64,000 nt of DNA, taken from the NCBI GenBank assembly GCA_029866325.1, contig JARWZO010000018.1, positions 62,001 to 126,000 on the forward strand, written 5' to 3'. This document shows positions 1-64,000 of this stretch, piece after piece; positions within the stretch are counted from its first letter, which is position 1; each line of letters begins with the position of its first letter. A program made the translations under genes and the position numbers. This DNA is from Fluviicola sp. GTDB taxonomy: Bacteria; Bacteroidota; Bacteroidia; Flavobacteriales_D; Crocinitomicaceae. The notes below the pieces were generated by a model. It made no database searches and was not told the DNA's origin. It saw nothing but the letters and a program-made list of their open reading frames with translations.

Positions 1-51
1 GTTGCACACAACTATAAGCGAAAAAGCGAACCACTGAATCCATTTTGTTGT

Positions 52-59
52 TACTTTTG
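52..59 (+). promoter_or_regulatory. Bacteroidota -7 promoter element of sod
   Basis: TACTTTTG matches the Bacteroidota housekeeping -7 consensus TAnnTTTG and lies 23 bases before the sod start codon. No clear -33 TTG is visible at the usual spacing, so the call rests on the -7 box alone. Confidence 0.5.
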
Positions 60-82
60 TTAAACAACAAAACACAATAATT

Positions 83-682
83 ATGTCATTCGAATTACCA
101 AAATTAGCATACGCGTACGACGCATTAGAACCGCACATTGACGCGCGCACCATGGAGATTCATCACTCCAAACATCATCAAGCTTATATTACCAACCTCA
201 ACGCTGCAATTGCAGGAACGGATTTGGAAGGTAAAACCATCGAAGAAATTCTACAGAATTGCAAAGACAAACCTGCTGTTCGCAACAACGGTGGCGGTTT
301 CTGGAATCACAACCTTTTCTGGGAAGTAATGGCACCAAATGCAGGTGGCACACCAACAGGTGAATTGGCTCAGGCAATCAACGATGCTTTCGGAACTTTT
401 GAAGCGTTTAAAGAAGCTTTCACTAAAGCCGGAGCTACGCGTTTCGGTTCAGGATGGGCTTGGTTGTGCGTTGAAAACGGTAAACTGGTTGTTTGTTCAA
501 CTGCCAATCAGGATAACCCGTTGATGGGTGAAGGCTGTAACGGAACTCCGATTTTAGCAATGGACGTTTGGGAACATGCGTATTATTTGCATTACCAAAA
601 CCGTCGTCCTGACTACATGAATGCATTTTTTAATGTGATCAACTGGGATGCCGTAGCGAAGAAATACGCTACTGCTAAATAA
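83..682 (+). CDS. sod: Fe/Mn superoxide dismutase
   Basis: This 199-residue cytoplasmic enzyme dismutates superoxide to oxygen and hydrogen peroxide. The length is normal for the Fe/Mn family. The four metal ligands are visible: His27 in the first helical hairpin, His76 in the WNHNLFW motif, and Asp161 and His165 in the DVWEHAYY signature. There is no signal peptide. The gene stands alone, with its own -7 box upstream and a strong hairpin terminator downstream. Metal specificity (Fe, Mn or cambialistic) cannot be settled by eye. Confidence 0.97.
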
Positions 683-700
683 GTTGGATTAACTATTTTA

Positions 701-740
701 GAAAACCTTCAATGCTTCGGTGTTGGAGGTTTTCTTTTTT
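701..740 (+). terminator. Rho-independent terminator of sod
   Basis: A 12-base stem (GAAAACCTTCAA with TTGGAGGTTTTC, one G-T pair) with a short loop is followed by a run of T at 735-740, 19 bases after the sod stop. Confidence 0.85.
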
Positions 741-822
741 CAAGCATTTGTGTGGTCTCAATCGTACCACAATTTTCCCTTACTTTTTGCCAAGGCTGAA
801 AAAGTAAGCAAAACATCCTTTT

Positions 823-999
823 GCGCCATTCATAGCCGCTCGTAAAAAATGGCTCTTTCTGTGTTTTAAGGTCAAAAGTGGCAGATCAGGATCTGAAACG
901 CTACACACAGCAGATTTGGCAATCTCTGTGTGTTTTAGCGCTTTTGACAAAACACAACGAAACAGCCATTTTTCTTACGTCGCTTCCTTGAATTGGCGC
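823..999. repeat. Long imperfect palindrome (177 bp)
   Basis: The two halves of this stretch are imperfect reverse complements. The outer pair is GCGCCATTCATAGCCGC against the complement of GCTTCCTTGAATTGGCGC. The next layer is CGTAAAAAATGGCT against AGCCATTTTTCTTACG, then GTCAAAAG against CTTTTGAC, with an inner CGCTACACACAGCAGA/TCTCTGTGTGTTTTAGCG hairpin. A 20-base bulge sits in the left arm. No gene is seen in it; it fills most of the sod to GNAT gap. It may be a non-autonomous repeat or a structured RNA. Confidence 0.7.
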
Positions 1000-1127
1000 T
1001 GTCCGCAAGCTAAGTAATCTATAAATACAAGGTTATGTTAGCCGAATTTTTGATTTTACTAGAATAGTTTATTGATCTAATTAAGACTAATCAATTTACA
1101 GCATTACTGAACAAACAAACCGCTACT

Positions 1128-1655
1128 TCAAAAATCTATCCGGAAAACAATCACGGGAATATCTTGCCATACCGATTCTTTCCACGGAACCATACCATTG
1201 CGCTTGGCTACAGCTTGAGAAGGTGTATTGTGATGAGAAATCAAACTAACAATAAAGGTGGAAAGCTGATGCTTGCGGGCGTATTCTTTGAAACAAGTAG
1301 CAGCTTCCGTTGCATATCCTTTTCCCCAATGAGCAGGAAACAGATGATAACCGATTTCAAGGACAAATTCTCCATCAACTTCCTGCAATAACAAACCGCA
1401 TTGACCGATGAATGTGCCGTCTTTGAGATGCAAAGCGAGTAAACCGAACTGTTGGTTTACATAACGATCCTGTTGGCGTATAATCCATATTGGAGCTTGA
1501 GTAACCGCTTCCAGACGTATATAATCGGGGAAATACCGCATAGCAAGCGGATCACGCAAATAATCAACCCATGGCAAGATATGCTCTTCACCAAGCGGAC
1601 GCATCACCAACCGTTCGGTTTGATGCGGTAATAAATAATCAGAAGGAATTTTCAC
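1128..1655 (-). CDS. GNAT family N-acetyltransferase (RimJ/RimL-like)
   Basis: This 175-residue protein looks like a GNAT acetyltransferase of the RimJ/RimL type. It begins with the typical ERLVMRPL strand, and the acetyl-CoA pyrophosphate loop is visible as HWGKGYATEA around residues 109-118. A later segment (HNTPSQAVAKRNGM) matches the family's C-terminal helix. The acceptor substrate is unknown. It starts with GTG inside the last codons of glmS (overlapping reading end at 1655 against a stop at 1660-1662), so it is probably the last gene of the glgA-like/DUF4270/glmS operon. The C-terminus is ordinary for the family. Confidence 0.85.
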   Translation of the reverse strand: MKIPSDYLLPHQTERLVMRPLGEEHILPWVDYLRDPLAMRYFPDYIRLEAVTQAPIWIIRQQDRYVNQQFGLLALHLKDGTFIGQCGLLLQEVDGEFVLEIGYHLFPAHWGKGYATEAATCFKEYARKHQLSTFIVSLISHHNTPSQAVAKRNGMVPWKESVWQDIPVIVFRIDF

Positions 1656-1659
1656 CGGT

Positions 1660-3507
1660 TTATTCTACCGTCACCGACTTGGCCAGGTTACGCGGCTGAT
1701 CGACATTACAACCGCGCATTACCGCAATGTGGTAACTCAATAACTGCAATGGAACGGTAGCCAGCAATGGCACCAAGTGTTCGTCGGTATCCGGAATTTC
1801 GATCACGTGATCGGCCATGGCTTTTACATCTTCGTCGCCTTCGGTCACAATCGCAATGATTTTTCCTTTACGTGCTTTCACTTCCTGAATATTGCTCACT
1901 ACTTTTTCGTACGACGTACCTTTTGTAGCAATCACAAACACCGGCATTTCTTCATCGATCAACGCAATAGGACCGTGTTTCATCTCCGCTGCAGGATAAC
2001 CTTCAGCGTGGATGTAGGAAATTTCTTTGAGTTTCAACGCACCTTCCAACGCTACCGGGAATGAACTTCCACGACCTAAGTAAAGTGCATTGGTTGCGTC
2101 TTTGTAGATCGCAGCAATGGCTTCAATATCATCGTTGCGTTCCAAGACACGTTTTACTTTCTCAGGAATGGCTTCCAGTTCCGAAAGCATGGTACGGAAT
2201 TTTGTTTCGCTGATGGTTCCTTTTTTGTGGGCCAATGAAAGCGCCAACAAGGTCAATACGGTTACCTGAGCAGTAAATGCTTTGGTAGATGCGACACCAA
2301 TTTCAGGTCCGGCATGTGTATAAGAACCTGCATCTGTGATACGTGAGATTGAAGAACCAACTACGTTGCAAATCCCCAAAATAGTCGCACCTTTCGATTT
2401 CGCCAATTCCAAAGCGGCTAACGTATCGGCAGTTTCGCCCGATTGAGAAACGGCAATCACCACATCGTTTTCACCGATGATTGGGTTACGGTAACGGAAT
2501 TCACTGGCGTATTCCACTTCTACGTTGATGCGGGCCAGATCTTCCATTAAATATTCGCCTACAAGGCAAGCATGCCAAGAGGTTCCGCAGGCAATCATCA
2601 CAATGCGCTGCGCCTGGATCATTTTTTGTTCGTAGTCTTTCACTCCACCCAGCGACACCCAGCCTTCGGTAGCGTTTAAGCGACCACGGAAACAATCGCG
2701 GATTGAACGCGGCTGTTCGTGAATTTCTTTCAACATGAAGTGCTCATAGCCGCCTTTTTCCAACGCTTCCAACTGCAACTCCAATGCTTGTACGTAAGGT
2801 GTTTTCTCTAAATTGTGACCGATGTTGATGATTTTTAATCCTTCATTGAGGTCAACAATTGCTATTTCTTCATCTTCGAGGTAAACTACCTGATTGGTGT
2901 ATTCAATGATCGGTGTCGCATCTGAAGCCAAGAAAAAATCATTGTCTTTTCCGATTCCTACTACCAACGGACTACTCTTACGAGCAGCTATCAACTGGTT
3001 CGGATTTTCGGTCGACAATACCACAATGGCATACGCACCGATTACGCTTAGCAAGGCCAAACGAACGGCTTCCACCAAATCAACTTGTTCCTGTTTTTGA
3101 ATATCGTCTATCAAGTGCACCAACACTTCCGTATCGGTTTGACTTTTAAAGACATATCCACGCGATTTCAACTCTTCTCGCAGCGAATTGTAATTTTCAA
3201 TAATTCCGTTGTGAATCAAGGCAATATGCCCTGAAGTGCTCATGTGCGGATGTGCATTGATATCGTTTGGCGGTCCGTGGGTAGCCCAGCGTGTGTGGCC
3301 AATTCCTGCAAACCCGTCCAAATCTTGCGATTGCGCAAATTCTTCCAAGTTCGAAACCTTTCCCTGACGTTTGTAAAGGTTAATCTCACCCTTGTTCAAC
3401 AATGCCACACCTGCGCTGTCGTAACCGCGATATTCAAGACGTTTTAGACCTTTGATAATAATCGGATAGGCTTCTTTTTTACCAATATATGCTACAATAC
3501 CACACAT
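1660..3507 (-). CDS. glmS: Glutamine-fructose-6-phosphate aminotransferase (isomerizing)
   Basis: GlmS makes glucosamine 6-phosphate from fructose 6-phosphate and glutamine, the first step toward UDP-GlcNAc for peptidoglycan and lipid A. The protein has 615 residues, the usual length. The N-terminal glutaminase domain starts with the nucleophile Cys2 (MCGIVAYIG) and carries the GHTRWATHG motif. Two SIS isomerase domains follow, with SQSGETADT in the first and GRGSSFPVALEGALKLKE in the second, and the protein ends with the conserved LAKSVTVE tail. It lies 6 bases after the DUF4270 gene and is cotranscribed with it. Confidence 0.98.
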   Translation of the reverse strand: MCGIVAYIGKKEAYPIIIKGLKRLEYRGYDSAGVALLNKGEINLYKRQGKVSNLEEFAQSQDLDGFAGIGHTRWATHGPPNDINAHPHMSTSGHIALIHNGIIENYNSLREELKSRGYVFKSQTDTEVLVHLIDDIQKQEQVDLVEAVRLALLSVIGAYAIVVLSTENPNQLIAARKSSPLVVGIGKDNDFFLASDATPIIEYTNQVVYLEDEEIAIVDLNEGLKIINIGHNLEKTPYVQALELQLEALEKGGYEHFMLKEIHEQPRSIRDCFRGRLNATEGWVSLGGVKDYEQKMIQAQRIVMIACGTSWHACLVGEYLMEDLARINVEVEYASEFRYRNPIIGENDVVIAVSQSGETADTLAALELAKSKGATILGICNVVGSSISRITDAGSYTHAGPEIGVASTKAFTAQVTVLTLLALSLAHKKGTISETKFRTMLSELEAIPEKVKRVLERNDDIEAIAAIYKDATNALYLGRGSSFPVALEGALKLKEISYIHAEGYPAAEMKHGPIALIDEEMPVFVIATKGTSYEKVVSNIQEVKARKGKIIAIVTEGDEDVKAMADHVIEIPDTDEHLVPLLATVPLQLLSYHIAVMRGCNVDQPRNLAKSVTVE

Positions 3508-3513
3508 CTGATT

Positions 3514-4839
3514 CTAGTATTCGGTGTATTTAACAATCAATTTCGGTTTCTCTTTGTTGGTGGTATTCGGACCGTTAAAAATGATCCGTTCCGCTGTAGA
3601 AGAGAAGAATGTCGGGTAGAGGAAAACGCCTCTGTTTTCAGCATCACCGGTCACGATATCCTGCACGTAATTGCGTACATCAACGATGTAACTTTTCCGA
3701 CTATCATCGTAAGCAATCACCTGGAAACCGACAATTTTTCCTTCATCGGTTTTGTAACCCACACTGAGTTGGTTACTCGGATAAAAACTACTGAACGTTT
3801 GGTGAGCAATCGGGATGACGAGCAAGGCATTGTGCACCACCGCTTTTTTGGAAAGGTTATTCAATGTAGGAAACTCCACCTTACCACGCGATTGAAACGC
3901 TTGTGCATAGTATTGATTTTGCCCAATGATCGAGTCTAAAAGCACATTCGCTACAGCATACCCTGAATTGTCAATTTCTACGTGATTAAAGTCAGCGCAA
4001 TTATCTTCTACTTCCAATACCAACTCGTAAGGAGTCGCATTAGCATCTGCTTGCAAATGGTAATAAATAGTTACTTTGCTGTTGTTGTCTTCGAGGTTGA
4101 AATAAAACACACCACCTTTCCCAAGAGACGGATTGGCATTGGACACTTTTATGTGTAAGCCTTTCATGTAGTCCTCAAACAAGGCATCATCCGTAAAAGC
4201 CGGGTTGGTACCACTTGTTGCATCAGTCATCAGCGTGTTTCCAAAAAGAGCAGGATCCAAACGCAAACGCAATTGTGCCGGTTTTTTGGTAGTTCCAACT
4301 AAAACCGAATCGCTCGGATTTGGTGTTTGAATTGCACTTGACGGCAATACTAAGTTAGCGAGTTTCAGCGCTTTTATATCGTCTTTGTAATAAGCAGAAT
4401 CAATATCCAACGCCTCATCCAACTCATACACTTCAAATGATTGTGGATCCAATTCACCGTAATAACCACGGTAACGCAACGAAAGCACAACAGAATCCAC
4501 TACAGCAACATCACCTGCATCAAAACTGATGGTATTGCTCAGATGAAATTGAGTGTAAATAGAAGCATTGAATGTTCCGAATTTCGGATCGTGGTAAGCA
4601 CCCAAAATGCCAAACGCTTGATTATCGGTAGGTACACTATCTTCTGCCACCGAGAACGTGGTTAGCTTAAAGGTATCTACTCCACCCGAGTTCAGCAAAG
4701 CATCCGGGTCTAAAGCACCCAAGCCAATGGTGTTGGTTTCTTTCTTGCAACTTGTGGCAACCAAAAGTGCTAATAAAAAAGTAGCGGAAAGAGTAAATCC
4801 TTTCCGCCAACTTGTCCAATTATTTTGTTGTTGTATCAT
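3514..4839 (-). CDS. DUF4270 family lipoprotein
   Basis: This 441-residue protein has a lipoprotein signal peptide: a basic start, a hydrophobic stretch at about 17-28 and the lipobox VATSC with Cys31. The rest resembles DUF4270 proteins of Bacteroidota, of unknown function and presumed to sit in the outer membrane or periplasm. Features typical of the family are the short N-terminal region after the Cys (ETNTIGL) followed by a long beta-rich body ending in KPKLIVKYTEY. It starts immediately after the stop of the glycogen-synthase-like gene and is followed at 6 bases by glmS. This gene order is familiar in Flavobacteria. Confidence 0.85.
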   Translation of the reverse strand: MIQQQNNWTSWRKGFTLSATFLLALLVATSCKKETNTIGLGALDPDALLNSGGVDTFKLTTFSVAEDSVPTDNQAFGILGAYHDPKFGTFNASIYTQFHLSNTISFDAGDVAVVDSVVLSLRYRGYYGELDPQSFEVYELDEALDIDSAYYKDDIKALKLANLVLPSSAIQTPNPSDSVLVGTTKKPAQLRLRLDPALFGNTLMTDATSGTNPAFTDDALFEDYMKGLHIKVSNANPSLGKGGVFYFNLEDNNSKVTIYYHLQADANATPYELVLEVEDNCADFNHVEIDNSGYAVANVLLDSIIGQNQYYAQAFQSRGKVEFPTLNNLSKKAVVHNALLVIPIAHQTFSSFYPSNQLSVGYKTDEGKIVGFQVIAYDDSRKSYIVDVRNYVQDIVTGDAENRGVFLYPTFFSSTAERIIFNGPNTTNKEKPKLIVKYTEY

Positions 4840-4840
4840 A

Positions 4841-5668
4841 TCAGATCAAAACAGCTTCTTCTATTACTTTGTCAAAAAATTCGGTAAGACCCTTTGCCAG
4901 GTTTTCTTCCGGTAAGTAATTCAATTTCAAACACGTTGCTTTGTCGTAAACACCTTGTAATTCGGGTGCGATGACTTCACTACTTTGAACCACTCCATCA
5001 GAGAACGTAACTGCGGCATTGGTTATTGCTTCCAACGTCGGATTTTTCACGAGCGAAGTTACGGATTCATCGAATCCCTCAAAAGCCAATTTTTCAGAAA
5101 AACGCGCATCCCACTCTGTGGCAAAGCCTTGTTGATCTTCGTATATACTGTAAACAACTTTGGTATCAGCAAAATGCGGATCCTTGTTGTACATTTTTTT
5201 GATGTAAAGTGGCATGAGCGATGACATCCATCCGTGACAGTGAATCACATCCGGTTTCCAGCCCAATTTTTTTACTGTTTCCAATACACCGCGACAAAAG
5301 AACATACTTCGTTCGTCATTGTCTTTGTAGTCGGAACCATCGTCTTCGCTAACGTTGTTTTTACGTTTGAAATACTCATCGTTGTCAATGAAATAAACTT
5401 GAATACGAGCAGTAGGGATCGAAGCCACTTTAATGATCAACGGATGATCGTGGTCATCGATAATGATATTCATTCCCGATAAACGGATCACTTCGTGCAA
5501 CTGATGGCGACGCTCATTGATACTTCCAAAACGCGGAGTGAAAACACGGATTTCCTTTCCGTTCTCTTGAGTTCCTTGCGGAAGCTTACGTGCATTGTGG
5601 GAAATTTCAGATTTCGGAAGAAACGGATATATTTCTTGCGAGACAAACAGAATTCTCTTTTTTTCCAT
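4841..5668 (-). CDS. Glycogen/starch synthase-like protein (N-terminal GT5 half only)
   Basis: I place the start at the ATG at 5668 (MEKKRILFVSQEIYPF), because a good promoter lies just upstream and the upstream frame overlaps panC. The 275-residue product matches the N-terminal Rossmann domain of family GT5 glycogen synthases, with LFVSQEIYPFLPKSE, RVFTPRFG and KPDVIHCHGW segments. Full-length GlgA is about 480 residues and has a second GT-B domain with catalytic residues, which is absent here. The usual KxGGL ADP-glucose-binding motif after the first strand is replaced by KSEISHNARKLP. It is therefore unlikely to be a normal glycogen synthase. Such short proteins next to panC are common in Bacteroidota. 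Confidence 0.85.
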   Translation of the reverse strand: MEKKRILFVSQEIYPFLPKSEISHNARKLPQGTQENGKEIRVFTPRFGSINERRHQLHEVIRLSGMNIIIDDHDHPLIIKVASIPTARIQVYFIDNDEYFKRKNNVSEDDGSDYKDNDERSMFFCRGVLETVKKLGWKPDVIHCHGWMSSLMPLYIKKMYNKDPHFADTKVVYSIYEDQQGFATEWDARFSEKLAFEGFDESVTSLVKNPTLEAITNAAVTFSDGVVQSSEVIAPELQGVYDKATCLKLNYLPEENLAKGLTEFFDKVIEEAVLI

Positions 5669-5701
5669 GGAATTCGACGAGGAATTTGGTGTATAACGGT
5701 A

Positions 5702-5731
5702 CAAAAGTACGAAAAAAAGCGCAAACTTCAA
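5702..5731 (-). promoter_or_regulatory. Promoter of the glgA-like/DUF4270/glmS/GNAT operon
   Basis: On the minus strand TACTTTTG (5702-5709) is a perfect TAnnTTTG -7 box, preceded at 19 bases by a TTG -33 element (5729-5731). It sits 34 bases before the ATG at 5668, in the gap shared with the divergent panC. Confidence 0.65.
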
Positions 5732-5779
5732 TTTATTCGTATAGATTTGCCACCCTACACCAGTAAATTCGGGTGAATT

Positions 5780-6619
5780 GTGAAGATTGTTGAGTCGATA
5801 ATAAGTCTGAATGAGGCGTTGGCAACTGTCAGAGAGACAGGCAAAACCGTTGGTTTGGTTCCAACAATGGGTGCTTTGCACGAAGGTCACATGGCCTTGG
5901 TCGAACGCGCCCGGTCGATGGCTGATGTGGTGGTGGTAACCGTTTTTGTGAACCCAACACAGTTTACAAACGCTTCCGATCTCACTTTGTATCCGCGTAC
6001 TCCCGAAAAAGATGCTGCGCTGCTGGCCAATCACGGTTGCGATATTGCTTTTTTTCCATCGGTTGATGAAGTGTACCCGAAAGGATATCAGACACCTGAA
6101 ATTCCGCTGGGAACATTGGATAAAGTTATGGAAGGTGAGTTTCGTCCCGGACATTTCAAAGGCGTTGTACAAGTAGTGAATCGTTTTTTCGAAGTGATTC
6201 AACCTACCTTCGCGTTTTTCGGACTCAAAGATTTTCAGCAGGTTGCCGTCATTCGTTTTATGACAGATTATTTGCAATTACCGGTAACCATTGTGCCTTG
6301 TCCTACCCTGCGAGAAACTTCGGGTTTGGCAATGAGTAGCCGCAATATGCGTCTGACGACTCAACAATTGGATAAAGCTGTGATTATCTACGAAACACTG
6401 ACACTTGCCAAATCGTTGGTTGATACCCATACTCCTGCCGAAACAAAACAATTGGCGCTGGAACATTTTGCTCATTCGCCATTGAAGATGGAATATTTTT
6501 CGATTGTGAATCCGCAAACACTAGAAGAACTGACGGATGAATGGATTCCCGGAGCGACCTGTTGTTTGGCTGCTTTTTGCGGCGAAGTGCGGTTGATTGA
6601 TAACATGACTCTTAACTAA
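5780..6619 (+). CDS. panC: Pantoate-beta-alanine ligase
   Basis: PanC joins pantoate and beta-alanine with ATP to give pantothenate, the vitamin B5 precursor of CoA. The 279-residue protein carries the class I nucleotidyltransferase signature as PTMGALHEGHMALVERA (HxGH near residue 34) and the KMSKS-equivalent SSRNMRL near residue 190, plus FGLKDFQQ. The start is a GTG at 5780; no ATG with a better fit is seen upstream. It is transcribed divergently from the GT5-like operon and precedes panD, which supplies its beta-alanine. Confidence 0.97.
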   Translation: MKIVESIISLNEALATVRETGKTVGLVPTMGALHEGHMALVERARSMADVVVVTVFVNPTQFTNASDLTLYPRTPEKDAALLANHGCDIAFFPSVDEVYPKGYQTPEIPLGTLDKVMEGEFRPGHFKGVVQVVNRFFEVIQPTFAFFGLKDFQQVAVIRFMTDYLQLPVTIVPCPTLRETSGLAMSSRNMRLTTQQLDKAVIIYETLTLAKSLVDTHTPAETKQLALEHFAHSPLKMEYFSIVNPQTLEELTDEWIPGATCCLAAFCGEVRLIDNMTLN

Positions 6620-6871
6620 TGTTTGATGCTTGATTTTTGATGTTGGATTAAGTTACTCCAAAAAACCAATCTTCCTCCCTGATTTGAGACTCGGTTGATG
6701 TAATCAAATGATTAGTAAGTTGGATTGACTTTCCAATCTGAATCAATTCATTCAACATAATCGAAGCTTTGAAATATAAAACCCCAGAGATTTACCTGAA
6801 ACTCAATCAAAAATCAAGCATCAAAAATCCAACATCATTCTAATTCCGAGATCAAGCATCCAACATCAAAA
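6620..6871. repeat. Word-type inverted repeat between panC and panD
   Basis: The word GATGCTTGATTTTTGATGTT at 6625-6644 returns in reverse complement at about 6803-6834 and again, partly, at 6850-6870 (ATCAAGCATCCAACATCAAA). Between them lies about 150 bp without a gene. The same word pair recurs after the hydrolase gene near 9.6 kb. Confidence 0.75.
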
Positions 6872-6879
6872 ATTCACCT

Positions 6880-6887
6880 TACCTTTG
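6880..6887 (+). promoter_or_regulatory. -7 promoter element of panD
   Basis: TACCTTTG fits TAnnTTTG exactly and lies 19 bases before the panD ATG. It suggests that panD and the genes after it have their own promoter rather than depending on panC transcription. Confidence 0.5.
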
Positions 6888-6906
6888 CATCGCGTTTTTT
6901 TAGAAC

Positions 6907-7257
6907 ATGTTCATACAAGTAGTAAAATCAAAAATTCACCGCGTTCGTGTTACACAAGCGGAATTAAATTACGTAGGAAGCATTACCATTGATGAAGCAT
7001 TGATGGAAGCTGCTAATTTGATCGAAGGTGAAAAAGTTCAAATAGTCAACATCAACAACGGCGAGCGTTTGGAAACGTATGTTATCAAAGGTGATCGCAA
7101 TACGGGAACTATTTGTTTGAATGGTCCGGCAGCCCGAAGAGTGTCACTAGGTGACCTGATCATTATCATCGGTTACGGTTTCATGACCATGGATGAAGCG
7201 AAAGGTTTTCAGCCATCGCTGGTGTTTCCTGACGAAACCACCAATCTTATAGTGTAG
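6907..7257 (+). CDS. panD: Aspartate 1-decarboxylase precursor
   Basis: PanD decarboxylates L-aspartate to beta-alanine for pantothenate synthesis. The 116-residue proenzyme is the expected length. The self-cleavage site is Gly24-Ser25 in YVGSITID; cleavage makes the pyruvoyl cofactor from Ser25. The conserved NGPAARR segment around residues 72-78 is also present. It follows panC after a 287-base gap filled by inverted repeats and is followed three bases later by a membrane-protein gene. Confidence 0.97.
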
Positions 7258-7259
7258 CT

Positions 7260-8282
7260 ATGAAAAAATGGATCGGAATATTACTGAAAACAGTTCTTCC
7301 ACTTGGATTAGGGGTTTATCTGGTTTGGTATTTTTTCGATCGGATGTCTGCCACAGACAAAGATATTTTCTTCGAAGCGATTCGAAAGGCTGATTACACG
7401 TGGATTGTTGTGTCGTTGTTCTTGAGTTTTCTTTCCTTGCTTTCGCGTGCTTATCGCTGGAAGTATGTACTGGAACCGTTGGGTTATCAAACCAAATTCT
7501 GGAATCGCTACCACGCATTGATGATCGGTTATATCGTGAATTTGACCATTCCAAGAGCCGGAGAAGCTTCTCGTGCAGTGATGTTGTACCGTTCAGACGG
7601 TGTACCGTTCTCCAAATCTTTCGGGACTATTTTGGCAGAACGAGCAGTTGATTTGGTAATGCTCATGGGAGTTGTTTTGTTTACCACTTCCATCGGCTAC
7701 GACGATTTCTGGAAAATCAAGTATCAGGTTGAAACGCAATTGGGCGGCAATACTCCCTCGGGTGAAACTTCCTGGACTGGAATCATCTTTTATAGTATCG
7801 TGGCATTGGGTTTCATCGGGTTGATTATTGCCTTCTCAATCCAAAAAATCCGCCAACGTCTCATTCAGTTTATCAAAGATTTATTTGCCGGAGTTTTTGC
7901 TATTTTCCGCTCCAAAAATCCGCTGAGTTATTCGGCACATACCCTTTTTATTTGGTTGATGTACATCAGCTATTTTTCCATCGCGTTTTTGTCGCTTGAC
8001 GAAGCGAAGAATGTACCGTTTGCCGGAATTATGATTGCTTTTATTGCCGGTTCGCTCGGAATTAGCTTTACCAATGGCGGAATCGGAGCATTCCCCTTAC
8101 TAGTAGGTTTGGTACTCAATTTTTACCTGCACGATGAATATGGCGACGCTGCTACAGGAATCGGTGCTGCGCTAGGAATGATTATCTGGTCGTCACAAAC
8201 GCTAATGATGATCTTACTCGGAGCGCTTTCGTTTGTTTTAATCCCCAATAATTTTTCTTCCAAAGATGAGCCGGTTCAATGA
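7260..8282 (+). CDS. Lysylphosphatidylglycerol synthase TM region/flippase-like membrane protein
   Basis: This 340-residue inner-membrane protein has about eight hydrophobic segments and the features of the UPF0104/LPG_synthase_TM family: a YRW motif after the second helix, LTIPRAGEASRAVMLYRSDGVPFSKSFGTILAERAVDL in the middle (given here only as a landmark around residues 90-125), and NGGIGAFPLLVG near the C-terminus. Members are membrane parts of MprF or putative lipid or glycolipid flippases. No catalytic soluble domain is attached. It starts 3 bases after panD and overlaps the next gene by 17 bases, so it is translated in the pan operon. The substrate is unknown. Confidence 0.85.
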   Translation: MKKWIGILLKTVLPLGLGVYLVWYFFDRMSATDKDIFFEAIRKADYTWIVVSLFLSFLSLLSRAYRWKYVLEPLGYQTKFWNRYHALMIGYIVNLTIPRAGEASRAVMLYRSDGVPFSKSFGTILAERAVDLVMLMGVVLFTTSIGYDDFWKIKYQVETQLGGNTPSGETSWTGIIFYSIVALGFIGLIIAFSIQKIRQRLIQFIKDLFAGVFAIFRSKNPLSYSAHTLFIWLMYISYFSIAFLSLDEAKNVPFAGIMIAFIAGSLGISFTNGGIGAFPLLVGLVLNFYLHDEYGDAATGIGAALGMIIWSSQTLMMILLGALSFVLIPNNFSSKDEPVQ

Positions 8283-8790
8283 CATGACTGCTAAAATGCA
8301 GGATTTGGCAGCTGCTAAAGCTACCGTTGCTGCCTGGAAATCAGTCGGAGAAAAAGTGGTGTTTACCAACGGCTGTTTTGATATTTTGCACCGTGGGCAT
8401 GTAACCTATCTAGCTCATGCAGCCGATTTCGGAACCAAACTGGTGGTAGCGCTCAATACCGATGCTTCGGTGAAACGCTTGGGAAAAGGCGACGACCGTC
8501 CTGTTAATTCGGAAGAAGCACGTTCTTACGTTATGTCGGCGCTCGGTTTTGTAGATTTAGTGGTATTATTCGATAACGATACGCCACTCGAAGTGATCAC
8601 AGCGCTTGAACCTTCGGTTTTGGTAAAAGGCGGCGATTATAATGCCGATGAAACCGATCCTTCCAGCAAACAATACATTGTGGGAAGCCATGAAGTGCTA
8701 GCGTTAGGCGGCGACGTACGAACTGTTGATTTGGTGAATGGGTTTTCGACGACAGGGATTATCCGGAAGCTCAAAAATGGTATATCGTAG
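8266..8790 (+). CDS. rfaE2: D-glycero-beta-D-manno-heptose 1-phosphate adenylyltransferase-like (RfaE2/HldE C-terminal type)
   Basis: This 174-residue cytidylyltransferase-fold protein resembles the C-terminal domain of HldE (RfaE domain II), which adenylates heptose 1-phosphate during LPS core heptose synthesis. It shows FTNGCFDILHRGHVTYL (the HxGH ATP-binding motif, about residues 33-49), the DRPV segment, and the late NGFSTTGIIRK signature. There is no kinase domain, so it is a stand-alone enzyme. The first ATG at 8266 gives a 17-base overlap with the flippase-like gene; an ATG at 8284 is an alternative start. The TAG stop lies inside a palindromic repeat. Confidence 0.9.
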   Translation: MSRFNDMTAKMQDLAAAKATVAAWKSVGEKVVFTNGCFDILHRGHVTYLAHAADFGTKLVVALNTDASVKRLGKGDDRPVNSEEARSYVMSALGFVDLVVLFDNDTPLEVITALEPSVLVKGGDYNADETDPSSKQYIVGSHEVLALGGDVRTVDLVNGFSTTGIIRKLKNGIS

Positions 8791-8824
8791 GCGCGGGATG
8801 CGTCCCGCGCTTACATACCATTTT
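8774..8824. repeat. GTAGGCGCGGGA palindromic element, copy 1
   Basis: A nested hairpin: outer arms AAAATGGTAT/ATACCATTTT and an inner near-perfect GCGCGGGA-TGCG-TCCCGCGC. It contains the stop codon of the rfaE2-like gene and may act as its terminator. Related elements occur near 33.59 kb and 61.48 kb. Confidence 0.75.
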
Positions 8825-8855
8825 CAAATCATCACCAAAAATCCTATCTTGCATC

Positions 8856-9575
8856 ATGATTAAATGGCTAATCCTCGTTTTTTGTGGGTTTCAATTCTTC
8901 AGTTTGACCGCCCAATCAAAAACAACCGTTTATTGTGTGCATGGCCAGGGTTCTGATATTCGATTGTTTGATTCCCTAAGATTAGACACGAACTATCAAC
9001 TACAGTTTATTTGTTATTCCACTCCACCCAAGAAAGCTACGATGCAAAGTTTCGCGCGTGAATTGATTCAACAGATTGATACAACGCAACCCTTTGTGCT
9101 TGCCGGGGTTTCGCTCGGCGGCATGTTATGTGTTGAAATGCAGGAAATGGTTCATCCGCAAAAAACGATTCTGATTTCGTCGGCTACAAACAGAAAAGAA
9201 TTGCCATTTCGTTATCGATTTCAGCGTGTCATTCCACTTTATGCCATTTTCCCCGGACGGATGATCCTTGGCGGAGCCAAAATGCTGCAGCCTATCGTGG
9301 AACCGGATCGCAAACACAACAAAGAGACCTTTAAGAAAATGCTTCGCGCCAAGAATCCGGTGTATATGAAACGTACGGTTCGCTTGATCATTCGCTGGGA
9401 ACGGAAAGCTGCTCCAGAGGGAATTATACAAATTCACGGAACAAATGACCACACACTCCCCTATCGCAAAATCAAAAAAGTGGATTATACCGTAAAAGGC
9501 GGCTCGCACATGATGACGCTTACGCGCGCAAAGGAAGTGAGTGAGGCTCTCAATAAGGCTTTAAAGGATGTTTGA
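8856..9575 (+). CDS. Secreted or anchored alpha/beta hydrolase
   Basis: A 239-residue protein with an N-terminal signal peptide (hydrophobic residues about 3-18, ending ..SLTAQS) and an alpha/beta-hydrolase core. The nucleophile elbow is GVSLGG, the acid is likely the Asp in HGTNDHTLP, and the catalytic His is in GGSHMM near the C-terminus. The substrate is unknown. It is probably periplasmic. It stands after the palindrome that ends the pan operon and is followed by an inverted word repeat, so it is likely a single-gene unit. Confidence 0.8.
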   Translation: MIKWLILVFCGFQFFSLTAQSKTTVYCVHGQGSDIRLFDSLRLDTNYQLQFICYSTPPKKATMQSFARELIQQIDTTQPFVLAGVSLGGMLCVEMQEMVHPQKTILISSATNRKELPFRYRFQRVIPLYAIFPGRMILGGAKMLQPIVEPDRKHNKETFKKMLRAKNPVYMKRTVRLIIRWERKAAPEGIIQIHGTNDHTLPYRKIKKVDYTVKGGSHMMTLTRAKEVSEALNKALKDV

Positions 9576-9706
9576 TTTTTGATGTTGGATTGATTTTTCA
9601 TAAAAAGCCTGATCATTGTTCATTCTATAAATTTTGGTGATAAACACGCTAATTTCAACTATTTAACTGACTCCAATCAAAAATCAAGCATTCAACATCA
9701 AACACC
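9571..9706. repeat. Word-type inverted repeat after the hydrolase gene
   Basis: GTTTGATTTTTGATGTTGGATT on the left is mirrored by CAATCAAAAATCAAGCATTCAACATCAAAC on the right (both quoted only as position landmarks, 9571-9592 and 9676-9706). It is the same word as in the panC-panD gap. The left arm begins at the stop codon of the hydrolase. Confidence 0.7.
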
Positions 9707-9715
9707 CTTCTGGCA

Positions 9716-10444
9716 TCAGACTCCTAGTACCGCCTTCAATTCCGCATACGAAGTTCTGCTTATCGCCAACCGCGCGCCTGATTTCAAGATAGCGATATAA
9801 CTGTTTTTCTCAAACGACTCAATACGTGTTAATTCCTGAATATTGAGAATAAACGAGCGGTGAATTCGGATGAATTGCTGCGAAGGAAGACTCGTTTCAA
9901 AATGACCCATTGTCTTCTTTTTGAGGTGTGTTCCTTTTCCAGTATGGATTTTCACATAATCGTCGTATGCTTCAATATAATGAATCTCGGCTGTAGGAAT
10001 GATTTTGATTTCGCTTCCATCTTTGATCACAACGCGGTATTGCTCATCGGGAACTTGGTAATGAATTGCACTGACCTGCTTTTTTGAGTCTGCAGTCACC
10101 GATTTCCATTTTTCAATGGCCTGACCGAAACGCTCAGCTGAAAATGGTTTCAACAAGTAATCCAAAGCGTGCACCTCAAACGCTTTCAAAGCATATTCAT
10201 CAAATGCGGTGGTGAAAATAACAGCTGGTGGATCTTGCAAAATCTCTAGCAATTCAAAGCCGTTGATCTTCGGCATTTGGATATCGAGCAAGAGCAAATC
10301 GGGATTTGTTTCGGCAATTACCTTGGCGGCTTCAAAACCGTCTCCGCACTCTCCTACCAATTCAAGATCTGGATGCGCTAGCAGAAATGATTTGATAATG
10401 GCACGCGCCAATGGTTCATCGTCAACAATCAATACTTTTTTCAT
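9716..10444 (-). CDS. LytTR-family response regulator
   Basis: The start is the ATG at 10444 (MKKVLIVDDEPLARAI), which overlaps the kinase stop by four bases. The 242-residue protein has a receiver domain with the acidic pocket DDE, the phosphorylated Asp in LLLDIQMPKINGFE and a Lys in LLKPF. The C-terminal LytTR DNA-binding domain includes YIEAYDDYVKIHT and the FIRIHRSFILN segment. It is the output of the LytS-like kinase encoded immediately upstream. Confidence 0.95.
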   Translation of the reverse strand: MKKVLIVDDEPLARAIIKSFLLAHPDLELVGECGDGFEAAKVIAETNPDLLLLDIQMPKINGFELLEILQDPPAVIFTTAFDEYALKAFEVHALDYLLKPFSAERFGQAIEKWKSVTADSKKQVSAIHYQVPDEQYRVVIKDGSEIKIIPTAEIHYIEAYDDYVKIHTGKGTHLKKKTMGHFETSLPSQQFIRIHRSFILNIQELTRIESFEKNSYIAILKSGARLAISRTSYAELKAVLGV

Positions 10445-11472
10445 AGTTGTGGAATACAAATGGTTGTGGTAAACAATTCTTCCGTTTTGGCTGTGGTCAA
10501 CAAACCGCTTTGCCCGAAAAATAAGGATAATCGGCGTTGAATACTCGCTAACCCGAATCCTTTTCCTTCACTGGCGTTAACAAATTGGGTATCGTACGGA
10601 CTTGAAACAGTAACAGTAAGCAGTTTTCCATCGCACAACACATTCACCGAAATGGTAATGGCGTTCACTTGTCCATACAGCCCGTACTTGATCGCATTCT
10701 CGAGAATTGGTTGCAAAATGAGCGCCGGAACTTTGAGATCTTCGCAAGCGTCGTTGCTATTGATTTCGGTTGTTAACCGATGTCCGAAGCGCACTTTTTC
10801 GATTTCCAGGTAAAGTCGGATTTGTTCCAGCTCTTCTTTCAGCGGCACCAATTGCTGTACATCTTTGCGGAGCGTTCCTCGCAGGAAATTGCTCAACAAC
10901 TGAATCATGCGGTGCGCTTCGGTAGGTTCCAAAATGGTCAATGCGCTGATGGAATTGAGGCTATTGAACAAAAAGTGGGGTTGCAACTGCTGGTGTATAT
11001 TGTCTAATTCTGCTTTGGTCAATGCGCGTTCTTTTTCCAGCAGTTGCTCCTGTATATTGGCTTGGGTTTGGGCGTTTTTCTGAATCCACCAGTTCAAACT
11101 GATCAGCAACAAAAAGAAGAATGCCATCACAGCTCTCACAGCTTCGAACGGAAACACGTAATGCTGCCAGTCGTAATCGGTGAAAAGTAATTTGTAGATT
11201 CCGTTAAATGCAAGTTGGAACATGCCGGTGAACACAAAAATGATGGCAAAATTCACAAAATTCAGCGGCTTTGGCGGGTGGAAATTGTGCTGAATAAGGT
11301 AGAGAATCTGCCCGAGTAAAATCATAATAAGTGAACTCAACAGCGCATCTCTCAATGCAATTGTAAAATGAAAACCGTTTCCCCAAAGCAACACAAATTG
11401 AATTGCCGAGGCGGCCATTACCCATAAAGAGAACTTGATTTTTACCTGATTGGAAGATGAGCGTGTTTCCAT
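10441..11472 (-). CDS. LytS-type sensor histidine kinase
   Basis: The likely start is the ATG at 11472 (METRSSSNQVKIKF), five bases after the upstream stop; the longer frame would overlap that gene. The 343-residue protein has about four transmembrane helices in its first 130 residues, a short coiled-coil linker, then the His_kinase domain with the phosphoacceptor motif QPHFLFNSLNSISAL. The HATPase region has LQPILENAIKYG and a glycine-rich GKGFGLASIQRRL. No periplasmic sensor domain is visible, so it may sense through membrane helices or a partner such as the LiaF-like protein. Confidence 0.93.
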   Translation of the reverse strand: METRSSSNQVKIKFSLWVMAASAIQFVLLWGNGFHFTIALRDALLSSLIMILLGQILYLIQHNFHPPKPLNFVNFAIIFVFTGMFQLAFNGIYKLLFTDYDWQHYVFPFEAVRAVMAFFFLLLISLNWWIQKNAQTQANIQEQLLEKERALTKAELDNIHQQLQPHFLFNSLNSISALTILEPTEAHRMIQLLSNFLRGTLRKDVQQLVPLKEELEQIRLYLEIEKVRFGHRLTTEINSNDACEDLKVPALILQPILENAIKYGLYGQVNAITISVNVLCDGKLLTVTVSSPYDTQFVNASEGKGFGLASIQRRLSLFFGQSGLLTTAKTEELFTTTICIPQL

Positions 11473-11476
11473 AAAC

Positions 11477-12310
11477 CTATTTTGAATTAAAGCTGTTGAT
11501 TTCGATACCACCGAACATGCACGTTCCGCGAAGGATCACAATTTTATCAGGATTGTCGGTATTGGCTTCTGTAGAGGGGCGCTTGTCTTCAATACCACCG
11601 AAAATACTCACCATTTCTGTTTTGACTTGCCAGTGGTTGGGAATGGTAAGGGTGGTTCCTCCGAACAGATTGGTCACATCCATCACAATTTGGTGGTTAA
11701 AATCGGCCTGAGACAAATTGATTTCGTTTCCGCCGAAAATGGTTACGATATCCGCACCGCGAAAGTTCTTGCTGACCACGTTTTTCTGAACACCACCGAA
11801 GATGGAAACCGCGTCAATGAAATCGTCCTGTGAGATATTTTCCAAGTCCTCGATGCCTTCCATATCCTCGCAGTAATGACGATGGCCGCGGTGGTGTTTT
11901 TTCCTGAATTCGCGGCGTTTTTCAAAGCGGTTACCTCGGGGCCCAGATCTCGGTTTCGATTTGAAAAGAATAAACAAACCGAGCAAGATGACCAAAACCG
12001 GCCAAATGATGTTCATGTTTACTGCTTCCGGATAGATTTCCTTCCAAATCAATAATTTTCCCACAACAATCATTATATAGCCGAAGAACGATTTGAATTT
12101 GTGTTTTACCAATACAATCAAACCGAATGCGATGATGAATGGCCCCGGAGTAAAAGTCCAGGTAGGTAATTTTACGCCTGTTTCATGTAACAGGTATAAA
12201 ATCCCGAAGACGACCACAAAAAGACCGGTAGTAATTTTACCGCGTTTGTTGCTTTTTTGCCAGCTGAGGTAATGATGTTGATCCTCTGCGTTAATTGGTT
12301 CTGTGCTCAT
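11477..12310 (-). CDS. LiaF-like membrane protein with five FGG strands
   Basis: The start is taken at the ATG at 12310 (MSTEPINAEDQHH). The 277-residue protein has four hydrophobic helices at about residues 25-115, as in LiaF-TM, a basic His/Arg-rich linker, and a C-terminal beta domain with five FGG motifs (SIFGGV, TIFGGN, NLFGGT, SIFGGI, MFGGI), as in LiaF/VraT envelope-stress modulators. LiaF represses a LiaS kinase in Firmicutes. Here it is the first gene of an operon with a LytS kinase and LytTR regulator, so a role modulating that pair is a reasonable inference. Confidence 0.85.
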   Translation of the reverse strand: MSTEPINAEDQHHYLSWQKSNKRGKITTGLFVVVFGILYLLHETGVKLPTWTFTPGPFIIAFGLIVLVKHKFKSFFGYIMIVVGKLLIWKEIYPEAVNMNIIWPVLVILLGLFILFKSKPRSGPRGNRFEKRREFRKKHHRGHRHYCEDMEGIEDLENISQDDFIDAVSIFGGVQKNVVSKNFRGADIVTIFGGNEINLSQADFNHQIVMDVTNLFGGTTLTIPNHWQVKTEMVSIFGGIEDKRPSTEANTDNPDKIVILRGTCMFGGIEINSFNSK

Positions 12311-12495
12311 TGCTTGTGAATTTTGAACAAATCTAAGACAGGAATTCAGAAGGTACAAGGACAAATCGGTGAGTTGTAGTTGCCCATAGGCGAAGTGTGG
12401 AAGAGATGATTTTCTAAGGGCTGAAGATCGGTCTGAAATGCTTACAGAGATCGCTTCACTAATTAATCAGGAATTGAGAGAGGTGACTTTTTAAG

Positions 12496-12597
12496 CTACT
12501 TGTGATACCACGCCAACGCCTCTTGCTCCACTTCTTTTACAAAATCATTTTTTGCGCGATTGTATTCCAAATGATGAGCGAACTCCTGTTGCGGCAT
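12496..12597 (-). CDS. Small ORF, 33 residues, downstream of the CoA-binding gene
   Basis: An ATG at 12597 opens a 33-codon frame (MPQQEFAHHLEYN...LAWYHK) ending at TAG. It starts eight bases after the stop of the CoA-binding gene, with AGGGG just before the ATG. The product is charged and probably helical, with a clean codon pattern. It matches no family I know. It could be a real microprotein or the end of a decayed gene. Confidence 0.45.
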   Translation of the reverse strand: MPQQEFAHHLEYNRAKNDFVKEVEQEALAWYHK

Positions 12598-12604
12598 TTC
12601 CCCT

Positions 12605-12964
12605 TCAATACCTCCCCAAACTCAACAACACCAACGTACACGCTTCTTCCGTTTCAATTCCCGCCTGCTGGAGCAAGGTTTCAAAAACGGGATTCTCCGT
12701 TCCCGGATTAAAGATTACGCGTCGTGGATGCAGTGCTACAATTTGGTCGTAAAAAGCTTCTTGGCGTTGTGGATTTAGATACAGCGTTACAGTGTCAACT
12801 TGCCAATCCTGATTCCATTCCGTTTCGATGCTGACATCGGTTACTGTTCCGGGCTTTAATCCGAATGCAATTACGTTATGATTCTTTGCACGGAGTTGCG
12901 TAATTGCGTGGTAAGCATACCGTTCAGGGTTGGAACTCGCGCCAATGACAAGTGTATTTTTCAT
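12605..12964 (-). CDS. CoA-binding domain protein (YccU-like)
   Basis: This 119-residue protein is a single Rossmann CoA_binding_2 domain. The nucleotide-binding loop is LVIGASSNPERYAYHA at residues 4-19, and later landmarks are VTLYLNP and the conserved IFNPGTEN. Relatives bind CoA in vitro but their role is unknown. It lies in the leftward direction with a possible 33-codon ORF after it. About 130 bp between that small ORF and the LiaF-like start hold nothing I recognise. Confidence 0.88.
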   Translation of the reverse strand: MKNTLVIGASSNPERYAYHAITQLRAKNHNVIAFGLKPGTVTDVSIETEWNQDWQVDTVTLYLNPQRQEAFYDQIVALHPRRVIFNPGTENPVFETLLQQAGIETEEACTLVLLSLGRY

Positions 12965-13037
12965 AGTGAAAGTTAATCAGAATTGGTTGTTTTACCTAAG
13001 AAAGGTCGCTCTTTTAATGATTCTTAACGAAGCTGTT

Positions 13038-13706
13038 TTACCAATAAAACGACAAACGCAAACGCAGGTTCTCAGGATGCAAACGTTGGTTTACATTTTC
13101 GTAAGCTACACCAAACAGCGAGTATTCAACGCCGGTGTAAAGTGCGTGTTTTTTCAACGGAAAGCGCTGGCCTATATGGAAAGTGGCACTAAAGGTCAAC
13201 GCATTGAATTCAAAATTGGAGCTGTATGGACTTTCTGTTTCTTGACTATTGACAGTTGTAACCAATGTTCCGTTTCTTCTGGAAGACAAACGTGCCAATA
13301 AATTGGTTGTTATTCCTACCAACGAGTTGTGTCTTTTTCCTAAAAAATAATCACCGTTAAAACCGACGCCCAACAATTGCAATTGATAATCAACATCTTT
13401 GAGTAAGTCGTTGCTGTTGACAGTTGGAACATTTGTTCTGGACCAATTGATGTTGTTGTATTCAAAACCGAACGAAGTAATGAGGTGCTTTATACCTGTT
13501 CCGATGTGTGGATCTTTGAGCAAAAAATCAACTCCTGCATCAAAGCCGTATTGCCCTCCGTAGTTGGTGATTTCATTCAAAAAATGGGTTCTGTTGACGG
13601 ATGTATTGAAGCGGTAAAATCGAATATGGGTACTATCAGTCTGTCCGAACGATACTAGCGAAAAAAGGAATAGCGAGAAAAACAGATAGAATGTTTTGCG
13701 CGACAT
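13038..13706 (-). CDS. Hypothetical secreted protein, probable outer-membrane beta-barrel
   Basis: The start is set at the ATG at 13706 because it begins a signal peptide (MSRKTFYLFFSLFLFSLVSFGQ). The 222-residue product is rich in alternating polar and aromatic strands and glycine (NYGGQYGFDAGVDF, LLGVGFNGDYFLGKRHN) and ends in RLRLSFYW, with a C-terminal aromatic residue as in outer-membrane barrels. I do not recognise a specific family. Neighbouring genes on the same strand give no functional clue. Confidence 0.7.
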   Translation of the reverse strand: MSRKTFYLFFSLFLFSLVSFGQTDSTHIRFYRFNTSVNRTHFLNEITNYGGQYGFDAGVDFLLKDPHIGTGIKHLITSFGFEYNNINWSRTNVPTVNSNDLLKDVDYQLQLLGVGFNGDYFLGKRHNSLVGITTNLLARLSSRRNGTLVTTVNSQETESPYSSNFEFNALTFSATFHIGQRFPLKKHALYTGVEYSLFGVAYENVNQRLHPENLRLRLSFYW

Positions 13707-13779
13707 TATTGATTTGATTGAGGGCGGAAAAGTAACCATTAGGGGTGTTTCAGGATGCAAATTTAACCATTTTTATATT

Positions 13780-13853
13780 TTAGAAGGGAACTTGGGAGCT
13801 AGGGCGAACCATCCTAGTTCCCCAGTTCCCTGATTCCCTAGTTCCCTGAATAA
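13780..13853. repeat. Word-type repeat of CTAGTTCCC
   Basis: The words GGGAACTTGGGAGCTAGG and CTAGTTCCC/AGTTCCCTGATTCCC alternate on both strands over about 65 bases, forming an imperfect hairpin between two leftward genes. No gene is present. Confidence 0.65.
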
Positions 13854-14633
13854 TTAATCGGAAAACCAATATCCATGCAAAACAATTCCAAGTAGTGAAA
13901 GCGCGATGAGCCATTTTTCTTCTTCTAAAGTGGCTGAATAATGTAATTCGAATACGCGCGTATCGTTGTGTTGGTTTATACGCAAGGCGCTATCACGCAT
14001 GTTCATCAATTTCGGACATACATAAAACGTAGCAAGTGTCCTTCCGTATAATTCAAGTGTGTAGCGTTTGTCTCCGGTGTAAAAATCCACAAAATTATTG
14101 GAAGCCGATCCGGCGCTAACCGGATGTTTACACGAACCAATTTCCCTGCCTTCCGGAGAAAGTATTTTCCCGTTCGAAAGTAATTCGCCCAAGGGTTCGC
14201 GTTTAAAGTAAATGGAAATCTTGGCGGTTGAATACACAAAAAAATACTCAAAAGCTGTGGAACACACGGCTATGTTTCCATTCGGATGAAAACCATGTTC
14301 GGTGCGTTTGAAAATAACAACAGGACTTCCGTCTTTGGCAAATAGTTTTCCCGCCACACTATTGCCACCCATCGAGCGCGAGTTGGAATAGCTTCCCCAT
14401 GAACGCAAATCGGCCGATGTGTAATTGCTCCAAGAAACCAATTGATGCCGTTTGAGTTTTACCTCATCCATTAATCTGAATCTTTCGTTCGATGATGGAT
14501 AGGACGAAGGACCCACAGGAGTTTGATAGGTTGAATTGTTGCTGAATCCGCCTGCCAGCCAAACAATCATGACCACAAAACCGGCAAGGATCAGAATTGC
14601 AATAAAAAAGTAGAGGCCAAAAAAAGGAAACAT
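13854..14633 (-). CDS. Hypothetical single-pass membrane protein
   Basis: The 259-residue protein has a long N-terminal hydrophobic segment (residues about 4-28, ending ..IVWLAGG), a serine/proline-rich linker, and a beta-rich soluble domain with IYFKREPLGELLSNG and GREIGSCKHP. The domain is reminiscent of tubby/scramblase-like folds, but this is a weak impression. A second hydrophobic stretch lies at the C-terminus (WLIALSLLGIVLHGYWF). Function unknown. It lies 30 bases downstream of the OmpA lipoprotein gene and may be cotranscribed with it. Confidence 0.7.
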   Translation of the reverse strand: MFPFFGLYFFIAILILAGFVVMIVWLAGGFSNNSTYQTPVGPSSYPSSNERFRLMDEVKLKRHQLVSWSNYTSADLRSWGSYSNSRSMGGNSVAGKLFAKDGSPVVIFKRTEHGFHPNGNIAVCSTAFEYFFVYSTAKISIYFKREPLGELLSNGKILSPEGREIGSCKHPVSAGSASNNFVDFYTGDKRYTLELYGRTLATFYVCPKLMNMRDSALRINQHNDTRVFELHYSATLEEEKWLIALSLLGIVLHGYWFSD

Positions 14634-14663
14634 GGTGATGGATGGTTTATTGATCCGGGATGA

Positions 14664-15626
14664 TTATTGTCCTATCAGCTGAAATAATTCATTCAGATTT
14701 GGTGAAATAATAATCTCAATTCTACGATTCTTGGCTTTGTCTTTCGGATCAACCGGATGAAATTCACTTCGCCCTGCAGCCATCAATTGCGCCGGATTCA
14801 TTTTACTGTTGGCTGTCATGATTTCCACTACCGAAGTAGCACGCAAGACACTCAATTCCCAATTGCTTTTCGGATGCGAAGCGCTTGTTAGTTTATCGGT
14901 ATCGGTGTGACCTTCTACCACAATCTCCATATCTTTTTCGTTTTCCAGCACTTTCGCCAAATCAACCAACGCGCGTTTTCCTTCGGTTTCCACTACCGTA
15001 CTTCCCGATGCGAATAACAATTTCGCTTCCAGACTCACGTAAATTTTTCCGTTTTTCTCCACTACGGTCAATCCTTTGTTTTCAAATCCTTTCAAAGCGT
15101 TTGAAACTTTGGTTTTCAATTGTTTGATAGCGTCGTCTTTGCGTTGCATGGCTTCTTCCAACTCGTTCACACGCAATTCGCGTTCCTCCAATAAACGTTG
15201 TTTAGCTCCTAATTCCGATTCCAATGATTTCAGGGCATTTTCCTTGCGTTGTAATTCCAGGTTTTTGGCTTCCAGATCGGCTTGGTAACCCGCAGTTTCT
15301 TTCGCTCCGGATAAACGCAACTGATCTATTTTGCGTTCATTTGCTTCGTTGTCGGCTACCACCAAATCGTATTGCGCTTGCAAAAAACGGTAATTGGTTC
15401 CCAGTTGAAGCGTGTCTTTTTTGAGTTGTGACACATCTTTTTTAAGCTGTTCGTAGCGTGTTTCGAGTTCTTTAGCTTTGCCTTCATTGCTTAACGCGCT
15501 TGCCTTGTATCCTTCCAACTCCTGACTGCAAATGCGCTCGCGCTCTACCAATTCGTTGTATTTTTTAGCGGGAACACAGGCTGAAAGTGCCACAATGAGC
15601 ATTCCGATAGCGACGATTCTTTGCAT
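14664..15626 (-). CDS. OmpA-family lipoprotein with long coiled coil
   Basis: This 320-residue protein begins with a lipoprotein signal (lipobox LSAC, Cys17). Residues about 24-180 are a heptad-rich coiled coil full of Lys, Glu and Leu. The C-terminal OmpA domain (about 200-320) shows LLFASGSTVVETEG, the peptidoglycan-binding VEGHTDTDKL and RRIEIII. It should be anchored by lipid to the outer membrane and bind peptidoglycan. Similar proteins in Bacteroidota are called Pal-like or flagellar-motor-B-like, but no motor helix is present here. Confidence 0.92.
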   Translation of the reverse strand: MQRIVAIGMLIVALSACVPAKKYNELVERERICSQELEGYKASALSNEGKAKELETRYEQLKKDVSQLKKDTLQLGTNYRFLQAQYDLVVADNEANERKIDQLRLSGAKETAGYQADLEAKNLELQRKENALKSLESELGAKQRLLEERELRVNELEEAMQRKDDAIKQLKTKVSNALKGFENKGLTVVEKNGKIYVSLEAKLLFASGSTVVETEGKRALVDLAKVLENEKDMEIVVEGHTDTDKLTSASHPKSNWELSVLRATSVVEIMTANSKMNPAQLMAAGRSEFHPVDPKDKAKNRRIEIIISPNLNELFQLIGQ

Positions 15627-15733
15627 AATTCGTTGAATTTATATCCTCAAAATTGGTGAGAAATCAAGCGTTTCTGTCGTAAAAACCGGATACTTATAAA
15701 CAAATCACTTGTTGAAAGTGTCAGTTGGCGAGG

Positions 15734-16567
15734 TCAGGAGTTACGAATCCATTCAATGGTGGTTTTCAAGAAATCTTCCAATTCCGGATTTGTTCCCTCA
15801 AAAGGATGCTTGGTATTGAGTGTGTGAGAACCGTTTTTAATGAGGTGAAAGTGCGTTCGGTTATGATTTCTTTTGCTCCATTCGTAGAGTCGTTCACCAT
15901 GCCAAATCGGCACCGACTCGTCTGTATCGGCATGAGCAATCAATAAAGGAATTCGCAAAGAACGTACAATCGGCTCGGGGTTCCAGCTTCCCGTCCCACG
16001 ACTCGCAATGGTTTCTTGCAAATACTCTTCGCCCTGTGGCAAATCCTGTAATGTCCGGTTGTTGCGAATGAGCCACACGCGATCACGTTTCCACTTTTCC
16101 ATTACTTCCACCGAACGAACGTCGAGCGTACTCAAACAATTCAGTAAAACGGCTCCGTCCAGTTTAATTCCTTTTTCAGCAGCTTCCTTCGCGGCGAATA
16201 CAGTTGCAATTCCGCCCATGCTGTGCGCCAAAATGTTCACACTTGAATGATGCGGAAATGACGTTTCGACTTGTTCCAGTACAAACAACAAGTCTTCTTT
16301 TTCCAAGCGACGACAGTTTTTGCCATACTTATCCAACTCCTCAAAGAAGTCGTTTTCACCCACAATTCCCGAATGCGAATAATTGAACGCTACGGAAGAA
16401 ATTCCGTTCTCGACCAATGTTTGTTGAATATGCGGAAACATACCGTAGTTGTAAAAACCATTGTGTCCGTTGGCGATTACGACCAATGGCGTTTCTGATC
16501 CCGCATTGCGGTAAATCCCGTTAATTGGTCCGTTGGGGCTATTAAGTTGAAAAGGATGTCGATCCAT
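15734..16567 (-). CDS. Alpha/beta hydrolase (serine aminopeptidase-like)
   Basis: A 277-residue cytoplasmic alpha/beta-hydrolase without signal peptide. The nucleophile elbow is AHSMGG (about residue 117), the acid is probably the Asp in AHADTDESVP, and the base the His in NGSHTLN. The family is close to monoacylglycerol lipase/serine aminopeptidase-type hydrolases; the substrate is unknown. It is transcribed away from the photolyase operon, and the left 63-bp inverted element lies in the shared 361-base promoter gap. Confidence 0.85.
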   Translation of the reverse strand: MDRHPFQLNSPNGPINGIYRNAGSETPLVVIANGHNGFYNYGMFPHIQQTLVENGISSVAFNYSHSGIVGENDFFEELDKYGKNCRRLEKEDLLFVLEQVETSFPHHSSVNILAHSMGGIATVFAAKEAAEKGIKLDGAVLLNCLSTLDVRSVEVMEKWKRDRVWLIRNNRTLQDLPQGEEYLQETIASRGTGSWNPEPIVRSLRIPLLIAHADTDESVPIWHGERLYEWSKRNHNRTHFHLIKNGSHTLNTKHPFEGTNPELEDFLKTTIEWIRNS

Positions 16568-16641
16568 AGTTTATCTGTTATTTCAAAACTACACAACTTG
16601 GTGGAATAGTAGCGTTTTCTGTCATCTTCAGGTTGAGACAT

Positions 16642-16704
16642 CGTTCGTAATATTGCGAATTTACGTGCATTTATTTGATATGCCAATTTGCAATATTACG
16701 AACG
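16642..16704 (+). repeat. 63-bp inverted element, left copy
   Basis: The element has 15-bp perfect terminal inverted repeats (CGTTCGTAATATTGC ... GCAATATTACGAACG) and an AT-rich centre. A T-run follows on the plus strand. The right copy at 19608-19670 is its reverse complement with 2 differences in 63. The rest of the gap (16568-16928) has no gene I would defend; a TTGTTTAAAA at about 16856 is the only promoter-like string. Confidence 0.9.
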
Positions 16705-16928
16705 GTTTTTTCGGTTGATCATACCAATTTTCGCAAACATCCAACTCCCAAACCGCCTCTTTCCCAAAACCCAATCTTTCATTCGAACTCAACGCAAAGT
16801 CGCCTCTAAGAATCTTCTGCCAGATTTTTTTTCTGCGAACTATTCACTCTTCGAATTGTTTAAAAAGAACAACGAGATCGTTTTCTCGCAGGAGCAAAAG
16901 ATAAACCGTTGGAAACAAGATCGAAGTT

Positions 16929-18209
16929 ATGAAAACGGCAATAATGTGGTTTAAAACGGATCTTCGCTTGGCGGACAATGAAACGTTTGCGCAGGCAATT
17001 GCGTCCTCTGACCAGGTGATTCCCGTGTATGTATGGGATGAGCGTCTTTTTGAAAAAACACCTTACGGAACGCTGAAAACGGGAATATTCCGCAAACGTT
17101 TTTTGGTTGAATCATTAATTGATCTCGATAAAAGATTGCGGAGCAAAGGTTCCGGATTGATGTTGTTGAAAGGGAGTCCTGAGATCGAAATTCCCAAGTT
17201 GGCGCAAGCATACCATGTACAGAAAGTATTCGCCAAACGCGAAGTGGCCTTTGAAGAAAAACAAACTGCGCCCGCGGTAGAAAAGGCCCTGTGGAAAGTA
17301 GGGTGTGAGTTGGAGATATACAGCACGAGCACACTTTTCAGAGCAGATGATTTGCCGTTTTCAATCAAACAAATCCCAGAAGTATTTACCGCCTTTCGCA
17401 CGAAGGTTGAAAAAGACAGCTTTGTACGCGAATTGATTGCCGAACCTGAAGTTGTGGTTTCGCCGACAATTCCTAAAGTCAACTGGGAATTACCCGAAAT
17501 TATGCGCGATAATCGCGCTGTTTTGTTATTTGAGGGAGGCGAAACAGCAGCATTATCTCGGTTGAACGACTACCTGTTTGTGAGTAAATCAGTGGCTTCA
17601 TACAAACAAACACGTAATGAGTTGATTGGTCCTGATTACTCGTCGAAGTTTTCCGTTTGGCTGGCTCAGGGTTGTCTTTCTCCCAAAACAATTTACCATG
17701 AAGTAAGACGATTTGAAGAACTCCATGGGGCAAACGACTCAACTTATTGGCTCATTTTTGAATTGATCTGGCGCGACTTTTTCCGCTTTCTTTTCAAAAA
17801 GCACAATGAACGTTTCTTTTACCTGAAGGGAATCAAATCAGCTTATCCGAATCAGATCATTCACAATGAACAGTTGCTCGAAACCTGGAAGAAAGGAGAA
17901 ACAGGCAATGATTTCATTGATGCCAACATGAAGGAATTGAACGCAACAGGTTTTATGAGCAATCGCGGAAGACAACTTACCGCTAGTTATTTCTGTTATG
18001 AACTTCAACTTGATTGGCGATTGGGGGCAGCTTATTTTGAAGAACAACTCATTGATTACGATGTTTCTTCCAATTGGGGAAATTGGGCATACATTGCCGG
18101 AGTTGGGAATGACCCCAGGGGCGGGCGGGCATTAGACATCGAAAAACAAACACAGCAATACGATAAAAACGCAACGTACAGAAAATTATGGCTCGAAACA
18201 TCCAATTGA
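16929..18209 (+). CDS. Cryptochrome-DASH family photolyase
   Basis: This 426-residue flavoprotein belongs to the cryptochrome/photolyase family, DASH type. The N-terminal photolyase domain begins MKTAIMWFKTDLRLADN; the FAD-binding domain has ELIWRDFFRFL, the MKELNATGFMSNRGRQ motif, LQLDWRLGAAYFEEQLIDYDVSSNWGNW and the DASH-diagnostic AGVGNDPRGG (landmarks between about residues 275 and 400). DASH proteins bind FAD and MTHF and repair CPDs mainly in single-stranded DNA. The stop overlaps the flavin reductase start (TGATG). A class I photolyase is encoded separately at 61.5 kb. Confidence 0.95.
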   Translation: MKTAIMWFKTDLRLADNETFAQAIASSDQVIPVYVWDERLFEKTPYGTLKTGIFRKRFLVESLIDLDKRLRSKGSGLMLLKGSPEIEIPKLAQAYHVQKVFAKREVAFEEKQTAPAVEKALWKVGCELEIYSTSTLFRADDLPFSIKQIPEVFTAFRTKVEKDSFVRELIAEPEVVVSPTIPKVNWELPEIMRDNRAVLLFEGGETAALSRLNDYLFVSKSVASYKQTRNELIGPDYSSKFSVWLAQGCLSPKTIYHEVRRFEELHGANDSTYWLIFELIWRDFFRFLFKKHNERFFYLKGIKSAYPNQIIHNEQLLETWKKGETGNDFIDANMKELNATGFMSNRGRQLTASYFCYELQLDWRLGAAYFEEQLIDYDVSSNWGNWAYIAGVGNDPRGGRALDIEKQTQQYDKNATYRKLWLETSN

Positions 18210-18847
18210 TGAACTATAACTTGAGTGATCTTCAGCAAATGGAGAAACTCCAGCGCACTAACTTCGTGAATTCACTTACCGGTTTTAAAAGTGCCTGCTT
18301 GGTGGGTACAAAAAGTGCTTTAGGAAACACCAATCTGGCTATTTTTAGTTCCATTGTTCACCTCGGATCGCACCCACCATTGATTGGCATGTTCACACGT
18401 CCCGATTCGGTTGACCGGCATACGTTGGAAAATATTCTGGAAACCGGTTTATATACCTTGAATCATCTTACGCGTTCGATGACTGTGAAAGCCCATCAAA
18501 CATCTGCAAGGTACCCACGTGAAGTATCTGAATTTGAGGCGGTAGGACTTACACCAACTTATCTGGAAAACTTCCTTGCACCATTTGTAGAAGAATCCGT
18601 GATTTCAATCGGTTTAAAACTGGTCGAGACACAACGAATACTGGCCAATAATACCATTTTGGTGGTTGGAGAAGTGCAACATGTGCTTTTGCCCGAACAT
18701 TGTTTGGGTAGTGATGGGTTTATTGATCTCGAATTGGCGGGAACAATCACTTGTTCGGGTATCGATTCTTATCATGCTACTGAACAGCTCATGCGACTTT
18801 CTTACGCAAAACCCAATCTGGAGCCTCATCGCATCGATTTACATTGA
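18209..18847 (+). CDS. Flavin reductase family protein
   Basis: The start is the ATG at 18209 that shares TGATG with the photolyase stop, giving 212 residues. The product resembles the flavin reductase-like/split-barrel FMN-binding family: the N-terminal SLTGFKSACLVGT strand and NLAIFSSIVHLGSHPPLIG contact the flavin in relatives, and LYTLNHL follows. It probably reduces or holds flavin. Translational coupling to a DASH cryptochrome suggests it serves or protects the photolyase flavin, but that is inference. Confidence 0.87.
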   Translation: MNYNLSDLQQMEKLQRTNFVNSLTGFKSACLVGTKSALGNTNLAIFSSIVHLGSHPPLIGMFTRPDSVDRHTLENILETGLYTLNHLTRSMTVKAHQTSARYPREVSEFEAVGLTPTYLENFLAPFVEESVISIGLKLVETQRILANNTILVVGEVQHVLLPEHCLGSDGFIDLELAGTITCSGIDSYHATEQLMRLSYAKPNLEPHRIDLH

Positions 18848-18870
18848 TTATTAATTTCAACACTAGCAAA

Positions 18871-19560
18871 ATGGCACATTACTTATTGATTGGGGCTTCC
18901 GGCGGAATTGCACAGGCAACGGCAGCTATTCTCAAAGAACAAGGACATTCTATTACGACTTTAAGCCGAAGCGAAGCATTAACAGATTCCGCAGATCACC
19001 ATACGGTTGAAAGCTATAATCAGGAACATCTTCCGCAGTTGGAAATGGCAATCGACGGATTGGTTTATTTTCCGGGAACTATCAACTTAAAACCGTTTCA
19101 CCGGCTCAAACACGAAGAATTTCTACGCGATTATGAGATAAATGCTTTCGGAGCCGTTTCGGTGGTGCAGCAATACTTACCGAATCTGAAACGAGGTGAT
19201 AGTGCTTCCGTTGTTTTTATTTCAAGTGTTGCAGCTCGGGTAGGAATGCCTTTTCATGCCTCAGTGAGTATGGCCAAAGCTGCTTTAGAAGGATTGACGA
19301 TTGCTCTGGCGGCAGAATATGCGCCCGTTATCCGGTTTAATGCAGTTGCTCCATCTCTGACACAAACAAATCTGAGTGAGAAATTAACCAACTCTCCTGA
19401 AAAAATGGAGAACGCCATGAAACGAAATCCACTAAAAAAGGTTGGTTCGCCTGAGGAAGTGGCTTCTGCTATTTGTTTTTTATTAACCAAACAATCAAGT
19501 TGGATTACCGGACAGGTGATCGCCGTTGACGGTGGAATGCGGAATATCAAATTGTTGTAG
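18871..19560 (+). CDS. Short-chain dehydrogenase/reductase
   Basis: The start is the ATG at 18871 (MAHYLLIGASGGIAQATA), 23 bases after the flavin reductase. This 229-residue SDR has the cofactor loop GASGGIAQ, a catalytic Ser in VVFISSVAARVG, and the C-terminal ITGQVIAVDGG signature. At the YxxxK position the sequence reads SVSMAKAA, so the usual catalytic Tyr appears replaced by Ser with the Lys kept; activity may be altered. It is the last gene of the photolyase operon. Confidence 0.9.
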   Translation: MAHYLLIGASGGIAQATAAILKEQGHSITTLSRSEALTDSADHHTVESYNQEHLPQLEMAIDGLVYFPGTINLKPFHRLKHEEFLRDYEINAFGAVSVVQQYLPNLKRGDSASVVFISSVAARVGMPFHASVSMAKAALEGLTIALAAEYAPVIRFNAVAPSLTQTNLSEKLTNSPEKMENAMKRNPLKKVGSPEEVASAICFLLTKQSSWITGQVIAVDGGMRNIKLL

Positions 19561-19607
19561 GAAGGGGTCTTAGCGAAAGTTTTTGAGTTATTCGAAAGTA
19601 AAAAACC

Positions 19608-19670
19608 CGTTCGTAATATTGCAAATTGGCATATCAAATAAATGGGCGTAAATTCGCAATATTACGAACG
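19608..19670 (-). repeat. 63-bp inverted element, right copy
   Basis: Reverse complement of the element at 16642-16704 with only two mismatches. It lies between the convergent SDR and DUF2279 genes. Read on the minus strand it is a hairpin followed by GGTTTTTTAC, so it could also terminate the DUF2279 transcript. Together the two copies bracket exactly the three-gene photolyase operon. Confidence 0.9.
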
Positions 19671-19697
19671 ATGTTCTCGAATTAGATCGCTCGAAAA

Positions 19698-20567
19698 TCA
19701 CATCATTCCCACATAACAAACACCACCTCTCCAAAAAACGGACGGAAACGGAATTTTCAATGAATTGAGTGGCTTCACAAGTTTCTTTAACCACGGTCGT
19801 TTGATAGGCAATTGCGCCCAATCGATATCTAGTGAAAGGGCGTACTCGGATTGTGCGTGATAGGTAAATCCATTGATCATGTATGCATCTGCATCGCCTT
19901 TTAGCATTTTGTCTGCACTGTAACCAACTGCCAATTGGATCCATTTTGGAAAGCTCGTTTCTTTGAAAAACAATCCCGGAGATACAGCAAGCCAGTAGCT
20001 TTGTGCGTTGTAATCTTTGAGGAGTCGCTCAGACGCGGTGGAACCCAAAATAGTGGGACGCAAAGCGGCGTAAGGAGAATGTTTGTATCCGAATTTCAAT
20101 TGAAAACGTTGTTCGTTCCAAATCAATTGCTGCGCAACAAACAATCCCGATCCACCGGTGTTGGCGGTTACGTCTGCCCATGAAAAGCCCCATTCTTCAC
20201 TAAATCCGTCCAGTATTTCAACCGTCATAAGGTATCCCCAACCGATTCCACCGGCTAGCCAAGTTGCCGATTTGGGTTTCATTCCGGCCCAACGCCAGGC
20301 AGCGTATTCAACATTGGCCAATTGATAAGCTGTGTAACCATGCCCGAGTTTATCCATATACCGCCAGTTACTGGCATCATTGAACGTATGAAACGACGAT
20401 CTTGGATAATCTTTGTACCAGATTTCATTCAATAAAACGGTACTTCCACCCCACAATGCAGCGTTTGTTCCGCCCACTATCCACTTGCGTGCCGGATGCG
20501 TGGTATCATGTTGTGCCGTAACTTTCAACCCCAACAATAAAAATGAAATGATTACCCAACTTTTCAC
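19698..20567 (-). CDS. DUF2279 (YfiM-like) family protein
   Basis: A signal peptide (VKSWVIISFLLLGLKVTAQ) precedes a body that matches DUF2279/YfiM-like proteins: the signature DKLGHGYTAYQLANV, the YLMTVEILDGFSEEWGFSWADVTANTGGSG block (landmarks at about residues 75-140), and a C-terminal barrel-like tail. About 289 residues. The start is uncertain: no ATG is available, and GTG at 20567 or TTG at 20570 are the candidates. It probably lies in or near the outer membrane. Function unknown. Confidence 0.82.
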   Translation of the reverse strand: MKSWVIISFLLLGLKVTAQHDTTHPARKWIVGGTNAALWGGSTVLLNEIWYKDYPRSSFHTFNDASNWRYMDKLGHGYTAYQLANVEYAAWRWAGMKPKSATWLAGGIGWGYLMTVEILDGFSEEWGFSWADVTANTGGSGLFVAQQLIWNEQRFQLKFGYKHSPYAALRPTILGSTASERLLKDYNAQSYWLAVSPGLFFKETSFPKWIQLAVGYSADKMLKGDADAYMINGFTYHAQSEYALSLDIDWAQLPIKRPWLKKLVKPLNSLKIPFPSVFWRGGVCYVGMM

Positions 20568-20605
20568 CAAACGAATGTACGGAGAAATTTAAACAGGCTC
20601 TTAGT

Positions 20606-20645
20606 AAACAAAAAAACGAACGTAAGGCTCAAGTTACGTTCGTTT
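20606..20645 (-). terminator. Terminator of the 20.7 kb gene
   Basis: On the minus strand a perfect 12-bp stem (AAACGAACGTAA paired with TTACGTTCGTTT, 8-base loop) is followed by a run of seven T. It lies between the small TonB-C-like gene and DUF2279. Confidence 0.85.
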
Positions 20646-20728
20646 AACCAACTGTATGAAAAGTGTGCTTCGATCTGCTTCGTGTTGAACTGTTGGATAA
20701 CGTTCTTGCCGAAGCTTTAGGTAGTCGA

Positions 20729-21055
20729 TTATTGTACTTTCATCAAGAATTTATAACGGAAAGTTTTTCCAATAACATCTGTATTGGATATGTTTACTTT
20801 TAATGCTTTGATCTGATCAGCGATAGCCTTGTTGATTTCGTCACTTACCGAAGAAATAGAATCGATTTGAATTTCACCTGATTCCAACACGGTAAATTGT
20901 ACATAGACTTCCGCATCAATTTTCTTAGAAATATTCTCAGGATATTTGATTTTGGAGTTTACTTTTTTGCGGAAAATAGATTCACCGTTTCCTGCGAATG
21001 ATGTTGCTCCTATCAATAGGAAACTAACTGCTAAAATGATTGTTTGAAGTTTCAT
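20729..21055 (-). CDS. Small secreted TonB C-terminal-like protein
   Basis: The start is set at the ATG at 21055, which begins a clear signal peptide (MKLQTIILAVSFLLIGATSFAG). The 108-residue product has a short domain with YPENISKKIDAEVYVQFTVLESGEI, close in style to the C-terminal domain of Bacteroidota energy transducer TonB proteins (landmark about residues 38-62), but the membrane anchor and proline linker are missing. It likely acts free in the periplasm. Function unknown. Confidence 0.72.
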   Translation of the reverse strand: MKLQTIILAVSFLLIGATSFAGNGESIFRKKVNSKIKYPENISKKIDAEVYVQFTVLESGEIQIDSISSVSDEINKAIADQIKALKVNISNTDVIGKTFRYKFLMKVQ

Positions 21056-21285
21056 GATCTTTATTTTTTTGAGTTTAATTGCTTGTTTGAATGTATGACC
21101 AACTGCTCTCAAAAAAGTTACTCGGAAAATGAAAATAATTTTTAATTCATTAATTATCAATTAGTTAATTATGGACTATCAAGATGGTTTAGTTCTGATA
21201 TTAGTATTTCTAGTGGGGAATTATGGAGGAATTCAAAATTTGTTTGGTAAAGCGTTGCGATTAAAGGAGGCTCTTTTTGTTGGCA

Positions 21286-21441
21286 TTACATCTGTCGCGT
21301 AAGAGAACAAACGGAATGGAACGCAGTCTAACCCCTGTTTGAGCTCAGTCATCGGATTCTTTGTAAAAGAATCCGTTAATGACGTTTGCGAGTTGGGGTG
21401 CAGGCAGTGGAATGTAATGTAGTTCTCAAGCGGCGGATGTA
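21286..21441. repeat. Long imperfect palindrome (156 bp)
   Basis: Outer arms ACATCTGTCGCGTAAGAGAAC and GTTCTCAAGCGGCGGATGT pair, and the centre CGGATTCTTT-GTA-AAAGAATCCG is a perfect hairpin, with weaker pairing between. No gene is credible inside. A separate small hairpin (GTTCTTTTTT/AAAAAAGAAC, 21456-21481) lies between it and the stop of the PorP gene. Confidence 0.7.
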
Positions 21442-21496
21442 CAGCCTTGACTTTTTGGTTCTTTTTTGTCAAGAAAAAAGAACAGTGATATAAAAA

Positions 21497-22423
21497 TCAC
21501 TCAAACAGCGGACACAACTGCTGATCGGAACTCAAGGTCTTGCACGGCGAAAAACTAATCGTCAATTCATGTGAATGGAACGTTCCTGATCGCAATGGCG
21601 AAAGGATGAAGTCGTAAGAGTACATTATTCTCCAGCGCTCTTCGAAACGGAAACCCAGAAAACCGATCACGGCATCTGTATTACGAAAGCCTAAACCGGT
21701 TATCAATCTGCTTTTGTAATCGAACAGCGCCTGCAATTGCAAATCCATCGGAGCGGCTTTGGCAAAACCGATATAAGCAGCAGGCAACAAGGTCCATTCC
21801 TGATTCAGTGGCATGCGGTAGCCACCATTGATCATCGCATGCATCGAGAATTTAGCGTCTGAACCGATGTTTTGCCATTTCTGCGGAATCAATTGGTACA
21901 AACTCATTCCCGCATAATAGTTTTTACCGTTCCACCAAGCTCCGAAGGTAGCCGTCGGTTTTAATTCAACTGCACTTCCGTTAATGCGTGGATCGGCAAA
22001 CAAGGGTTTTGCTTTTTCAATGTCGAAAGCCAATTGTGTTGCTCCAAATGCCAAGCCAAGCGATAAACGATCTTCTTTTGTAAAGTTGAAATGGCCGGCG
22101 TAAGCTAGTTGCAGGCTGATTTGTTTGAATGCGCCCAATTGATCGTAATTCACAATCCCTCCCAACCCATGTCGACCACTGAGGTAACGTTTGCGTTTAG
22201 CTAAAAGCGGTGCTGAAATAGTTGCCCAACCCGAAATCGGTGCGCCTTCCATATTGATCCATTGTCCGCGTAAGGTGCTTTGCACTTCCAGACAGGTTTT
22301 AATTCCTGCATGTGCCGGATTGACGGCAAACTGATGGTTCGACCATTGGCTCATGTGCGGAATTTGCTGTGAGTAACAGCCGAAACCTGTAAAAACGGAT
22401 ATCAGGATCAGTAGCTGTTTCAT
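21497..22423 (-). CDS. PorP/SprF family type IX secretion membrane protein
   Basis: A 308-residue outer-membrane protein of the PorP/SprF family. It has a signal peptide (MKQLLILISVFTGFGCYSQ), then the family start QIPHMSQWSNHQFAVNPAHAG and the later LRGQWINMEGAP and GRHGLGGIVNYDQLG blocks (about residues 20-90). PorP/SprF proteins bind type B T9SS cargo at the cell surface. It starts inside the stop of the upstream type B cargo gene (overlap 22420-22423), the usual pairing of a type B protein with its own SprF-like partner. Confidence 0.93.
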   Translation of the reverse strand: MKQLLILISVFTGFGCYSQQIPHMSQWSNHQFAVNPAHAGIKTCLEVQSTLRGQWINMEGAPISGWATISAPLLAKRKRYLSGRHGLGGIVNYDQLGAFKQISLQLAYAGHFNFTKEDRLSLGLAFGATQLAFDIEKAKPLFADPRINGSAVELKPTATFGAWWNGKNYYAGMSLYQLIPQKWQNIGSDAKFSMHAMINGGYRMPLNQEWTLLPAAYIGFAKAAPMDLQLQALFDYKSRLITGLGFRNTDAVIGFLGFRFEERWRIMYSYDFILSPLRSGTFHSHELTISFSPCKTLSSDQQLCPLFE

Positions 22424-23709
22424 CGAATTACGGTTACAAATCCTTTAAATGGTTCTTTATAGGCGGGATCGCGCAGATCGATGATGTAATAAAACGTGCC
22501 ATCGGTTACTTTTCGACCGTTGTGAGTGGCGTCCCATGATTTCGAAGCACTGTATCCAACAACATCGAATATTTCTTGTCCCCAGCGGTCAAAAATGGTC
22601 ACTTTCGCATTCGGGTACAAATCAATTCCCTTGATGATCCAGGTGTCATTCACGCCATCGCCGTTGGGTGAAAAACTCCCCGGAATGGTGAACTGGTCGG
22701 TAATGGTAATTACTACTTCGTCAGAAACCGTACAATTGAGACTCGAGGCCGTGAGAAAATACGTAGTAGTGGTTTGAGGCAGGGCAATGGTTTGCAATGA
22801 AGTGGGTGAAGCAATCGTTGCTGCGGGTGTCCACAAATAGGTTACGCCATTGGTGGTTCCTGAAAGAACAACACTTTCACCCGAAGTAATACTTTGGTCA
22901 AGCCCGGCATCTACAAACAGATTTTCAACTGAGTATGGTCCTGCCTGTGCAATTAATGCCTGCGGACAATCCGTAAAACACGAACATTCCAATGTGACTA
23001 AATCGCCGTCTTGAATAGCACTTGTTTGCCAAAAAGAACCGGTGGTCGTGGCTGCCAATATTCCGTTGACATACCATTCAAAATCGGTTGTATCTGTGCA
23101 ATTACTCACATTCGCTAAAAAAGTTACCGGTTGGTTCGGACATAAATTCGTACTGGGTCCGGTAATGCTCATCCCCGCGGGGACGCGATCGATTCCGGTT
23201 CCGCTAGCAATGATATCGAACGTTGCTTCGGCTGGTAATGTTGCTCCACCATTTAAGGCGCCGTTTACCACCACATAATAGGTAGTCAATGGTAATAAAC
23301 CGGCGGCTACAAGGCTGAAATTTAAGCCTGCACCTATTTCGCAATTGCCGAGTGCCGTATAGGAAGAAGCATCGCAAGGTACAGTGGCTTCCAGGATGGT
23401 AGCTTGTAATAAATTCCCGCGGTTGGCTTGAACTACAAAGTTGAGATTCGAGAAATCAACCGATACCGTTCCACCTGTTGAGTTGGTCTGAAATGTAAAC
23501 CAACTGGTGTTATCGCCTGAAAAACAAAATGTAAAGTCATCTTCACAATCGGGGCAAACCGTTGAGGTAGCACTTTGGTTTGAAGCTGTAATAGATACCG
23601 AAGGACAAAGCGGAATTGCCTGATTGCAGCCATCGTTTGCCGGCTGTGACCAACCGAACATTCCTCCCAAAAGAGTCATTAACAAAAGATTAACACGCAT
23701 CATTTTCAT
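22420..23709 (-). CDS. T9SS type B sorting domain-containing surface protein
   Basis: The start is taken at the ATG at 23709, which gives a signal peptide (MKMMRVNLLLMTLLGGMFGWSQ); an upstream start at 23784 would add 25 charged residues. The 429-residue protein has an N-terminal CUB-like or PPC-like region beginning NDGCNQAIPLC, one or two Ig/PKD-like domains in the middle, and a C-terminal gliding-motility/type B sorting domain: PGSFSPNGDGVNDTWIIKG, IFDRWGQEIF and the end TDGTFYYIIDL. It should be exported by T9SS and held by the adjacent PorP/SprF protein. Confidence 0.9.
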   Translation of the reverse strand: MKMMRVNLLLMTLLGGMFGWSQPANDGCNQAIPLCPSVSITASNQSATSTVCPDCEDDFTFCFSGDNTSWFTFQTNSTGGTVSVDFSNLNFVVQANRGNLLQATILEATVPCDASSYTALGNCEIGAGLNFSLVAAGLLPLTTYYVVVNGALNGGATLPAEATFDIIASGTGIDRVPAGMSITGPSTNLCPNQPVTFLANVSNCTDTTDFEWYVNGILAATTTGSFWQTSAIQDGDLVTLECSCFTDCPQALIAQAGPYSVENLFVDAGLDQSITSGESVVLSGTTNGVTYLWTPAATIASPTSLQTIALPQTTTTYFLTASSLNCTVSDEVVITITDQFTIPGSFSPNGDGVNDTWIIKGIDLYPNAKVTIFDRWGQEIFDVVGYSASKSWDATHNGRKVTDGTFYYIIDLRDPAYKEPFKGFVTVIR

Positions 23710-23873
23710 CGCTGATAAACCGCTTATTTTCTGTAAAACTAATACTTTCGAGCGTATTGTTCGGTCTTTTTTTCTTAGTTTCACACCGCCATTTTCGATT
23801 CCCTGCCTTTTTCAAAATGTTTTTGGCACAATAGATGGATTAGGGAGCGAAATAACAAGTTAAAACAACGATT

Positions 23874-26800
23874 ATGAACAGAATAATTACACTACTCTTT
23901 GGTCTGTTTTTCACAACACTCCTTTTGGGGCAGAACGTTACATCAAAAGTCGATTACGACAATGATTCGCGCTGGTTCTGGGGGGCAAATGTCGGTACTA
24001 CGTGGAGTTCGACGGATGTGACCAAGAAACACGATTGGGGCTGGGGACTTACCCTCGGTAAATCCTTCAACTACAATTACGGCAAGCCCATTAGCTTTGA
24101 CATCAGAGCGCGTTACCTTACCGGTAAGTGGTATGGTCAGGATTTCGATTCTACCAGTTTTGCAGCGCATCCGAATACAGCATTGAGCTCAGGAACTACT
24201 GATTACAATGCTGCCTACGGACATTCCGTGTTGAATTTCGAAACGACCATTCATCGCGCTGCGTTGGAATTGGTGTTACACGCCAATAACTTGCGTGCAA
24301 AAACAGGGTGGGACGTTACCGTTTTCGGTGGAATCGGTTACACATGGTATAAAACCTATGGTGATGCGATCGACAATAAAACAAATACAATTTATAATTA
24401 CGACACATTGAATCCGTTCAATGCAGACGCTATTAAAGGCATTCTTGACGGTGATTACGAAACACAACTAGACGGAACTTCCGGCAACAAATACTCTGGT
24501 GCTTGGATGCCAAGTGTTGGTTTTGGAATCGGTTACCAAGTTGGTCCGCGTTTCTCTATTGGTTTGGAACACAAATCTACTTTCACGTTGATGGATAATT
24601 TCGATGGATTTATCAATCCTGACGGAAAACGTAAAAACGATATTTACCACTACACAAGTGCGTATGTGCGTTTCCAGATTCGCGATCATTGGACTACCGA
24701 TACGGAAGAAGATAACTCATTGGATAATGTAGACAATTACAACCAAGGGCAAACCAATGTGCCACCGATTGTTGATTTCCGTAGCCCTGCAACATCAGGA
24801 ACAACGGTAAACAATCCTTCTTATGTGATTCAGGCCGACGTGAAAAACGTGGCTAGCTCCAACAATGTGATCTTCCGCCAAAACGGAAACTACATTTCCA
24901 ACTTCAGCTTTAATCCGTCTACACAACAATTTACTTCTTCGGTAACATTGAACCCGGGTCAAAATATCTTTGAATTGACAGGAACCAACGATTTCGGTTC
25001 GGATCAGGAACAAACGATTATCATTTACAATCGCGAGCAACAAAATCCACCGATCGTTTCTTACCAAAACCCAGGTTCTAGTCCTACAACGGTTCAAAAC
25101 CCGGCTTACAACCTTGTTGCAACTGTGTTGAACGTGACGCAACAAAGTCAGGTAACAATGACCCTAAACGGGCAACCGTTTACAGGATTCAGCTTCAATC
25201 CTTCCAACAACGGGGTTACAGCTTCTTTGAACCTTCAAGTAGGAACAAACATTGTAACCACTACAGGAACCAACCAATATGGAACGGATAGTGAGTCAAC
25301 AACCATTATCTACAATCCGGTTCAAACCGAGCAACCTCCGGTAGTATACTTCGTGGATCCGAATGTGAACCCTTACACCACTGCTCAAGGTACGTTTAAC
25401 ATCAGTGCCAATGTATTGAACGTGGCTGGTGCACAAAACATTACCTTCAAACAAAACGGTACGGTAAATCAGAATTTCACTTACAATACCGTTTCTGATA
25501 ACTTACAAAGTACGGTTGTGTTGAATCCGGGTCAAAACGTATTCGAGATCATCGGTACAAACTCTGCCGGAACAGCGCAGGCAACTACCATTATTATCTA
25601 CGAACGTCAGGCTCCGAAACCGCCGATTGTAACCATTACAAATCCGGCTAGCAATCCGCAGGAAACAACGTCTCCTATTTACAACTTAGGTTCTACGGTG
25701 TTGAACGTGACACAAGCGAGTCAAATCACAGTGAAGCTAAACGGTCAATCTGTTTCAAACTTCAACTACACGGCTTCCAACAATGGCGTAACTGCTACCT
25801 TGAACCTGATTGAAGGATCAAACGTAGTGGTAGTTACCGGTACAAACAGCGACGGAACAGATTCGAAACAAACAGTGATTATCTACCGTAAGCCGGTAAC
25901 GGTTCAGCCGCCGGTAGTAACATATAGCGCTCCGAACATGGATCCGTTTACTACAGATCAGCCAAATTATACGGTTGTTGCTACTGTGTTGAATGTTGCT
26001 AATCAAAGCGGTGTGAATGTGAATGTAAACGGTACAAATGTGACCAGCTTTACGTTCAATGCATCTAACGCGATGGTGACATTGCCTTTGACATTGATTG
26101 AAGGAGCAAATGTCATTACCATTACAGGTACAAACACAGCAGGTGTTGATTCTGAACCGCAAACGATCATTTACCGCAAACCGGCTCCGGTGCAACCTCC
26201 GGTGGTAAGCTTTATCGATCCTGCGGTGAATCCTACAACAGTGTTCAACCAAACGTATGATGTAAAAGCACGTGTTCGTTACGTAACTGGTGCACAACAA
26301 ATCGTGTTACGTATAAACGGTCAGGTTTCTACAAACTTTACTTACAGTGCTTCTTCTGAATTGATGAACTTTACTACCGGATTGGTAGCAGGTGCAAATA
26401 TTGTGGAAATCACAGGAACAAACTCAGCAGGTCAGGATCAGGAATCGACTACGATCATTTACCGTGAACCGAATCCTACATTGCCTCCGGTAGTGACGAT
26501 TACCAACCCGATTGCAAATCCACATACAGTAAGTATTGCTACTGCACCGATTACGGCTACTGTGTTGAACGTTGACGGTTCTCAGAACATTCAGGTTGCA
26601 GTAAATGGGGTTCCGATCAGCAACTTTACATACAATACTGCTACAAAACAGTTGGCTTTTGTCATGAACCTGATTTCAGGGTCAAACAGTCTGGTAATTA
26701 CAGCTACCAATTCAGCTGGTCAGGCAAGTGACAACCGTACAATTATCTACCGCAGAGAAATAGTAGTAGTGCCGCCACCATTGGTGACATTCATCAATCC

Positions 26801-28664
26801 TGCAACTCCGGCTACGGTGGTAAACAATCCGGGTTACACAGTGAAAGCTCATGTAGCTAACGTAGATCAGGTAAGTCAGGTGGTAGTTTCACAAGACGGA
26901 CAAATTGTAAGCCCGAGCTTATGGAATTTCGACGCTGTAACCAAAGATGTGACGTTTAACACCAATCTCAATGCGGGGAACAACGTGTTTACTGTAACGG
27001 GTACCAATGCTTCCGGAACACATAGTGCTACTACGAATATTATTTACACTATTCCGGTGGTCGTGTGTGACAAGCCTGTTATAACATTCACTGCTCCTGC
27101 TACAGATGGTTTGGTTGTTGAAAACAGCAGCTACAATGTGGTAGTAACTATTTTGAATGCCAGTGCGAACCAAATCAAGTTGATCTTGAACGGTTCTATT
27201 CAGAGTCCTGGAACATTTGTGAATGGAGTTTACTCAAAAACGGTAACACTTGTTGAGGGTCAAAACTCCATTGAGGTGGTTGCAGCTAACCCTTGCGGTG
27301 AAAGCAAAGCAGTAAAAACCATTACGTTCCATGCTCCTGCTGCACCTTGTATTCCTCCATCAGTTCAGCGTGTTGATCCATTACCGAATTTGGTAGTGGT
27401 TCAATCGGAAACCATCAACATCAAAGCCAGCGTTTCCAATATAGAAAACGTGAGTCAGTTGAGCTTGGTTGTAAATGGTGTTTCTACGCCGTTTAACTAT
27501 GACGCAGCAGCGCACTTTGTGACGGCCACGGTTAATTTAACAGTAGTAGGTGAAAATACGGTGGCGGTAATTGCTTCTACCGAATGTGGAAAAACAAGAG
27601 CAGACTGGAAAATTACACGCCAAGTGTGTAACGCTCCAACGGTAACCTTGAGCTCTGCTACGGTAGCAGATGGTACAACAACGTTTGCAGAATCGTTCGG
27701 ATTAACAGCCGCTGTTGCAGGTGTAACTTCTCAAAATCAAATCACAGTAACGCACAACGGACAAAACATTGGTTTTGTTTATACTGCGCAAACCGGAGTT
27801 TTGACCTTGGATCGTGCGCTTCCTTTGGGTGCAAGTAAGTTCATCATTACCGTTACGAATAACTGTGGAACAAACACTTTGATGCATACTGTAACACGTC
27901 GTACGGATCCGAATGCGGTTCCTCCAACTATTGATATTACGACTCCGTCTACTTCTGCACCAACAATTCCGTTCCAAACCAATCAGGCAGCGATGACGGT
28001 TCAAATTGTAACAACTCACGTGAACGCCGCCAATCAGGTAGTAGTAACGGTAAACGGTGCACCGACGAACTTTAATTTCAACGCGGCCAATGGTAGCATT
28101 TCATTCAACACCAACTTCAACGCAGGTGCGAATGTGATTACCGCCACTGCTGCAACTCCTTACGGAACAGCTACAGATAATGTAACAGTTATTTACACGT
28201 TACCTGTTACAGTAAATCCTCCGGTGATTACGTTAACTAATCCTGAAAGATGTCCTGCTGCTTTCCCACGCGGAAATGCAACGATCACAGGTACCGTTAC
28301 CAATATCTCTAATACGAATCAGGTTGTCATCACTTATGGTGGGGTGAACATTAATTATACCTCAACAATCACAGGTAACACCCTGACGTTTAGCTTCGAT
28401 GTTTCCATCACTGCTACCACACTTGCCATTCCATTGGTTGTAACTGCAACAAACGAAGCAGGTACGGATGTGGAGACTTGCGCGATTGGAATTTCTGCTA
28501 ATACGGAAACAGAAGGTGGCGGACAAGGTAACGGCGACCAACTGAATGGCGGTGGTGAAATCATCAGACCGAGAAACGGTGAAGGAGGAGGAACTCCACC
28601 ACCAACAACTCCTGTAAAAAAACCCGCACCTACAGAGCCGACAACTCCGGTAAGAAGACCATAG
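23874..28664 (+). CDS. Giant surface protein: N-terminal barrel-like domain plus 13 Ig-like repeats
   Basis: A 1596-residue protein. A signal peptide (MNRIITLLFGLFFTTLLLGQ) leads into about 260 residues that look like an outer-membrane beta-barrel (WFWGANVGTTWSS, WMPSVGFGIGYQVGPRFSIGLEHK as landmarks at 35-50 and 210-235). Thirteen repeats of about 90-100 residues follow; each begins PPxVxxxxP and holds a VLNV-xxxQ-xxxxNG core and an end pattern G-NxxxxTGTNxxGxxxxxTIIY. Repeats 9-11 carry a Cys pair. The last 70 residues are Gly- and Pro-rich (TPPPTTPVKKPAPTEP). No T9SS tail is visible. Divergent from the PorP/type B pair. Function unknown; adhesion is plausible. Confidence 0.9.
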   Translation: MNRIITLLFGLFFTTLLLGQNVTSKVDYDNDSRWFWGANVGTTWSSTDVTKKHDWGWGLTLGKSFNYNYGKPISFDIRARYLTGKWYGQDFDSTSFAAHPNTALSSGTTDYNAAYGHSVLNFETTIHRAALELVLHANNLRAKTGWDVTVFGGIGYTWYKTYGDAIDNKTNTIYNYDTLNPFNADAIKGILDGDYETQLDGTSGNKYSGAWMPSVGFGIGYQVGPRFSIGLEHKSTFTLMDNFDGFINPDGKRKNDIYHYTSAYVRFQIRDHWTTDTEEDNSLDNVDNYNQGQTNVPPIVDFRSPATSGTTVNNPSYVIQADVKNVASSNNVIFRQNGNYISNFSFNPSTQQFTSSVTLNPGQNIFELTGTNDFGSDQEQTIIIYNREQQNPPIVSYQNPGSSPTTVQNPAYNLVATVLNVTQQSQVTMTLNGQPFTGFSFNPSNNGVTASLNLQVGTNIVTTTGTNQYGTDSESTTIIYNPVQTEQPPVVYFVDPNVNPYTTAQGTFNISANVLNVAGAQNITFKQNGTVNQNFTYNTVSDNLQSTVVLNPGQNVFEIIGTNSAGTAQATTIIIYERQAPKPPIVTITNPASNPQETTSPIYNLGSTVLNVTQASQITVKLNGQSVSNFNYTASNNGVTATLNLIEGSNVVVVTGTNSDGTDSKQTVIIYRKPVTVQPPVVTYSAPNMDPFTTDQPNYTVVATVLNVANQSGVNVNVNGTNVTSFTFNASNAMVTLPLTLIEGANVITITGTNTAGVDSEPQTIIYRKPAPVQPPVVSFIDPAVNPTTVFNQTYDVKARVRYVTGAQQIVLRINGQVSTNFTYSASSELMNFTTGLVAGANIVEITGTNSAGQDQESTTIIYREPNPTLPPVVTITNPIANPHTVSIATAPITATVLNVDGSQNIQVAVNGVPISNFTYNTATKQLAFVMNLISGSNSLVITATNSAGQASDNRTIIYRREIVVVPPPLVTFINPATPATVVNNPGYTVKAHVANVDQVSQVVVSQDGQIVSPSLWNFDAVTKDVTFNTNLNAGNNVFTVTGTNASGTHSATTNIIYTIPVVVCDKPVITFTAPATDGLVVENSSYNVVVTILNASANQIKLILNGSIQSPGTFVNGVYSKTVTLVEGQNSIEVVAANPCGESKAVKTITFHAPAAPCIPPSVQRVDPLPNLVVVQSETINIKASVSNIENVSQLSLVVNGVSTPFNYDAAAHFVTATVNLTVVGENTVAVIASTECGKTRADWKITRQVCNAPTVTLSSATVADGTTTFAESFGLTAAVAGVTSQNQITVTHNGQNIGFVYTAQTGVLTLDRALPLGASKFIITVTNNCGTNTLMHTVTRRTDPNAVPPTIDITTPSTSAPTIPFQTNQAAMTVQIVTTHVNAANQVVVTVNGAPTNFNFNAANGSISFNTNFNAGANVITATAATPYGTATDNVTVIYTLPVTVNPPVITLTNPERCPAAFPRGNATITGTVTNISNTNQVVITYGGVNINYTSTITGNTLTFSFDVSITATTLAIPLVVTATNEAGTDVETCAIGISANTETEGGGQGNGDQLNGGGEIIRPRNGEGGGTPPPTTPVKKPAPTEPTTPVRRP

Positions 28665-28692
28665 TACAAAGGGAGATTCCCAACTAATAGAA

Positions 28693-28725
28693 GCAACCCG
28701 AGCGATTACCGTTCGGGTTGTTTTG
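28693..28725 (+). terminator. Terminator of the giant repeat-protein gene
   Basis: CAACCCGAG and its complement TTCGGGTTG form a stem with an 8-base loop followed by TTTT, 29 bases after the stop codon. Confidence 0.8.
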
Positions 28726-28750
28726 CGTTTTGACCGGTGCAAGTCTTTTC

Positions 28751-28872
28751 TCCCACAGATGCCCAGATTTTTCACGCTTCAGCCTCAGGCTGACAGCGCA
28801 TATTCGTGTTTTGTACTATCCAGGCGAGTGCGTTAGCCGAGCTAAAATCTTTGTCAGCCTTAGGCTGATAGG
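28751..28872 (+). repeat. CCCACAGATGCACAGAT family, copy 1 (right end lost)
   Basis: It begins CTCCCACAGATGCCCAGATT and holds a hairpin TCAGCCTCAGGCTGA and the family core GCGAGTGCGTTAGCCGAGC. A second AGCCTTAGGCT word follows. The mirrored CCCACAGAT end seen in other copies is missing on the right. Confidence 0.75.
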
Positions 28873-28915
28873 AAATAATGTGTCGGATAGCCAATACGAA
28901 GTGATTTGCATTGTG

Positions 28916-28923
28916 TATTTTTG
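28916..28923 (+). promoter_or_regulatory. -7 promoter element of mrp
   Basis: TATTTTTG fits TAnnTTTG and lies 22 bases before the ATG. The stretch TGTCGGATAGCC just upstream (28881-28892) resembles half of the 18-bp operator seen at 35.9 kb. Confidence 0.5.
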
Positions 28924-28945
28924 TACCCCGGTTTAAGCAGTAGTT

Positions 28946-30022
28946 ATGACAAGAGAATCCGTATTAGAAGTGCTTGGCTCCATTTTGGAACCCGATTTGA
29001 AAAAAGACATCGTCTCCCTGAATTTTGTGGAGGAATTAAGTGTTGAAACCGGTCGGATTGTTCTGACAGTTTACGCTTCAAATCCGGCACTGCACGCCCG
29101 CAAACGAATGCAGGAAGCAGTAGAGTTCAATCTTCGACGAGTATTCGGGCAAGATCTCGAAATAGCTTGTACTGTAAAAGGTCTGCCTGCCGAAAGTAGA
29201 AATGAGCACCGAAAAATACTTCCTGAAGTCAAACACATCATTGCAGTGGCTTCCGGTAAAGGAGGAGTAGGAAAATCTACCGTTACGGCAAATTTGGCAG
29301 GCGGTTTGGCAAAATTGGGATTTAAAGTCGGTATTGTTGATGGTGATATTTACGGACCAAGTATGCCTACGATGTTTGATGTGGTTGGAGAGCGCCCTAC
29401 CATGATTGATGTAGATGGCAAAGCACTCATCAATCCGGTCATGAGTTACGGAATTAAAATTTTGTCAATCGGCTTTTTTACCAATCAGGATGAAGCGGTT
29501 GTATGGCGTGGGCCGATGGCTTCAAAAGCGTTGACACAGTTGTTTACCGATGCATATTGGGGCGAATTGGATTATTTATTGATCGACCTTCCTCCTGGAA
29601 CGGGTGATATTCATCTTTCGCTGGTGCAAACCGTGCCACTCGATGGAGTTGTAATTGTAAGCACACCGCAGGAAGTAGCCTTGGCAGATGCCCGAAAAGG
29701 CGTGCAAATGTTCAAATTGGATACCATCAATGTTCCGATTGTGGGATTGGTGGAAAACATGGCTTGGTTTACTCCAGCCGAACTTCCCGATAACAAGTAT
29801 TTCATTTTCGGAAGAGACGGCGTGAAGAACCTCGCTGCCGGAATGGGCGAAACCTTTTTGGGACATATTCCATTGGTGCAGAGTGTATGCGAATCCGGTG
29901 ATGCGGGACGACCTGCTGTTTTTCAGGAAAACACACCAACCTCAATGGCTTTTGAGGAATTAGTGCGTATCTTTGTACTCGAAGTCAACGCGTTGAAAGC
30001 GCGGAAAGCTCTAAAAGCATAA
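28946..30022 (+). CDS. mrp: Mrp/NBP35 family iron-sulfur cluster carrier ATPase
   Basis: A 358-residue cytoplasmic P-loop ATPase that carries or delivers Fe-S clusters. An N-terminal DUF59-like domain (about residues 1-80) precedes the NBP35 ATPase with Walker A SGKGGVGKST (103-112), the IVDGDIYGPSMP switch and the DLPPGTGD motif. The CxxC pair that bridges the Fe-S cluster in most Mrp proteins is absent at its usual place (VENMAWFTPAELPDNKYFIFG region, about 268-288). It is followed four bases later by a NifU-like gene, a functional fit. Confidence 0.95.
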   Translation: MTRESVLEVLGSILEPDLKKDIVSLNFVEELSVETGRIVLTVYASNPALHARKRMQEAVEFNLRRVFGQDLEIACTVKGLPAESRNEHRKILPEVKHIIAVASGKGGVGKSTVTANLAGGLAKLGFKVGIVDGDIYGPSMPTMFDVVGERPTMIDVDGKALINPVMSYGIKILSIGFFTNQDEAVVWRGPMASKALTQLFTDAYWGELDYLLIDLPPGTGDIHLSLVQTVPLDGVVIVSTPQEVALADARKGVQMFKLDTINVPIVGLVENMAWFTPAELPDNKYFIFGRDGVKNLAAGMGETFLGHIPLVQSVCESGDAGRPAVFQENTPTSMAFEELVRIFVLEVNALKARKALKA

Positions 30023-30025
30023 ATT

Positions 30026-30274
30026 ATGGTGCTCGACAAAGAAGATTTAGCAATTAAGATCAACCAATCACTTGAAGAATTACGTCCCCATTTACACGCT
30101 GATGGTGGCGATATGGAATTGGTTGAAATCACCGACGAAGGTGTTGCAAAAGTGCGACTTTTGGGTGCCTGTAGTGATTGCTCGATGAGTGTAATGACGA
30201 TCAAAGCCGGTTTGGAAGAAGCAGTGCGCAAAGCTGCTCCCGAGATTAAATCGGTAGAGGCGATACATGATTAA
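30026..30274 (+). CDS. NifU-like iron-sulfur scaffold (NfuA-type domain)
   Basis: This 82-residue protein is a single NifU C-terminal domain with the cluster-binding CxxC at Cys49 and Cys52 (GACSDCSMS), preceded by the typical LRPHLHADGGDMELV segment. It assembles or transfers 4Fe-4S clusters. It begins four bases after mrp and is therefore in the same transcript. It is convergent with the next gene, leaving only 19 bases and no clear terminator. Confidence 0.95.
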   Translation: MVLDKEDLAIKINQSLEELRPHLHADGGDMELVEITDEGVAKVRLLGACSDCSMSVMTIKAGLEEAVRKAAPEIKSVEAIHD

Positions 30275-30293
30275 TATAAACTGACAAACATCG

Positions 30294-31172
30294 TCAAATC
30301 GTAAACGGAAACGTTTGTACCAATTTATCTCCGTTCATGACCTTTACTTCATAATCCCCCTTTTCCCACCCTTTTACGGTTAAGGTAAATTCGTAGTTCA
30401 CGATTCCTTTGCGTGAAAAGGTCATTTCAGACGAGTTGTTTTTTACTTCACCACCTACTTTTTGTACTACTTCGTGGATCTTCATATTACCATCACTTTC
30501 CACGCGGATTTTCCCGTTCACCGAAATCGGATTGTTTTCGATGAGTCGTTCCGGTGTTACGACACGTTCTTGCTTGGTTTCATACCACGGATCTTCCTGA
30601 TTGGTGAGTTTGGCTAAAAACACCCGCAAAGCTTTTCCTTGTTCGGTATCACTGTCAATGTTGCTGATCGAGCTTCCGTCAGACACAGCCCATATCGCAT
30701 CCTGAAGCGTGTAACTATCGTATCCTTTTTTGTCTACAAATGCCGCCAACTCAATGAGTTTTGAATTGGTGGTTTTGGAAAGCTTCATGCCGTTATCTGT
30801 GGTGGGCGAATGATCGCTTGCTTCCATGCAATATCCGTCGAGCACCTGATTTCCGGTGGCTTTGGCTTTCAGCGCAATGGCTTGTTGTTCTACGATTATC
30901 AAATCCTGATCTTCATCTTCACTTGGTTTGAATACCGTTCCGTTCGGGATGGTAATTGTGAGCTGATTGCCCGTAAGATTGGTTACTGAAACAGCAACCG
31001 ATTCACCGGAATAACTACCGGTTGAGGTAAAACGACATGTCACCATTTTTTTAGCAATCGCTTCTTCCAAGCTAATCGTTACCGGTGCGTTTTGCACAAT
31101 TTCAAACGCATAGATTCCTCCGCAAAGCGCCGCCAATAGCGTAGCTCTGAACCACTTCTTGTTTCGTTTCAT
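30294..31172 (-). CDS. Hypothetical secreted protein
   Basis: The start is placed at the ATG at 31172 (MKRNKKWFRATLLAALCGGIYAFE), a signal peptide. The 292-residue protein has one Cys in MVTCRF and one in GYCMEASD, an IPNGTVFKPSEDEDQDLIIVEQQ segment (about residues 75-98), a helical middle part (YTLQDAIWAVSDGSSI), and a C-terminal beta domain with VNYEFTLTVKGWEKGDYEVKV. I do not recognise the family. The only neighbours are convergent mrp/nifU and the divergent YHS operon. Confidence 0.7.
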   Translation of the reverse strand: MKRNKKWFRATLLAALCGGIYAFEIVQNAPVTISLEEAIAKKMVTCRFTSTGSYSGESVAVSVTNLTGNQLTITIPNGTVFKPSEDEDQDLIIVEQQAIALKAKATGNQVLDGYCMEASDHSPTTDNGMKLSKTTNSKLIELAAFVDKKGYDSYTLQDAIWAVSDGSSISNIDSDTEQGKALRVFLAKLTNQEDPWYETKQERVVTPERLIENNPISVNGKIRVESDGNMKIHEVVQKVGGEVKNNSSEMTFSRKGIVNYEFTLTVKGWEKGDYEVKVMNGDKLVQTFPFTI

Positions 31173-31264
31173 GTTTCGGATTTTGAAGGATAATGTACAA
31201 ACGAGGAAATCGTTACAGGTGAATAATGGTTGATGGATAATCATTTTAGAGGAAATCGCATGTT

Positions 31265-31282
31265 TTGTCGGCTGGCTGACAA
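31265..31282. promoter_or_regulatory. Crp/Fnr-type palindromic operator upstream of the YHS operon
   Basis: TTGTCGGCTGGCTGACAA is an 18-bp dyad (arms TTGTCGG and CTGACAA, one mismatch). Its centre is about 41 bases before the start of transcription predicted from the -7 box at 31303. The same dyad in perfect form lies at 35901-35918, and a Crp/Fnr regulator gene is the last of this operon. Confidence 0.6.
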
Positions 31283-31302
31283 ACGCTTCCCCGCAGTTGC
31301 TC

Positions 31303-31310
31303 TAGCTTTG
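31303..31310 (+). promoter_or_regulatory. -7 promoter element of the YHS operon
   Basis: TAGCTTTG matches TAnnTTTG. It lies 41 bases before the ATG and about 20 bases after the palindromic operator, with no -33 TTG at the right distance, as expected for an activator-dependent promoter. Confidence 0.55.
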
Positions 31311-31350
31311 ATCTAAGAAACAGAAAACACTCATTCTAAAAAACAAACAC

Positions 31351-31815
31351 ATGAAAATTCTCTTTGTAGCCTTGCTGACAATGGTAAGCCTCGGTTTGTG
31401 GTCGCAAGAAACAACAGCCGGTCGACAAAAACACTTCAACACATTCAAAAATCACCTAGCGATTCAAGGACACGACCCTGTGGCGTATTTTACCGAAGGC
31501 AAAGCTGTAAAAGGTTCCGGAAATTACCGCGCCGAAGTAAAAGGGATTATTTACCACTTCAGTACAGAAACCAATCGCGATTTGTTTGAGAAAAATCCGT
31601 CTAAATATGAACCGCAATACGGTGGTTGGTGCGCGTATGCGATGGGAGACGATGGTGATAAAGTAGCGATCAACCCCGAAACGTTTAAAATTGTAAACGG
31701 CAAACTGTACCTGTTTTACAACAAAGGTGGCGAAAACACCAAACTCTACTGGAACGAAAACCAAGACGTGTTGATGAAGAATGCGAATACTAACTGGAAA
31801 AAAATTGTTGGATGA
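31351..31815 (+). CDS. YHS domain-containing secreted protein
   Basis: A 154-residue protein with a signal peptide (MKILFVALLTMVSLGLWSQ) and a YHS domain of the type starting IQGHDPVAYFTEGKAVKG (about residues 38-55), with the conserved FSTETNRDLFEKNPSKYEPQYGGWCAYAM core at 70-98. YHS domains bind metal or lie next to metal-handling proteins. It is the first gene of a four-gene operon with DoxX-like, LysE and Crp/Fnr genes; its stop overlaps the next ATG (ATGATG). Confidence 0.9.
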   Translation: MKILFVALLTMVSLGLWSQETTAGRQKHFNTFKNHLAIQGHDPVAYFTEGKAVKGSGNYRAEVKGIIYHFSTETNRDLFEKNPSKYEPQYGGWCAYAMGDDGDKVAINPETFKIVNGKLYLFYNKGGENTKLYWNENQDVLMKNANTNWKKIVG

Positions 31816-32213
31816 TGAAAAAATCGTTGGTTATTACATTGTGGGGATGCCGAATTCTCGTAAGTCTGATCTTGTTGCAGACGCTGTATTTTAAATTTAG
31901 CGCCCACCCCGAATCAGTGCTGTTATTCACCAAATTAGGTGTGGAACCGTGGGGTAGAATTGCGCTGGGTTGCATTGAATTGCTGGTCGGAATCGGTTTG
32001 TTGATTCCACGTATATCACTTTTGGCTTCTTTTGGAGCAGTTGGCATACTTTCGGGAGCAATTCTAACGCATGTAGCCATTATTGGCATTGAATCCAATG
32101 GAGACGGAGGACAATTGTTTTTGATGGCGGTGATTGGTTTTGCAGCTGCGTCCGTTGCTTTTTTGTTGCAGTGGAAGCATCGAAAAATGATGCCGGAAAA
32201 AAAAGTGAACTAA
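31812..32213 (+). CDS. DoxX-like four-helix membrane protein
   Basis: The 133-residue product has four hydrophobic helices and the features of the DoxX/DoxD family: a short TLYFKF after helix 1, and GCIELLVGIGLLIPRIS in helix 2 (residues about 53-69). DoxX relatives are poorly defined and include quinone-linked and redox roles. It overlaps the YHS gene by four bases. Confidence 0.8.
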   Translation: MMKKSLVITLWGCRILVSLILLQTLYFKFSAHPESVLLFTKLGVEPWGRIALGCIELLVGIGLLIPRISLLASFGAVGILSGAILTHVAIIGIESNGDGGQLFLMAVIGFAAASVAFLLQWKHRKMMPEKKVN

Positions 32214-32257
32214 AAAAATCCGATAGATCACTTCTTGCGTAGTTTTACAAAGGCATT

Positions 32258-32878
32258 ATGGGATCCATTGTACTTATATTTCTGTTAACGGCATTGATTA
32301 GTTTTGCGGGCTCAATTCAGGTAGGGCCCGTAAACTATTTTGTGATAGAAACAAGTTTGCGGCAAAACAAAACAGCCGCGATTATGGTTGCTGCCGGTGG
32401 AAGTATTCCAGAGTTTATTTACAGTGTATTGGCCATCACTATCGGCATCACGTTACAACAAACTCCCGCATTCTTTCTGGCGTTTAAATGGATCACCATT
32501 GTACTACTCACAGCATTAGGCATTTATTACTTTATCAAGAAAGTTGCCAAGCACACACTACCAACGATTAGTAAAAAAGGTTCTTTTCTGAAAGGATTTA
32601 CCCTTGGTTTACTCAATCCACAGTTACTACCGTTTTGGTTGGTCGTGTACACCTCTTTTTTTACGTCTACAGGACTTTCAATCACTTCTTTTCCGCAACA
32701 ACTGGCGTTCATCCTCGGAACAGGCGTTGGGGCGTTCGGATTGCACGTATGTTTAATTTACTTGGTGCAGGCAAACAGAGAACGTTTGGAAAAATGGATG
32801 GTTTTCCCTTACTTTAATCGATTTCTAGGTGCTTTTTTTCTATTACTCGCTTTGCTTCAAATCGTTTCATTATGCTGA
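32258..32878 (+). CDS. LysE family translocator
   Basis: A 206-residue inner-membrane protein with six hydrophobic segments, typical of the LysE/RhtB exporter family. The start SIVLIFLLTALISFAGSIQVGPVNYFVIETSLRQNK and the middle FTLGLLNPQLLPFWLVVYTSFF match the family (landmarks about residues 3-38 and 110-131). These proteins export amino acids or small metabolites; the substrate here is unknown. It overlaps the Crp/Fnr gene by seven bases. Confidence 0.88.
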   Translation: MGSIVLIFLLTALISFAGSIQVGPVNYFVIETSLRQNKTAAIMVAAGGSIPEFIYSVLAITIGITLQQTPAFFLAFKWITIVLLTALGIYYFIKKVAKHTLPTISKKGSFLKGFTLGLLNPQLLPFWLVVYTSFFTSTGLSITSFPQQLAFILGTGVGAFGLHVCLIYLVQANRERLEKWMVFPYFNRFLGAFFLLLALLQIVSLC

Positions 32879-33564
32879 AAGAAGAATTGAAATACTGGTA
32901 CTTGCGCAATCATTCGTTGTTTGAAACAATGAGCGATCCGGAAATTGATCATTTGTGCATCATTTCCAGTTTTAAGCAAGGCGAGAAAAACGACATTATT
33001 TTCTTTTCCGATTCAGACAGGCAACGCTTGTATACCGTGAAAGAAGGTGCTTTGAAGATCTGTCACCTAGACCCGACCGGAAAAGAAATCATCACCGAAA
33101 TTTTGACCGAACACGATATCTTCGGGTGTATCGGATTTTCGGGAAACAATAATGGTCAGCAGGGCAATGAATATGCGAAAGTGCTATCCGAGCACATCAA
33201 AATTTGCACATTCGATATGGAACGGTTCAAGGAAGTGGTGAAAGACAATCCGCAATTGTCGCTGAAATACTCAACGGTGATCAACGACAAACTGGTATCG
33301 TTTCAGCAGCGGTATTCCGACCTTATTTTCAAAGATGTCGACACGCGTATTCACGATTTTTTCAAGAATTACGGAACCAGTTTCGGTAAACAAACAGGCA
33401 ATCGCTTGGAAATGGAAATGTTTTTAACGCATCAGGAAATTGCCGAATACACGGCTTCTTCGCGCCAATCCGTCACCACGGCCATTAATAAATTGATTGC
33501 ACAAGGATTGCTGATTTATGAAAACCGGAAAAAGGTGGTGATCCCGGATGTTACGGTATATTGA
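32872..33564 (+). CDS. Crp/Fnr family transcriptional regulator
   Basis: The 230-residue protein has a cyclic-nucleotide-type beta-roll (about residues 20-130), a dimerisation helix, and a C-terminal winged helix whose reading helix lies in LTHQEIAEYTASSRQSVTTAINKL (about 183-206). The FNR cysteine cluster is absent, so an Fe-S oxygen sensor is not indicated. It is translationally coupled to lysE. An 18-bp dyad (TTGTCGG-N4-CCGACAA type) stands before its own operon and again before the neighbouring genes at 35.9 kb, so this protein is the best candidate reader. The ligand is unknown. Confidence 0.92.
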   Translation: MLKEELKYWYLRNHSLFETMSDPEIDHLCIISSFKQGEKNDIIFFSDSDRQRLYTVKEGALKICHLDPTGKEIITEILTEHDIFGCIGFSGNNNGQQGNEYAKVLSEHIKICTFDMERFKEVVKDNPQLSLKYSTVINDKLVSFQQRYSDLIFKDVDTRIHDFFKNYGTSFGKQTGNRLEMEMFLTHQEIAEYTASSRQSVTTAINKLIAQGLLIYENRKKVVIPDVTVY

Positions 33565-34624
33565 TATTTGTGGGCGTAGGCGTGTGATGCGTCCCGCGCC
33601 TACCACGCCACACATGTCGTACATACGTCGATACAATTTCCGAAAACCGCACCTGTTTGGTTCCCGACTGCAGATTTTGCTTCGAAATAACCGCCAATCG
33701 TTTCCAATGCCGTGTTACATCATACCATGCTTTCAACAGGTTCATGCGGGTATCGTAGATGTGTCCGGGTTCGGAACTGATGCCGTTGAGTTCCATGATT
33801 TTTACCGTTTCGCCTAGCTTTAAATGTTCAATGCTTTCTACTTTGATGTCGAATCTTCCGTAGAAAAATCCGTCAATTCGTTGTGAAATCTGATCAAATA
33901 CAGCATTGAGTTCGGATGTGATCAGTTCTTCGGCATTGACAAATTCTGTTCCTCTGCAATGATTTCCGATGGGTTCAAGCAAACATTTTTCTCCTGCAGC
34001 TGGAATTCGTTGGATGAATTCGGGCATTTCTTTCAGAAAACGAGGCAATTGAAATCGCGCTCGTACAGATTCCTGCATGAGTTCGGCAATGGAACGCTGT
34101 CCGTCGCCGGTTACCGAAAGAAATACTTTCCGGGTCAACGAAGTAATGTGTCCGGTTGTTTCGTTGGGTAAACGACTGTAAAACACTCCGAATTCTTCCT
34201 CGTACTCAATAAATTCTTGTAGAATAAAGGAAGCGCCTTCCAGTGTTTCGATATACGGTCTCAACTCCGAACGAGAAGCGATTTTTGTAACCGATGTACC
34301 TCGTTCACCTATATCGGGTTTGGCAATCAACGGAAAACGCAGATCGTTTTTGCTAATCAATACATCCAAATCAGGTAAATCGTTTGGCGAAACAAGTATG
34401 TGCTTTGGAAGAAAAGCACCATCAATCCGCGCCAGAATGTCGTTTTTACTTTCGCCGAAAAATCCACCCATTTCAATGCCCGGATTGGCAGCCGTAAAAA
34501 AGGAAAACGACCGCAACCGGATGGAAAGATAGATCCAATAAGGGAGCACGGGCAGGTAAAACACCCAAGCCGGCCAATATTCGTAGACAAAAATGCGGTA
34601 AATGAAAAGGGGAATTCTCAACAT
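33551..34624 (-). CDS. ATP-grasp domain protein
   Basis: A 357-residue protein with an N-terminal hydrophobic segment (WVFYLPVLPYWIYLSI, residues about 20-35) followed by an ATP-grasp fold: PLIAKPDIGERGTSVTKI (nucleotide-binding loop, about 98-115), FILQEFIEYEEEFGVFY, and FYGRFDIKVES with the metal-binding IMELNGISSEP. Relatives are carboxylate-amine ligases; substrate unknown. The last 18 or so residues (RGRRGTHHTPTPTNINIP) are encoded by a palindromic repeat and probably are not conserved. It overlaps NRDE by seven bases and the convergent crp gene by 14. Confidence 0.85.
   Translation of the reverse strand: MLRIPLFIYRIFVYEYWPAWVFYLPVLPYWIYLSIRLRSFSFFTAANPGIEMGGFFGESKNDILARIDGAFLPKHILVSPNDLPDLDVLISKNDLRFPLIAKPDIGERGTSVTKIASRSELRPYIETLEGASFILQEFIEYEEEFGVFYSRLPNETTGHITSLTRKVFLSVTGDGQRSIAELMQESVRARFQLPRFLKEMPEFIQRIPAAGEKCLLEPIGNHCRGTEFVNAEELITSELNAVFDQISQRIDGFFYGRFDIKVESIEHLKLGETVKIMELNGISSEPGHIYDTRMNLLKAWYDVTRHWKRLAVISKQNLQSGTKQVRFSEIVSTYVRHVWRGRRGTHHTPTPTNINIP
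33570..33612. repeat. GTAGGCGCGGGA palindromic element, copy 2
   Basis: GTGGGCGTAGGCGTGTGATG and the following CGTCCCGCGCCTACCACGCC form the same nested hairpin as at 8.79 kb, with a few mismatches. It provides the 3' end of the ATP-grasp gene and lies at the convergent end of the crp gene. Confidence 0.75.
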
Positions 34625-35349
34625 GCGTGATACACTAAATAATTGGAAGTTTCTTCTTTCTTGAGATCTGCATACACTGCAGTGGTCAATCCTTCCCTAC
34701 GTTCAATACTGCAAATGCTCACAGTTTGTCGGTTGCCTTTTTGCATGATGAGGTCGTGATTCGGGTTTCCTTCTCCTGCAAAACGGTGAAATTGAAGAAT
34801 TTCGTTTTGGGTGAAAATGTTACGCTGGTTGAGCCATTCTTGAAACCAGCCTTGACGTTGTTTCCTCACGGCTTCGCTATAAAGCGTTACAGACGACCAA
34901 ATATGCGGTTCGGAAGCATTCATCGGTGTTACGGTAAGTTGCGATCCGCTCCAGCGCAATTCACGCAAACGGGTTGATGCATCGGTCGATTCGATGATGA
35001 TCAGCGTAAACGGTTCGATGTTGGAAAAATCGTAGGTTTCAATGTAGGCATTCGCATTTTGGTGGTGAAAATAATCCAGCAAAACAGTACCGCGACTTTT
35101 TCTATAAGTATGTCCTTCGGGGATTAAATGCGGTTCAAATCCACCATTGAGTAAACAAAGCGTAACGCTATCGCCGGTAGTAGCAATCCAGGTTCCGCCG
35201 GCTTGCGGGTCTTTGGGAAAATAAACCGTGCGTTCGCCGATGAGGTATTGATTGATAGGAAGAGCCGAAGGACGTTGCACCGATTCATCTCGATTGGAAG
35301 TGAGAATATAATCGGTTTGCGAGAGCGGAAGATAGCTAACGGTACACAT
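34618..35349 (-). CDS. NRDE family protein (TANGO2-like)
   Basis: A 243-residue Ntn-like protein with the N-terminal MCTVSYLP start (Cys2 is the likely nucleophile after Met removal) and the naming motif as TSNRDESVQRPS at residues 17-28, then GGTWIATTGDS at 51-61. NRDE/TANGO2 proteins are poorly understood; roles in heme or lipid handling have been proposed for eukaryotic relatives. It sits between dinB-like and ATP-grasp genes in one leftward operon, 2 bases after the first and overlapping the second. Confidence 0.88.
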   Translation of the reverse strand: MCTVSYLPLSQTDYILTSNRDESVQRPSALPINQYLIGERTVYFPKDPQAGGTWIATTGDSVTLCLLNGGFEPHLIPEGHTYRKSRGTVLLDYFHHQNANAYIETYDFSNIEPFTLIIIESTDASTRLRELRWSGSQLTVTPMNASEPHIWSSVTLYSEAVRKQRQGWFQEWLNQRNIFTQNEILQFHRFAGEGNPNHDLIMQKGNRQTVSICSIERREGLTTAVYADLKKEETSNYLVYHAC

Positions 35350-35351
35350 AA

Positions 35352-35852
35352 CTAAATGGCCACTTTGGTTTGTTCCAGAAAACGAATCGTAGAATCGGCA
35401 TACCCGAACGACGGATCAAATGTTACGAGCGGAAAATACTGATTTAAGGCCATTCGTAAAATCGCTTTGTGGTGCACCGTATGTTCGATCAGAAATGCCA
35501 TTTCGCGTTTCACGGAAGAGGTCACAACAATTGTTTCTGAACCATATTGCACCGATAGCTGAATCACTTTGTCTAATTGCACAAACCGCAGGCGTGAAAT
35601 TAATTCGTCGATGCAGTTGAGGGCTTCCATGCGGTCGGTTTCAAGCAACACATTGCGTTGACGATTGTCATACGATACCACTTTTTTCTCAGCGAAAAGA
35701 CATTGATGAAACTCGAGTGTATGACGAATGTGTTTCCCCAAAGAGGTACCTTCCAACAAAGGTAATTCAAGGCTGTAATCTTCATCTGAAAGTTGTTCGA
35801 TGATAGCACTTAAAGCTTCGAGCTGCCGAATGGCGATTGTAGATAAAACCAT
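35352..35852 (-). CDS. DinB-like metal-binding four-helix protein
   Basis: The 166-residue protein fits the DinB/YfiT superfamily. Potential metal ligands are the His residues in GKHIRHTLEFHQ (about 39-50) and in EHTVHHKAI (about 122-130). Such proteins are often thiol-dependent transferases. It is the first gene of the DinB/NRDE/ATP-grasp operon, whose promoter region shares the 18-bp dyad at 35901. Confidence 0.85.
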   Translation of the reverse strand: MVLSTIAIRQLEALSAIIEQLSDEDYSLELPLLEGTSLGKHIRHTLEFHQCLFAEKKVVSYDNRQRNVLLETDRMEALNCIDELISRLRFVQLDKVIQLSVQYGSETIVVTSSVKREMAFLIEHTVHHKAILRMALNQYFPLVTFDPSFGYADSTIRFLEQTKVAI

Positions 35853-35900
35853 ATCTGTTTGTTTTGATAGAACAAAGGAACGGAGGTTATTTTAGGCAAG

Positions 35901-35918
35901 TTGTCGGCTATCCGACAA
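35901..35918. promoter_or_regulatory. Perfect Crp/Fnr-type palindromic operator
   Basis: TTGTCGGCTATCCGACAA has perfect 7-bp arms around CTAT. It lies between divergent genes, 49 bases before the DinB-like gene start and 48 bases before the thioredoxin-like gene start. The same motif with one mismatch stands before the YHS/Crp operon. Confidence 0.6.
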
Positions 35919-35965
35919 ATGGATCGTTTTAATAACTCGAATTTTACAAAAAACAACATTCAGTT

Positions 35966-36745
35966 ATGAAACATTTGATTCAACTAGGTTTACTGTGTAC
36001 CACAATTAATTTCTCTGTACACGCTCAATTGCAAAACGGAAGCACAGCCCCCAACTTTACATTAACAGACATCGATGGTACAACACAAGATTTGTACACT
36101 TATTTGGATGCAGGTAAAACCGTGTACCTCGACTTTTTTGCAGCGCATTGCCCGACCTGTTGGGGATATAAAAATTCGGGAGCAATGGAAAATCTGTATA
36201 ACAGTTACGGACCCAATGGAACGGTTCATCAGGACATTGTGGTTTTGGCCATCGAATTGGATCAGAATAACGGAGCCAATGAATTGAATGGAATCAGTGG
36301 TTTTACGCAAGGTGACTGGGCAGGTACAATGCCCTATCCGATTATTAATCCGGAAGGAGCTGATTATTCAGCTATTGCAAGTGCTTACGCGGCCAATTAT
36401 TATCCCTTGATCTATGGAATCTGTCCGGATAGAACAATCAAGGTTTTGGGACCGGTTCCTACCGCTTCTTTGTACAACTATTACACCGATGATTGTATGT
36501 CGTTGGGCATTGAAACCGTGCAGCCTGAGAAATTACCGTTTTACCACGATGCAGTGAATCAGACCATCGGTTTGAAGCAACAAGGAGCCATAATGATCAC
36601 AGATTTAACCGGAAAAACAATCTATCAACACACTTCGGACGAGGAAATAACAACCATTTCAACAGCAACGTTTCCTGCAGGATTGTATGTGATTCGCTTC
36701 GATGGTGAGACTTTGCAAACCGTTTCGAAAATAGTAGTTCAATAG
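35966..36745 (+). CDS. Thioredoxin-fold protein with T9SS type A sorting domain
   Basis: A 259-residue secreted protein. A signal peptide (ending ..FSVHAQ, about residue 21) precedes an AhpC/TlpA-type thioredoxin domain with APNFTLTDIDG and the redox motif Cys62-Pro-Thr-Cys65. The last 75 residues, starting about GIETVQPEKLPFYHDA, are a type A (Por secretion tail) sorting domain ending PAGLYVIRFDGETLQTVSKIVVQ (landmark). It should be secreted by T9SS and act outside the cell. Next gene starts 4 bases after its stop. Confidence 0.9.
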   Translation: MKHLIQLGLLCTTINFSVHAQLQNGSTAPNFTLTDIDGTTQDLYTYLDAGKTVYLDFFAAHCPTCWGYKNSGAMENLYNSYGPNGTVHQDIVVLAIELDQNNGANELNGISGFTQGDWAGTMPYPIINPEGADYSAIASAYAANYYPLIYGICPDRTIKVLGPVPTASLYNYYTDDCMSLGIETVQPEKLPFYHDAVNQTIGLKQQGAIMITDLTGKTIYQHTSDEEITTISTATFPAGLYVIRFDGETLQTVSKIVVQ

Positions 36746-36749
36746 CCTG

Positions 36750-37664
36750 ATGAAATTAACTGCACTTTTTAGTGGTGTCGTGATCGTCATTGCTGCGTCC
36801 CGGGTATGCGCTCAGGGATGCAGTGATGCCGGTTTTTGTACCGTTGATGCATTAAAATCGCCAGATGGTGATTCCACAGTGAGTGAAAAATCTGTTCAGC
36901 TCAAATTGGGAGCAAGCGTTGGTAAAGCAGATTATAATATCACCATTTTCGCTTCTTATTTAGAGTACAATCGTCAAGTCAACAAACATTGGGGATATGA
37001 CATGAAACTGACCCAATTGGCGCAGTTCACCGATTCCATCAATACAAATGGCTTGGGCGATTTATTCTTGATTGGAACCTATAAAACGAACTCCAAAATA
37101 GCGGTTACAGCGGGAGTCAAATTACCTTTCTCTGATGGAAACAAACAGCGCAATGGACGATCATTACCCAATGATTTTCAGTCAAGTCTCGGAACGATTG
37201 ATTTCATTGGAGGCATTTCCAAAGATTGGCGGAAATTCCGATTTACAGCAGCTGTTCAACAACCGTTAACGCAAGGAAAGAATCGATTTTCTCCGGAATT
37301 GTTTGATAGCATTTCGGTGTTTTCAACATTTCAATCTACCAACGGTTTCGAACGCAGAGGAGATGTGCTGGCGCGAATGAATTACACATGGGCGGTAAAT
37401 AAACATTGGAAACTCACACCCGGTTTATTGGCCATTTACCATTTGGGAGAAGACTCTTACCTCGATTCCTTTGATGTACGGAAACCGATTTCCGGTTCTG
37501 AAGGATTGACCCTCAACGGAACGTTGTTTGTGCACTATTCCATCAATAAATCGCACAAGCTAGAATTCAGTGCAGGAACGCCGTTTGTGGTGCGGGCAGT
37601 TCGCCCCGATGGATTGACGCGTAGTTTTGTGGCGACGCTAGAGTGGAAGTGGCTCTTTTTATAA
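36750..37664 (+). CDS. Hypothetical outer-membrane protein
   Basis: The 304-residue product has a signal peptide (MKLTALFSGVVIVIAASRVCAQ) and a short Cys-containing start (GCSDAGFCT), then alternating beta strands with aromatic girdles (SYLEYNRQVNKHWGYDMKL, IAVTAGVKLPFSDGNK) and a C-terminal WKWLFL. This looks like an outer-membrane beta-barrel. I do not recognise the specific family. It is probably cotranscribed with the thioredoxin-like secreted protein. Confidence 0.75.
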   Translation: MKLTALFSGVVIVIAASRVCAQGCSDAGFCTVDALKSPDGDSTVSEKSVQLKLGASVGKADYNITIFASYLEYNRQVNKHWGYDMKLTQLAQFTDSINTNGLGDLFLIGTYKTNSKIAVTAGVKLPFSDGNKQRNGRSLPNDFQSSLGTIDFIGGISKDWRKFRFTAAVQQPLTQGKNRFSPELFDSISVFSTFQSTNGFERRGDVLARMNYTWAVNKHWKLTPGLLAIYHLGEDSYLDSFDVRKPISGSEGLTLNGTLFVHYSINKSHKLEFSAGTPFVVRAVRPDGLTRSFVATLEWKWLFL

Positions 37665-37742
37665 TGCAGAATTAAGAATGCAGAATTAAGAATTATATGA
37701 AGGTTTGGTTCAATTCTGCATTCATAATTTTTAATTCTGAAT
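37665..37742. repeat. Word-type repeat of GAATTAAGAATGCAGAATT
   Basis: The word GCAGAATTAAGAAT occurs twice in tandem and is mirrored by ATTCTGCATTCATAATTTTTAATTCTG, making an AT-rich hairpin downstream of the outer-membrane protein gene. Confidence 0.65.
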
Positions 37743-37797
37743 TTGTCAAAGCAACTAAATAAGTGCAACCACCGTCTCACTACCAAATGCAACCCTT

Positions 37798-39450
37798 ATG
37801 AAAAGTTCTACTCTACTAACACGGTTTTTTCTGGCCGGTTTTGCCCTTCTTGCCGGAACACAAACCACAAACGCACAAGTAATTTCTTATTCTTCCATTG
37901 CCAATAATGTGGACATGCTGGTAGCCAATATTTTTGGTGTTCAATGCGAAGGTGTGACCAATGTTCAAGTCAACGGTGCTCCATTCGCTGTTGGTCGGTT
38001 CGATAACGGACAAGGTGTTGGCCTCAACAGCGGGATGATGCTTTCAACAGGAGTGTTGAATTATTCTTATATGTCAGCAGGCAACTTCGCAAGTACACAA
38101 ATTGGTGCGCCGGGCGATATGGATATCATCAACTACGGAAACCTCAACGGTTCGGGTGCAAACAGTTACGATGCCGTTTCGGTGGAATTCGATTTCACGC
38201 CACAAGTGAGTGATACCATCCGTTTTACCTACATTTTTGCTTCGGAAGAATATCCGGAATATTCCAACTCAAGTTTCAACGACCGCTTCATGTTTTTGGT
38301 TTCAGAAAATGGTGGTGTGCCAACAAACATTGCAACCGTTCCAGGAACAAACACTGCAGTTGAGATCAACTCGATCAATCAAATTATCAACTCACAATAC
38401 TACATCGATAACATGAGTGTCCCTTCCGGTGCTTATTTTGTGTTCGACGGATACACTGTGCCGTTAGAAGCGAATTTTTACGCTCAGGTTGGTTCCACAT
38501 ATCACATCAAGTTGGTGATTTCAGACATCTCTGACGGTGTTTTCGATTCGGCAATTTTGTTAAACGAACAAGAATCCTTTAACGACATCAGCGGACAATT
38601 AACCGTAAACGGCTCACCAGCCGAAGGAATCATTGAGGTATTCAACTTCTCTGAAGACACATTATTGGCAACGCCGGTTCAAACCATTCCGGTTACCGCA
38701 GGAACATACTTGGCCGACAGCTTAATGACAGGAGTTTATCACGTGCGTTTTACGCCTGATCCTATTGTTTTCCCAGGAGCCGTTCCATTGTATTTCCAAT
38801 CGGGATCAACTTGGTCAACAGCTGATTTAATCGGTTTGCCATGCTACCTCAACAGTGCTGACATCGACGCGGATACCGTAAACGGTTCTGACGGCAACGC
38901 TACGATCTTCGGAAACGTGATCATCGATACCTCATACTTGAAAATGACCGTAGCTTTCGAAGGAGCTTACATTCAATTAAAAGATCAGACAACGCACCAA
39001 ACGGTATCATTTGCTTGGACGGATGTCAACGGTGATTATGCCTTAACAGGTGTTCCTGATGGTTCATTCTACATTTTGGTAGATGTTCCTTACATTCCTC
39101 AAGCCGACACCTTCTTTGTCACCATCGCAGGCGGTGTTTCGGGCGAAGGTTTCGATTACCAAATCCTCACCGACGGCATCAGCATGAACGGCGAGCCTTC
39201 ATTGGGCATCACACCAACCGAAGCAGTAATCTTTGAAATGTTCCCGAATCCTGCCAACGAACAATTGACCGTAACGCTTCAAGGAACCGAAGATCAACTC
39301 TTGCGAGTTACAACCGTAAACGGACAAATGGTGCAGCAACAAGTGCTTTCAGCAGGACCACACAACGTTTCAACCAAAGGTTTGGCCAGCGGTGTTTATT
39401 TGTTGACAGTTGGCAATAGCCAACCGCAGCGATTGATTGTGCAGCATTAG
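37798..39450 (+). CDS. Choice-of-anchor L domain protein with T9SS type A tail
   Basis: A 550-residue secreted protein. A signal peptide ends at about residue 26 (..QTTNAQ). The choice-of-anchor L domain covers about 35-265 and includes GLNSGMMLSTG, SVEFDFTPQVSDTIRFTYIFASEEYPEYSN (landmark about 123-152) and VISDISDGVFDSAIL. Two Cna-B/carboxypeptidase-like beta domains follow, and the last 75 residues are a type A T9SS sorting domain (FEMFPNPANEQLTV ... GLASGVYLLTV). It should be exported by T9SS to the cell surface. Alone in its transcript with a strong terminator. Confidence 0.9.
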   Translation: MKSSTLLTRFFLAGFALLAGTQTTNAQVISYSSIANNVDMLVANIFGVQCEGVTNVQVNGAPFAVGRFDNGQGVGLNSGMMLSTGVLNYSYMSAGNFASTQIGAPGDMDIINYGNLNGSGANSYDAVSVEFDFTPQVSDTIRFTYIFASEEYPEYSNSSFNDRFMFLVSENGGVPTNIATVPGTNTAVEINSINQIINSQYYIDNMSVPSGAYFVFDGYTVPLEANFYAQVGSTYHIKLVISDISDGVFDSAILLNEQESFNDISGQLTVNGSPAEGIIEVFNFSEDTLLATPVQTIPVTAGTYLADSLMTGVYHVRFTPDPIVFPGAVPLYFQSGSTWSTADLIGLPCYLNSADIDADTVNGSDGNATIFGNVIIDTSYLKMTVAFEGAYIQLKDQTTHQTVSFAWTDVNGDYALTGVPDGSFYILVDVPYIPQADTFFVTIAGGVSGEGFDYQILTDGISMNGEPSLGITPTEAVIFEMFPNPANEQLTVTLQGTEDQLLRVTTVNGQMVQQQVLSAGPHNVSTKGLASGVYLLTVGNSQPQRLIVQH

Positions 39451-39473
39451 AAATTAATAAATTTATTGGATAA

Positions 39474-39511
39474 GGAAACCCTTTTCGCCGTGAGGTGGGG
39501 AGGGTTTTTTG
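39474..39511 (+). terminator. Terminator of the anchor-L protein gene
   Basis: AAACCCTTTTCGCC and GGTGGGGAGGGTTT form a stem with G-T pairs, followed by TTTTTT. Confidence 0.75.
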
Positions 39512-39538
39512 GTTGAAAGTGGTATATGGTTTATTATA

Positions 39539-39690
39539 AGTCCCATCGGGACGCAATATGGTAGACCGATATTTTACATTTCATATTTACCCCATAGGGG
39601 TAAGACATTCACGATTTGTATTGTCCCGACCCTACGGGGCGGAATCAGGTATTAAAGCGCTTGTTACCATATTGCGGTCCCTACGGGACT
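39539..39690 (+). repeat. AGTCCC inverted-repeat element, copy 1
   Basis: Terminal arms AGTCCCATCGGGACGCAATA and TATTGCGGTCCCTACGGGACT are inverted repeats of about 26 bp (extended to ATGGTA). Inside are two small hairpins, CCCCATAGGGG and CCCTACGGGGC. A second, right-truncated copy follows directly at 39721. Confidence 0.8.
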
Positions 39691-39720
39691 GGTTTGATAG
39701 AAAACCAGAGCGAGTGATGG

Positions 39721-39830
39721 AGTCCCATAGGGACGCAATATGGTAGCACCAAGATCCCAACGTGATTTTTCACCCCGTAGGGGTGAGATATTTAGTCATA
39801 CATTGTATGTTCCGACCGCATGGGGATCAG
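39721..39830 (+). repeat. AGTCCC inverted-repeat element, copy 2 (truncated)
   Basis: AGTCCCATAGGGACGCAATA repeats the left arm of copy 1 in the same direction, followed by CACCCCGTAGGGGTG and CCGACCGCATGGGGATCAG, the equivalents of the inner hairpins. The right arm is absent; the element stops before the end of the response-regulator gene. Confidence 0.75.
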
Positions 39831-39842
39831 CAAAAATCGGAT

Positions 39843-40598
39843 TTATTTATTGAGCCACTGCTTAAAATCCCCAACCCTCTCTCTACTCACCACCGCATCG
39901 TCATTCGAAATGTACGTCGAAGTTACTTTCAACCGACTATTAAAAAAACTGCTGATTTTCTGTATCGCTTCGATGTGCAAAATCACTTTGCGGTTGATGC
40001 GGAAAAAGGTGTCGGGATCGATGAGCTGGTCCAATTGATCGAGGGTATAATCGACCGGATAACGTTTGCCGAGTTTGGTGACGAGCAACACAACTCCGTC
40101 TTCGGAGATAAAATGATCGATGTCTTCGGTTTTGACCGAAACGATGTTTTCGCCGAGTTTCACCATGAAGCGGTTTTTGTAACTCTTGGTAGATTGGAAG
40201 GAATTGCTGAGCAATTGTTCAATCAATTGTGCGTGCTGCTGACGGTTCAGCTGGTTGAATTTCTCAATCGACCGTTTCAGTTCGCCACTATCGATGGGTT
40301 TTAGCAAGTAATCAATGCTATTGGTGCGGAAGGCTTTGATCGCATATTGGTCGAAAGCCGTGGTGAAAATCACCGGAATTTCAACCGAAACTTTGTGGAA
40401 AATATCAAAACTGCTGCCGTCGGCGAGGTGAATGTCGGCAAAGAGCAAATCGGCTTTTAAGCCCGACTGAAATGCTTCCACGCTTTGTTTCACTGACTCA
40501 AAGCGGTGCGTGACCTGAATGGCAGGATCGATGCGCCGCAAGAGCGTTTCCAAGTGCTCAGCCGATAATTGCTCGTCTTCTATGATTATTACGTTCAT
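39843..40598 (-). CDS. LytTR-family response regulator (second pair)
   Basis: The start is the ATG at 40598 (MNVIIIEDEQLSAEHLE), which overlaps the kinase stop by four bases. The 251-residue protein has a receiver domain with EDE, the phosphoacceptor Asp in LLFADIHLADGSSFD and the Lys in YLLKPI. The C-terminal LytTR domain includes the IDHFISEDGVVLLVT segment and FFRINRKVILHIEAI. It pairs with the LytS-type kinase upstream. Confidence 0.95.
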   Translation of the reverse strand: MNVIIIEDEQLSAEHLETLLRRIDPAIQVTHRFESVKQSVEAFQSGLKADLLFADIHLADGSSFDIFHKVSVEIPVIFTTAFDQYAIKAFRTNSIDYLLKPIDSGELKRSIEKFNQLNRQQHAQLIEQLLSNSFQSTKSYKNRFMVKLGENIVSVKTEDIDHFISEDGVVLLVTKLGKRYPVDYTLDQLDQLIDPDTFFRINRKVILHIEAIQKISSFFNSRLKVTSTYISNDDAVVSRERVGDFKQWLNK

Positions 40599-41617
40599 GG
40601 CGCTTTTAATAACGGGATTTTGACGTAAAAATGGGTTTCTGTAGCAGTTACTTCCGGTTCGCGATCCGTAAAATACTGGTAGCGCGAACGAATGTTTTTT
40701 AAGCCGGTTCCCGAGCCGTTTTCTACCGTTGAGCGCAGTTGCAGGTTGTTTTCCACGATCAGCCATCCTTCTTCCGACCGGATACTGATGGTCAGCGGCG
40801 CTGCTGACGAAATCTCGTTGTGTTTGATCGCGTTTTCGATCAGCAATTGCACCGACATCGGCGGAATATAGGTTTTCAGCGCTTCCTCTGAAACGGTAAT
40901 CTCAAAGTGAATATTGGGCGAATACCGGATGTTGAGCAAATACGTGTACGATTGCAGGAATTGCATTTCGTCTTCCAAGGTTGTCAATTCACTGGAACCG
41001 CTGTCGAGTAAATACCGGTAGACTTTCGACAGCTGATTGATAAAATCGACTGCTTTGTCTTGGTCTTTGTAAACCAGCGACGATAACACGCTCATGTTGT
41101 TGAACAAAAAATGTGGATTGACCTGATTTTTCAGATTCTCCAACCGTGCCAGAGCTGTTTCCGATTTGTATTGTTCTACTTCCAGCAACGATTGTTTCCA
41201 TTTCCGGAAAAACTGAAACGAAATCTCGAGCGAAAGAATAGCGATGGAAAACAAAAAAGCCACCACAAACACGATGATAAGGAGCTTTTGTTTATCGTCG
41301 AACGGCATTGGGCAGACGTAGGAATCGAAAGCGGTAAGTACGATCAGAATAACAGTCGAAACATAGACCGTGGTTGGAACAAGCTGAAACAAAATGCGCT
41401 TTTTCAGGAATTTATCCCAAGGAAATTTATGATTGAGGTAACGGTCGTAACGTAAGTTTCCTTCCCAAATCAAAACGGTAATGATGATCGATTCAAGAAT
41501 CCCGAACAATTGATTGGAAAGATCATTGGAAGGAAAGGTAATAATGAGCTTGAGGAGCATCGCTATTCCGGTACCTGCCAAAACCATCCATAAAAAGCGC
41601 CAATTATTCTGTAGCAT
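40595..41617 (-). CDS. LytS-type sensor histidine kinase (second pair)
   Basis: The 340-residue protein has four transmembrane helices in its first 140 residues, a coiled-coil linker, and the His_kinase motif NQVNPHFLFNNMSVLSSL with the phosphorylated His. The ATPase part shows MSVQLLIENAIKHNEIS and GTGLKNIRSRYQYF. No periplasmic sensor domain is visible. Like the 10.4 kb kinase it probably senses through its membrane helices. Confidence 0.95.
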   Translation of the reverse strand: MLQNNWRFLWMVLAGTGIAMLLKLIITFPSNDLSNQLFGILESIIITVLIWEGNLRYDRYLNHKFPWDKFLKKRILFQLVPTTVYVSTVILIVLTAFDSYVCPMPFDDKQKLLIIVFVVAFLFSIAILSLEISFQFFRKWKQSLLEVEQYKSETALARLENLKNQVNPHFLFNNMSVLSSLVYKDQDKAVDFINQLSKVYRYLLDSGSSELTTLEDEMQFLQSYTYLLNIRYSPNIHFEITVSEEALKTYIPPMSVQLLIENAIKHNEISSAAPLTISIRSEEGWLIVENNLQLRSTVENGSGTGLKNIRSRYQYFTDREPEVTATETHFYVKIPLLKAP

Positions 41618-41635
41618 GTTGTTAAAATAAGTTTT

Positions 41636-41738
41636 ACCATAGATGAGCAGATTTTGGCATATCAGCTAGAGACATGCAGCACTTAGCTCTTAAAAGCGAG
41701 TGCGGTAGCCGAGCAAAAAATCGGTGCATCTGTGGGAA
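41636..41738 (+). repeat. CCCACAGATGCACAGAT family, copy 2
   Basis: The left end is degenerate (CATAGATGAGCAGATTTT), the core GCGAGTGCGGTAGCCGAGC is intact and the right end GTGCATCTGTGGGA is good. It lies just upstream of the kinase gene, between two leftward genes. Confidence 0.75.
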
Positions 41739-41746
41739 TGATAACT

Positions 41747-41766
41747 ATCATCGACTAGTCGATGAT
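41747..41766. promoter_or_regulatory. Perfect 20-bp palindrome
   Basis: ATCATCGACTAGTCGATGAT is a perfect dyad between the oxidoreductase stop and the kinase. No T-run follows on either strand, so a terminator role is weak; an operator is possible. Confidence 0.4.
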
Positions 41767-41819
41767 GAAAAACATCTAAGTTCCCAGGGTTAAATGTAAA
41801 AATAAGGAAAACAAGAAGG

Positions 41820-42401
41820 TTAACTCCCTTCCTGCTCTCCGAGTATTGTTAGTTGTTGAATCATCTTTGCCTGAAAATCTTCCTTAGACTGTCGAATTGG
41901 TCCTATATACGTCACTTTTACGGGTTTGATACCACAAAATTGCAAGACAGATTTTTTGAGCTGATTCACGCTTGGCCTTCCAAACGCGAAACGGTAATAC
42001 CATGATGGTTGATCCAATGTTGTGATGATCCGCGCTGTTCTTCCTGCCAACAATTTATCCCACCACACCGAATTTTCGCGGTACTTAAAGGCAAATCCGG
42101 GCAAGAAAACGCGGTCGATGAAACCTTTGGTAACAGCAGGCAAACCGCCCCACCAAACCGGATGAACCCACACCAGGTGATCGGCCCAAAGGATCAACTT
42201 TTGCGCGTTTACCAAATCGGGTTCCAATTCCATGCGCTGCTGGTAACCGAATTGTAGTGACGGATTAAAATCGAGTTCCGCTATGGTGAGTGTTTTTACT
42301 TCTGCTCCGGCTTTTTCAGCACCGGAAATATAAGCATCTGCCAACGCACGATTAAAGCTTGCCAAATTCGGATGGCCATTGATAACAAGGATCTTTTTCA
42401 T
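41820..42401 (-). CDS. NAD(P)H dehydrogenase (quinone)-like flavodoxin-fold protein
   Basis: This 193-residue FMN protein has the flavodoxin-like fold of the KefF/YwrO/NQO family: VINGHPNLASFNRALADAYI at the phosphate-binding start, WADHLVWVHPVWWGGLPAVTKGFIDRVFLPGFAF in the middle (landmark about residues 75-108) and FCGIKPVK. It probably reduces quinones or nitro compounds. It follows the TonB receptor gene by 12 bases and is likely in its operon. Confidence 0.9.
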   Translation of the reverse strand: MKKILVINGHPNLASFNRALADAYISGAEKAGAEVKTLTIAELDFNPSLQFGYQQRMELEPDLVNAQKLILWADHLVWVHPVWWGGLPAVTKGFIDRVFLPGFAFKYRENSVWWDKLLAGRTARIITTLDQPSWYYRFAFGRPSVNQLKKSVLQFCGIKPVKVTYIGPIRQSKEDFQAKMIQQLTILGEQEGS

Positions 42402-42413
42402 GTTTCCGAATGG

Positions 42414-44786
42414 TTAAAATTGAATTTTATAAGCGAAATTCGGGAAAAAGCCAATTTGATAAGCTGTACCAAGATTATTGGTAATCGGGTTATAACGCTC
42501 GGCAAAGATGTTTTTATTGTTGGTCACGTTCTGAATATCGAAGAAAATCGATTGTGAGATGTTGCGTTTCGCGCTATTGATGGTGAATCCGAGTTTTACA
42601 TCCAATCGGAAGAAATCGGCATAGCGTTGCGAGTAGGCGTAATCATCACCTTTCAAAACCTGTTGCTGCGCCAATTGCGAAGCGGCCAAATCGACTGGGG
42701 TATAATGACGCCCACCGGCTTGTGTCATTTTCACATCAATGGTCAAGGCATTGCGCTTGGCTTTCCCTACTTTGATCTCTTTCCCTACCAATACATTGTA
42801 AACAAATTTTCCGTTGAAGGCTGTGTTGCGTTCTACCCCATCACTTCCGGTATATTTTGCTTCGTAAAGTGTTCCGGTAATGAGTCCGTAATACCCTTTG
42901 CTGAAGTATTTCTCGATGGTCAATTCCACGCCATAATTACGGCCTGTTCCATTATTCACCAACAATCCTTGTTCTACAGGAGTAAATGAAGATCCGGCAT
43001 TCAACATCGAAAAACTCGACGAATCGGTGGTGATCGGAATGTTGTTCAGGATTTGATAATACGCTTCTGTTTTAATGCGCCAGTCTTTGAACGGAATCAC
43101 TTCGTAACCAACCACAAAATGGTGACTGCGTGTAAAATCAAGTTCTTTATTTGACAGTTGAACATTTCCTTGAGCATCTGTGGTGCGGTAGAAATACAAA
43201 TCGATGGGTTGCATCTGGCTGTGCATTCCGTAACCGGTAGTGAAATTGTGGCGGTCGTTGAGTTGGTACTTCAACCCAACACGTGGTTCGATGGAATTGG
43301 AATTATTCAGCGCTAGATACTGACTATGTAGCCCGGCATTGAGGATGAGTTTTTCGGTAAAACTGTATTTGGCATGCGCATACCCTTGAATGAGTGCGGT
43401 ATAATCATTGTTGTCCCAAACCGAAATCCAATCGGGTGTAAATTCACGTGTTCGGTAAAACAATTTCGTATTCAAGACTTCTGCCAACACACCTACTTTG
43501 ATAAACAAGCGTGCATTGATCTTGGAATTGAACGATGTATTCACCGAATAATTGGTACGAGTGGTAGTGTTTTCAACCGTTCTGGATGCTACATCATTCA
43601 AGCTCAGGCTGTCTTCTTTGTAATCCGAATCGGCGTAGGTCATTCCGATAACGGTATTGAAATACGATTTTTCACCGGCTCGAATGAAGTGTTTCAAACC
43701 AAGCATACCAAGGTTACTGCTGAAATAACTGTCTTCGGTTGGGTCGGCAAACAAATCGTTGCTATCGATTTCGTTGTGTAGAAACTCGATTTTACTCACT
43801 GCCGCCAATCCAAATAGGGTAAAACGTCCCATTTTGGTGTTTCCTGAGTTGATTTTAAACGAAAGATCTTGATAATAAGGCGTTGCCGCGGTTCCGATTG
43901 GTAAGCCGATAGCTTGTGCTACTCCCGCAAATCCGTAGCGGTAAGCGATGAGGTACGATGAATTTTTTTCTTTGCGAATCGGTCCTTCGGTCATAAATTC
44001 CAAACCGGTTAAAGCGCCAAGCTGAAAGGTATGTTCGCGTTTTTCGGTATTTCCGTTTCTGAAACCGAGGTCAAATACTCCGGCGTTGGCATTTCCGTAT
44101 TCGGCAGGAAAAGCAGATGTCATGAAGTCGGAGTTGCGCAAAATGTTGGTATTGATGGCACTTACCGGTCCACCGGTAGTTCCAACCGTAGAAAAGTGAT
44201 TCGGATTGGGAATATTCAATCCTTCAATTCGCCACAACACACCGATAGGAGAGTTTCCACGAATCACAATATCGTTGCGCGAATCATCGGGGGAACTTAC
44301 TCCGGCAAAATTGGCTGCCAAACGCGCCGGATCGGAACGTCCGCCGGCATAGCGATTCACTTCTTCCATCGAGAATGAACGACCGCTCAGGGAAATCAGT
44401 TCATTGTTGGTTTCGTTTTTCTTACGTGCGTTGACCACCACTTCTTCAACCTCCTGAATGTGTTCTTCCATCGCGATGTCGAGCACGGTTTCTTTTCCGG
44501 CAGTCACCACAATGTTAGAGAGTACAATTTCTTTGTAACCCGCATACGTTACTTTCAAATCGTAGCGGCCCGGCAGAACATCTGTTATTTTGTAGCGTCC
44601 GTCAAAATCCGACAAAGCGGCTTGTAGTGGATTACTCTCCAAAATAACAACCGTCACACCCGGAATGGTTTGCTGAGATTGTTTGTCGATTACGGTTCCC
44701 CGAATGGTTTGTGTAGTTGTTTGCGCCCAAAGCGGAAATGCAGAGATTCCGAACAACAGGGCTAAGATGTATGTGTTTAGCTTCAT
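42414..44786 (-). CDS. TonB-dependent receptor with carboxypeptidase-like N-terminal domain
   Basis: A 790-residue outer-membrane receptor. The signal peptide (..LLFGISAFPLWAQ) is followed by a CarboxypepD_reg-like domain (about 28-112; IRGTVIDKQSQQTIPGVTV, GRYDLKVTYAGYKE), a plug (about 130-240; DIVIRGNSPIGVLWRIEGLNIPNPNHF) and a 22-strand barrel ending FPNFAYKIQF with a C-terminal Phe. There is no SusD partner, so it is not a glycan-type SusC. Substrate unknown. The genes after it (oxidoreductase) may be cotranscribed. Confidence 0.93.
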   Translation of the reverse strand: MKLNTYILALLFGISAFPLWAQTTTQTIRGTVIDKQSQQTIPGVTVVILESNPLQAALSDFDGRYKITDVLPGRYDLKVTYAGYKEIVLSNIVVTAGKETVLDIAMEEHIQEVEEVVVNARKKNETNNELISLSGRSFSMEEVNRYAGGRSDPARLAANFAGVSSPDDSRNDIVIRGNSPIGVLWRIEGLNIPNPNHFSTVGTTGGPVSAINTNILRNSDFMTSAFPAEYGNANAGVFDLGFRNGNTEKREHTFQLGALTGLEFMTEGPIRKEKNSSYLIAYRYGFAGVAQAIGLPIGTAATPYYQDLSFKINSGNTKMGRFTLFGLAAVSKIEFLHNEIDSNDLFADPTEDSYFSSNLGMLGLKHFIRAGEKSYFNTVIGMTYADSDYKEDSLSLNDVASRTVENTTTRTNYSVNTSFNSKINARLFIKVGVLAEVLNTKLFYRTREFTPDWISVWDNNDYTALIQGYAHAKYSFTEKLILNAGLHSQYLALNNSNSIEPRVGLKYQLNDRHNFTTGYGMHSQMQPIDLYFYRTTDAQGNVQLSNKELDFTRSHHFVVGYEVIPFKDWRIKTEAYYQILNNIPITTDSSSFSMLNAGSSFTPVEQGLLVNNGTGRNYGVELTIEKYFSKGYYGLITGTLYEAKYTGSDGVERNTAFNGKFVYNVLVGKEIKVGKAKRNALTIDVKMTQAGGRHYTPVDLAASQLAQQQVLKGDDYAYSQRYADFFRLDVKLGFTINSAKRNISQSIFFDIQNVTNNKNIFAERYNPITNNLGTAYQIGFFPNFAYKIQF

Positions 44787-45026
44787 AAAATTTGTTTTTC
44801 AGTACAATAGTACAGTTAGTGAATAAACAACATACTGCAAAATTAAGTGAATTGTAGAATAAGCCGGTTGAATTGTAAGTAAGAATGGGGTGGGTTGTTT
44901 TAACCGTTTTTCATGAAGGTAGATCTGCTTCTCTCCGCTTGAAGCGGAATATTGAGAGGGATGACTAGTTTTGTTTGCTGAATTTGAGTTTCGATTGTCT
45001 CCTCTCTAAACAACGTGAGTTCGACA

Positions 45027-45062
45027 AAACAAAAAACCCGACTTACCAAGGTAAATCGGGTT
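45027..45062 (-). terminator. Terminator of queA
   Basis: On the minus strand AACCCGATTTACC and GGTAAGTCGGGTT form a stem followed by six T. The rest of the 297-base gap to the TonB receptor gene holds only a short CCGCTTGAAGCGG dyad near 44937. Confidence 0.85.
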
Positions 45063-45083
45063 CTATAACATGAAATCAAATTC

Positions 45084-46142
45084 TTACAAAATCAACATGG
45101 CGTCGCCGTAAGAATAGAATTTGTATTTCTCTTTGATAGCTGTTTCATAAGCTTCCATCATCAAATCGTGACCTACGAATGCTGAAATCATCATCAGCAA
45201 AGTAGAAAGCGGTGTATGGAAGTTGGTGATCATACAATCAGCAATACTGAAATCGTAAGGAGGAAAGATAAATTTATTCGTCCAACCGTCGTAAGGCTTC
45301 AGCATACCATCAGTAGAAACCGAAGTCTCAATGGCACGCATGGAAGTTGTACCTACTGCACAAATACGCTTTTTGTTGCGTTTTCCTTCGTTGACGATAT
45401 CCGCGCATTTTTTGTTAATGATTACCTGCTCGGAATCCATTTTGTGTTTGGTCAAATCTTCTACTTCTACCGGTCTGAAAGTTCCCAAACCTACGTGCAG
45501 TGTTACTTCGGCGAAATTCACCCCTTTCAACTCCAAACGTTTCAACAACTCGCGCGAAAAGTGCAAACCTGCTGTTGGAGCGGCTACTGCACCCTCTTCT
45601 TTGGCGTAAATCGTTTGGTAACGGTCTTCGTCTGATTCTTCTACTTCGCGTTTGATGTATTTCGGAAGTGGTGTTTCACCCAACTCGGTGATTTTTGCTT
45701 TGAATTCTTCGTAAGGTCCATCGAATAAGAAACGTAGGGTACGACCACGTGATGTCGTATTGTCAATTACCTCTGCAACCAATGAATCGTCTTCACCGAA
45801 ATACAATTTGTTTCCGATTCTGATTTTACGCGCAGGATCAACCAATACATCCCACAACAAACTTTCACGGTTCAATTCACGCAAGAGGAACACCTCGATT
45901 TTGGCGCCCGTTTTTTCCTTGTTTCCGTACATACGAGCTGGAAAAACGCGTGTATTGTTCATAATCATCACATCTCCGTCAGAGAAATAGTTGATAACGT
46001 CTTTAAACAAACGGTGTTCTATTTTTCCGGTTTCGCGGTGAATAACCATCAATTTGGCTTCATCACGGTTGGGACTTGGATATTCAGCAATTAGTTCGTC
46101 AGGGAGATCGAAACTAAATTCGGACAGCTTCATTTTGTTCAT
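45084..46142 (-). CDS. queA: S-adenosylmethionine:tRNA ribosyltransferase-isomerase
   Basis: QueA transfers and isomerises the ribosyl part of SAM onto preQ1 tRNA, forming epoxyqueuosine. The 352-residue protein has the family start [48 protein letters not shown] and VGLGTFRPV motifs, and the end GDAMLIL. Length is normal. The start is the ATG at 46142; MKLSEF nine bases on is an alternative. It is preceded by its own -7 box and followed by a strong terminator, so it is a single-gene unit. Confidence 0.97.
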
Positions 46143-46201
46143 GCAACAACAGTTTTAATCCTTGAAAAGTTTCACTTCAAACGGAAATGAAAAAAGGAGC
46201 G

Positions 46202-46209
46202 CAAAAGTA
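46202..46209 (-). promoter_or_regulatory. -7 promoter element of queA
   Basis: TACTTTTG on the minus strand matches TAnnTTTG, 59 bases before the queA start. No -33 TTG is seen. Confidence 0.5.
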
Positions 46210-46365
46210 AATAAAATCAGGGTTATTTGTATCATTTAGGAAATGGAATTTTTGAATGGAACATAATCTTGGTCAAAGTTTCCACTTGCCACCCTCCTCG
46301 ATATTCATCACGAGCAGTGCTCGCTCTTCTCAAGGGAGGAAGTGATTAACCTCCTAAAAAATAAA

Positions 46366-47061
46366 CTACAATTCTGCTTCTTCGATGAAGGTGATCCAGT
46401 CTTCAACAGTCTTGGATGCTTCGATGCGATTGGTGCCGGAAGCGGTTCTGCGCAAAGCGATGAGTGTGCCTCCACTGTTGAGTTTGACCCCAAAATCGTA
46501 GGCGATGGAACGAATATAAGTTCCTTTGCTGCAGGTAATTTCAAAGTCAATTTCCGGAAAACGGGATGTATTAATCTGAAAATCGCTGATTTCGATGGTA
46601 TTTGCTTGTAAGACGATTTCTTTTCCGGCGCGAGCCATATCATAGGCGCGTTTCCCGTCGACCTGCTTGGCTGAAAAAATAGGCGGAACCTGTTGCTGAA
46701 CTCCCATGAAAGAAGCACGAACGCTTTCCAGTAATTCGGGAGTAATGTGTTCGGCGGGAAACGTTTCGTTGTATTCCGTTTCCAAATCGTAGGAAGGTGT
46801 TGTTTTTCCAAGCAGAATGGTTCCTGTGTATGTTTTGGAATCGCCCATAAGGCCTTCGATGAGTTTGGTATGTTTTCCGATACAAATCACCAACAAACCG
46901 GTTGCCAGCGGATCAAGCGTTCCGGCATGACCAACTTTGAGTTTTTTCACTCCCAAACGCTTGCGCAAATGCCAACGCAGTTTGTTTACGGCATCAAAAG
47001 AAGTCCAATGAAGGGGTTTGTCTACTAAGATAGTGCTTCCTTGCGCGAATTCAGTTAACAT
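46366..47061 (-). CDS. truB: tRNA pseudouridine(55) synthase
   Basis: TruB makes pseudouridine 55 in the T-loop of tRNAs. The 231-residue protein starts at the ATG at 47061, one base after the uppP stop; an upstream TTG at 47073 is less likely. The catalytic Asp is in GHAGTLDPLATGLL (about residue 50), with VDKPLHWTSFDAVNKLR before it and GTYIRSIAYDFG later. It lacks the C-terminal PUA domain of longer TruB proteins, as is common in this phylum. Last gene of the ftsX operon. Confidence 0.96.
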   Translation of the reverse strand: MLTEFAQGSTILVDKPLHWTSFDAVNKLRWHLRKRLGVKKLKVGHAGTLDPLATGLLVICIGKHTKLIEGLMGDSKTYTGTILLGKTTPSYDLETEYNETFPAEHITPELLESVRASFMGVQQQVPPIFSAKQVDGKRAYDMARAGKEIVLQANTIEISDFQINTSRFPEIDFEITCSKGTYIRSIAYDFGVKLNSGGTLIALRRTASGTNRIEASKTVEDWITFIEEAEL

Positions 47062-47062
47062 C

Positions 47063-47860
47063 TTAATCAACAATTGCTAAGTCAACATTGAGCATTAGCA
47101 ATACCAATAAGGTTACTCCTAAAACAATACGGTAGTATCCGAAGAGTTTGAATCCGTGTTTGGTTAAAATTCCGATGAACAATTTAATGGCCAAAATAGC
47201 AACGATAAATGCCACTACATTTCCGAAAATCAATACCGGAACATTATCAAAAATCACATCGGGCGATTCTTTGTACACATCGTAAAGGCTTTTTACTGTA
47301 GCGGCAAACATGGTTGGAACAGCCAAAAAGAAGGAGAACTCGGCTGCTGCTTTGCGTGTTAAGCCTTGCGTCAAACCACCGATGATGGTTGCTGCTGAGC
47401 GTGAAACCCCAGGAATCATGGCAATACATTGAAAAATTCCGATCACAAAACCACTGACGTAAGTAGGTTCTTTGGAGCCGTTGCGTTCGTTGCGCTGAAA
47501 AATCTTGTCTACAAAAAGCAAGATCACACCACCGATAATCAACGAAGTTGCAACTACCCAAACGTTTTCCAGTAACCCATCGATGTGTTTTTTGGCCAAA
47601 AATCCAACGATTGCGGTTGGAATAAAAGCAATGAACAACTTAGCGTAAAAAGTCCATGTTTTCAGGAACGAGCGGAAATAAATCACCACTACCGAAAGAA
47701 TGGCACCAAACTGAATGGCAACGGTAAATAACTTGGTAAAATCATCGTTGGCAATTCCCATCACTGACGAACCAATGATCATGTGCCCGGTAGATGAAAC
47801 GGGTAAAAACTCCGTTAGCCCTTCAATGAGAGCAAGGATAAAAGCTTCAAACCAACTCAT
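47063..47860 (-). CDS. uppP: Undecaprenyl-diphosphatase
   Basis: UppP (BacA) dephosphorylates undecaprenyl diphosphate to recycle the lipid carrier for peptidoglycan synthesis. The 265-residue inner-membrane protein has about eight helices and the diagnostic motifs [14 protein letters not shown] (about residues 13-26) and [14 protein letters not shown] (about 153-166). It follows the DUF3098 gene by five bases and precedes truB by one base. Confidence 0.97.
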
Positions 47861-47865
47861 GGAAA

Positions 47866-48111
47866 TTATTCTTCAGTCTTCGTTCCCGAAGGTTTTTTCA
47901 TTATACCGTAGAAAATTACGGCGTAACCGATTGTTACCAAAATAGGTGCAACAGTAATACGCATGTGCGAGAATAATTCAGCTCCATCGAATTTTTTCGG
48001 ATCATCCGAACCACCACCGATCATGAGGATAAAACCAAGAATATTAATCGCCAATCCGATGAGGATAAAACGCATATTGTCTTTTTTGACAGGGAAATCG
48101 AATTTATTCAT
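47866..48111 (-). CDS. DUF3098 family membrane protein
   Basis: Taken from the ATG at 48111 this is 81 residues: a short soluble start ([12 protein letters not shown]), a hydrophobic helix ([22 protein letters not shown], used as a position landmark at 13-34), a conserved DDPKKFDG loop and a second helix. DUF3098 proteins occur next to ftsX and uppP across Bacteroidota. Function unknown. It lies 22 bases after ftsX. Confidence 0.9.
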
Positions 48112-48133
48112 ACCGCTATAATGTGGGCTAAAA

Positions 48134-49021
48134 TTAATACAAATCATCTAACTTGGTACGCAAATATTTATTGAGCGCAAACCAAGTAGAAATAAGTGTC
48201 ATTAAGGAACCTATCACCAGAATGGCTCCGTAAAGCATTCCGAGTTCTAGCAAAGTCAATTCTATTTGTACCACATCCAACACATTGTTGAGGGCAAAAA
48301 AGAGTGTCATGAGTAAGGCCATACCTATTGTTCCGGCGATAATTCCCTGAAAAACGGCATTGCGCAAAAACGGACGACGAATGAAACCGCCTGTTGCTCC
48401 TACCAATTGCATGGTTTTGATAGTAAATCGTTTGGAATACAACGCCAAGCGAATTGTATTGTTGATCATGGCGATTGCAACAATGATCAATAAACCGGCT
48501 ACAGCCAAAAACAGAAAGGCAAATTGTTTGAAACCGAGGTTTACTTCTTCTAGGCTTGCTGCGTCGTAACTTACTTCGTCGATCATTTCAGGATAAGCTT
48601 TCAGCAATTTATCCTTTATCTGCAACATGCCGCTTTTAGTAGCAAAGGTTGCTTTTGGTCGAAAGGTAATAGAAGGTGGCATCGGGCTTTCGCCTTCGTA
48701 AATCGCTAGAATTTCGCGGGTATTTTCATCCGAACCGCTAAAAGACTCAATGGCTCTTTCGGGCGAAACGTAGGTTACTTCCGAAAACTCATTCCACGAT
48801 TTAAGTTCCTGCTCAACTTGCTTGATATCCGATTCATTCCAACTGGTTTTGAAAAACAAATCAACCTGCATGCTTTCCTTGGCCTGACGTTGCACGCTAT
48901 CCAATCCCATGATACCGGCTAACACCAATCCGATCATAAACAACACCAGTGAAATACCGATCACGGTAGACACGTAGCTGGTGCGCAATCCTTTTTTACT
49001 CGCTTTTTCTTTTGAGCTCAT
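48134..49021 (-). CDS. ftsX: Cell division permease FtsX
   Basis: The start is the ATG at 49021 (MSSKEKASKKGLRTSYV), giving 295 residues. The layout is an N-terminal helix, a large extracytoplasmic domain (about 50-170) and three C-terminal helices with the MacB_PCD-like IAMINNTIRLALYSKRFTIKTMQLVGATGGFIRRPF block (landmark about 185-220). FtsX works with the ATPase FtsE to control peptidoglycan hydrolases at the septum. No ftsE is in this window, which is usual for Bacteroidota. First gene of the ftsX-DUF3098-uppP-truB operon. Confidence 0.95.
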   Translation of the reverse strand: MSSKEKASKKGLRTSYVSTVIGISLVLFMIGLVLAGIMGLDSVQRQAKESMQVDLFFKTSWNESDIKQVEQELKSWNEFSEVTYVSPERAIESFSGSDENTREILAIYEGESPMPPSITFRPKATFATKSGMLQIKDKLLKAYPEMIDEVSYDAASLEEVNLGFKQFAFLFLAVAGLLIIVAIAMINNTIRLALYSKRFTIKTMQLVGATGGFIRRPFLRNAVFQGIIAGTIGMALLMTLFFALNNVLDVVQIELTLLELGMLYGAILVIGSLMTLISTWFALNKYLRTKLDDLY

Positions 49022-49045
49022 TGACACGAAAGTACACATTTTTGT

Positions 49046-49196
49046 TATTCAGTAACTAGTGATTAATGGTTAGTTATTAGAAGGTAGTTGTTAGTTCAGT
49101 GGTTAGTTATTAGTTGCTAGTTATTAGTGATTGGTTATTAGAGATTAGTTGGGATATCTCATACTAACCACTAATAACCAATCACTAGCCACTATT
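49046..49196. repeat. TAGTTATTAGT word repeat with inverted ends
   Basis: The left part (CAGTAACTAGTGATTAATGG) is mirrored on the right (AACCAATCACTAGCCACTA). Between are tandem variants of TAGTTATTAG and TAGTTGTTAG. It lies between divergent ftsX and the YceI gene; no gene inside. Confidence 0.7.
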
Positions 49197-49243
49197 CAAA
49201 AAAATATTTAAGAAAAATAATTACCATGGTAAATAAATAAATG

Positions 49244-49251
49244 CTACTTTT
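49244..49251 (+). promoter_or_regulatory. -7 promoter element of the YceI-like gene
   Basis: TACTTTTG fits TAnnTTTG, 22 bases before the ATG. The -33 position reads TTA rather than TTG. Confidence 0.55.
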
Positions 49252-49273
49252 GTTTTCAAATTAAACAAACACT

Positions 49274-49897
49274 ATGAAAAGAACGTATTTATTGTCTGCT
49301 GCCGTTGCATTGGTGGCATTTGGAATGACCGCTTGTGGCGGATCAACAGAAGAAACTACCGAAGAAGGTCCTACAACTTACACATTAGATGCCAAAGCAA
49401 GTACATTGGGTTGGAAAGGTGATTATGAAGCTGACGGTCACTCTCACACCGGAACTATTAAAATTTCTGAAGGAACAGTTGTTTACAATGGCGATGCATT
49501 TGAATCGGGAGATTTCTCGGTAGATATGTCAACAATTGCTGATTCTGATCTTCCTTCACCGGATAAAGACACGTTGAACGCACACTTATCAGGTCCTTAC
49601 TTCTTTAATGCTGCGCAATTTCCGGCAACGAAAGTAACGATCAAATCGGTTTCCGACAACGATATCAAAGCTTCTATCAACGTACTTGGAAAAGACATGG
49701 AAGTAACTATTCCTGTGAAAATCAAGAAAACGGCTGAGAAAATCACCGCAAAAGGTAAATTCTCTATCGATTTCGCTGACCTGAAAATGGGCGGTATGCA
49801 ACCGATGGATCCTAAAATGCCAACTGCTTACGTAAAATCAGCAATTACTTTCGATTTGAACCTGGTACTGAAAGCAGAAGCTCCAGCTGCAGAATAA
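49274..49897 (+). CDS. YceI family lipoprotein
   Basis: A 207-residue lipoprotein with signal peptide and lipobox MTAC, Cys21, then an acidic linker and a YceI lipocalin-like domain (about 36-200) with LGWKGDYEADGHSHTGTIKI and GPYFFNAAQFPATKVTIKS (landmarks). YceI domains bind polyisoprenoid lipids. It probably stays in the periplasm or outer membrane. Its own promoter and terminator make it monocistronic. Confidence 0.93.
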   Translation: MKRTYLLSAAVALVAFGMTACGGSTEETTEEGPTTYTLDAKASTLGWKGDYEADGHSHTGTIKISEGTVVYNGDAFESGDFSVDMSTIADSDLPSPDKDTLNAHLSGPYFFNAAQFPATKVTIKSVSDNDIKASINVLGKDMEVTIPVKIKKTAEKITAKGKFSIDFADLKMGGMQPMDPKMPTAYVKSAITFDLNLVLKAEAPAAE

Positions 49898-49915
49898 GAA
49901 TTTTAAGTAACATCG

Positions 49916-49953
49916 AAAACGCCTCGTTGTCTTCGGATACGGGGCGTTTTTTG
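49916..49953 (+). terminator. Terminator of the YceI-like gene
   Basis: AAAACGCCTCG and CGGGGCGTTTT pair and are followed by a T-run, about 20 bases after the stop. Confidence 0.85.
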
Positions 49954-49976
49954 TTGGGGAAATTTCTGTTAGAAAA

Positions 49977-50134
49977 GTCCTCCCCCTCAATCCCCCTCCA
50001 AAGGGGGAAGCAGATTTACCCTAAAGAGAAAAAGTTGTTATCTGCTGATTTTCAACATCTTGCTATTTGAAAGAACAATCTAATTTCTACTGAGTCTCTA
50101 TCTCCCCCTTTGGAGGGGGAATAAGGGGGAGGAC
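49977..50134. repeat. GTCCTCCCCCT inverted-repeat element (158 bp)
   Basis: Left end GTCCTCCCCCTCAATCCCCC and right end GGGGGAATAAGGGGGAGGAC form 33-bp inverted arms with about four mismatches; each arm also contains CCCTCCAAAGGGG, itself a dyad. The middle 90 bp is AT-rich. No gene inside. The 130 bp between this and lysC holds only a weak TAATTTCG promoter-like string. Confidence 0.85.
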
Positions 50135-50268
50135 AATTAAAAACCGCTTTTGTTCTTCAATATTTCACAAGACAAAATCTAACATTTTAAACTATTTTAT
50201 CACTATTCCACTTTAATACCAACGCTAAATCGTTTAATTAATCCGTAATTTCGCGCAAAAATTAAGCG

Positions 50269-51543
50269 ATGAAGGTTTTCAAATTCGGTGGAGCTTCCGT
50301 GAAAGACGCTCAAGCCGTTCGGAATGTTTCTCATATTCTGTCTTTGTTCACTCAAGATAAGTTGATTGTTGTCATATCCGCCATGGGGAAGACAACGAAT
50401 GCCATGGAACAAATTGTTGACGCATTGTGGAAACGCGACGAAAAGAAATACCAAGAACTCGTAGAAGAACGCTACCAATTTCACCTCAATATCGTAGGAG
50501 ACTTATTCCCAGAGGTTCATTTTGCCATTTACCATGAGCTTGAAACCGTATTCGACCGCTTAAAAGATCGTTACAACCAACCGCTTTCGGATAATTTCAA
50601 CTTTGAATACGACCAAATTGTTTCGATTGGTGAAGTGATTTCCACTATGATTGTGGAAGCATTTCTGAAAGAAGAAGGTCATTCTACAATATGGATCGAT
50701 TCGCGCAAATACATCCGCACCAATCATACCTACCGCGAAGGCGAAGTGGATTGGGGGAAAACGGAAACGATTATCAAAGACCAATTATTACCCGAATTCA
50801 AATTGAAACGAATTGCCGTTACACAAGGATTCGTGGGACATACATCCGAAGGATTTACCACAACGCTCGGTCGCGAAGGTTCTGATTTCAGTGCTGCGAT
50901 TTATGCTTATTGCACCGATGCAGATAGCGTTACGATTTGGAAAGACGTTCCGGGAATGCTCAACGCCGACCCGAAATGGTTTGATAACACGGTAAAACTG
51001 GACAAAATATCCTTTAAAGAAGCCATCGAATTGTCGTATTACGGCGCCACGGTTATTCACCCAAAAACCATCAAACCGTTGCAAAATAAAGGAATCGAAT
51101 TACACGTAAAATCGTTTATCGATCCGAATGCTAAAGGAACTACCATTCAGGCTTCGGGCAGTTTCGATCACTTGGTACCGTCGTTTATCTTTAAAATGGA
51201 TCAGGTATTGATGTCGTTTACACCGAAAGATTTCTCTTTTATCGTGGAACAAAATCTGGGCGATATTTTCCAATCGCTAGCACGGCATGGCGTGAAGATC
51301 AACTTGATGCAAAACTCTGCCTTGAGTTTCTCGATTGTGTTTGACCGTTCAAAAATAGATCCGATGCAGTTGTTAGAATTGTTTAAACACCAATACGAAG
51401 TGCGCTACAACGAAGGCTTGGAATTGGTAACGATTCGTCATTACGACCAGGCGACGATTGACCGCGTGAATGTGAACAAGGATATTTTGGTGGAGCAACG
51501 GACAAGACAGACAATTAGGATGGTGATGAAGGATTTGGGATGA
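50269..51543 (+). CDS. lysC: Aspartate kinase (ACT-domain type)
   Basis: Aspartate kinase phosphorylates L-aspartate, the first step toward lysine, threonine and methionine. The 424-residue monofunctional enzyme has KFGGASVKDA at the start, TTLGREGSDFSAA for ATP/aspartate binding, WKDVPGMLNADP and a C-terminal ACT regulatory region (about 300-420; FSFIVEQNLGDIF, VKINLMQNSALSFSI). The end EQRTRQTIRMVMKDLG is normal. It stands alone between two palindromic elements. Confidence 0.95.
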   Translation: MKVFKFGGASVKDAQAVRNVSHILSLFTQDKLIVVISAMGKTTNAMEQIVDALWKRDEKKYQELVEERYQFHLNIVGDLFPEVHFAIYHELETVFDRLKDRYNQPLSDNFNFEYDQIVSIGEVISTMIVEAFLKEEGHSTIWIDSRKYIRTNHTYREGEVDWGKTETIIKDQLLPEFKLKRIAVTQGFVGHTSEGFTTTLGREGSDFSAAIYAYCTDADSVTIWKDVPGMLNADPKWFDNTVKLDKISFKEAIELSYYGATVIHPKTIKPLQNKGIELHVKSFIDPNAKGTTIQASGSFDHLVPSFIFKMDQVLMSFTPKDFSFIVEQNLGDIFQSLARHGVKINLMQNSALSFSIVFDRSKIDPMQLLELFKHQYEVRYNEGLELVTIRHYDQATIDRVNVNKDILVEQRTRQTIRMVMKDLG

Positions 51544-51601
51544 TTGATCTCAATAACTTTATTTTACTGGGTTTTTAGGTGCATTTCCAGAATGAATTTT
51601 A

Positions 51602-51657
51602 CGAATTCGATAATTTGAGTGTTCGCAATATTGCGAACACTCAAATTATCGAATTCG
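51602..51657. repeat. Perfect 56-bp palindrome
   Basis: Every base of 51602-51657 pairs with its mirror; the left arm runs CGAATTCGATAATTTGAGTG then TTCGCAAT to the centre. There is no loop and no T-run after it. It lies 58 bases after lysC and 90 before the HTH gene start. Its centre TTCGCAATATTGCGAA equals, with one change, the core of the 63-bp elements around the photolyase operon. Confidence 0.95.
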
Positions 51658-51747
51658 CTTAAAAAAAATGGTTTTCTGCAAAAAAAATCAAAATCCCTAT
51701 TGCACCAAATGATCTTTTCACCTAACTTAAATAGAAAAAATCAAATT

Positions 51748-52038
51748 ATGGGTGCTTCAAAAACCAGTCAATACACACAAGAAATCAAGGATTTATCACT
51801 TATTGCAAGGGCGCTCGGACATCCAGCACGCGCACAAATTGTTTCGGTATTAAAATCCCAGCCATTTACACGAAATACGGATTTAACTTCCATTCTTCAG
51901 TTATCCAAATCGACTATCTATACACACGTCTCAAAACTTGTCCAAGCCAACCTTGTCGAATTGGATTTCCACCCCAACTGCTATCACATAACACTTGTTC
52001 CGGAGCGACTGGAAGAGTTAAAAGAACTGATTGAGTAA
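51748..52038 (+). CDS. ArsR/MarR-like winged-helix regulator
   Basis: The start is the ATG at 51748 (MGASKTSQYTQEIKD); a longer open frame begins inside the palindrome and is rejected. The 96-residue protein is an ArsR-type winged helix: LARALGHPARAQIVSVLKSQ, then a reading helix in LSKSTIYTHVSKLVQANLVE (about 50-69). No metal-binding Cys is present, so it is not a classical metal sensor. A perfect palindrome lies before it. Confidence 0.85.
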   Translation: MGASKTSQYTQEIKDLSLIARALGHPARAQIVSVLKSQPFTRNTDLTSILQLSKSTIYTHVSKLVQANLVELDFHPNCYHITLVPERLEELKELIE

Positions 52039-52044
52039 GTTTCA

Positions 52045-52083
52045 AAACAAAAAACCTGCCTCCGAAACATCGAAAGCAGGCTC
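52045..52083 (-). terminator. Terminator of the AHSA1/ArsR operon
   Basis: On the minus strand GCCTGCTTTCG and CGGAGGCAGGT form a stem followed by TTTTTTGTTTTG. Confidence 0.8.
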
Positions 52084-52099
52084 ATTCTAATACAATTAC

Positions 52100-52606
52100 T
52101 TAGTTCTTCAACGTCAGAAGCAATTCATCCAAACCTTCCATCGCCATGGTCAAACCTTCTTTAAAGCCCATTTGAATAGTCGCTTCGAGTTGTGCCAAAT
52201 CACTGTAAGAGATGGCGAATTCCACTAAAGTCAAATCATTTCCTTTTTCGGTAAATGTGACGTTCCACTTCGATTGCGGCATGGAAGTATTGATGTTTCC
52301 TTCGGCGTCGGCAAACGCATCAAGTCCGGTAAATTTGTGTTGTGACTCAATGTCTTTGTAATCGGCCCACGCCCAATGTTCTTCACCTTCAGGACTTACC
52401 ATGGCATAATGCCAGTGTCCGCCTTCTTTAAAATCCATTGACTTTGTGCGTGCTTTCCAAGGTCGTGGCGCCCACCATTGGTCAAGTATCTCACTTTTTG
52501 TGTAGGCGTCCCATACCAATGAACGCTCTGCTGCAAATTCTCTTTTTACGGTGATGCTGTTGTTTTCTTTGTCTACAACAAAATCAAATGCTAAACTGAT
52601 GCTCAT
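52100..52606 (-). CDS. SRPBCC/AHSA1 family protein
   Basis: The 168-residue protein is an AHSA1-type START fold: [23 protein letters not shown] (about 29-51) and the acidic segment [13 protein letters not shown], ending with a helix. Such proteins bind hydrophobic ligands. Its start overlaps the stop of the ArsR gene, the common ArsR-AHSA1 pair in bacteria, where the regulator controls the operon. Confidence 0.92.
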
Positions 52607-52923
52607 TTTTTTGTGTTTTTGAGTGTTAATAATACATTGTCGAGTTGGTTGAATCTACTTTCCCAGATCTGTTTGAATTGATCGAGCCATTGGTCGATTT
52701 CCCCCATTTTGGTTCCGTTGAGTTGATAATGAATCTCACGACCACTTTGCTGCTGTTTCACCAATTCGCACTCGGTAAGAATGCGCAGGTGTTTTGATAC
52801 CGCTTGCCGGGTGGTATCGAAATGCTCGGCAATGGCATTGGGTGTCATGGCCTGAACCGCAATGAGCAAAATGATCGCTCTTCGCGTTGGGTCAGCTATC
52901 GCTTGAAATACATCTCTTCTCAT
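52603..52923 (-). CDS. ArsR family transcriptional regulator
   Basis: Taken from the ATG at 52923 ([18 protein letters not shown]) this is 106 residues. The winged helix shows the classical [12 protein letters not shown] start and the reading helix [14 protein letters not shown] (about 38-51), with no metal Cys motif. It is translationally coupled to the AHSA1 gene by a four-base overlap. Upstream, TGCAACCGTTTGATTGCA (52936-52953) is a candidate operator dyad. Confidence 0.93.
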
Positions 52924-53035
52924 TATTTGTGATTTAATTATGCAACCGTTTGATTGCAAATATATGTGCAACTATTCGGTTTCGCAAGTTTATTGAAGAT
53001 TTTTTTTGAAATACTTCCATAAATCAAAAAGTTTC

Positions 53036-53098
53036 TACGCCTGTTGTGTAACGCTATCGATTGTTTTACCTTTACAATTGATATAACGACAAGGCGTA
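53036..53098. repeat. Imperfect hairpin of attC-like size
   Basis: TACGCCTGTTGTGTAACGCTATCGATTGT pairs imperfectly with ACAATTGATATAACGACAAGGCGTA (landmarks, 53036-53064 and 53074-53098). The size (63 bp) and symmetry recall integron attC sites, but no GTTRRRY core is present. The remainder of the gap up to 53308 holds no convincing gene. Confidence 0.5.
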
Positions 53099-53308
53099 AG
53101 TCTATTTGTTGCACTTGAAATTTCCGATTGTAGCTACATAAGTTTCCGCAGTTATTCACCCTTATCTCAAAAGGGCTCGGATGCTGTTTTCTTATTTCGT
53201 TTACAAGGCCTTGGACAACCTCAACTGCACGAATAAGGTCTTCGGGGCCACGCCTGAAATTTTTCACTATTCTCTATTGGCTCCGGAGAGATCGAAATTA
53301 ACAATCAT

Positions 53309-53893
53309 ATGGAGCGAAGCAAGTCTCAATTTTGGTCAAACGATAAGTGGTTTTATGTTTTATTTGCACCTGCTATTATTGGTGGCGCCTTTTACTTCAT
53401 GATCCGAAGTGATAATTACTACCCTCTTATTACCGCAATCCTTATTGTTGCTTTTAAACTAATCTATGGGTCTATAAGAAAATCAGCAACAGTCAGAGAT
53501 TTTGACAATGAAAATGACCTACCAACTTTAAAAAGGAGTCTAGATTACTGGATCAAAAAAGGTGATAACAGCAAAATAGAAGCCGTATCTAAGAGAATAT
53601 TAGAATGGGATTATCCGAATTCTGAAATATGTAGGCACTACATACACTCTATACCCTTTAATAGGAAATACACAGAAAATGATCTTCCGTACTTCAAAGT
53701 GGTGGTTGATGAATTCTATAAATCCAATCTATTCGGAAGGAGAATGAAGTCACTCGATATTTACATGTACGGATATTTCCATCATCAATCAGGAAACTTA
53801 GAAATGGCACAAGAATACAGAGATGAGGCTATTGAACTGAATCCGTATTTAGAAAAAGAATACCCCGAGCACCTTAATAGGTTTCGGTACTAA
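53309..53893 (+). CDS. Hypothetical membrane protein with TPR-like C-terminus
   Basis: A 194-residue protein. Residues about 14-55 form two hydrophobic helices, followed by a charged helical domain with alternating helices (TLKRSLDYWIKKGDNSKIEAVSKRI, GNLEMAQEYRDEAIELNPYLEKEYP as landmarks), the last part fitting a TPR unit. By eye it is more AT-rich than its neighbours. No family recognised. It stands alone between a hairpin-rich gap and the MoxR gene. Confidence 0.65.
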   Translation: MERSKSQFWSNDKWFYVLFAPAIIGGAFYFMIRSDNYYPLITAILIVAFKLIYGSIRKSATVRDFDNENDLPTLKRSLDYWIKKGDNSKIEAVSKRILEWDYPNSEICRHYIHSIPFNRKYTENDLPYFKVVVDEFYKSNLFGRRMKSLDIYMYGYFHHQSGNLEMAQEYRDEAIELNPYLEKEYPEHLNRFRY

Positions 53894-54012
53894 ATTGATA
53901 CTGTTATGGATGTAATAATGTATTTGTTTTAGTCGGGACTAAAAATGTACGCACTTTACCTAATGGTATACTTTCAGATATGAGCACCTCTGAATCTAGT
54001 CAAAAAATACAC

Positions 54013-54966
54013 CTACAACAACTTCTCAATGATCTTATCCGTAGTATACCCTTCAGCTTCCGCACGGTAATTACGCACGATACGGTGACGCAGAATAGGC
54101 GCTGCTACAGCTTTTACATCTTCAATGTCAGGTGAGAATTTTCCGCGCAACGCCGCATGACATTTCGCACCTACAATCAGGTATTGCGACGCACGCGGAC
54201 CAGCTCCCCACGAAATAAAATCTTTGGTTATTTGCGGCGCCAAATCACTGTCTTTACGGGTTTTACCCACCAGCTTCACCGCGTATTCCAACACATTGTC
54301 AGCAACAGGAATGCGACGAATCAACTCCTGGTATTCGGAAATTTGCTCACCGCTCACGATCTGATTTAACTTGATTTGAACGTCGGAAGTGGTACTTCTT
54401 ACAATGGCCAATTCTTCCAAATAACTTGGGTAATCAACCCAGATATTGAACATAAAACGGTCGAGTTGTGCTTCGGGAAGCGGATACGTTCCCTCCTGCT
54501 CAATCGGGTTTTGAGTGGCCAGTACAAAAAACGGATGTGGCAAAGTATATGTTTGTCCTGCAGCCGTTACACGACGTTCCTGCATAGCTTCCAACAAGGC
54601 AGATTGTGTTTTAGGAGGCGTCCGGTTGATCTCATCGGCCAGAATAATGTTGCTAAACAACGGACCTTTGATGAATTTAAACTGACGCGATTCGTCCAAA
54701 ATCTCAGAACCGATAATATCCGACGGCATCAAATCGGGCGTAAATTGCACACGATTAAACGATAAACCCAAGGTTTGTGCGATGGTATTTACCAACAATG
54801 TTTTTGCCAATCCGGGAACACCGACCAGCAAACAATGTCCGCGCGAAAAGATGGAAATCAGTACCTGATCTACCACCTCATCCTGACCTACGATTACTTG
54901 GTGAATTTCTTGTTTGAGTGCTTTATAATCTTTTACGAGTTGTTCGATAGCTGCAACGTCTGACAT
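54013..54966 (-). CDS. MoxR family AAA+ ATPase
   Basis: A 317-residue ATPase of the MoxR clade. Walker A is GVPGLAKT (residues 49-56), Walker [10 protein letters not shown] (about 115-123), sensor motifs follow ([22 protein letters not shown], about 155-176), and the C-terminal lid ends [11 protein letters not shown]. MoxR proteins act as chaperones with VWA-domain partners, often encoded next door, but no VWA gene is seen in this window. It lies 15 bases after the SurA-like gene. Confidence 0.93.
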
Positions 54967-54981
54967 AGTATTAGAAGTATT

Positions 54982-56361
54982 TTAGTTCGATTTAGGTAAC
55001 CACACGCTTTGAAAAGGACAATCTTTGTACTCATCGTCGATGCGAATGTAAGCACCGTTGATACGAGAAGCTGTCCAATCAAGAATGGCTTTTTGCTTCT
55101 TCTCGTTTTCGGCTGCTGTGCGAATCAATACATAATCGTCTTTTAAGTTGGCTCTGTGTGGTGTAGTACGCTCCATGAGACGAACAATACGGATTCCTTG
55201 TTTGCGTTCGTTAAAATCGCTGTAAAACGATGGAATGGTGTATTGTCCTTTTTGCAAGGCGTCGGTCAATTGGAACATTTGCGGATCAACCTGATTCAAG
55301 TCTTCGATATCCCACTTTTGCTCGCCTGTAATCGGGTTGGTGATGATTCCTTTATTTTCTTTGGTGTTTGGGTCGTTGGAGTATTTTTTCACGGCTTCGT
55401 CCCAAGTGATCTGGTTGGCTGCCAATTCCTGATAACAACGCTCAATGTTTAAACTGGCTTTTTCAAGACTGGCACGACTAAATTCAGGGATAATGAGGAT
55501 GTGCGCGACAGTATAATCATCACCTCGGCGAGAAATCATTTTCATGATGTGATAACCATATTCTGTTTCAAAAATCTCACTTACTTCACCTTGTTTCAAG
55601 TTGTACGCCGTTGCTTCAAAAGCCTTTACCATAACCCCACGAGTCGCTTCAATCTTACCATCCTCAGCGGCACTTCCCGGATCCATAGAATTCATACGCG
55701 CCATACGCCCAAAGTCTTTTCCTCCCTCCACAATTTCTTTGCGAATATCCTGCAGTTTTCGGTAAGCCAAATCTCTGTCTTCTTTTGTGATTTCAGGGAA
55801 AACGCTAATTTGCTGAAACGCCATCTGTGTATTGATGAAAGGCAAACTATCGATGGGTTGTCTATTGAAAAAGATTTCCACCTCACGCGGTGAAACGGAA
55901 ATATCAGCGGTGATTTTACGCTCAACTTCCTGTCCTTTTAAACGCTTGCGAATGGCATCGCGGAATTCTTCTTTGATTTGCGTTCGGGTTTTACCGTAGA
56001 ATTTTTCAATAGTCATTGGAGAACCGTCTTCGTCTTTGGCATTCCGCATTTGACCTTCAATCATACGCAAACGTCCTTCCATTTCGGCATCTACCTGCTC
56101 GTCACTGATCTGAACACTATCCAACTCAGCCTGATTGACCAATAAATTCTGGTACATCAATTCTTCGAGGTAAACACAAGCGGCTTTATCTCCGATTTCA
56201 AGTCCGGCTTGTTTTGCTTGTTGTTTTTGGCTTTCTAAATCGGAAAGCAGAATGATATTGTCACCTACTTGTGCGACAATCTTATCAATGACTTTTCCTT
56301 GACCGAAGGCCAGCAGTGCACTACCTATGATGATACCTATACTTAGGATTGCTTTTATCAT
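54982..56361 (-). CDS. SurA-like periplasmic peptidyl-prolyl isomerase
   Basis: The 459-residue protein has a signal peptide (..GSALLAFGQ), a SurA-type N-terminal chaperone region (KVIDKIVAQVGDNIILLSDLESQ) and a parvulin domain (about 180-290) with MARMNSMDPGSAAEDGKI and IFETEYGYHIMKMISRRGDDY. A further C-terminal part follows. SurA helps outer-membrane proteins fold. It stands between the parvulin gene at 56.8 kb and moxR. Confidence 0.9.
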   Translation of the reverse strand: MIKAILSIGIIIGSALLAFGQGKVIDKIVAQVGDNIILLSDLESQKQQAKQAGLEIGDKAACVYLEELMYQNLLVNQAELDSVQISDEQVDAEMEGRLRMIEGQMRNAKDEDGSPMTIEKFYGKTRTQIKEEFRDAIRKRLKGQEVERKITADISVSPREVEIFFNRQPIDSLPFINTQMAFQQISVFPEITKEDRDLAYRKLQDIRKEIVEGGKDFGRMARMNSMDPGSAAEDGKIEATRGVMVKAFEATAYNLKQGEVSEIFETEYGYHIMKMISRRGDDYTVAHILIIPEFSRASLEKASLNIERCYQELAANQITWDEAVKKYSNDPNTKENKGIITNPITGEQKWDIEDLNQVDPQMFQLTDALQKGQYTIPSFYSDFNERKQGIRIVRLMERTTPHRANLKDDYVLIRTAAENEKKQKAILDWTASRINGAYIRIDDEYKDCPFQSVWLPKSN

Positions 56362-56570
56362 GTATGAAAATTATTCCTCGTGTGATTATGAAAGCGCTAA
56401 TTTCGCTTTCTTTTTCCACATTATAAACACCGCTCACCCAGTTTTATTGTATTTTATGATTTCTTAAGCTTGAAATCTGAACAGTTAAAACTATCTATTT
56501 CTTCGAAAAAGGCCTTGTTCAAAAATGTCAATGATGATTACAAAAGCATTTTTACAAGCACATAACTATT

Positions 56571-56716
56571 TCCCACAGATTCACAGATTTTTTACGCCCC
56601 TAACGGCGGCGCTCATTGCTCGATAGGTGTTACGAATTTGTATGTAATGAAATTGAAACACATTTTGTACATAAAGCGAGTCCGTTAGGCGAGCCTTATC
56701 TGTGCATCTGTGGGAA
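56571..56716 (+). repeat. CCCACAGATGCACAGAT family, copy 3
   Basis: The ends TTCCCACAGATTCACAGATT and CTGTGCATCTGTGGGAAA form 20-bp inverted repeats with one or two mismatches; the core GCGAGTCCGTTAGGCGAGC is close to the other copies. It occupies most of the gap (56362-56769), which otherwise holds no gene. Confidence 0.85.
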
Positions 56717-56743
56717 ACAAAAAAGCCCCGGATATGCGGGGCT
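56717..56743 (-). terminator. Terminator of the 56.8 kb parvulin gene
   Basis: On the minus strand AGCCCCGCATATCCGGGGCT is followed by a T-run that runs into the repeat copy. Confidence 0.8.
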
Positions 56744-56769
56744 CTTATAATGTCTAAGGTTTTTAGACT

Positions 56770-58728
56770 TTATTTTCCAAGCGAATAGAGAACCGCCGTA
56801 TTCACCACAATCGGGTGTTTTTTGGCAAGTTCTTCCAACCACATTTTCTCTAAATAATTCTGGTAATCGGAAGTAGCTGCTCCTTTTGCCTCGCTCAACA
56901 ATTTCGGGCCGGGCATCAAGATCTCATCTACTTTCACTACATATACTTTTCCTTCGTAGGTATATGATTTGTTCACCCCCATGTCAAGGTTCTGACCTTT
57001 TAAGAAAGCCGTTTGCTCTACCTCAAACTTGTTGGTACGCACACGCAGGTTCAATTCCGACGTTTTGTTTACTGCACCAATGATGGTTTTGGAAGTGATG
57101 GTATCGCTTGATTTCAACATGGCGGTTACCTGATTGGCTACATCCTGATTCAAACATTCATATACAAATGCATTGTAACGCTTGCCCCATTGGTATTTGC
57201 CTGAATTTTGTTCGTAGAATGCACGCAAACCTGACGAATCTTTGATGGCTTTGTTCCATACTTTGTCAGTCATTACTTCATACAATAAAATACCATCGTG
57301 GTATTCCTGCATCAACGCTTTGAACTCAGGATACTTGCGCTCCAATTGCATTTCTTCGTACCCAATGATTTCGGCATTTTGCCATGCAAGGTATTGTTTC
57401 TTGATAACGGAAGCATTGTCTGACGAACGAGCATTTCGGTAGTTTTTCATAAGGTATTCGCCAAATTGTTTTTGGGTATACATCTTCTTACCCAACTTGA
57501 ACATTGTTTTGTTGCTGGTTAATTTTTCTGCGTTCCATTGACCTTGGAAGTACGTAGAATCAAGGTTTTGTACAAACCAAGTGGATGTTTTTGCATAACT
57601 ATCAGAAAACTTGTACTCTTTCTTCAATTTTTGGATGAACGAATCTTGTGTTTTCTTCGCACGTTCGTCTTTGTTTACTTTCGATTGAATCTCTTTTTTC
57701 AATTGATCAAACGAACGCAAGTCCGTCCACTCCAAACGTTTGATGATGTGGTATCCGAAATCGGTTTTTACCGGTTTTGAAATATCACCATCTTTTTTCA
57801 ACCCAAAAGCAGCTTCTTCGAAATCAGGCACCATACGTGTAGTAGTTCCCGTTCCGAAAAGTGGCAAAACACCTCCTTTATCAGCAGTTTGGCTGTCATC
57901 TGAAAATTCACCCGCTAAGGTTTCAAAAGATTCACCTTTTTGCAGTTTGTCGTAGATTTCGTTGGCTTTTTTGGCAGCACTTTCTACTTCTTCTTGTGTT
58001 GCTTCTTTTCCGGTAGCAACCATAATGTGCGCAGCTTTCATCGTTCCACGTGCCTGACGCTGATCAACCACTTTGATAATGTGGTAACCGAAACGTGTAC
58101 GAACCGGATTGGAAATTTTACCTACCGGCGTGTTATAAGCTGCTTCCTCGAACGGATACACCATTTGGAAAGCGGTAAAGTAACCTAAGTCTCCGTTGTT
58201 TCGTTGCGCAGACGGATCATCAGAACCACCTTTGCTTTTCGCAATTGTAGCGAAGTCTTCTCCGTTTTCGATTCGTTTTTTCAACGACATGATGCGGTTG
58301 TAAGCAGCCAATGTATCTTGTGGTGTTGCACCCTCTTCTACACGAACAAGGATATGCGAAGCGCGCACTTCCGTTTTCATACGGTCATAAGCCTGACGCA
58401 CCAAGGCACTGTTTTGTGAAGAATCGACCAAATACGGTTGCGCCAATTGCTTGCGGTAACCGTCTAATTCTTTCTTTAATTTCGGAATGGTATCGTATCC
58501 GAGTGCTTCTGCTTCGGCTACTTTGAGTTTGAATTTTTTGAACAATTCCATGTACTCATCGAGCGCAGCCTTATCATACTTCGGATCGTTGTTGTTTTTG
58601 AGGTAAATCTGTAAAAACTCCGATTTGGTTACCTTTTTACCGTCAATTTCAAGTACGGTAGCTTTTTTTTGAGCGACTACTTGTAAGCTAAATACCAGCC
58701 CAAGCGCCAGCAACAATTGTTTTTTCAT
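56770..58728 (-). CDS. Peptidyl-prolyl cis-trans isomerase with two parvulin domains
   Basis: A 652-residue periplasmic protein. Signal peptide ends ..QVVAQKK; a helical N-terminal region precedes two rotamase domains, at about 118-215 (RASHILVRVEEGATPQDT, FGYHIIKVVDQRQ) and 230-325 (AAHIMVATGKEATQ, FGYHIIKRLEWTD). The remaining 300 residues are helical and ligand-like. This is the PpiD/SurA-like foldase of Bacteroidota. The three genes 54.0-58.7 kb are all leftward but separated by a repeat and terminator, so this one is probably its own transcript. Confidence 0.92.
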   Translation of the reverse strand: MKKQLLLALGLVFSLQVVAQKKATVLEIDGKKVTKSEFLQIYLKNNNDPKYDKAALDEYMELFKKFKLKVAEAEALGYDTIPKLKKELDGYRKQLAQPYLVDSSQNSALVRQAYDRMKTEVRASHILVRVEEGATPQDTLAAYNRIMSLKKRIENGEDFATIAKSKGGSDDPSAQRNNGDLGYFTAFQMVYPFEEAAYNTPVGKISNPVRTRFGYHIIKVVDQRQARGTMKAAHIMVATGKEATQEEVESAAKKANEIYDKLQKGESFETLAGEFSDDSQTADKGGVLPLFGTGTTTRMVPDFEEAAFGLKKDGDISKPVKTDFGYHIIKRLEWTDLRSFDQLKKEIQSKVNKDERAKKTQDSFIQKLKKEYKFSDSYAKTSTWFVQNLDSTYFQGQWNAEKLTSNKTMFKLGKKMYTQKQFGEYLMKNYRNARSSDNASVIKKQYLAWQNAEIIGYEEMQLERKYPEFKALMQEYHDGILLYEVMTDKVWNKAIKDSSGLRAFYEQNSGKYQWGKRYNAFVYECLNQDVANQVTAMLKSSDTITSKTIIGAVNKTSELNLRVRTNKFEVEQTAFLKGQNLDMGVNKSYTYEGKVYVVKVDEILMPGPKLLSEAKGAATSDYQNYLEKMWLEELAKKHPIVVNTAVLYSLGK

Positions 58729-58893
58729 GTGTTGACTAAATATGTTAACCCTAATTTACCATCTGCCCAAGGCGGATGAAACTTTTCAAACCAAGAACCC
58801 AAATTTACTATTTTGTTTTTGGAATCGTTAATTTGATTGCGATTTAAGAAAAAATTAAGAACACCATTATTGGATTACTATTCTTCTAAACGC

Positions 58894-58916
58894 AAAAAGC
58901 CCCAAAAAGGAGGCTT
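58894..58916 (-). terminator. Terminator of guaB
   Basis: On the minus strand AAGCC and GGCTT close a short loop of CTCCTTTTTGG, then TTTTTGCG. The stem is short. Confidence 0.6.
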
Positions 58917-58942
58917 CCGCAATCTTTTATTTTACGTTTAGT

Positions 58943-60415
58943 TTATTTCAAACTATAATTTGGCGCTTCACGCGTGATTGTGACATCATGCGGGTGAGAT
59001 TCGCGCATTCCGGCAGAAGTTATACGAACAAACTCGGCACCTTTCAAGTGATTAACCGATGCAGCTCCGCAATAACCCATACCCGCTCTTAAACCTCCCA
59101 TGATTTGGTACACCACTTCGGAAAGATTTCCTTTGTAAGGCACCCGTCCTGAAATACCTTCGGGAACCAATTTCTTAATATCGTCTTCAGCATCTTGGAA
59201 ATAACGGTCTTTGGAACCTTTTTGCATGGCTTCCAACGAACCCATTCCGCGGTATGATTTGAATTTTCGTCCTTCAAAAATGATGGTTTCACCCGGTGAC
59301 TCTTCTACTCCGGCAAACATCGAACCGATCATCACCACATCAGCTCCTGCTGCAATAGCTTTTACAATATCACCCGTATAGCGGATTCCACCATCGGCAA
59401 TTACCGGCACTCCAGTTCCTTCCAAGGCAAGGGCCACATCGTTTACGGCTGTCAATTGTGGTACACCTACTCCGGCGATAACTCGGGTTGTACAAATCGA
59501 TCCGGGACCGATCCCTACTTTTACCGCATCTGCTCCGGCTTCAACCAAATATTTGGCTGCTAAGGCTGTTGCAATGTTTCCAACGATCACATCGAGCTTT
59601 GGAAATAGCGCCTTTACTTCTTTCAATTTCGTTACAACACCTTCTGTATGTCCGTGAGCCGTGTCAATTACGATGGCATCAACACCTGCTTCTACTAATG
59701 CCTGAACACGTTCAATGGTGTCGGCAGTAACACCAACTGCAGCAGCAACACGCAAACGACCGTATTGGTCTTTGCACGAATTAGGGTGCGTTTTTACTTT
59801 AATAATATCGCGGTAAGTGATCAATCCGATCAACTTATTATTGGCATCAACCACCGGTAATTTTTCGATTTTCTTTTCTTGCAGGATATCTTCGGCAACA
59901 CTTAAGCTTGTCCCGTCTTTGGTAGTTACGAGGTTTTCGGAAGTCATCACTTCACGTACCGGACGTTGTTGATTTTTCTCGAAACGCAAATCGCGGTTGG
60001 TAACAATACCTTTTAAGATTCTGTTGGCATCCACAACCGGAATACCACCAATTTTGTTTTCCTTCATCAGGAACAACGCATCTTTTACCAATGCATCTTC
60101 TGAAAGGGTTACCGGATCAAGGATCATTCCGCTTTCGGAACGCTTTACTTTGCGCACTTGCAGAGCCTGATCGGCTATGGTCATGTTTTTGTGAATCACA
60201 CCGATTCCGCCTTGTTGAGCAAGTGCAATAGCCATGTTTGCTTCTGTCACGGTATCCATTGCTGCCGATACGATTGGCGTATTGACTTCAATGTTACGAG
60301 TGATTTTGCTTTTTAACTGAACGTCGCGCGGTAATACTTGTGAAAATGCCGGAACTAAGAGTACGTCGTCGTATGTAAGACCTTCTCTGACTGAATTGAG
60401 ATTGGACAATGCCAT
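58943..60415 (-). CDS. guaB: Inosine 5'-monophosphate dehydrogenase
   Basis: GuaB oxidises IMP to XMP with NAD, the committed step to GMP. The 490-residue protein is full length: the start [21 protein letters not shown], two CBS domains at about 95-205, the active-site loop [17 protein letters not shown] with the catalytic Cys (about residue 305), and the flap [15 protein letters not shown]. It is monocistronic with its own -7 box and terminator. Confidence 0.98.
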
Positions 60416-60443
60416 GTGAACCTATTTTCTGAATAAATTCCCG

Positions 60444-60451
60444 CAAAACTA
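60444..60451 (-). promoter_or_regulatory. -7 promoter element of guaB
   Basis: TAGTTTTG on the minus strand fits TAnnTTTG, 29 bases before the ATG. Confidence 0.5.
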
Positions 60452-60520
60452 CTCTTTTTTCTCGAGATAATAACGATTTAGCAATAAGGTTTTATTAAAT
60501 CCTGATCTTTTAGAATCGGT

Positions 60521-60651
60521 CTCCCACAGATGCACAGATTATTGCTCAGCTACCGCACTCGCTGTTATATTGATAGACAGAAAAATCAACAGCCAAAAAC
60601 TGCGCTTGTCAGCCTAATGCTGAAGTGCGAAAATCTGTGTATCTGTGGGAG
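60521..60651 (-). repeat. CCCACAGATGCACAGAT family, copy 4 (reversed)
   Basis: The ends CTCCCACAGATGCACAGATT and AATCTGTGTATCTGTGGGAG are inverted repeats with one mismatch in 20. The core appears as GCTCAGCTACCGCACTCGC, the reverse complement of the other copies. It fills the gap between guaB and the next gene. Confidence 0.9.
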
Positions 60652-60744
60652 AGGAAGGATATCGTTGCGCTATTTTGTTAAAGTTCTCAAAAGAAGTAGA
60701 AATCTAACTAAGAAAGTCTTAAACTTGAACCATAATAGTATGGC

Positions 60745-61386
60745 ATGCGTAGTTTATTCATTTTAGCCGTTTCGGTTGTAGCTTGTTTTTCATTTTCTTT
60801 TGCTCAAAAAGGGGGCGATTCACTTCGTTTGATCCAGCTTTCGGGCGTTGTAGTTTCATCTGACAGTTTAGAGCAAATGCCTTATGCAACTGTATTTGAT
60901 AAAACCGTTGGTCGTGGAACAATAGCTGATTATTTCGGGTTCTTTTCAGTTGTAGTGCAGCCTGGAGATACAATCCTCTTTCGCTATTTCGGTCACCACG
61001 AATCGAGTTTCATCGTGCCTGATACATTAACTGATGATCGTTATTCAATGATTCACATGATGGTGAAAGATACTACACTCAACTACCTTCCTATGGTAAC
61101 AGTTTATCCGTGGCCTTCAAGAGCCGATTTTGCACGTGCCTTTATTGAAATGGATCCGTATGATGATGCGTTCAGACAAGCTCAGAAAAAACTTTCGGGT
61201 GAAAGCCTAGCGTTTATTGCATCAAAAGTAGGTTCTGACGGTTCAATCTCTTATGGATACGCTATCAATCAACAAAACACGCGCTTGTATACTATGGGGC
61301 AATCTCCGGTAAACAACCTGATGAATCCGTTTGCGTGGGCATCTTTCCTTCAGGCTTGGCGATCAGGACAATTGGGGAAACAATAA
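60745..61386 (+). CDS. Secreted carboxypeptidase-like regulatory domain protein
   Basis: A 213-residue protein with a signal peptide (..VVACFSFSFAQ) and a CarboxypepD_reg-like Ig fold (about 30-115): LSGVVVSSDSLEQMPYATVFDKTVGRGTIADYFGFFSVVVQPGDTILFRYFGH (landmark). The C-terminal half is helical and ends GQLGKQ. Relatives in Bacteroidota are exported or surface-exposed proteins of unknown role. It stands alone and its stop lies in a palindrome. Confidence 0.8.
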   Translation: MRSLFILAVSVVACFSFSFAQKGGDSLRLIQLSGVVVSSDSLEQMPYATVFDKTVGRGTIADYFGFFSVVVQPGDTILFRYFGHHESSFIVPDTLTDDRYSMIHMMVKDTTLNYLPMVTVYPWPSRADFARAFIEMDPYDDAFRQAQKKLSGESLAFIASKVGSDGSISYGYAINQQNTRLYTMGQSPVNNLMNPFAWASFLQAWRSGQLGKQ

Positions 61387-61400
61387 CACAAGTGTTATTG
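61381..61400. terminator. Palindrome over the stop codon of the 60.7 kb gene
   Basis: CAATAACACAAGTGTTATTG has perfect 9-base arms around AA. The TAA stop lies in the left arm. No T-run follows on either strand, so its role as a terminator is uncertain. Confidence 0.5.
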
Positions 61401-61403
61401 TGG

Positions 61404-61423
61404 GTTCGCGATTCATCGCGAAC
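61404..61423. repeat. GTTCGCGAT palindrome
   Basis: GTTCGCGATTCATCGCGAAC has perfect 9-bp arms around TC, four bases after the previous palindrome. Function unknown. Confidence 0.6.
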
Positions 61424-61464
61424 TACAAACAAAATCTATAACACATTTTACTTTGTTTAGAGAT

Positions 61465-61512
61465 TTTGGCGCGGGATCACGCCTGAGGCGGACAGGTGCG
61501 TCCGAGCCTACA
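61465..61512. repeat. GTAGGCGCGGGA element, degenerate copy 3
   Basis: GGCGCGGGATCACGCCTGAGGCGGACAGGTGCGTCC then GAGCCTAC (landmarks, 61469-61512) resembles the 8.79 and 33.59 kb elements, with an insertion in the loop. Confidence 0.5.
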
Positions 61513-61530
61513 GAAATTCATTCCATTCAT

Positions 61531-62841
61531 TTATTTCGACAATCCCATTTTGTAACGGGCTAATACTCGTTCACGGGCGAATGTATGATCCACAATCGGT
61601 TTCGGATAGATTTCCGTTCCAAATTCGGGAACCCATTTGCGGATGTACATGAATTGAGGATCGAATTTTTCTTGTTGCAACGTCGGATTAAACACGCGGA
61701 AATAAGGCGCTGCATCGCACCCCGAACTTGCCGCCCATTGCCAACCTCCCACATTACTTGCCAATTCAAAATCAAGGAGTTTTTCGGCAAAGTACCGTTC
61801 ACCCAACCGCCAATCGAGCAGCAGGTGTTTGGTAAAAAAACTGGCTACAACCATGCGAACGCGGTTATGCATGTGACCTGTGGCATTCAATTCCCGCATC
61901 CCGGCGTCTACCAGCGGATAACCGGTTTTTCCTTCGCACCATAATCTGAAATGCTCTTCGTTGTGTTCCCATTCAATGCGGTCATATTCCGGTTTAAACG
62001 ATTTTATGACCGATTGCGGGAAGTGAAAAATGATCATTTGGTAGAAATCGCGCCAAATCAACTCATTGAGAAATTTTTCTCCGTTAGCTTGTGCCAATCG
62101 CGTCAGTTCACGAATAGAAATGGTTCCGAAACGCAGGTGTAAACTCAAACGGGAAGTACCATTTACCGAAGGAATGTCACGCGTTTCATGGTAACTACGA
62201 ATGATTTCGATAGCAGGAGAACGATCTGGAAATTCGACCGTTTGTAAATCGGAAAAGCCCAAGTCATGAAGAGAAATTACATCAAGAGGAACGGATCCTT
62301 TTCGTAGGTTGTCGGTATATGCTTCTACGGGATAACTCTTCGTGTAAAATGCCGTTAGTTGGTCTTTCCAGCGGCGCATATAAGGCGTAAAAATTGTATA
62401 TGGTTTCCCGTCGGGTTTTACCACTTCTCCTTTTTCGAAAATCACATGATCTTTGGCACCGATGAATGCTACTGATTGTTGCTGGAGCACTTCTGCCAAT
62501 TGTTTGTCGCGCTCAAGTGCATACGGTTCGTAATCGCGGTTAGTAAAAACTACTTGTGCATTGAGACGTTGAACCAATTCAGGAATCTTGTCAATCGGAT
62601 TTCCTGCCACCACGATGAGATCGCTTCCCAACTCTTGATACTGCCTTTTAAGCGCTTTTACCTCACGGTGAATAAACAGCACGCGTTGATCATTTGAGGG
62701 TAATTGCTCCAGAATAACGGTGTCAAAAATAAAAACGGGCTGAACCGAATGTCCGTCTTTCAGTGCTTTAAAGAGTCCGGCATTGTCGGCAATGCGCAGA
62801 TCTCGTCTGTGCCAGAAGAGCGTTGTTGTTTTCGGTTCCAT
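61531..62841 (-). CDS. phr: Deoxyribodipyrimidine photolyase (class I CPD type)
   Basis: The start is the ATG at 62841 (MEPKTTTLFWHRRDLRIADN), giving 436 residues. It is a light-driven CPD-repair enzyme of the class I group: the MTHF/antenna N-terminal domain (about 1-130), then the FAD domain with NELIWRDFYQMIIFHFP, MRELNATGHMHNRVRMVVASFFTKHLLLDWRLGERYFAEKLLDFELASNVGGWQWAASSGCDAAPYFR as landmarks at about 265-355. It is separate from the CRY-DASH gene at 16.9 kb. Confidence 0.96.
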   Translation of the reverse strand: MEPKTTTLFWHRRDLRIADNAGLFKALKDGHSVQPVFIFDTVILEQLPSNDQRVLFIHREVKALKRQYQELGSDLIVVAGNPIDKIPELVQRLNAQVVFTNRDYEPYALERDKQLAEVLQQQSVAFIGAKDHVIFEKGEVVKPDGKPYTIFTPYMRRWKDQLTAFYTKSYPVEAYTDNLRKGSVPLDVISLHDLGFSDLQTVEFPDRSPAIEIIRSYHETRDIPSVNGTSRLSLHLRFGTISIRELTRLAQANGEKFLNELIWRDFYQMIIFHFPQSVIKSFKPEYDRIEWEHNEEHFRLWCEGKTGYPLVDAGMRELNATGHMHNRVRMVVASFFTKHLLLDWRLGERYFAEKLLDFELASNVGGWQWAASSGCDAAPYFRVFNPTLQQEKFDPQFMYIRKWVPEFGTEIYPKPIVDHTFARERVLARYKMGLSK

Positions 62842-62904
62842 GTTCTGATGCGTAATCCTTAAACACAGAAACACAGCAATTGTTCGCGAATGAAAGCAGA
62901 AATG

Positions 62905-63219
62905 TTACCAGCTGTGTATAATACCGGCAGTGGCCACAATGAAACCGATTATGGTTCCGATTAATGTCATTCGGGTACGTTTGCGTAGGTAAACGAATGA
63001 GCAAAAGATCACCGAAAACGCACCGATAATGATGCAAAGGATACTCACCAAACTTTGTTGCGACTCATACTTTTCGGTCAAATAAATCGGAAATTCGAAT
63101 GATTTGGTATCGGGACTGTTGAGATCGGCCAGAAAAGGAATTACCGCAAATTGATTGTAACAGGCGAATAACAATCCTATAATACTGATAACAAATCCGA
63201 TAGCCGATAACGATCTCAC
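62905..63219 (-). CDS. Hypothetical three-helix membrane protein
   Basis: A 104-residue protein with three hydrophobic segments (about 5-22, 55-76, 84-101) and a polar loop of about 30 residues between the first two (NSPDTKSFEFPIYLTEKYES). It starts with GTG at 63219; there is no ATG in frame. No family recognised. It lies upstream of phr on the same strand, 63 bases away, and might be cotranscribed. Confidence 0.6.
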   Translation of the reverse strand: MRSLSAIGFVISIIGLLFACYNQFAVIPFLADLNSPDTKSFEFPIYLTEKYESQQSLVSILCIIIGAFSVIFCSFVYLRKRTRMTLIGTIIGFIVATAGIIHSW

Positions 63220-63435
63220 AATTGGTAGTTCATTTTCAACAAAAATAAGAAGAAAGTTGAATGAGCGGTATATCTGTGAAATGATCGCGTCTTTCTTGGA
63301 GGTGCCAACGGTTTAATCAACAATAGATTCACTGGAATAAACAACAAATACCGCTAGGGTAAATCGGTTGTCTGCTTCCATAAAATCGTTTTACATTGAA
63401 CTCCGATTATGTGAATCGTATCTAAAACGAACTCT

Positions 63436-64000
63436 ATGAGAATACTGTTACTTATTGCTGTCACAGGTTTATTTCCAATCTCTTTTTTCGCTCAGCGTAA
63501 CGTTGATTTGGAATTGACAATGACTAGTCCTTCGGATGGAGAATACATTCCACCCGGCCAAATTTTCCCGTTTACGGTTTCAGTGAAAAACGTGGGAACC
63601 ACAAACCTTCTTACTACCGATTCGGTTGCCTATTATTTGCTCATGAACGGTGACACCCTTACTTTTCAGCCGGATAACATCAATCATATCTTTTATACCG
63701 GAAACGCTTTGCAAACAGGCGAATCGTTTAGCATTAACCGCCAAATGGGATTTGATGTTTCGCTCGACGGTCAGGATGTTGACTTATGCGTATTTGTGAA
63801 ACCTTACAGCCTGCTTGATCCGGTAAGTGATAGTTTGTTGACAGACAACACTGATTGTGTGACCATTCACGTGATGAACGATCCGGCGAGCTTAGATGAA
63901 GAACAAGCTGCTTCGGTTTCGATCTATCCCAATCCGGCTGCAAGCCAGTTTAAGATTGACATAAAAGACGCGCAACTTCAGTCTGTAAATGCCATTGATG
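63436..64000 (+). CDS. Secreted protein with T9SS type A tail (partial, runs off the right edge)
   Basis: The ATG at 63436 opens a frame that is still open at the window end (188 codons visible). The start is a signal peptide (MRILLLIAVTGLFPISFFAQ), then a CARDB/Ig-like beta domain (SPSDGEYIPPGQIFPFTVSVKNVGTTNL as a landmark) and, near the edge, SIYPNPAASQFKI, the start of a type A T9SS sorting domain. The C-terminus is missing. The 216 bp before it hold no other gene. Confidence 0.85.
   Translation, partial: MRILLLIAVTGLFPISFFAQRNVDLELTMTSPSDGEYIPPGQIFPFTVSVKNVGTTNLLTTDSVAYYLLMNGDTLTFQPDNINHIFYTGNALQTGESFSINRQMGFDVSLDGQDVDLCVFVKPYSLLDPVSDSLLTDNTDCVTIHVMNDPASLDEEQAASVSIYPNPAASQFKIDIKDAQLQSVNAID

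Follow-up and report, generated by a model that had tools for sequence, protein, structure and literature searches.

Two inverted 63-bp elements around a CRY-DASH photolyase operon in Fluviicola sp. belong to a dispersed family of hairpin repeats at gene 3' ends

A three-gene operon that begins with a photolyase gene lies between two 63-bp elements in inverted orientation in a 64,000-nucleotide stretch of the genome of Fluviicola sp. (referred to here as the window; positions are counted from its first letter). The arrangement raises the question of what the elements are in relation to the operon. The initial annotation, made from the sequence alone, proposed either a composite cassette that moved as a unit or two copies of a mobile mini-element that inserted on both sides, and assigned the three enzymes to one light-dependent function. 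The analysis presented here addresses the elements themselves, their distribution in this genome and its relatives, and the history of the DNA that they enclose.

The operon consists of a CRY-DASH/photolyase family gene (16929..18209, plus strand; TIGR02765), a flavin reductase-like gene (18188..18847, plus strand; PF01613), and a short-chain dehydrogenase/reductase (SDR) gene (18871..19560, plus strand; PF13561/PF00106). The flanking genes are both on the minus strand and encode an alpha/beta hydrolase-like protein on the left (15734..16567; PF12146, 33.5 bits) and a DUF2279 predicted lipoprotein on the right (19698..20570; PF10043). Genes were called with our own codon-score script and not with a standard gene finder. 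Coordinates and profile matches agree with the operon as initially annotated: its three genes sit entirely between the left and the right element, and the photolyase scores 508.7 bits against the NCBIfam model TIGR02765, for which the cut-off is 317.05. All three bracketed genes encode enzymes, and no transposase gene lies between the elements.

The left element occupies 16642..16704 (plus strand) and the right element 19608..19670 (minus strand); arm comparison, folding, and gene context assign both to the same hairpin repeat, in the class designated A below. Their initial description holds in each particular. The two 63-mers are inverted with respect to each other and show two differences, at element positions 25 and 26; both carry a perfect terminal inverted repeat of 15 bp. 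The likeness continues past the 63 bp, with inverted arms of 74 nt (16638-16711 and 19601-19674) that are 96% complementary, and in both copies the T-run follows the stem on the same side of the element, each T-run facing the operon in its present orientation. A hairpin is predicted on both strands of both copies, with z values of -6.75, -5.01, -3.87, and -7.31; for the same four strands in order, 0, 1, 2, and 0 of 200 shuffles fold equally well. A consensus terminator scan reported neither window copy, probably because the loop limit of the scan is 8, and an Rfam search of positions 14000-23000 returned two matches only, both to a Drosophila RNA and below the gathering score, which were taken as chance.

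The element is not particular to the photolyase operon and is a member of a dispersed palindromic family. A BLAST search with the 74-nt arm against the genome of the window (G000; 4,679,305 bases in 32 contigs) gave 97 matches, both strands counted; all were of element size, with no parent transposon among them. A covariance model at an E value of 0.001 gave 91 matches in G000, 66 in a sister species (G011), and none in the other 12 genomes of the genus; the scoring covered 150 of ∼4,000 candidates in each genome, which makes the copy counts lower bounds. The matches listed, reduced by hand, correspond to at least 46 unique hairpin places in G000 and at least 36 in G011. An exact pattern of the two-arm core occurs at 38 places in G000 and 31 in G011; the remaining 148 of the 150 family genomes have none, and the reversed control pattern has no matching place. 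A search of 40 genomes found one partial match of 23-33 nt in each of three more congeners (G001, G004, and G006), and a 24-base class A pattern was found neither in named genome contigs nor in viral contigs, a search from which near records may be omitted. Among the titles listed, none concerns such a repeat in this genus, and those on photolyase together with inversion include nothing relevant. The initial annotation had named dozens of single copies scattered without a tie to the operon as the first result that would speak against its reading, and dozens are what the genome contains.

The members of this family lie at gene 3' ends. Among the 82 listed copies, 33 have convergent, 46 tandem, and 3 divergent neighboring genes (79 of 82 tandem or convergent), while the intergenic gaps of at least 80 nt in the window itself comprise 6 convergent, 17 tandem, and 8 divergent. 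The closest gene 3' end is at a median of 39.5 nt, and it lies no more than 60 nt away in 53 of the 82 listed copies and no more than 150 nt away in 68. At least four T residues are present in the 10 nt past the stem in 58 of these copies, and at least four A residues in the 10 nt preceding the stem in 57. The 3' position and the flanking A and T residues would fit a hairpin that serves gene 3' ends on either strand, and, judged from sequence, the family has the predicted features of an intrinsic terminator, a stem-loop with a T-run at gene 3' ends, the left window copy excepted. The right window copy is in the usual position for the family, between convergent genes, 47 nt past the end of the SDR gene and 27 nt past the end of the DUF2279 gene. 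The left copy is an orphan that breaks the 3'-end rule; it lies between divergent genes, with the hydrolase gene starting 74 nt to one side and the photolyase gene, at 16929, 224 nt to the other. There is a precedent for such an orphan at C12:104628, which is divergent in G000 and whose counterpart in G011 is 32 nt past a called gene, in a stretch missing from G000. The palindrome TTCGYAATATTRCGAA was also considered as a regulator operator for the operon, and this candidate was rejected because copies follow genes throughout the genome.

Two classes of the repeat can be distinguished among the matches listed. Class A, which includes the window copies, has a near-fixed asymmetric loop stretch and accounts for 30 of 46 copies in G000 and 15 of 35 in G011. 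Class B is an almost perfect inverted repeat with a variable center and accounts for 16 copies in G000 and 20 in G011. One odd row in G011 (C1:4169581) was dropped, and the alignment and class counts rest on 81 of the 82 copies. In the alignment of these 81, 93.6% of stem cells are paired, compared with 31-41% in slid controls, and 87 stem cells are changed on both sides versus 42.0 in shuffles. Counted by stem pair there is no excess: 6 pairs have two-sided change versus 4.9, a value reached by 98 of 500 shuffles, and 16 further pair types occur versus 14.8, reached by 163 of 500. The outermost two stem pairs fail in 28 and 30 of the 81 copies. Because the copies are related by descent or spread, these data show that the hairpin is kept and not how many independent changes have occurred. 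Nine of the 20 stem pairs are invariant across the 81 copies, indicating that the arm sequence itself is held or homogenised.

Comparison across the genus indicates that the operon is an insertion between the DUF2279 and hydrolase genes. The DUF2279 gene was detected in all 14 genomes of the genus and the hydrolase gene in 11 of the 14, and both were detected in 10 congeners besides G000. They are adjacent in seven of these ten, with match ends 33 to 140 bp apart (G011, G005, G001, G009, G003, G013, and G002), and in the other three (G012, G008, and G007) they are ∼1.33 kb apart with one other called gene between them. The operon is present between the flanking genes in none of the ten, from which it follows that the DNA between the elements is extra DNA. 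Conservation of the operon at this place in relatives that lack the elements, the other result named in advance as contrary to the cassette reading, was accordingly not what the congeners revealed. Two of 13 congeners, G010 and G005, have a CRY-DASH gene that falls in the same group (59% identical), in different surroundings; the remaining matches of the CRY-DASH search in congeners are 28-38% identical, and searches of the own genome gave no second place for the photolyase gene of the operon, the other match being 37% identical. Going outward from the elements, homology with G011 begins 88 nt beyond the left one and 23 nt beyond the right one, and the bracketed block is therefore nearly the extra DNA. 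The G011 spacer at this site contains another palindrome and cannot be aligned with G000, for which reason the exact borders cannot be set. The fit of the elements to the extra DNA is neater than coincidence requires, an observation that counts against the explanation favored below.

The same two genomes provide a view of how sites of the repeat change. Twenty-five of the 46 G000 places can be mapped on both sides to G011 stretches, and the gap contains a listed G011 element at 23 of these and none at the other 2; most of the G011 stretches were fetched around its own copies, which biases the count of shared sites, and the mapping therefore says nothing about the frequency of empty sites. Of 22 site pairs compared, 14 agree in class (8 are class A with matching orientation and 6 class B), 6 differ in class, and 2 are class A with a flipped loop. 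When the 35 G011 copies are ranked by closeness to a G000 copy, the one that shares its site comes first in only 5 of the 22 cases and has a median rank of 7. The arms of site pairs (12+12 nt) agree at 89% on average, and their 50-nt flanks agree at 54% versus 36% for 40 random flank pairs treated with the same aligner. At four G000 sites (C17:182658, C2:102590, C6:282865, and C12:354083) the hairpin is absent from the G011 spacer, and no clean insertion footprint is present; at C12:354083, as at the photolyase site, G011 carries another palindrome. These absent, swapped, and flipped sites indicate a turnover of sites, with loops replaced or inverted where they stand. The family may change by copying between sites or by repeated re-insertion.

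Several known systems resemble this family in part. REPINs, or REP doublets, are described as short, dispersed, extragenic inverted doublets that form hairpins with conserved ends, a more variable spacer, and compensatory stem changes (Bertels and Rainey, 2011; PMC3116915). The present family is likewise short, dispersed, extragenic, and multicopy, with at least 46 and at least 36 places between called genes, and its inverted units form one hairpin with an excess of doubly changed stem cells, though not of doubly changed pairs. It differs from REPINs in its A+T-rich arms, its strong bias to gene 3' ends, and its common sites in two species with loops exchanged or flipped. It also differs in that neither G000 nor G011 showed a RAYT-type gene next to the repeat. 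Eleven of the 14 genus genomes have Y1 transposases, with three matches in G000 and three in G011, and within the 6-8 kb fetched around each of these six matches, one of which is at a contig edge in G000, the repeat was not found apart from one 11-mer with a mismatch. A link to RAYT was therefore rejected. The GTAG- and CGTC-tagged REP superfamilies occupy gaps between genes that run in one direction or converge, for the most part downstream of coding regions, and form dimers of opposite orientation (PMC3733652). They share with the present family the tandem and convergent gaps, the position downstream of genes, and the inverted units; unlike them, the consensus here has no GTAG, and CGTC is seen by inspection in some copies only, in stem or loop. 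With no tag and no RAYT link, the family is filed as a REPIN-like palindromic repeat and not as a REPIN.

Bacterial MITEs, for example in Porphyromonas gingivalis, are small, non-coding, and dispersed and have terminal inverted repeats (PMC4596501). The window copies share all of these features, their terminal inverted repeats being perfect over 15 bp, and differ in that neither is flanked by a target duplication of even 2 bp; it is because of this absence that a MITE origin is unsupported at the window copies. The family as a whole differs further in showing no clean empty site at the places compared with G011.

Bidirectional intrinsic terminators place a hairpin at gene 3' ends, and plain terminators need not share sequence. 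Most copies of the present family correspond to this type, with a 3'-end hairpin that is A-rich before and T-rich after; they depart from plain terminators in constituting one sequence family with nearly frozen arms. An integron attC site, suggested by the size and the imperfect palindrome, was set aside, the expected core site not being seen.

In a composite cassette a transposase would have recognized the outer ends and mobilized the two mini-elements and the operon as one. The inverted flanking copies with their terminal repeats suggest such a structure, as does the absence of the bracketed DNA from the site in all ten congeners with both flanks, and yet the remaining evidence is contrary, and the cassette can be given hardly any weight. 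Duplication at the outer block ends does not exceed a direct match of 2 bp ('AT'), and neither element alone is flanked by one of even that length. The two copies are not specially related: they are separated by a distance of 2 positions, and the left copy is at the same distance from three scattered copies (L003, L004, and L008). Among 29 aligned copies, of the 30 in class A in G000, the 406 pairs have a median distance of 7, and 7 pairs are at 2 or less. Nor is the closeness of an inverted pair unusual. For 46 random places, 0.66 inverted neighbors within 2,966 bp are expected and 2 are seen (P(≥2) = 0.13), which is compatible with chance. The estimate is rough because the copies are clustered: 8 neighbor pairs, in any orientation, lie within 2,966 bp where 1.32 are expected, and 6 of the 8 are in direct orientation with spacings of 158-506 bp. 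The sole other inverted pair within 3 kb among the listed copies (C30:64846/65950) is of class B, in which orientation is ill-defined, and brackets a single called gene; no other inverted class A pair within 20 kb is present among the 46 listed. The enclosed genes are enzymes with no transposase among them, and the Y1 genes of both species are not beside the repeat. Movement of the operon as a cassette is thus left unsupported. The other proposal of the initial annotation, two mobile mini-elements, is right in kind: the elements do belong to a dispersed palindromic repeat, and one that may be mobile.

The explanation that we favor, with confidence somewhat better than even, is that the two elements are ordinary members of a lineage-specific REPIN-like or terminator-like 3'-end repeat, standing beside an operon that was acquired or relocated separately. 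The hairpin family would most likely act on both strands as a 3'-end stem-loop, in termination or in protection of transcript ends, and its members may have spread or been homogenised between sites in the manner of REP/REPIN elements. The operon would have come to lie between the DUF2279 and hydrolase genes in a separate event in this lineage. The right copy would then be the usual 3' element at the point where the SDR and DUF2279 genes converge. The left copy may be an orphan left by rearrangement: as a 3' element it may have belonged to a neighbor that was lost or brought along, or to the SDR gene before a later flip of the operon. This last origin connects with a fuller inversion model, in which the operon was first inserted in tandem, on the minus strand and with a 3' hairpin on either side, and 16705-19607 was later flipped by recombination between the two copies, the segment perhaps being invertible still. 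Flipping that segment back would place the left copy 47 nt past the SDR gene and the right copy 27 nt past the DUF2279 gene, both obeying the 3' rule; the inverted arms are alike at 96% over 74 nt; and the class A loops flipped between species at 2 of 22 paired sites fit inversion at hairpin arms, replacement by another copy having the same appearance. The present orientation is the only one seen, in one assembly, and 63-74 bp is short for general recombination; on balance we regard this inversion as unlikely. Quite improbable is a broader form of the idea, in which a young hairpin family born in this lineage without RAYT swaps or flips its loops, inverted pairs make the enclosed DNA invertible, and the operon has flipped or still flips; under that reading the frozen arm sequence would mean that something recognises the arms. 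A pair of insulators, with the hairpins kept by selection and blocking read-through into the operon from both sides, appears very improbable. Each T-run faces the operon, as expected for terminators of incoming transcription, but the left neighbor is divergent and no transcript is known to enter from the left, and at the tandem sites of G000 the element runs along the gene in 12 of 22 cases and against it in 10, orientation being ill-defined in class B.

The favored explanation corrects the reading of this locus as a mobile photolyase cassette, since the flanking repeats belong to a genome-wide family of 3'-end hairpins. The family also presents a compact case for the origin and homogenisation of intergenic palindromes, being absent by exact pattern from nearly all of its taxonomic family and present in dozens of copies in two sister species. 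If the inversion took place, such repeats would in addition reorient inserted operons.

The operon itself has a GC content of 0.432, compared with 0.428 for the window, and base composition therefore gives no sign that it is foreign. Of the 80 best related loci in Bacteroidota, many of which are short, 16 have relatives of both the flavin reductase and the SDR gene in the fetched flanks, which indicates that the gene set is a recurring association with varying order. With the photolyase above the CRY-DASH cut-off and its partners recurring in this way, the single light-dependent function initially assigned to the three enzymes is plausible. An alternative TTG start for the SDR gene is open at 18844.

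The spacer between the DUF2279 and hydrolase genes, which flank the CRY-DASH/flavin reductase/SDR operon block in the genome containing the window (G000), is occupied differently in related genomes. In three congeners, G012 (stretch L079), G007 (L081) and G008 (L082), a gene of ∼414 aa lies between the two flanking genes, and therefore this junction has gained or lost another gene too. In the sister species G011, a AATGTTGAATG-type palindrome, differing from the 63-bp hairpin element, is found in this spacer (L143 / L078) and at L245; at the corresponding sites, G000 carries either the hairpin element or the block with the operon.

Elsewhere, two G000 element pairs with a spacing of ∼505 bp, C4:19875/20380 and C5:128649/129155, are each retained in G011 at the same site and with nearly equal spacing. 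Closer direct pairs of the element, spaced 158–194 bp apart with no called genes between the copies, are present in G000 at C6:356204/356381, C28:13474/13638, C28:40322/40480 and C11:174738/174932; at the C6 pair the flanks of both copies are also similar, resembling a tandem duplication.

The window also contains a perfect 56-bp palindrome (51602–51657; 28-nt arms, no spacer), the central part of which is similar to the arm sequence of the 63-bp hairpin. Inverted repeats of unrelated sequence, both with 32-nt arms, occur at two more places, 49977–50134 (94% complementary) and 49118–49194 (84% complementary). A second photolyase/cryptochrome relative in the window, 37% identical, is located at 61630–62199 (G000 C32:123630–124199).
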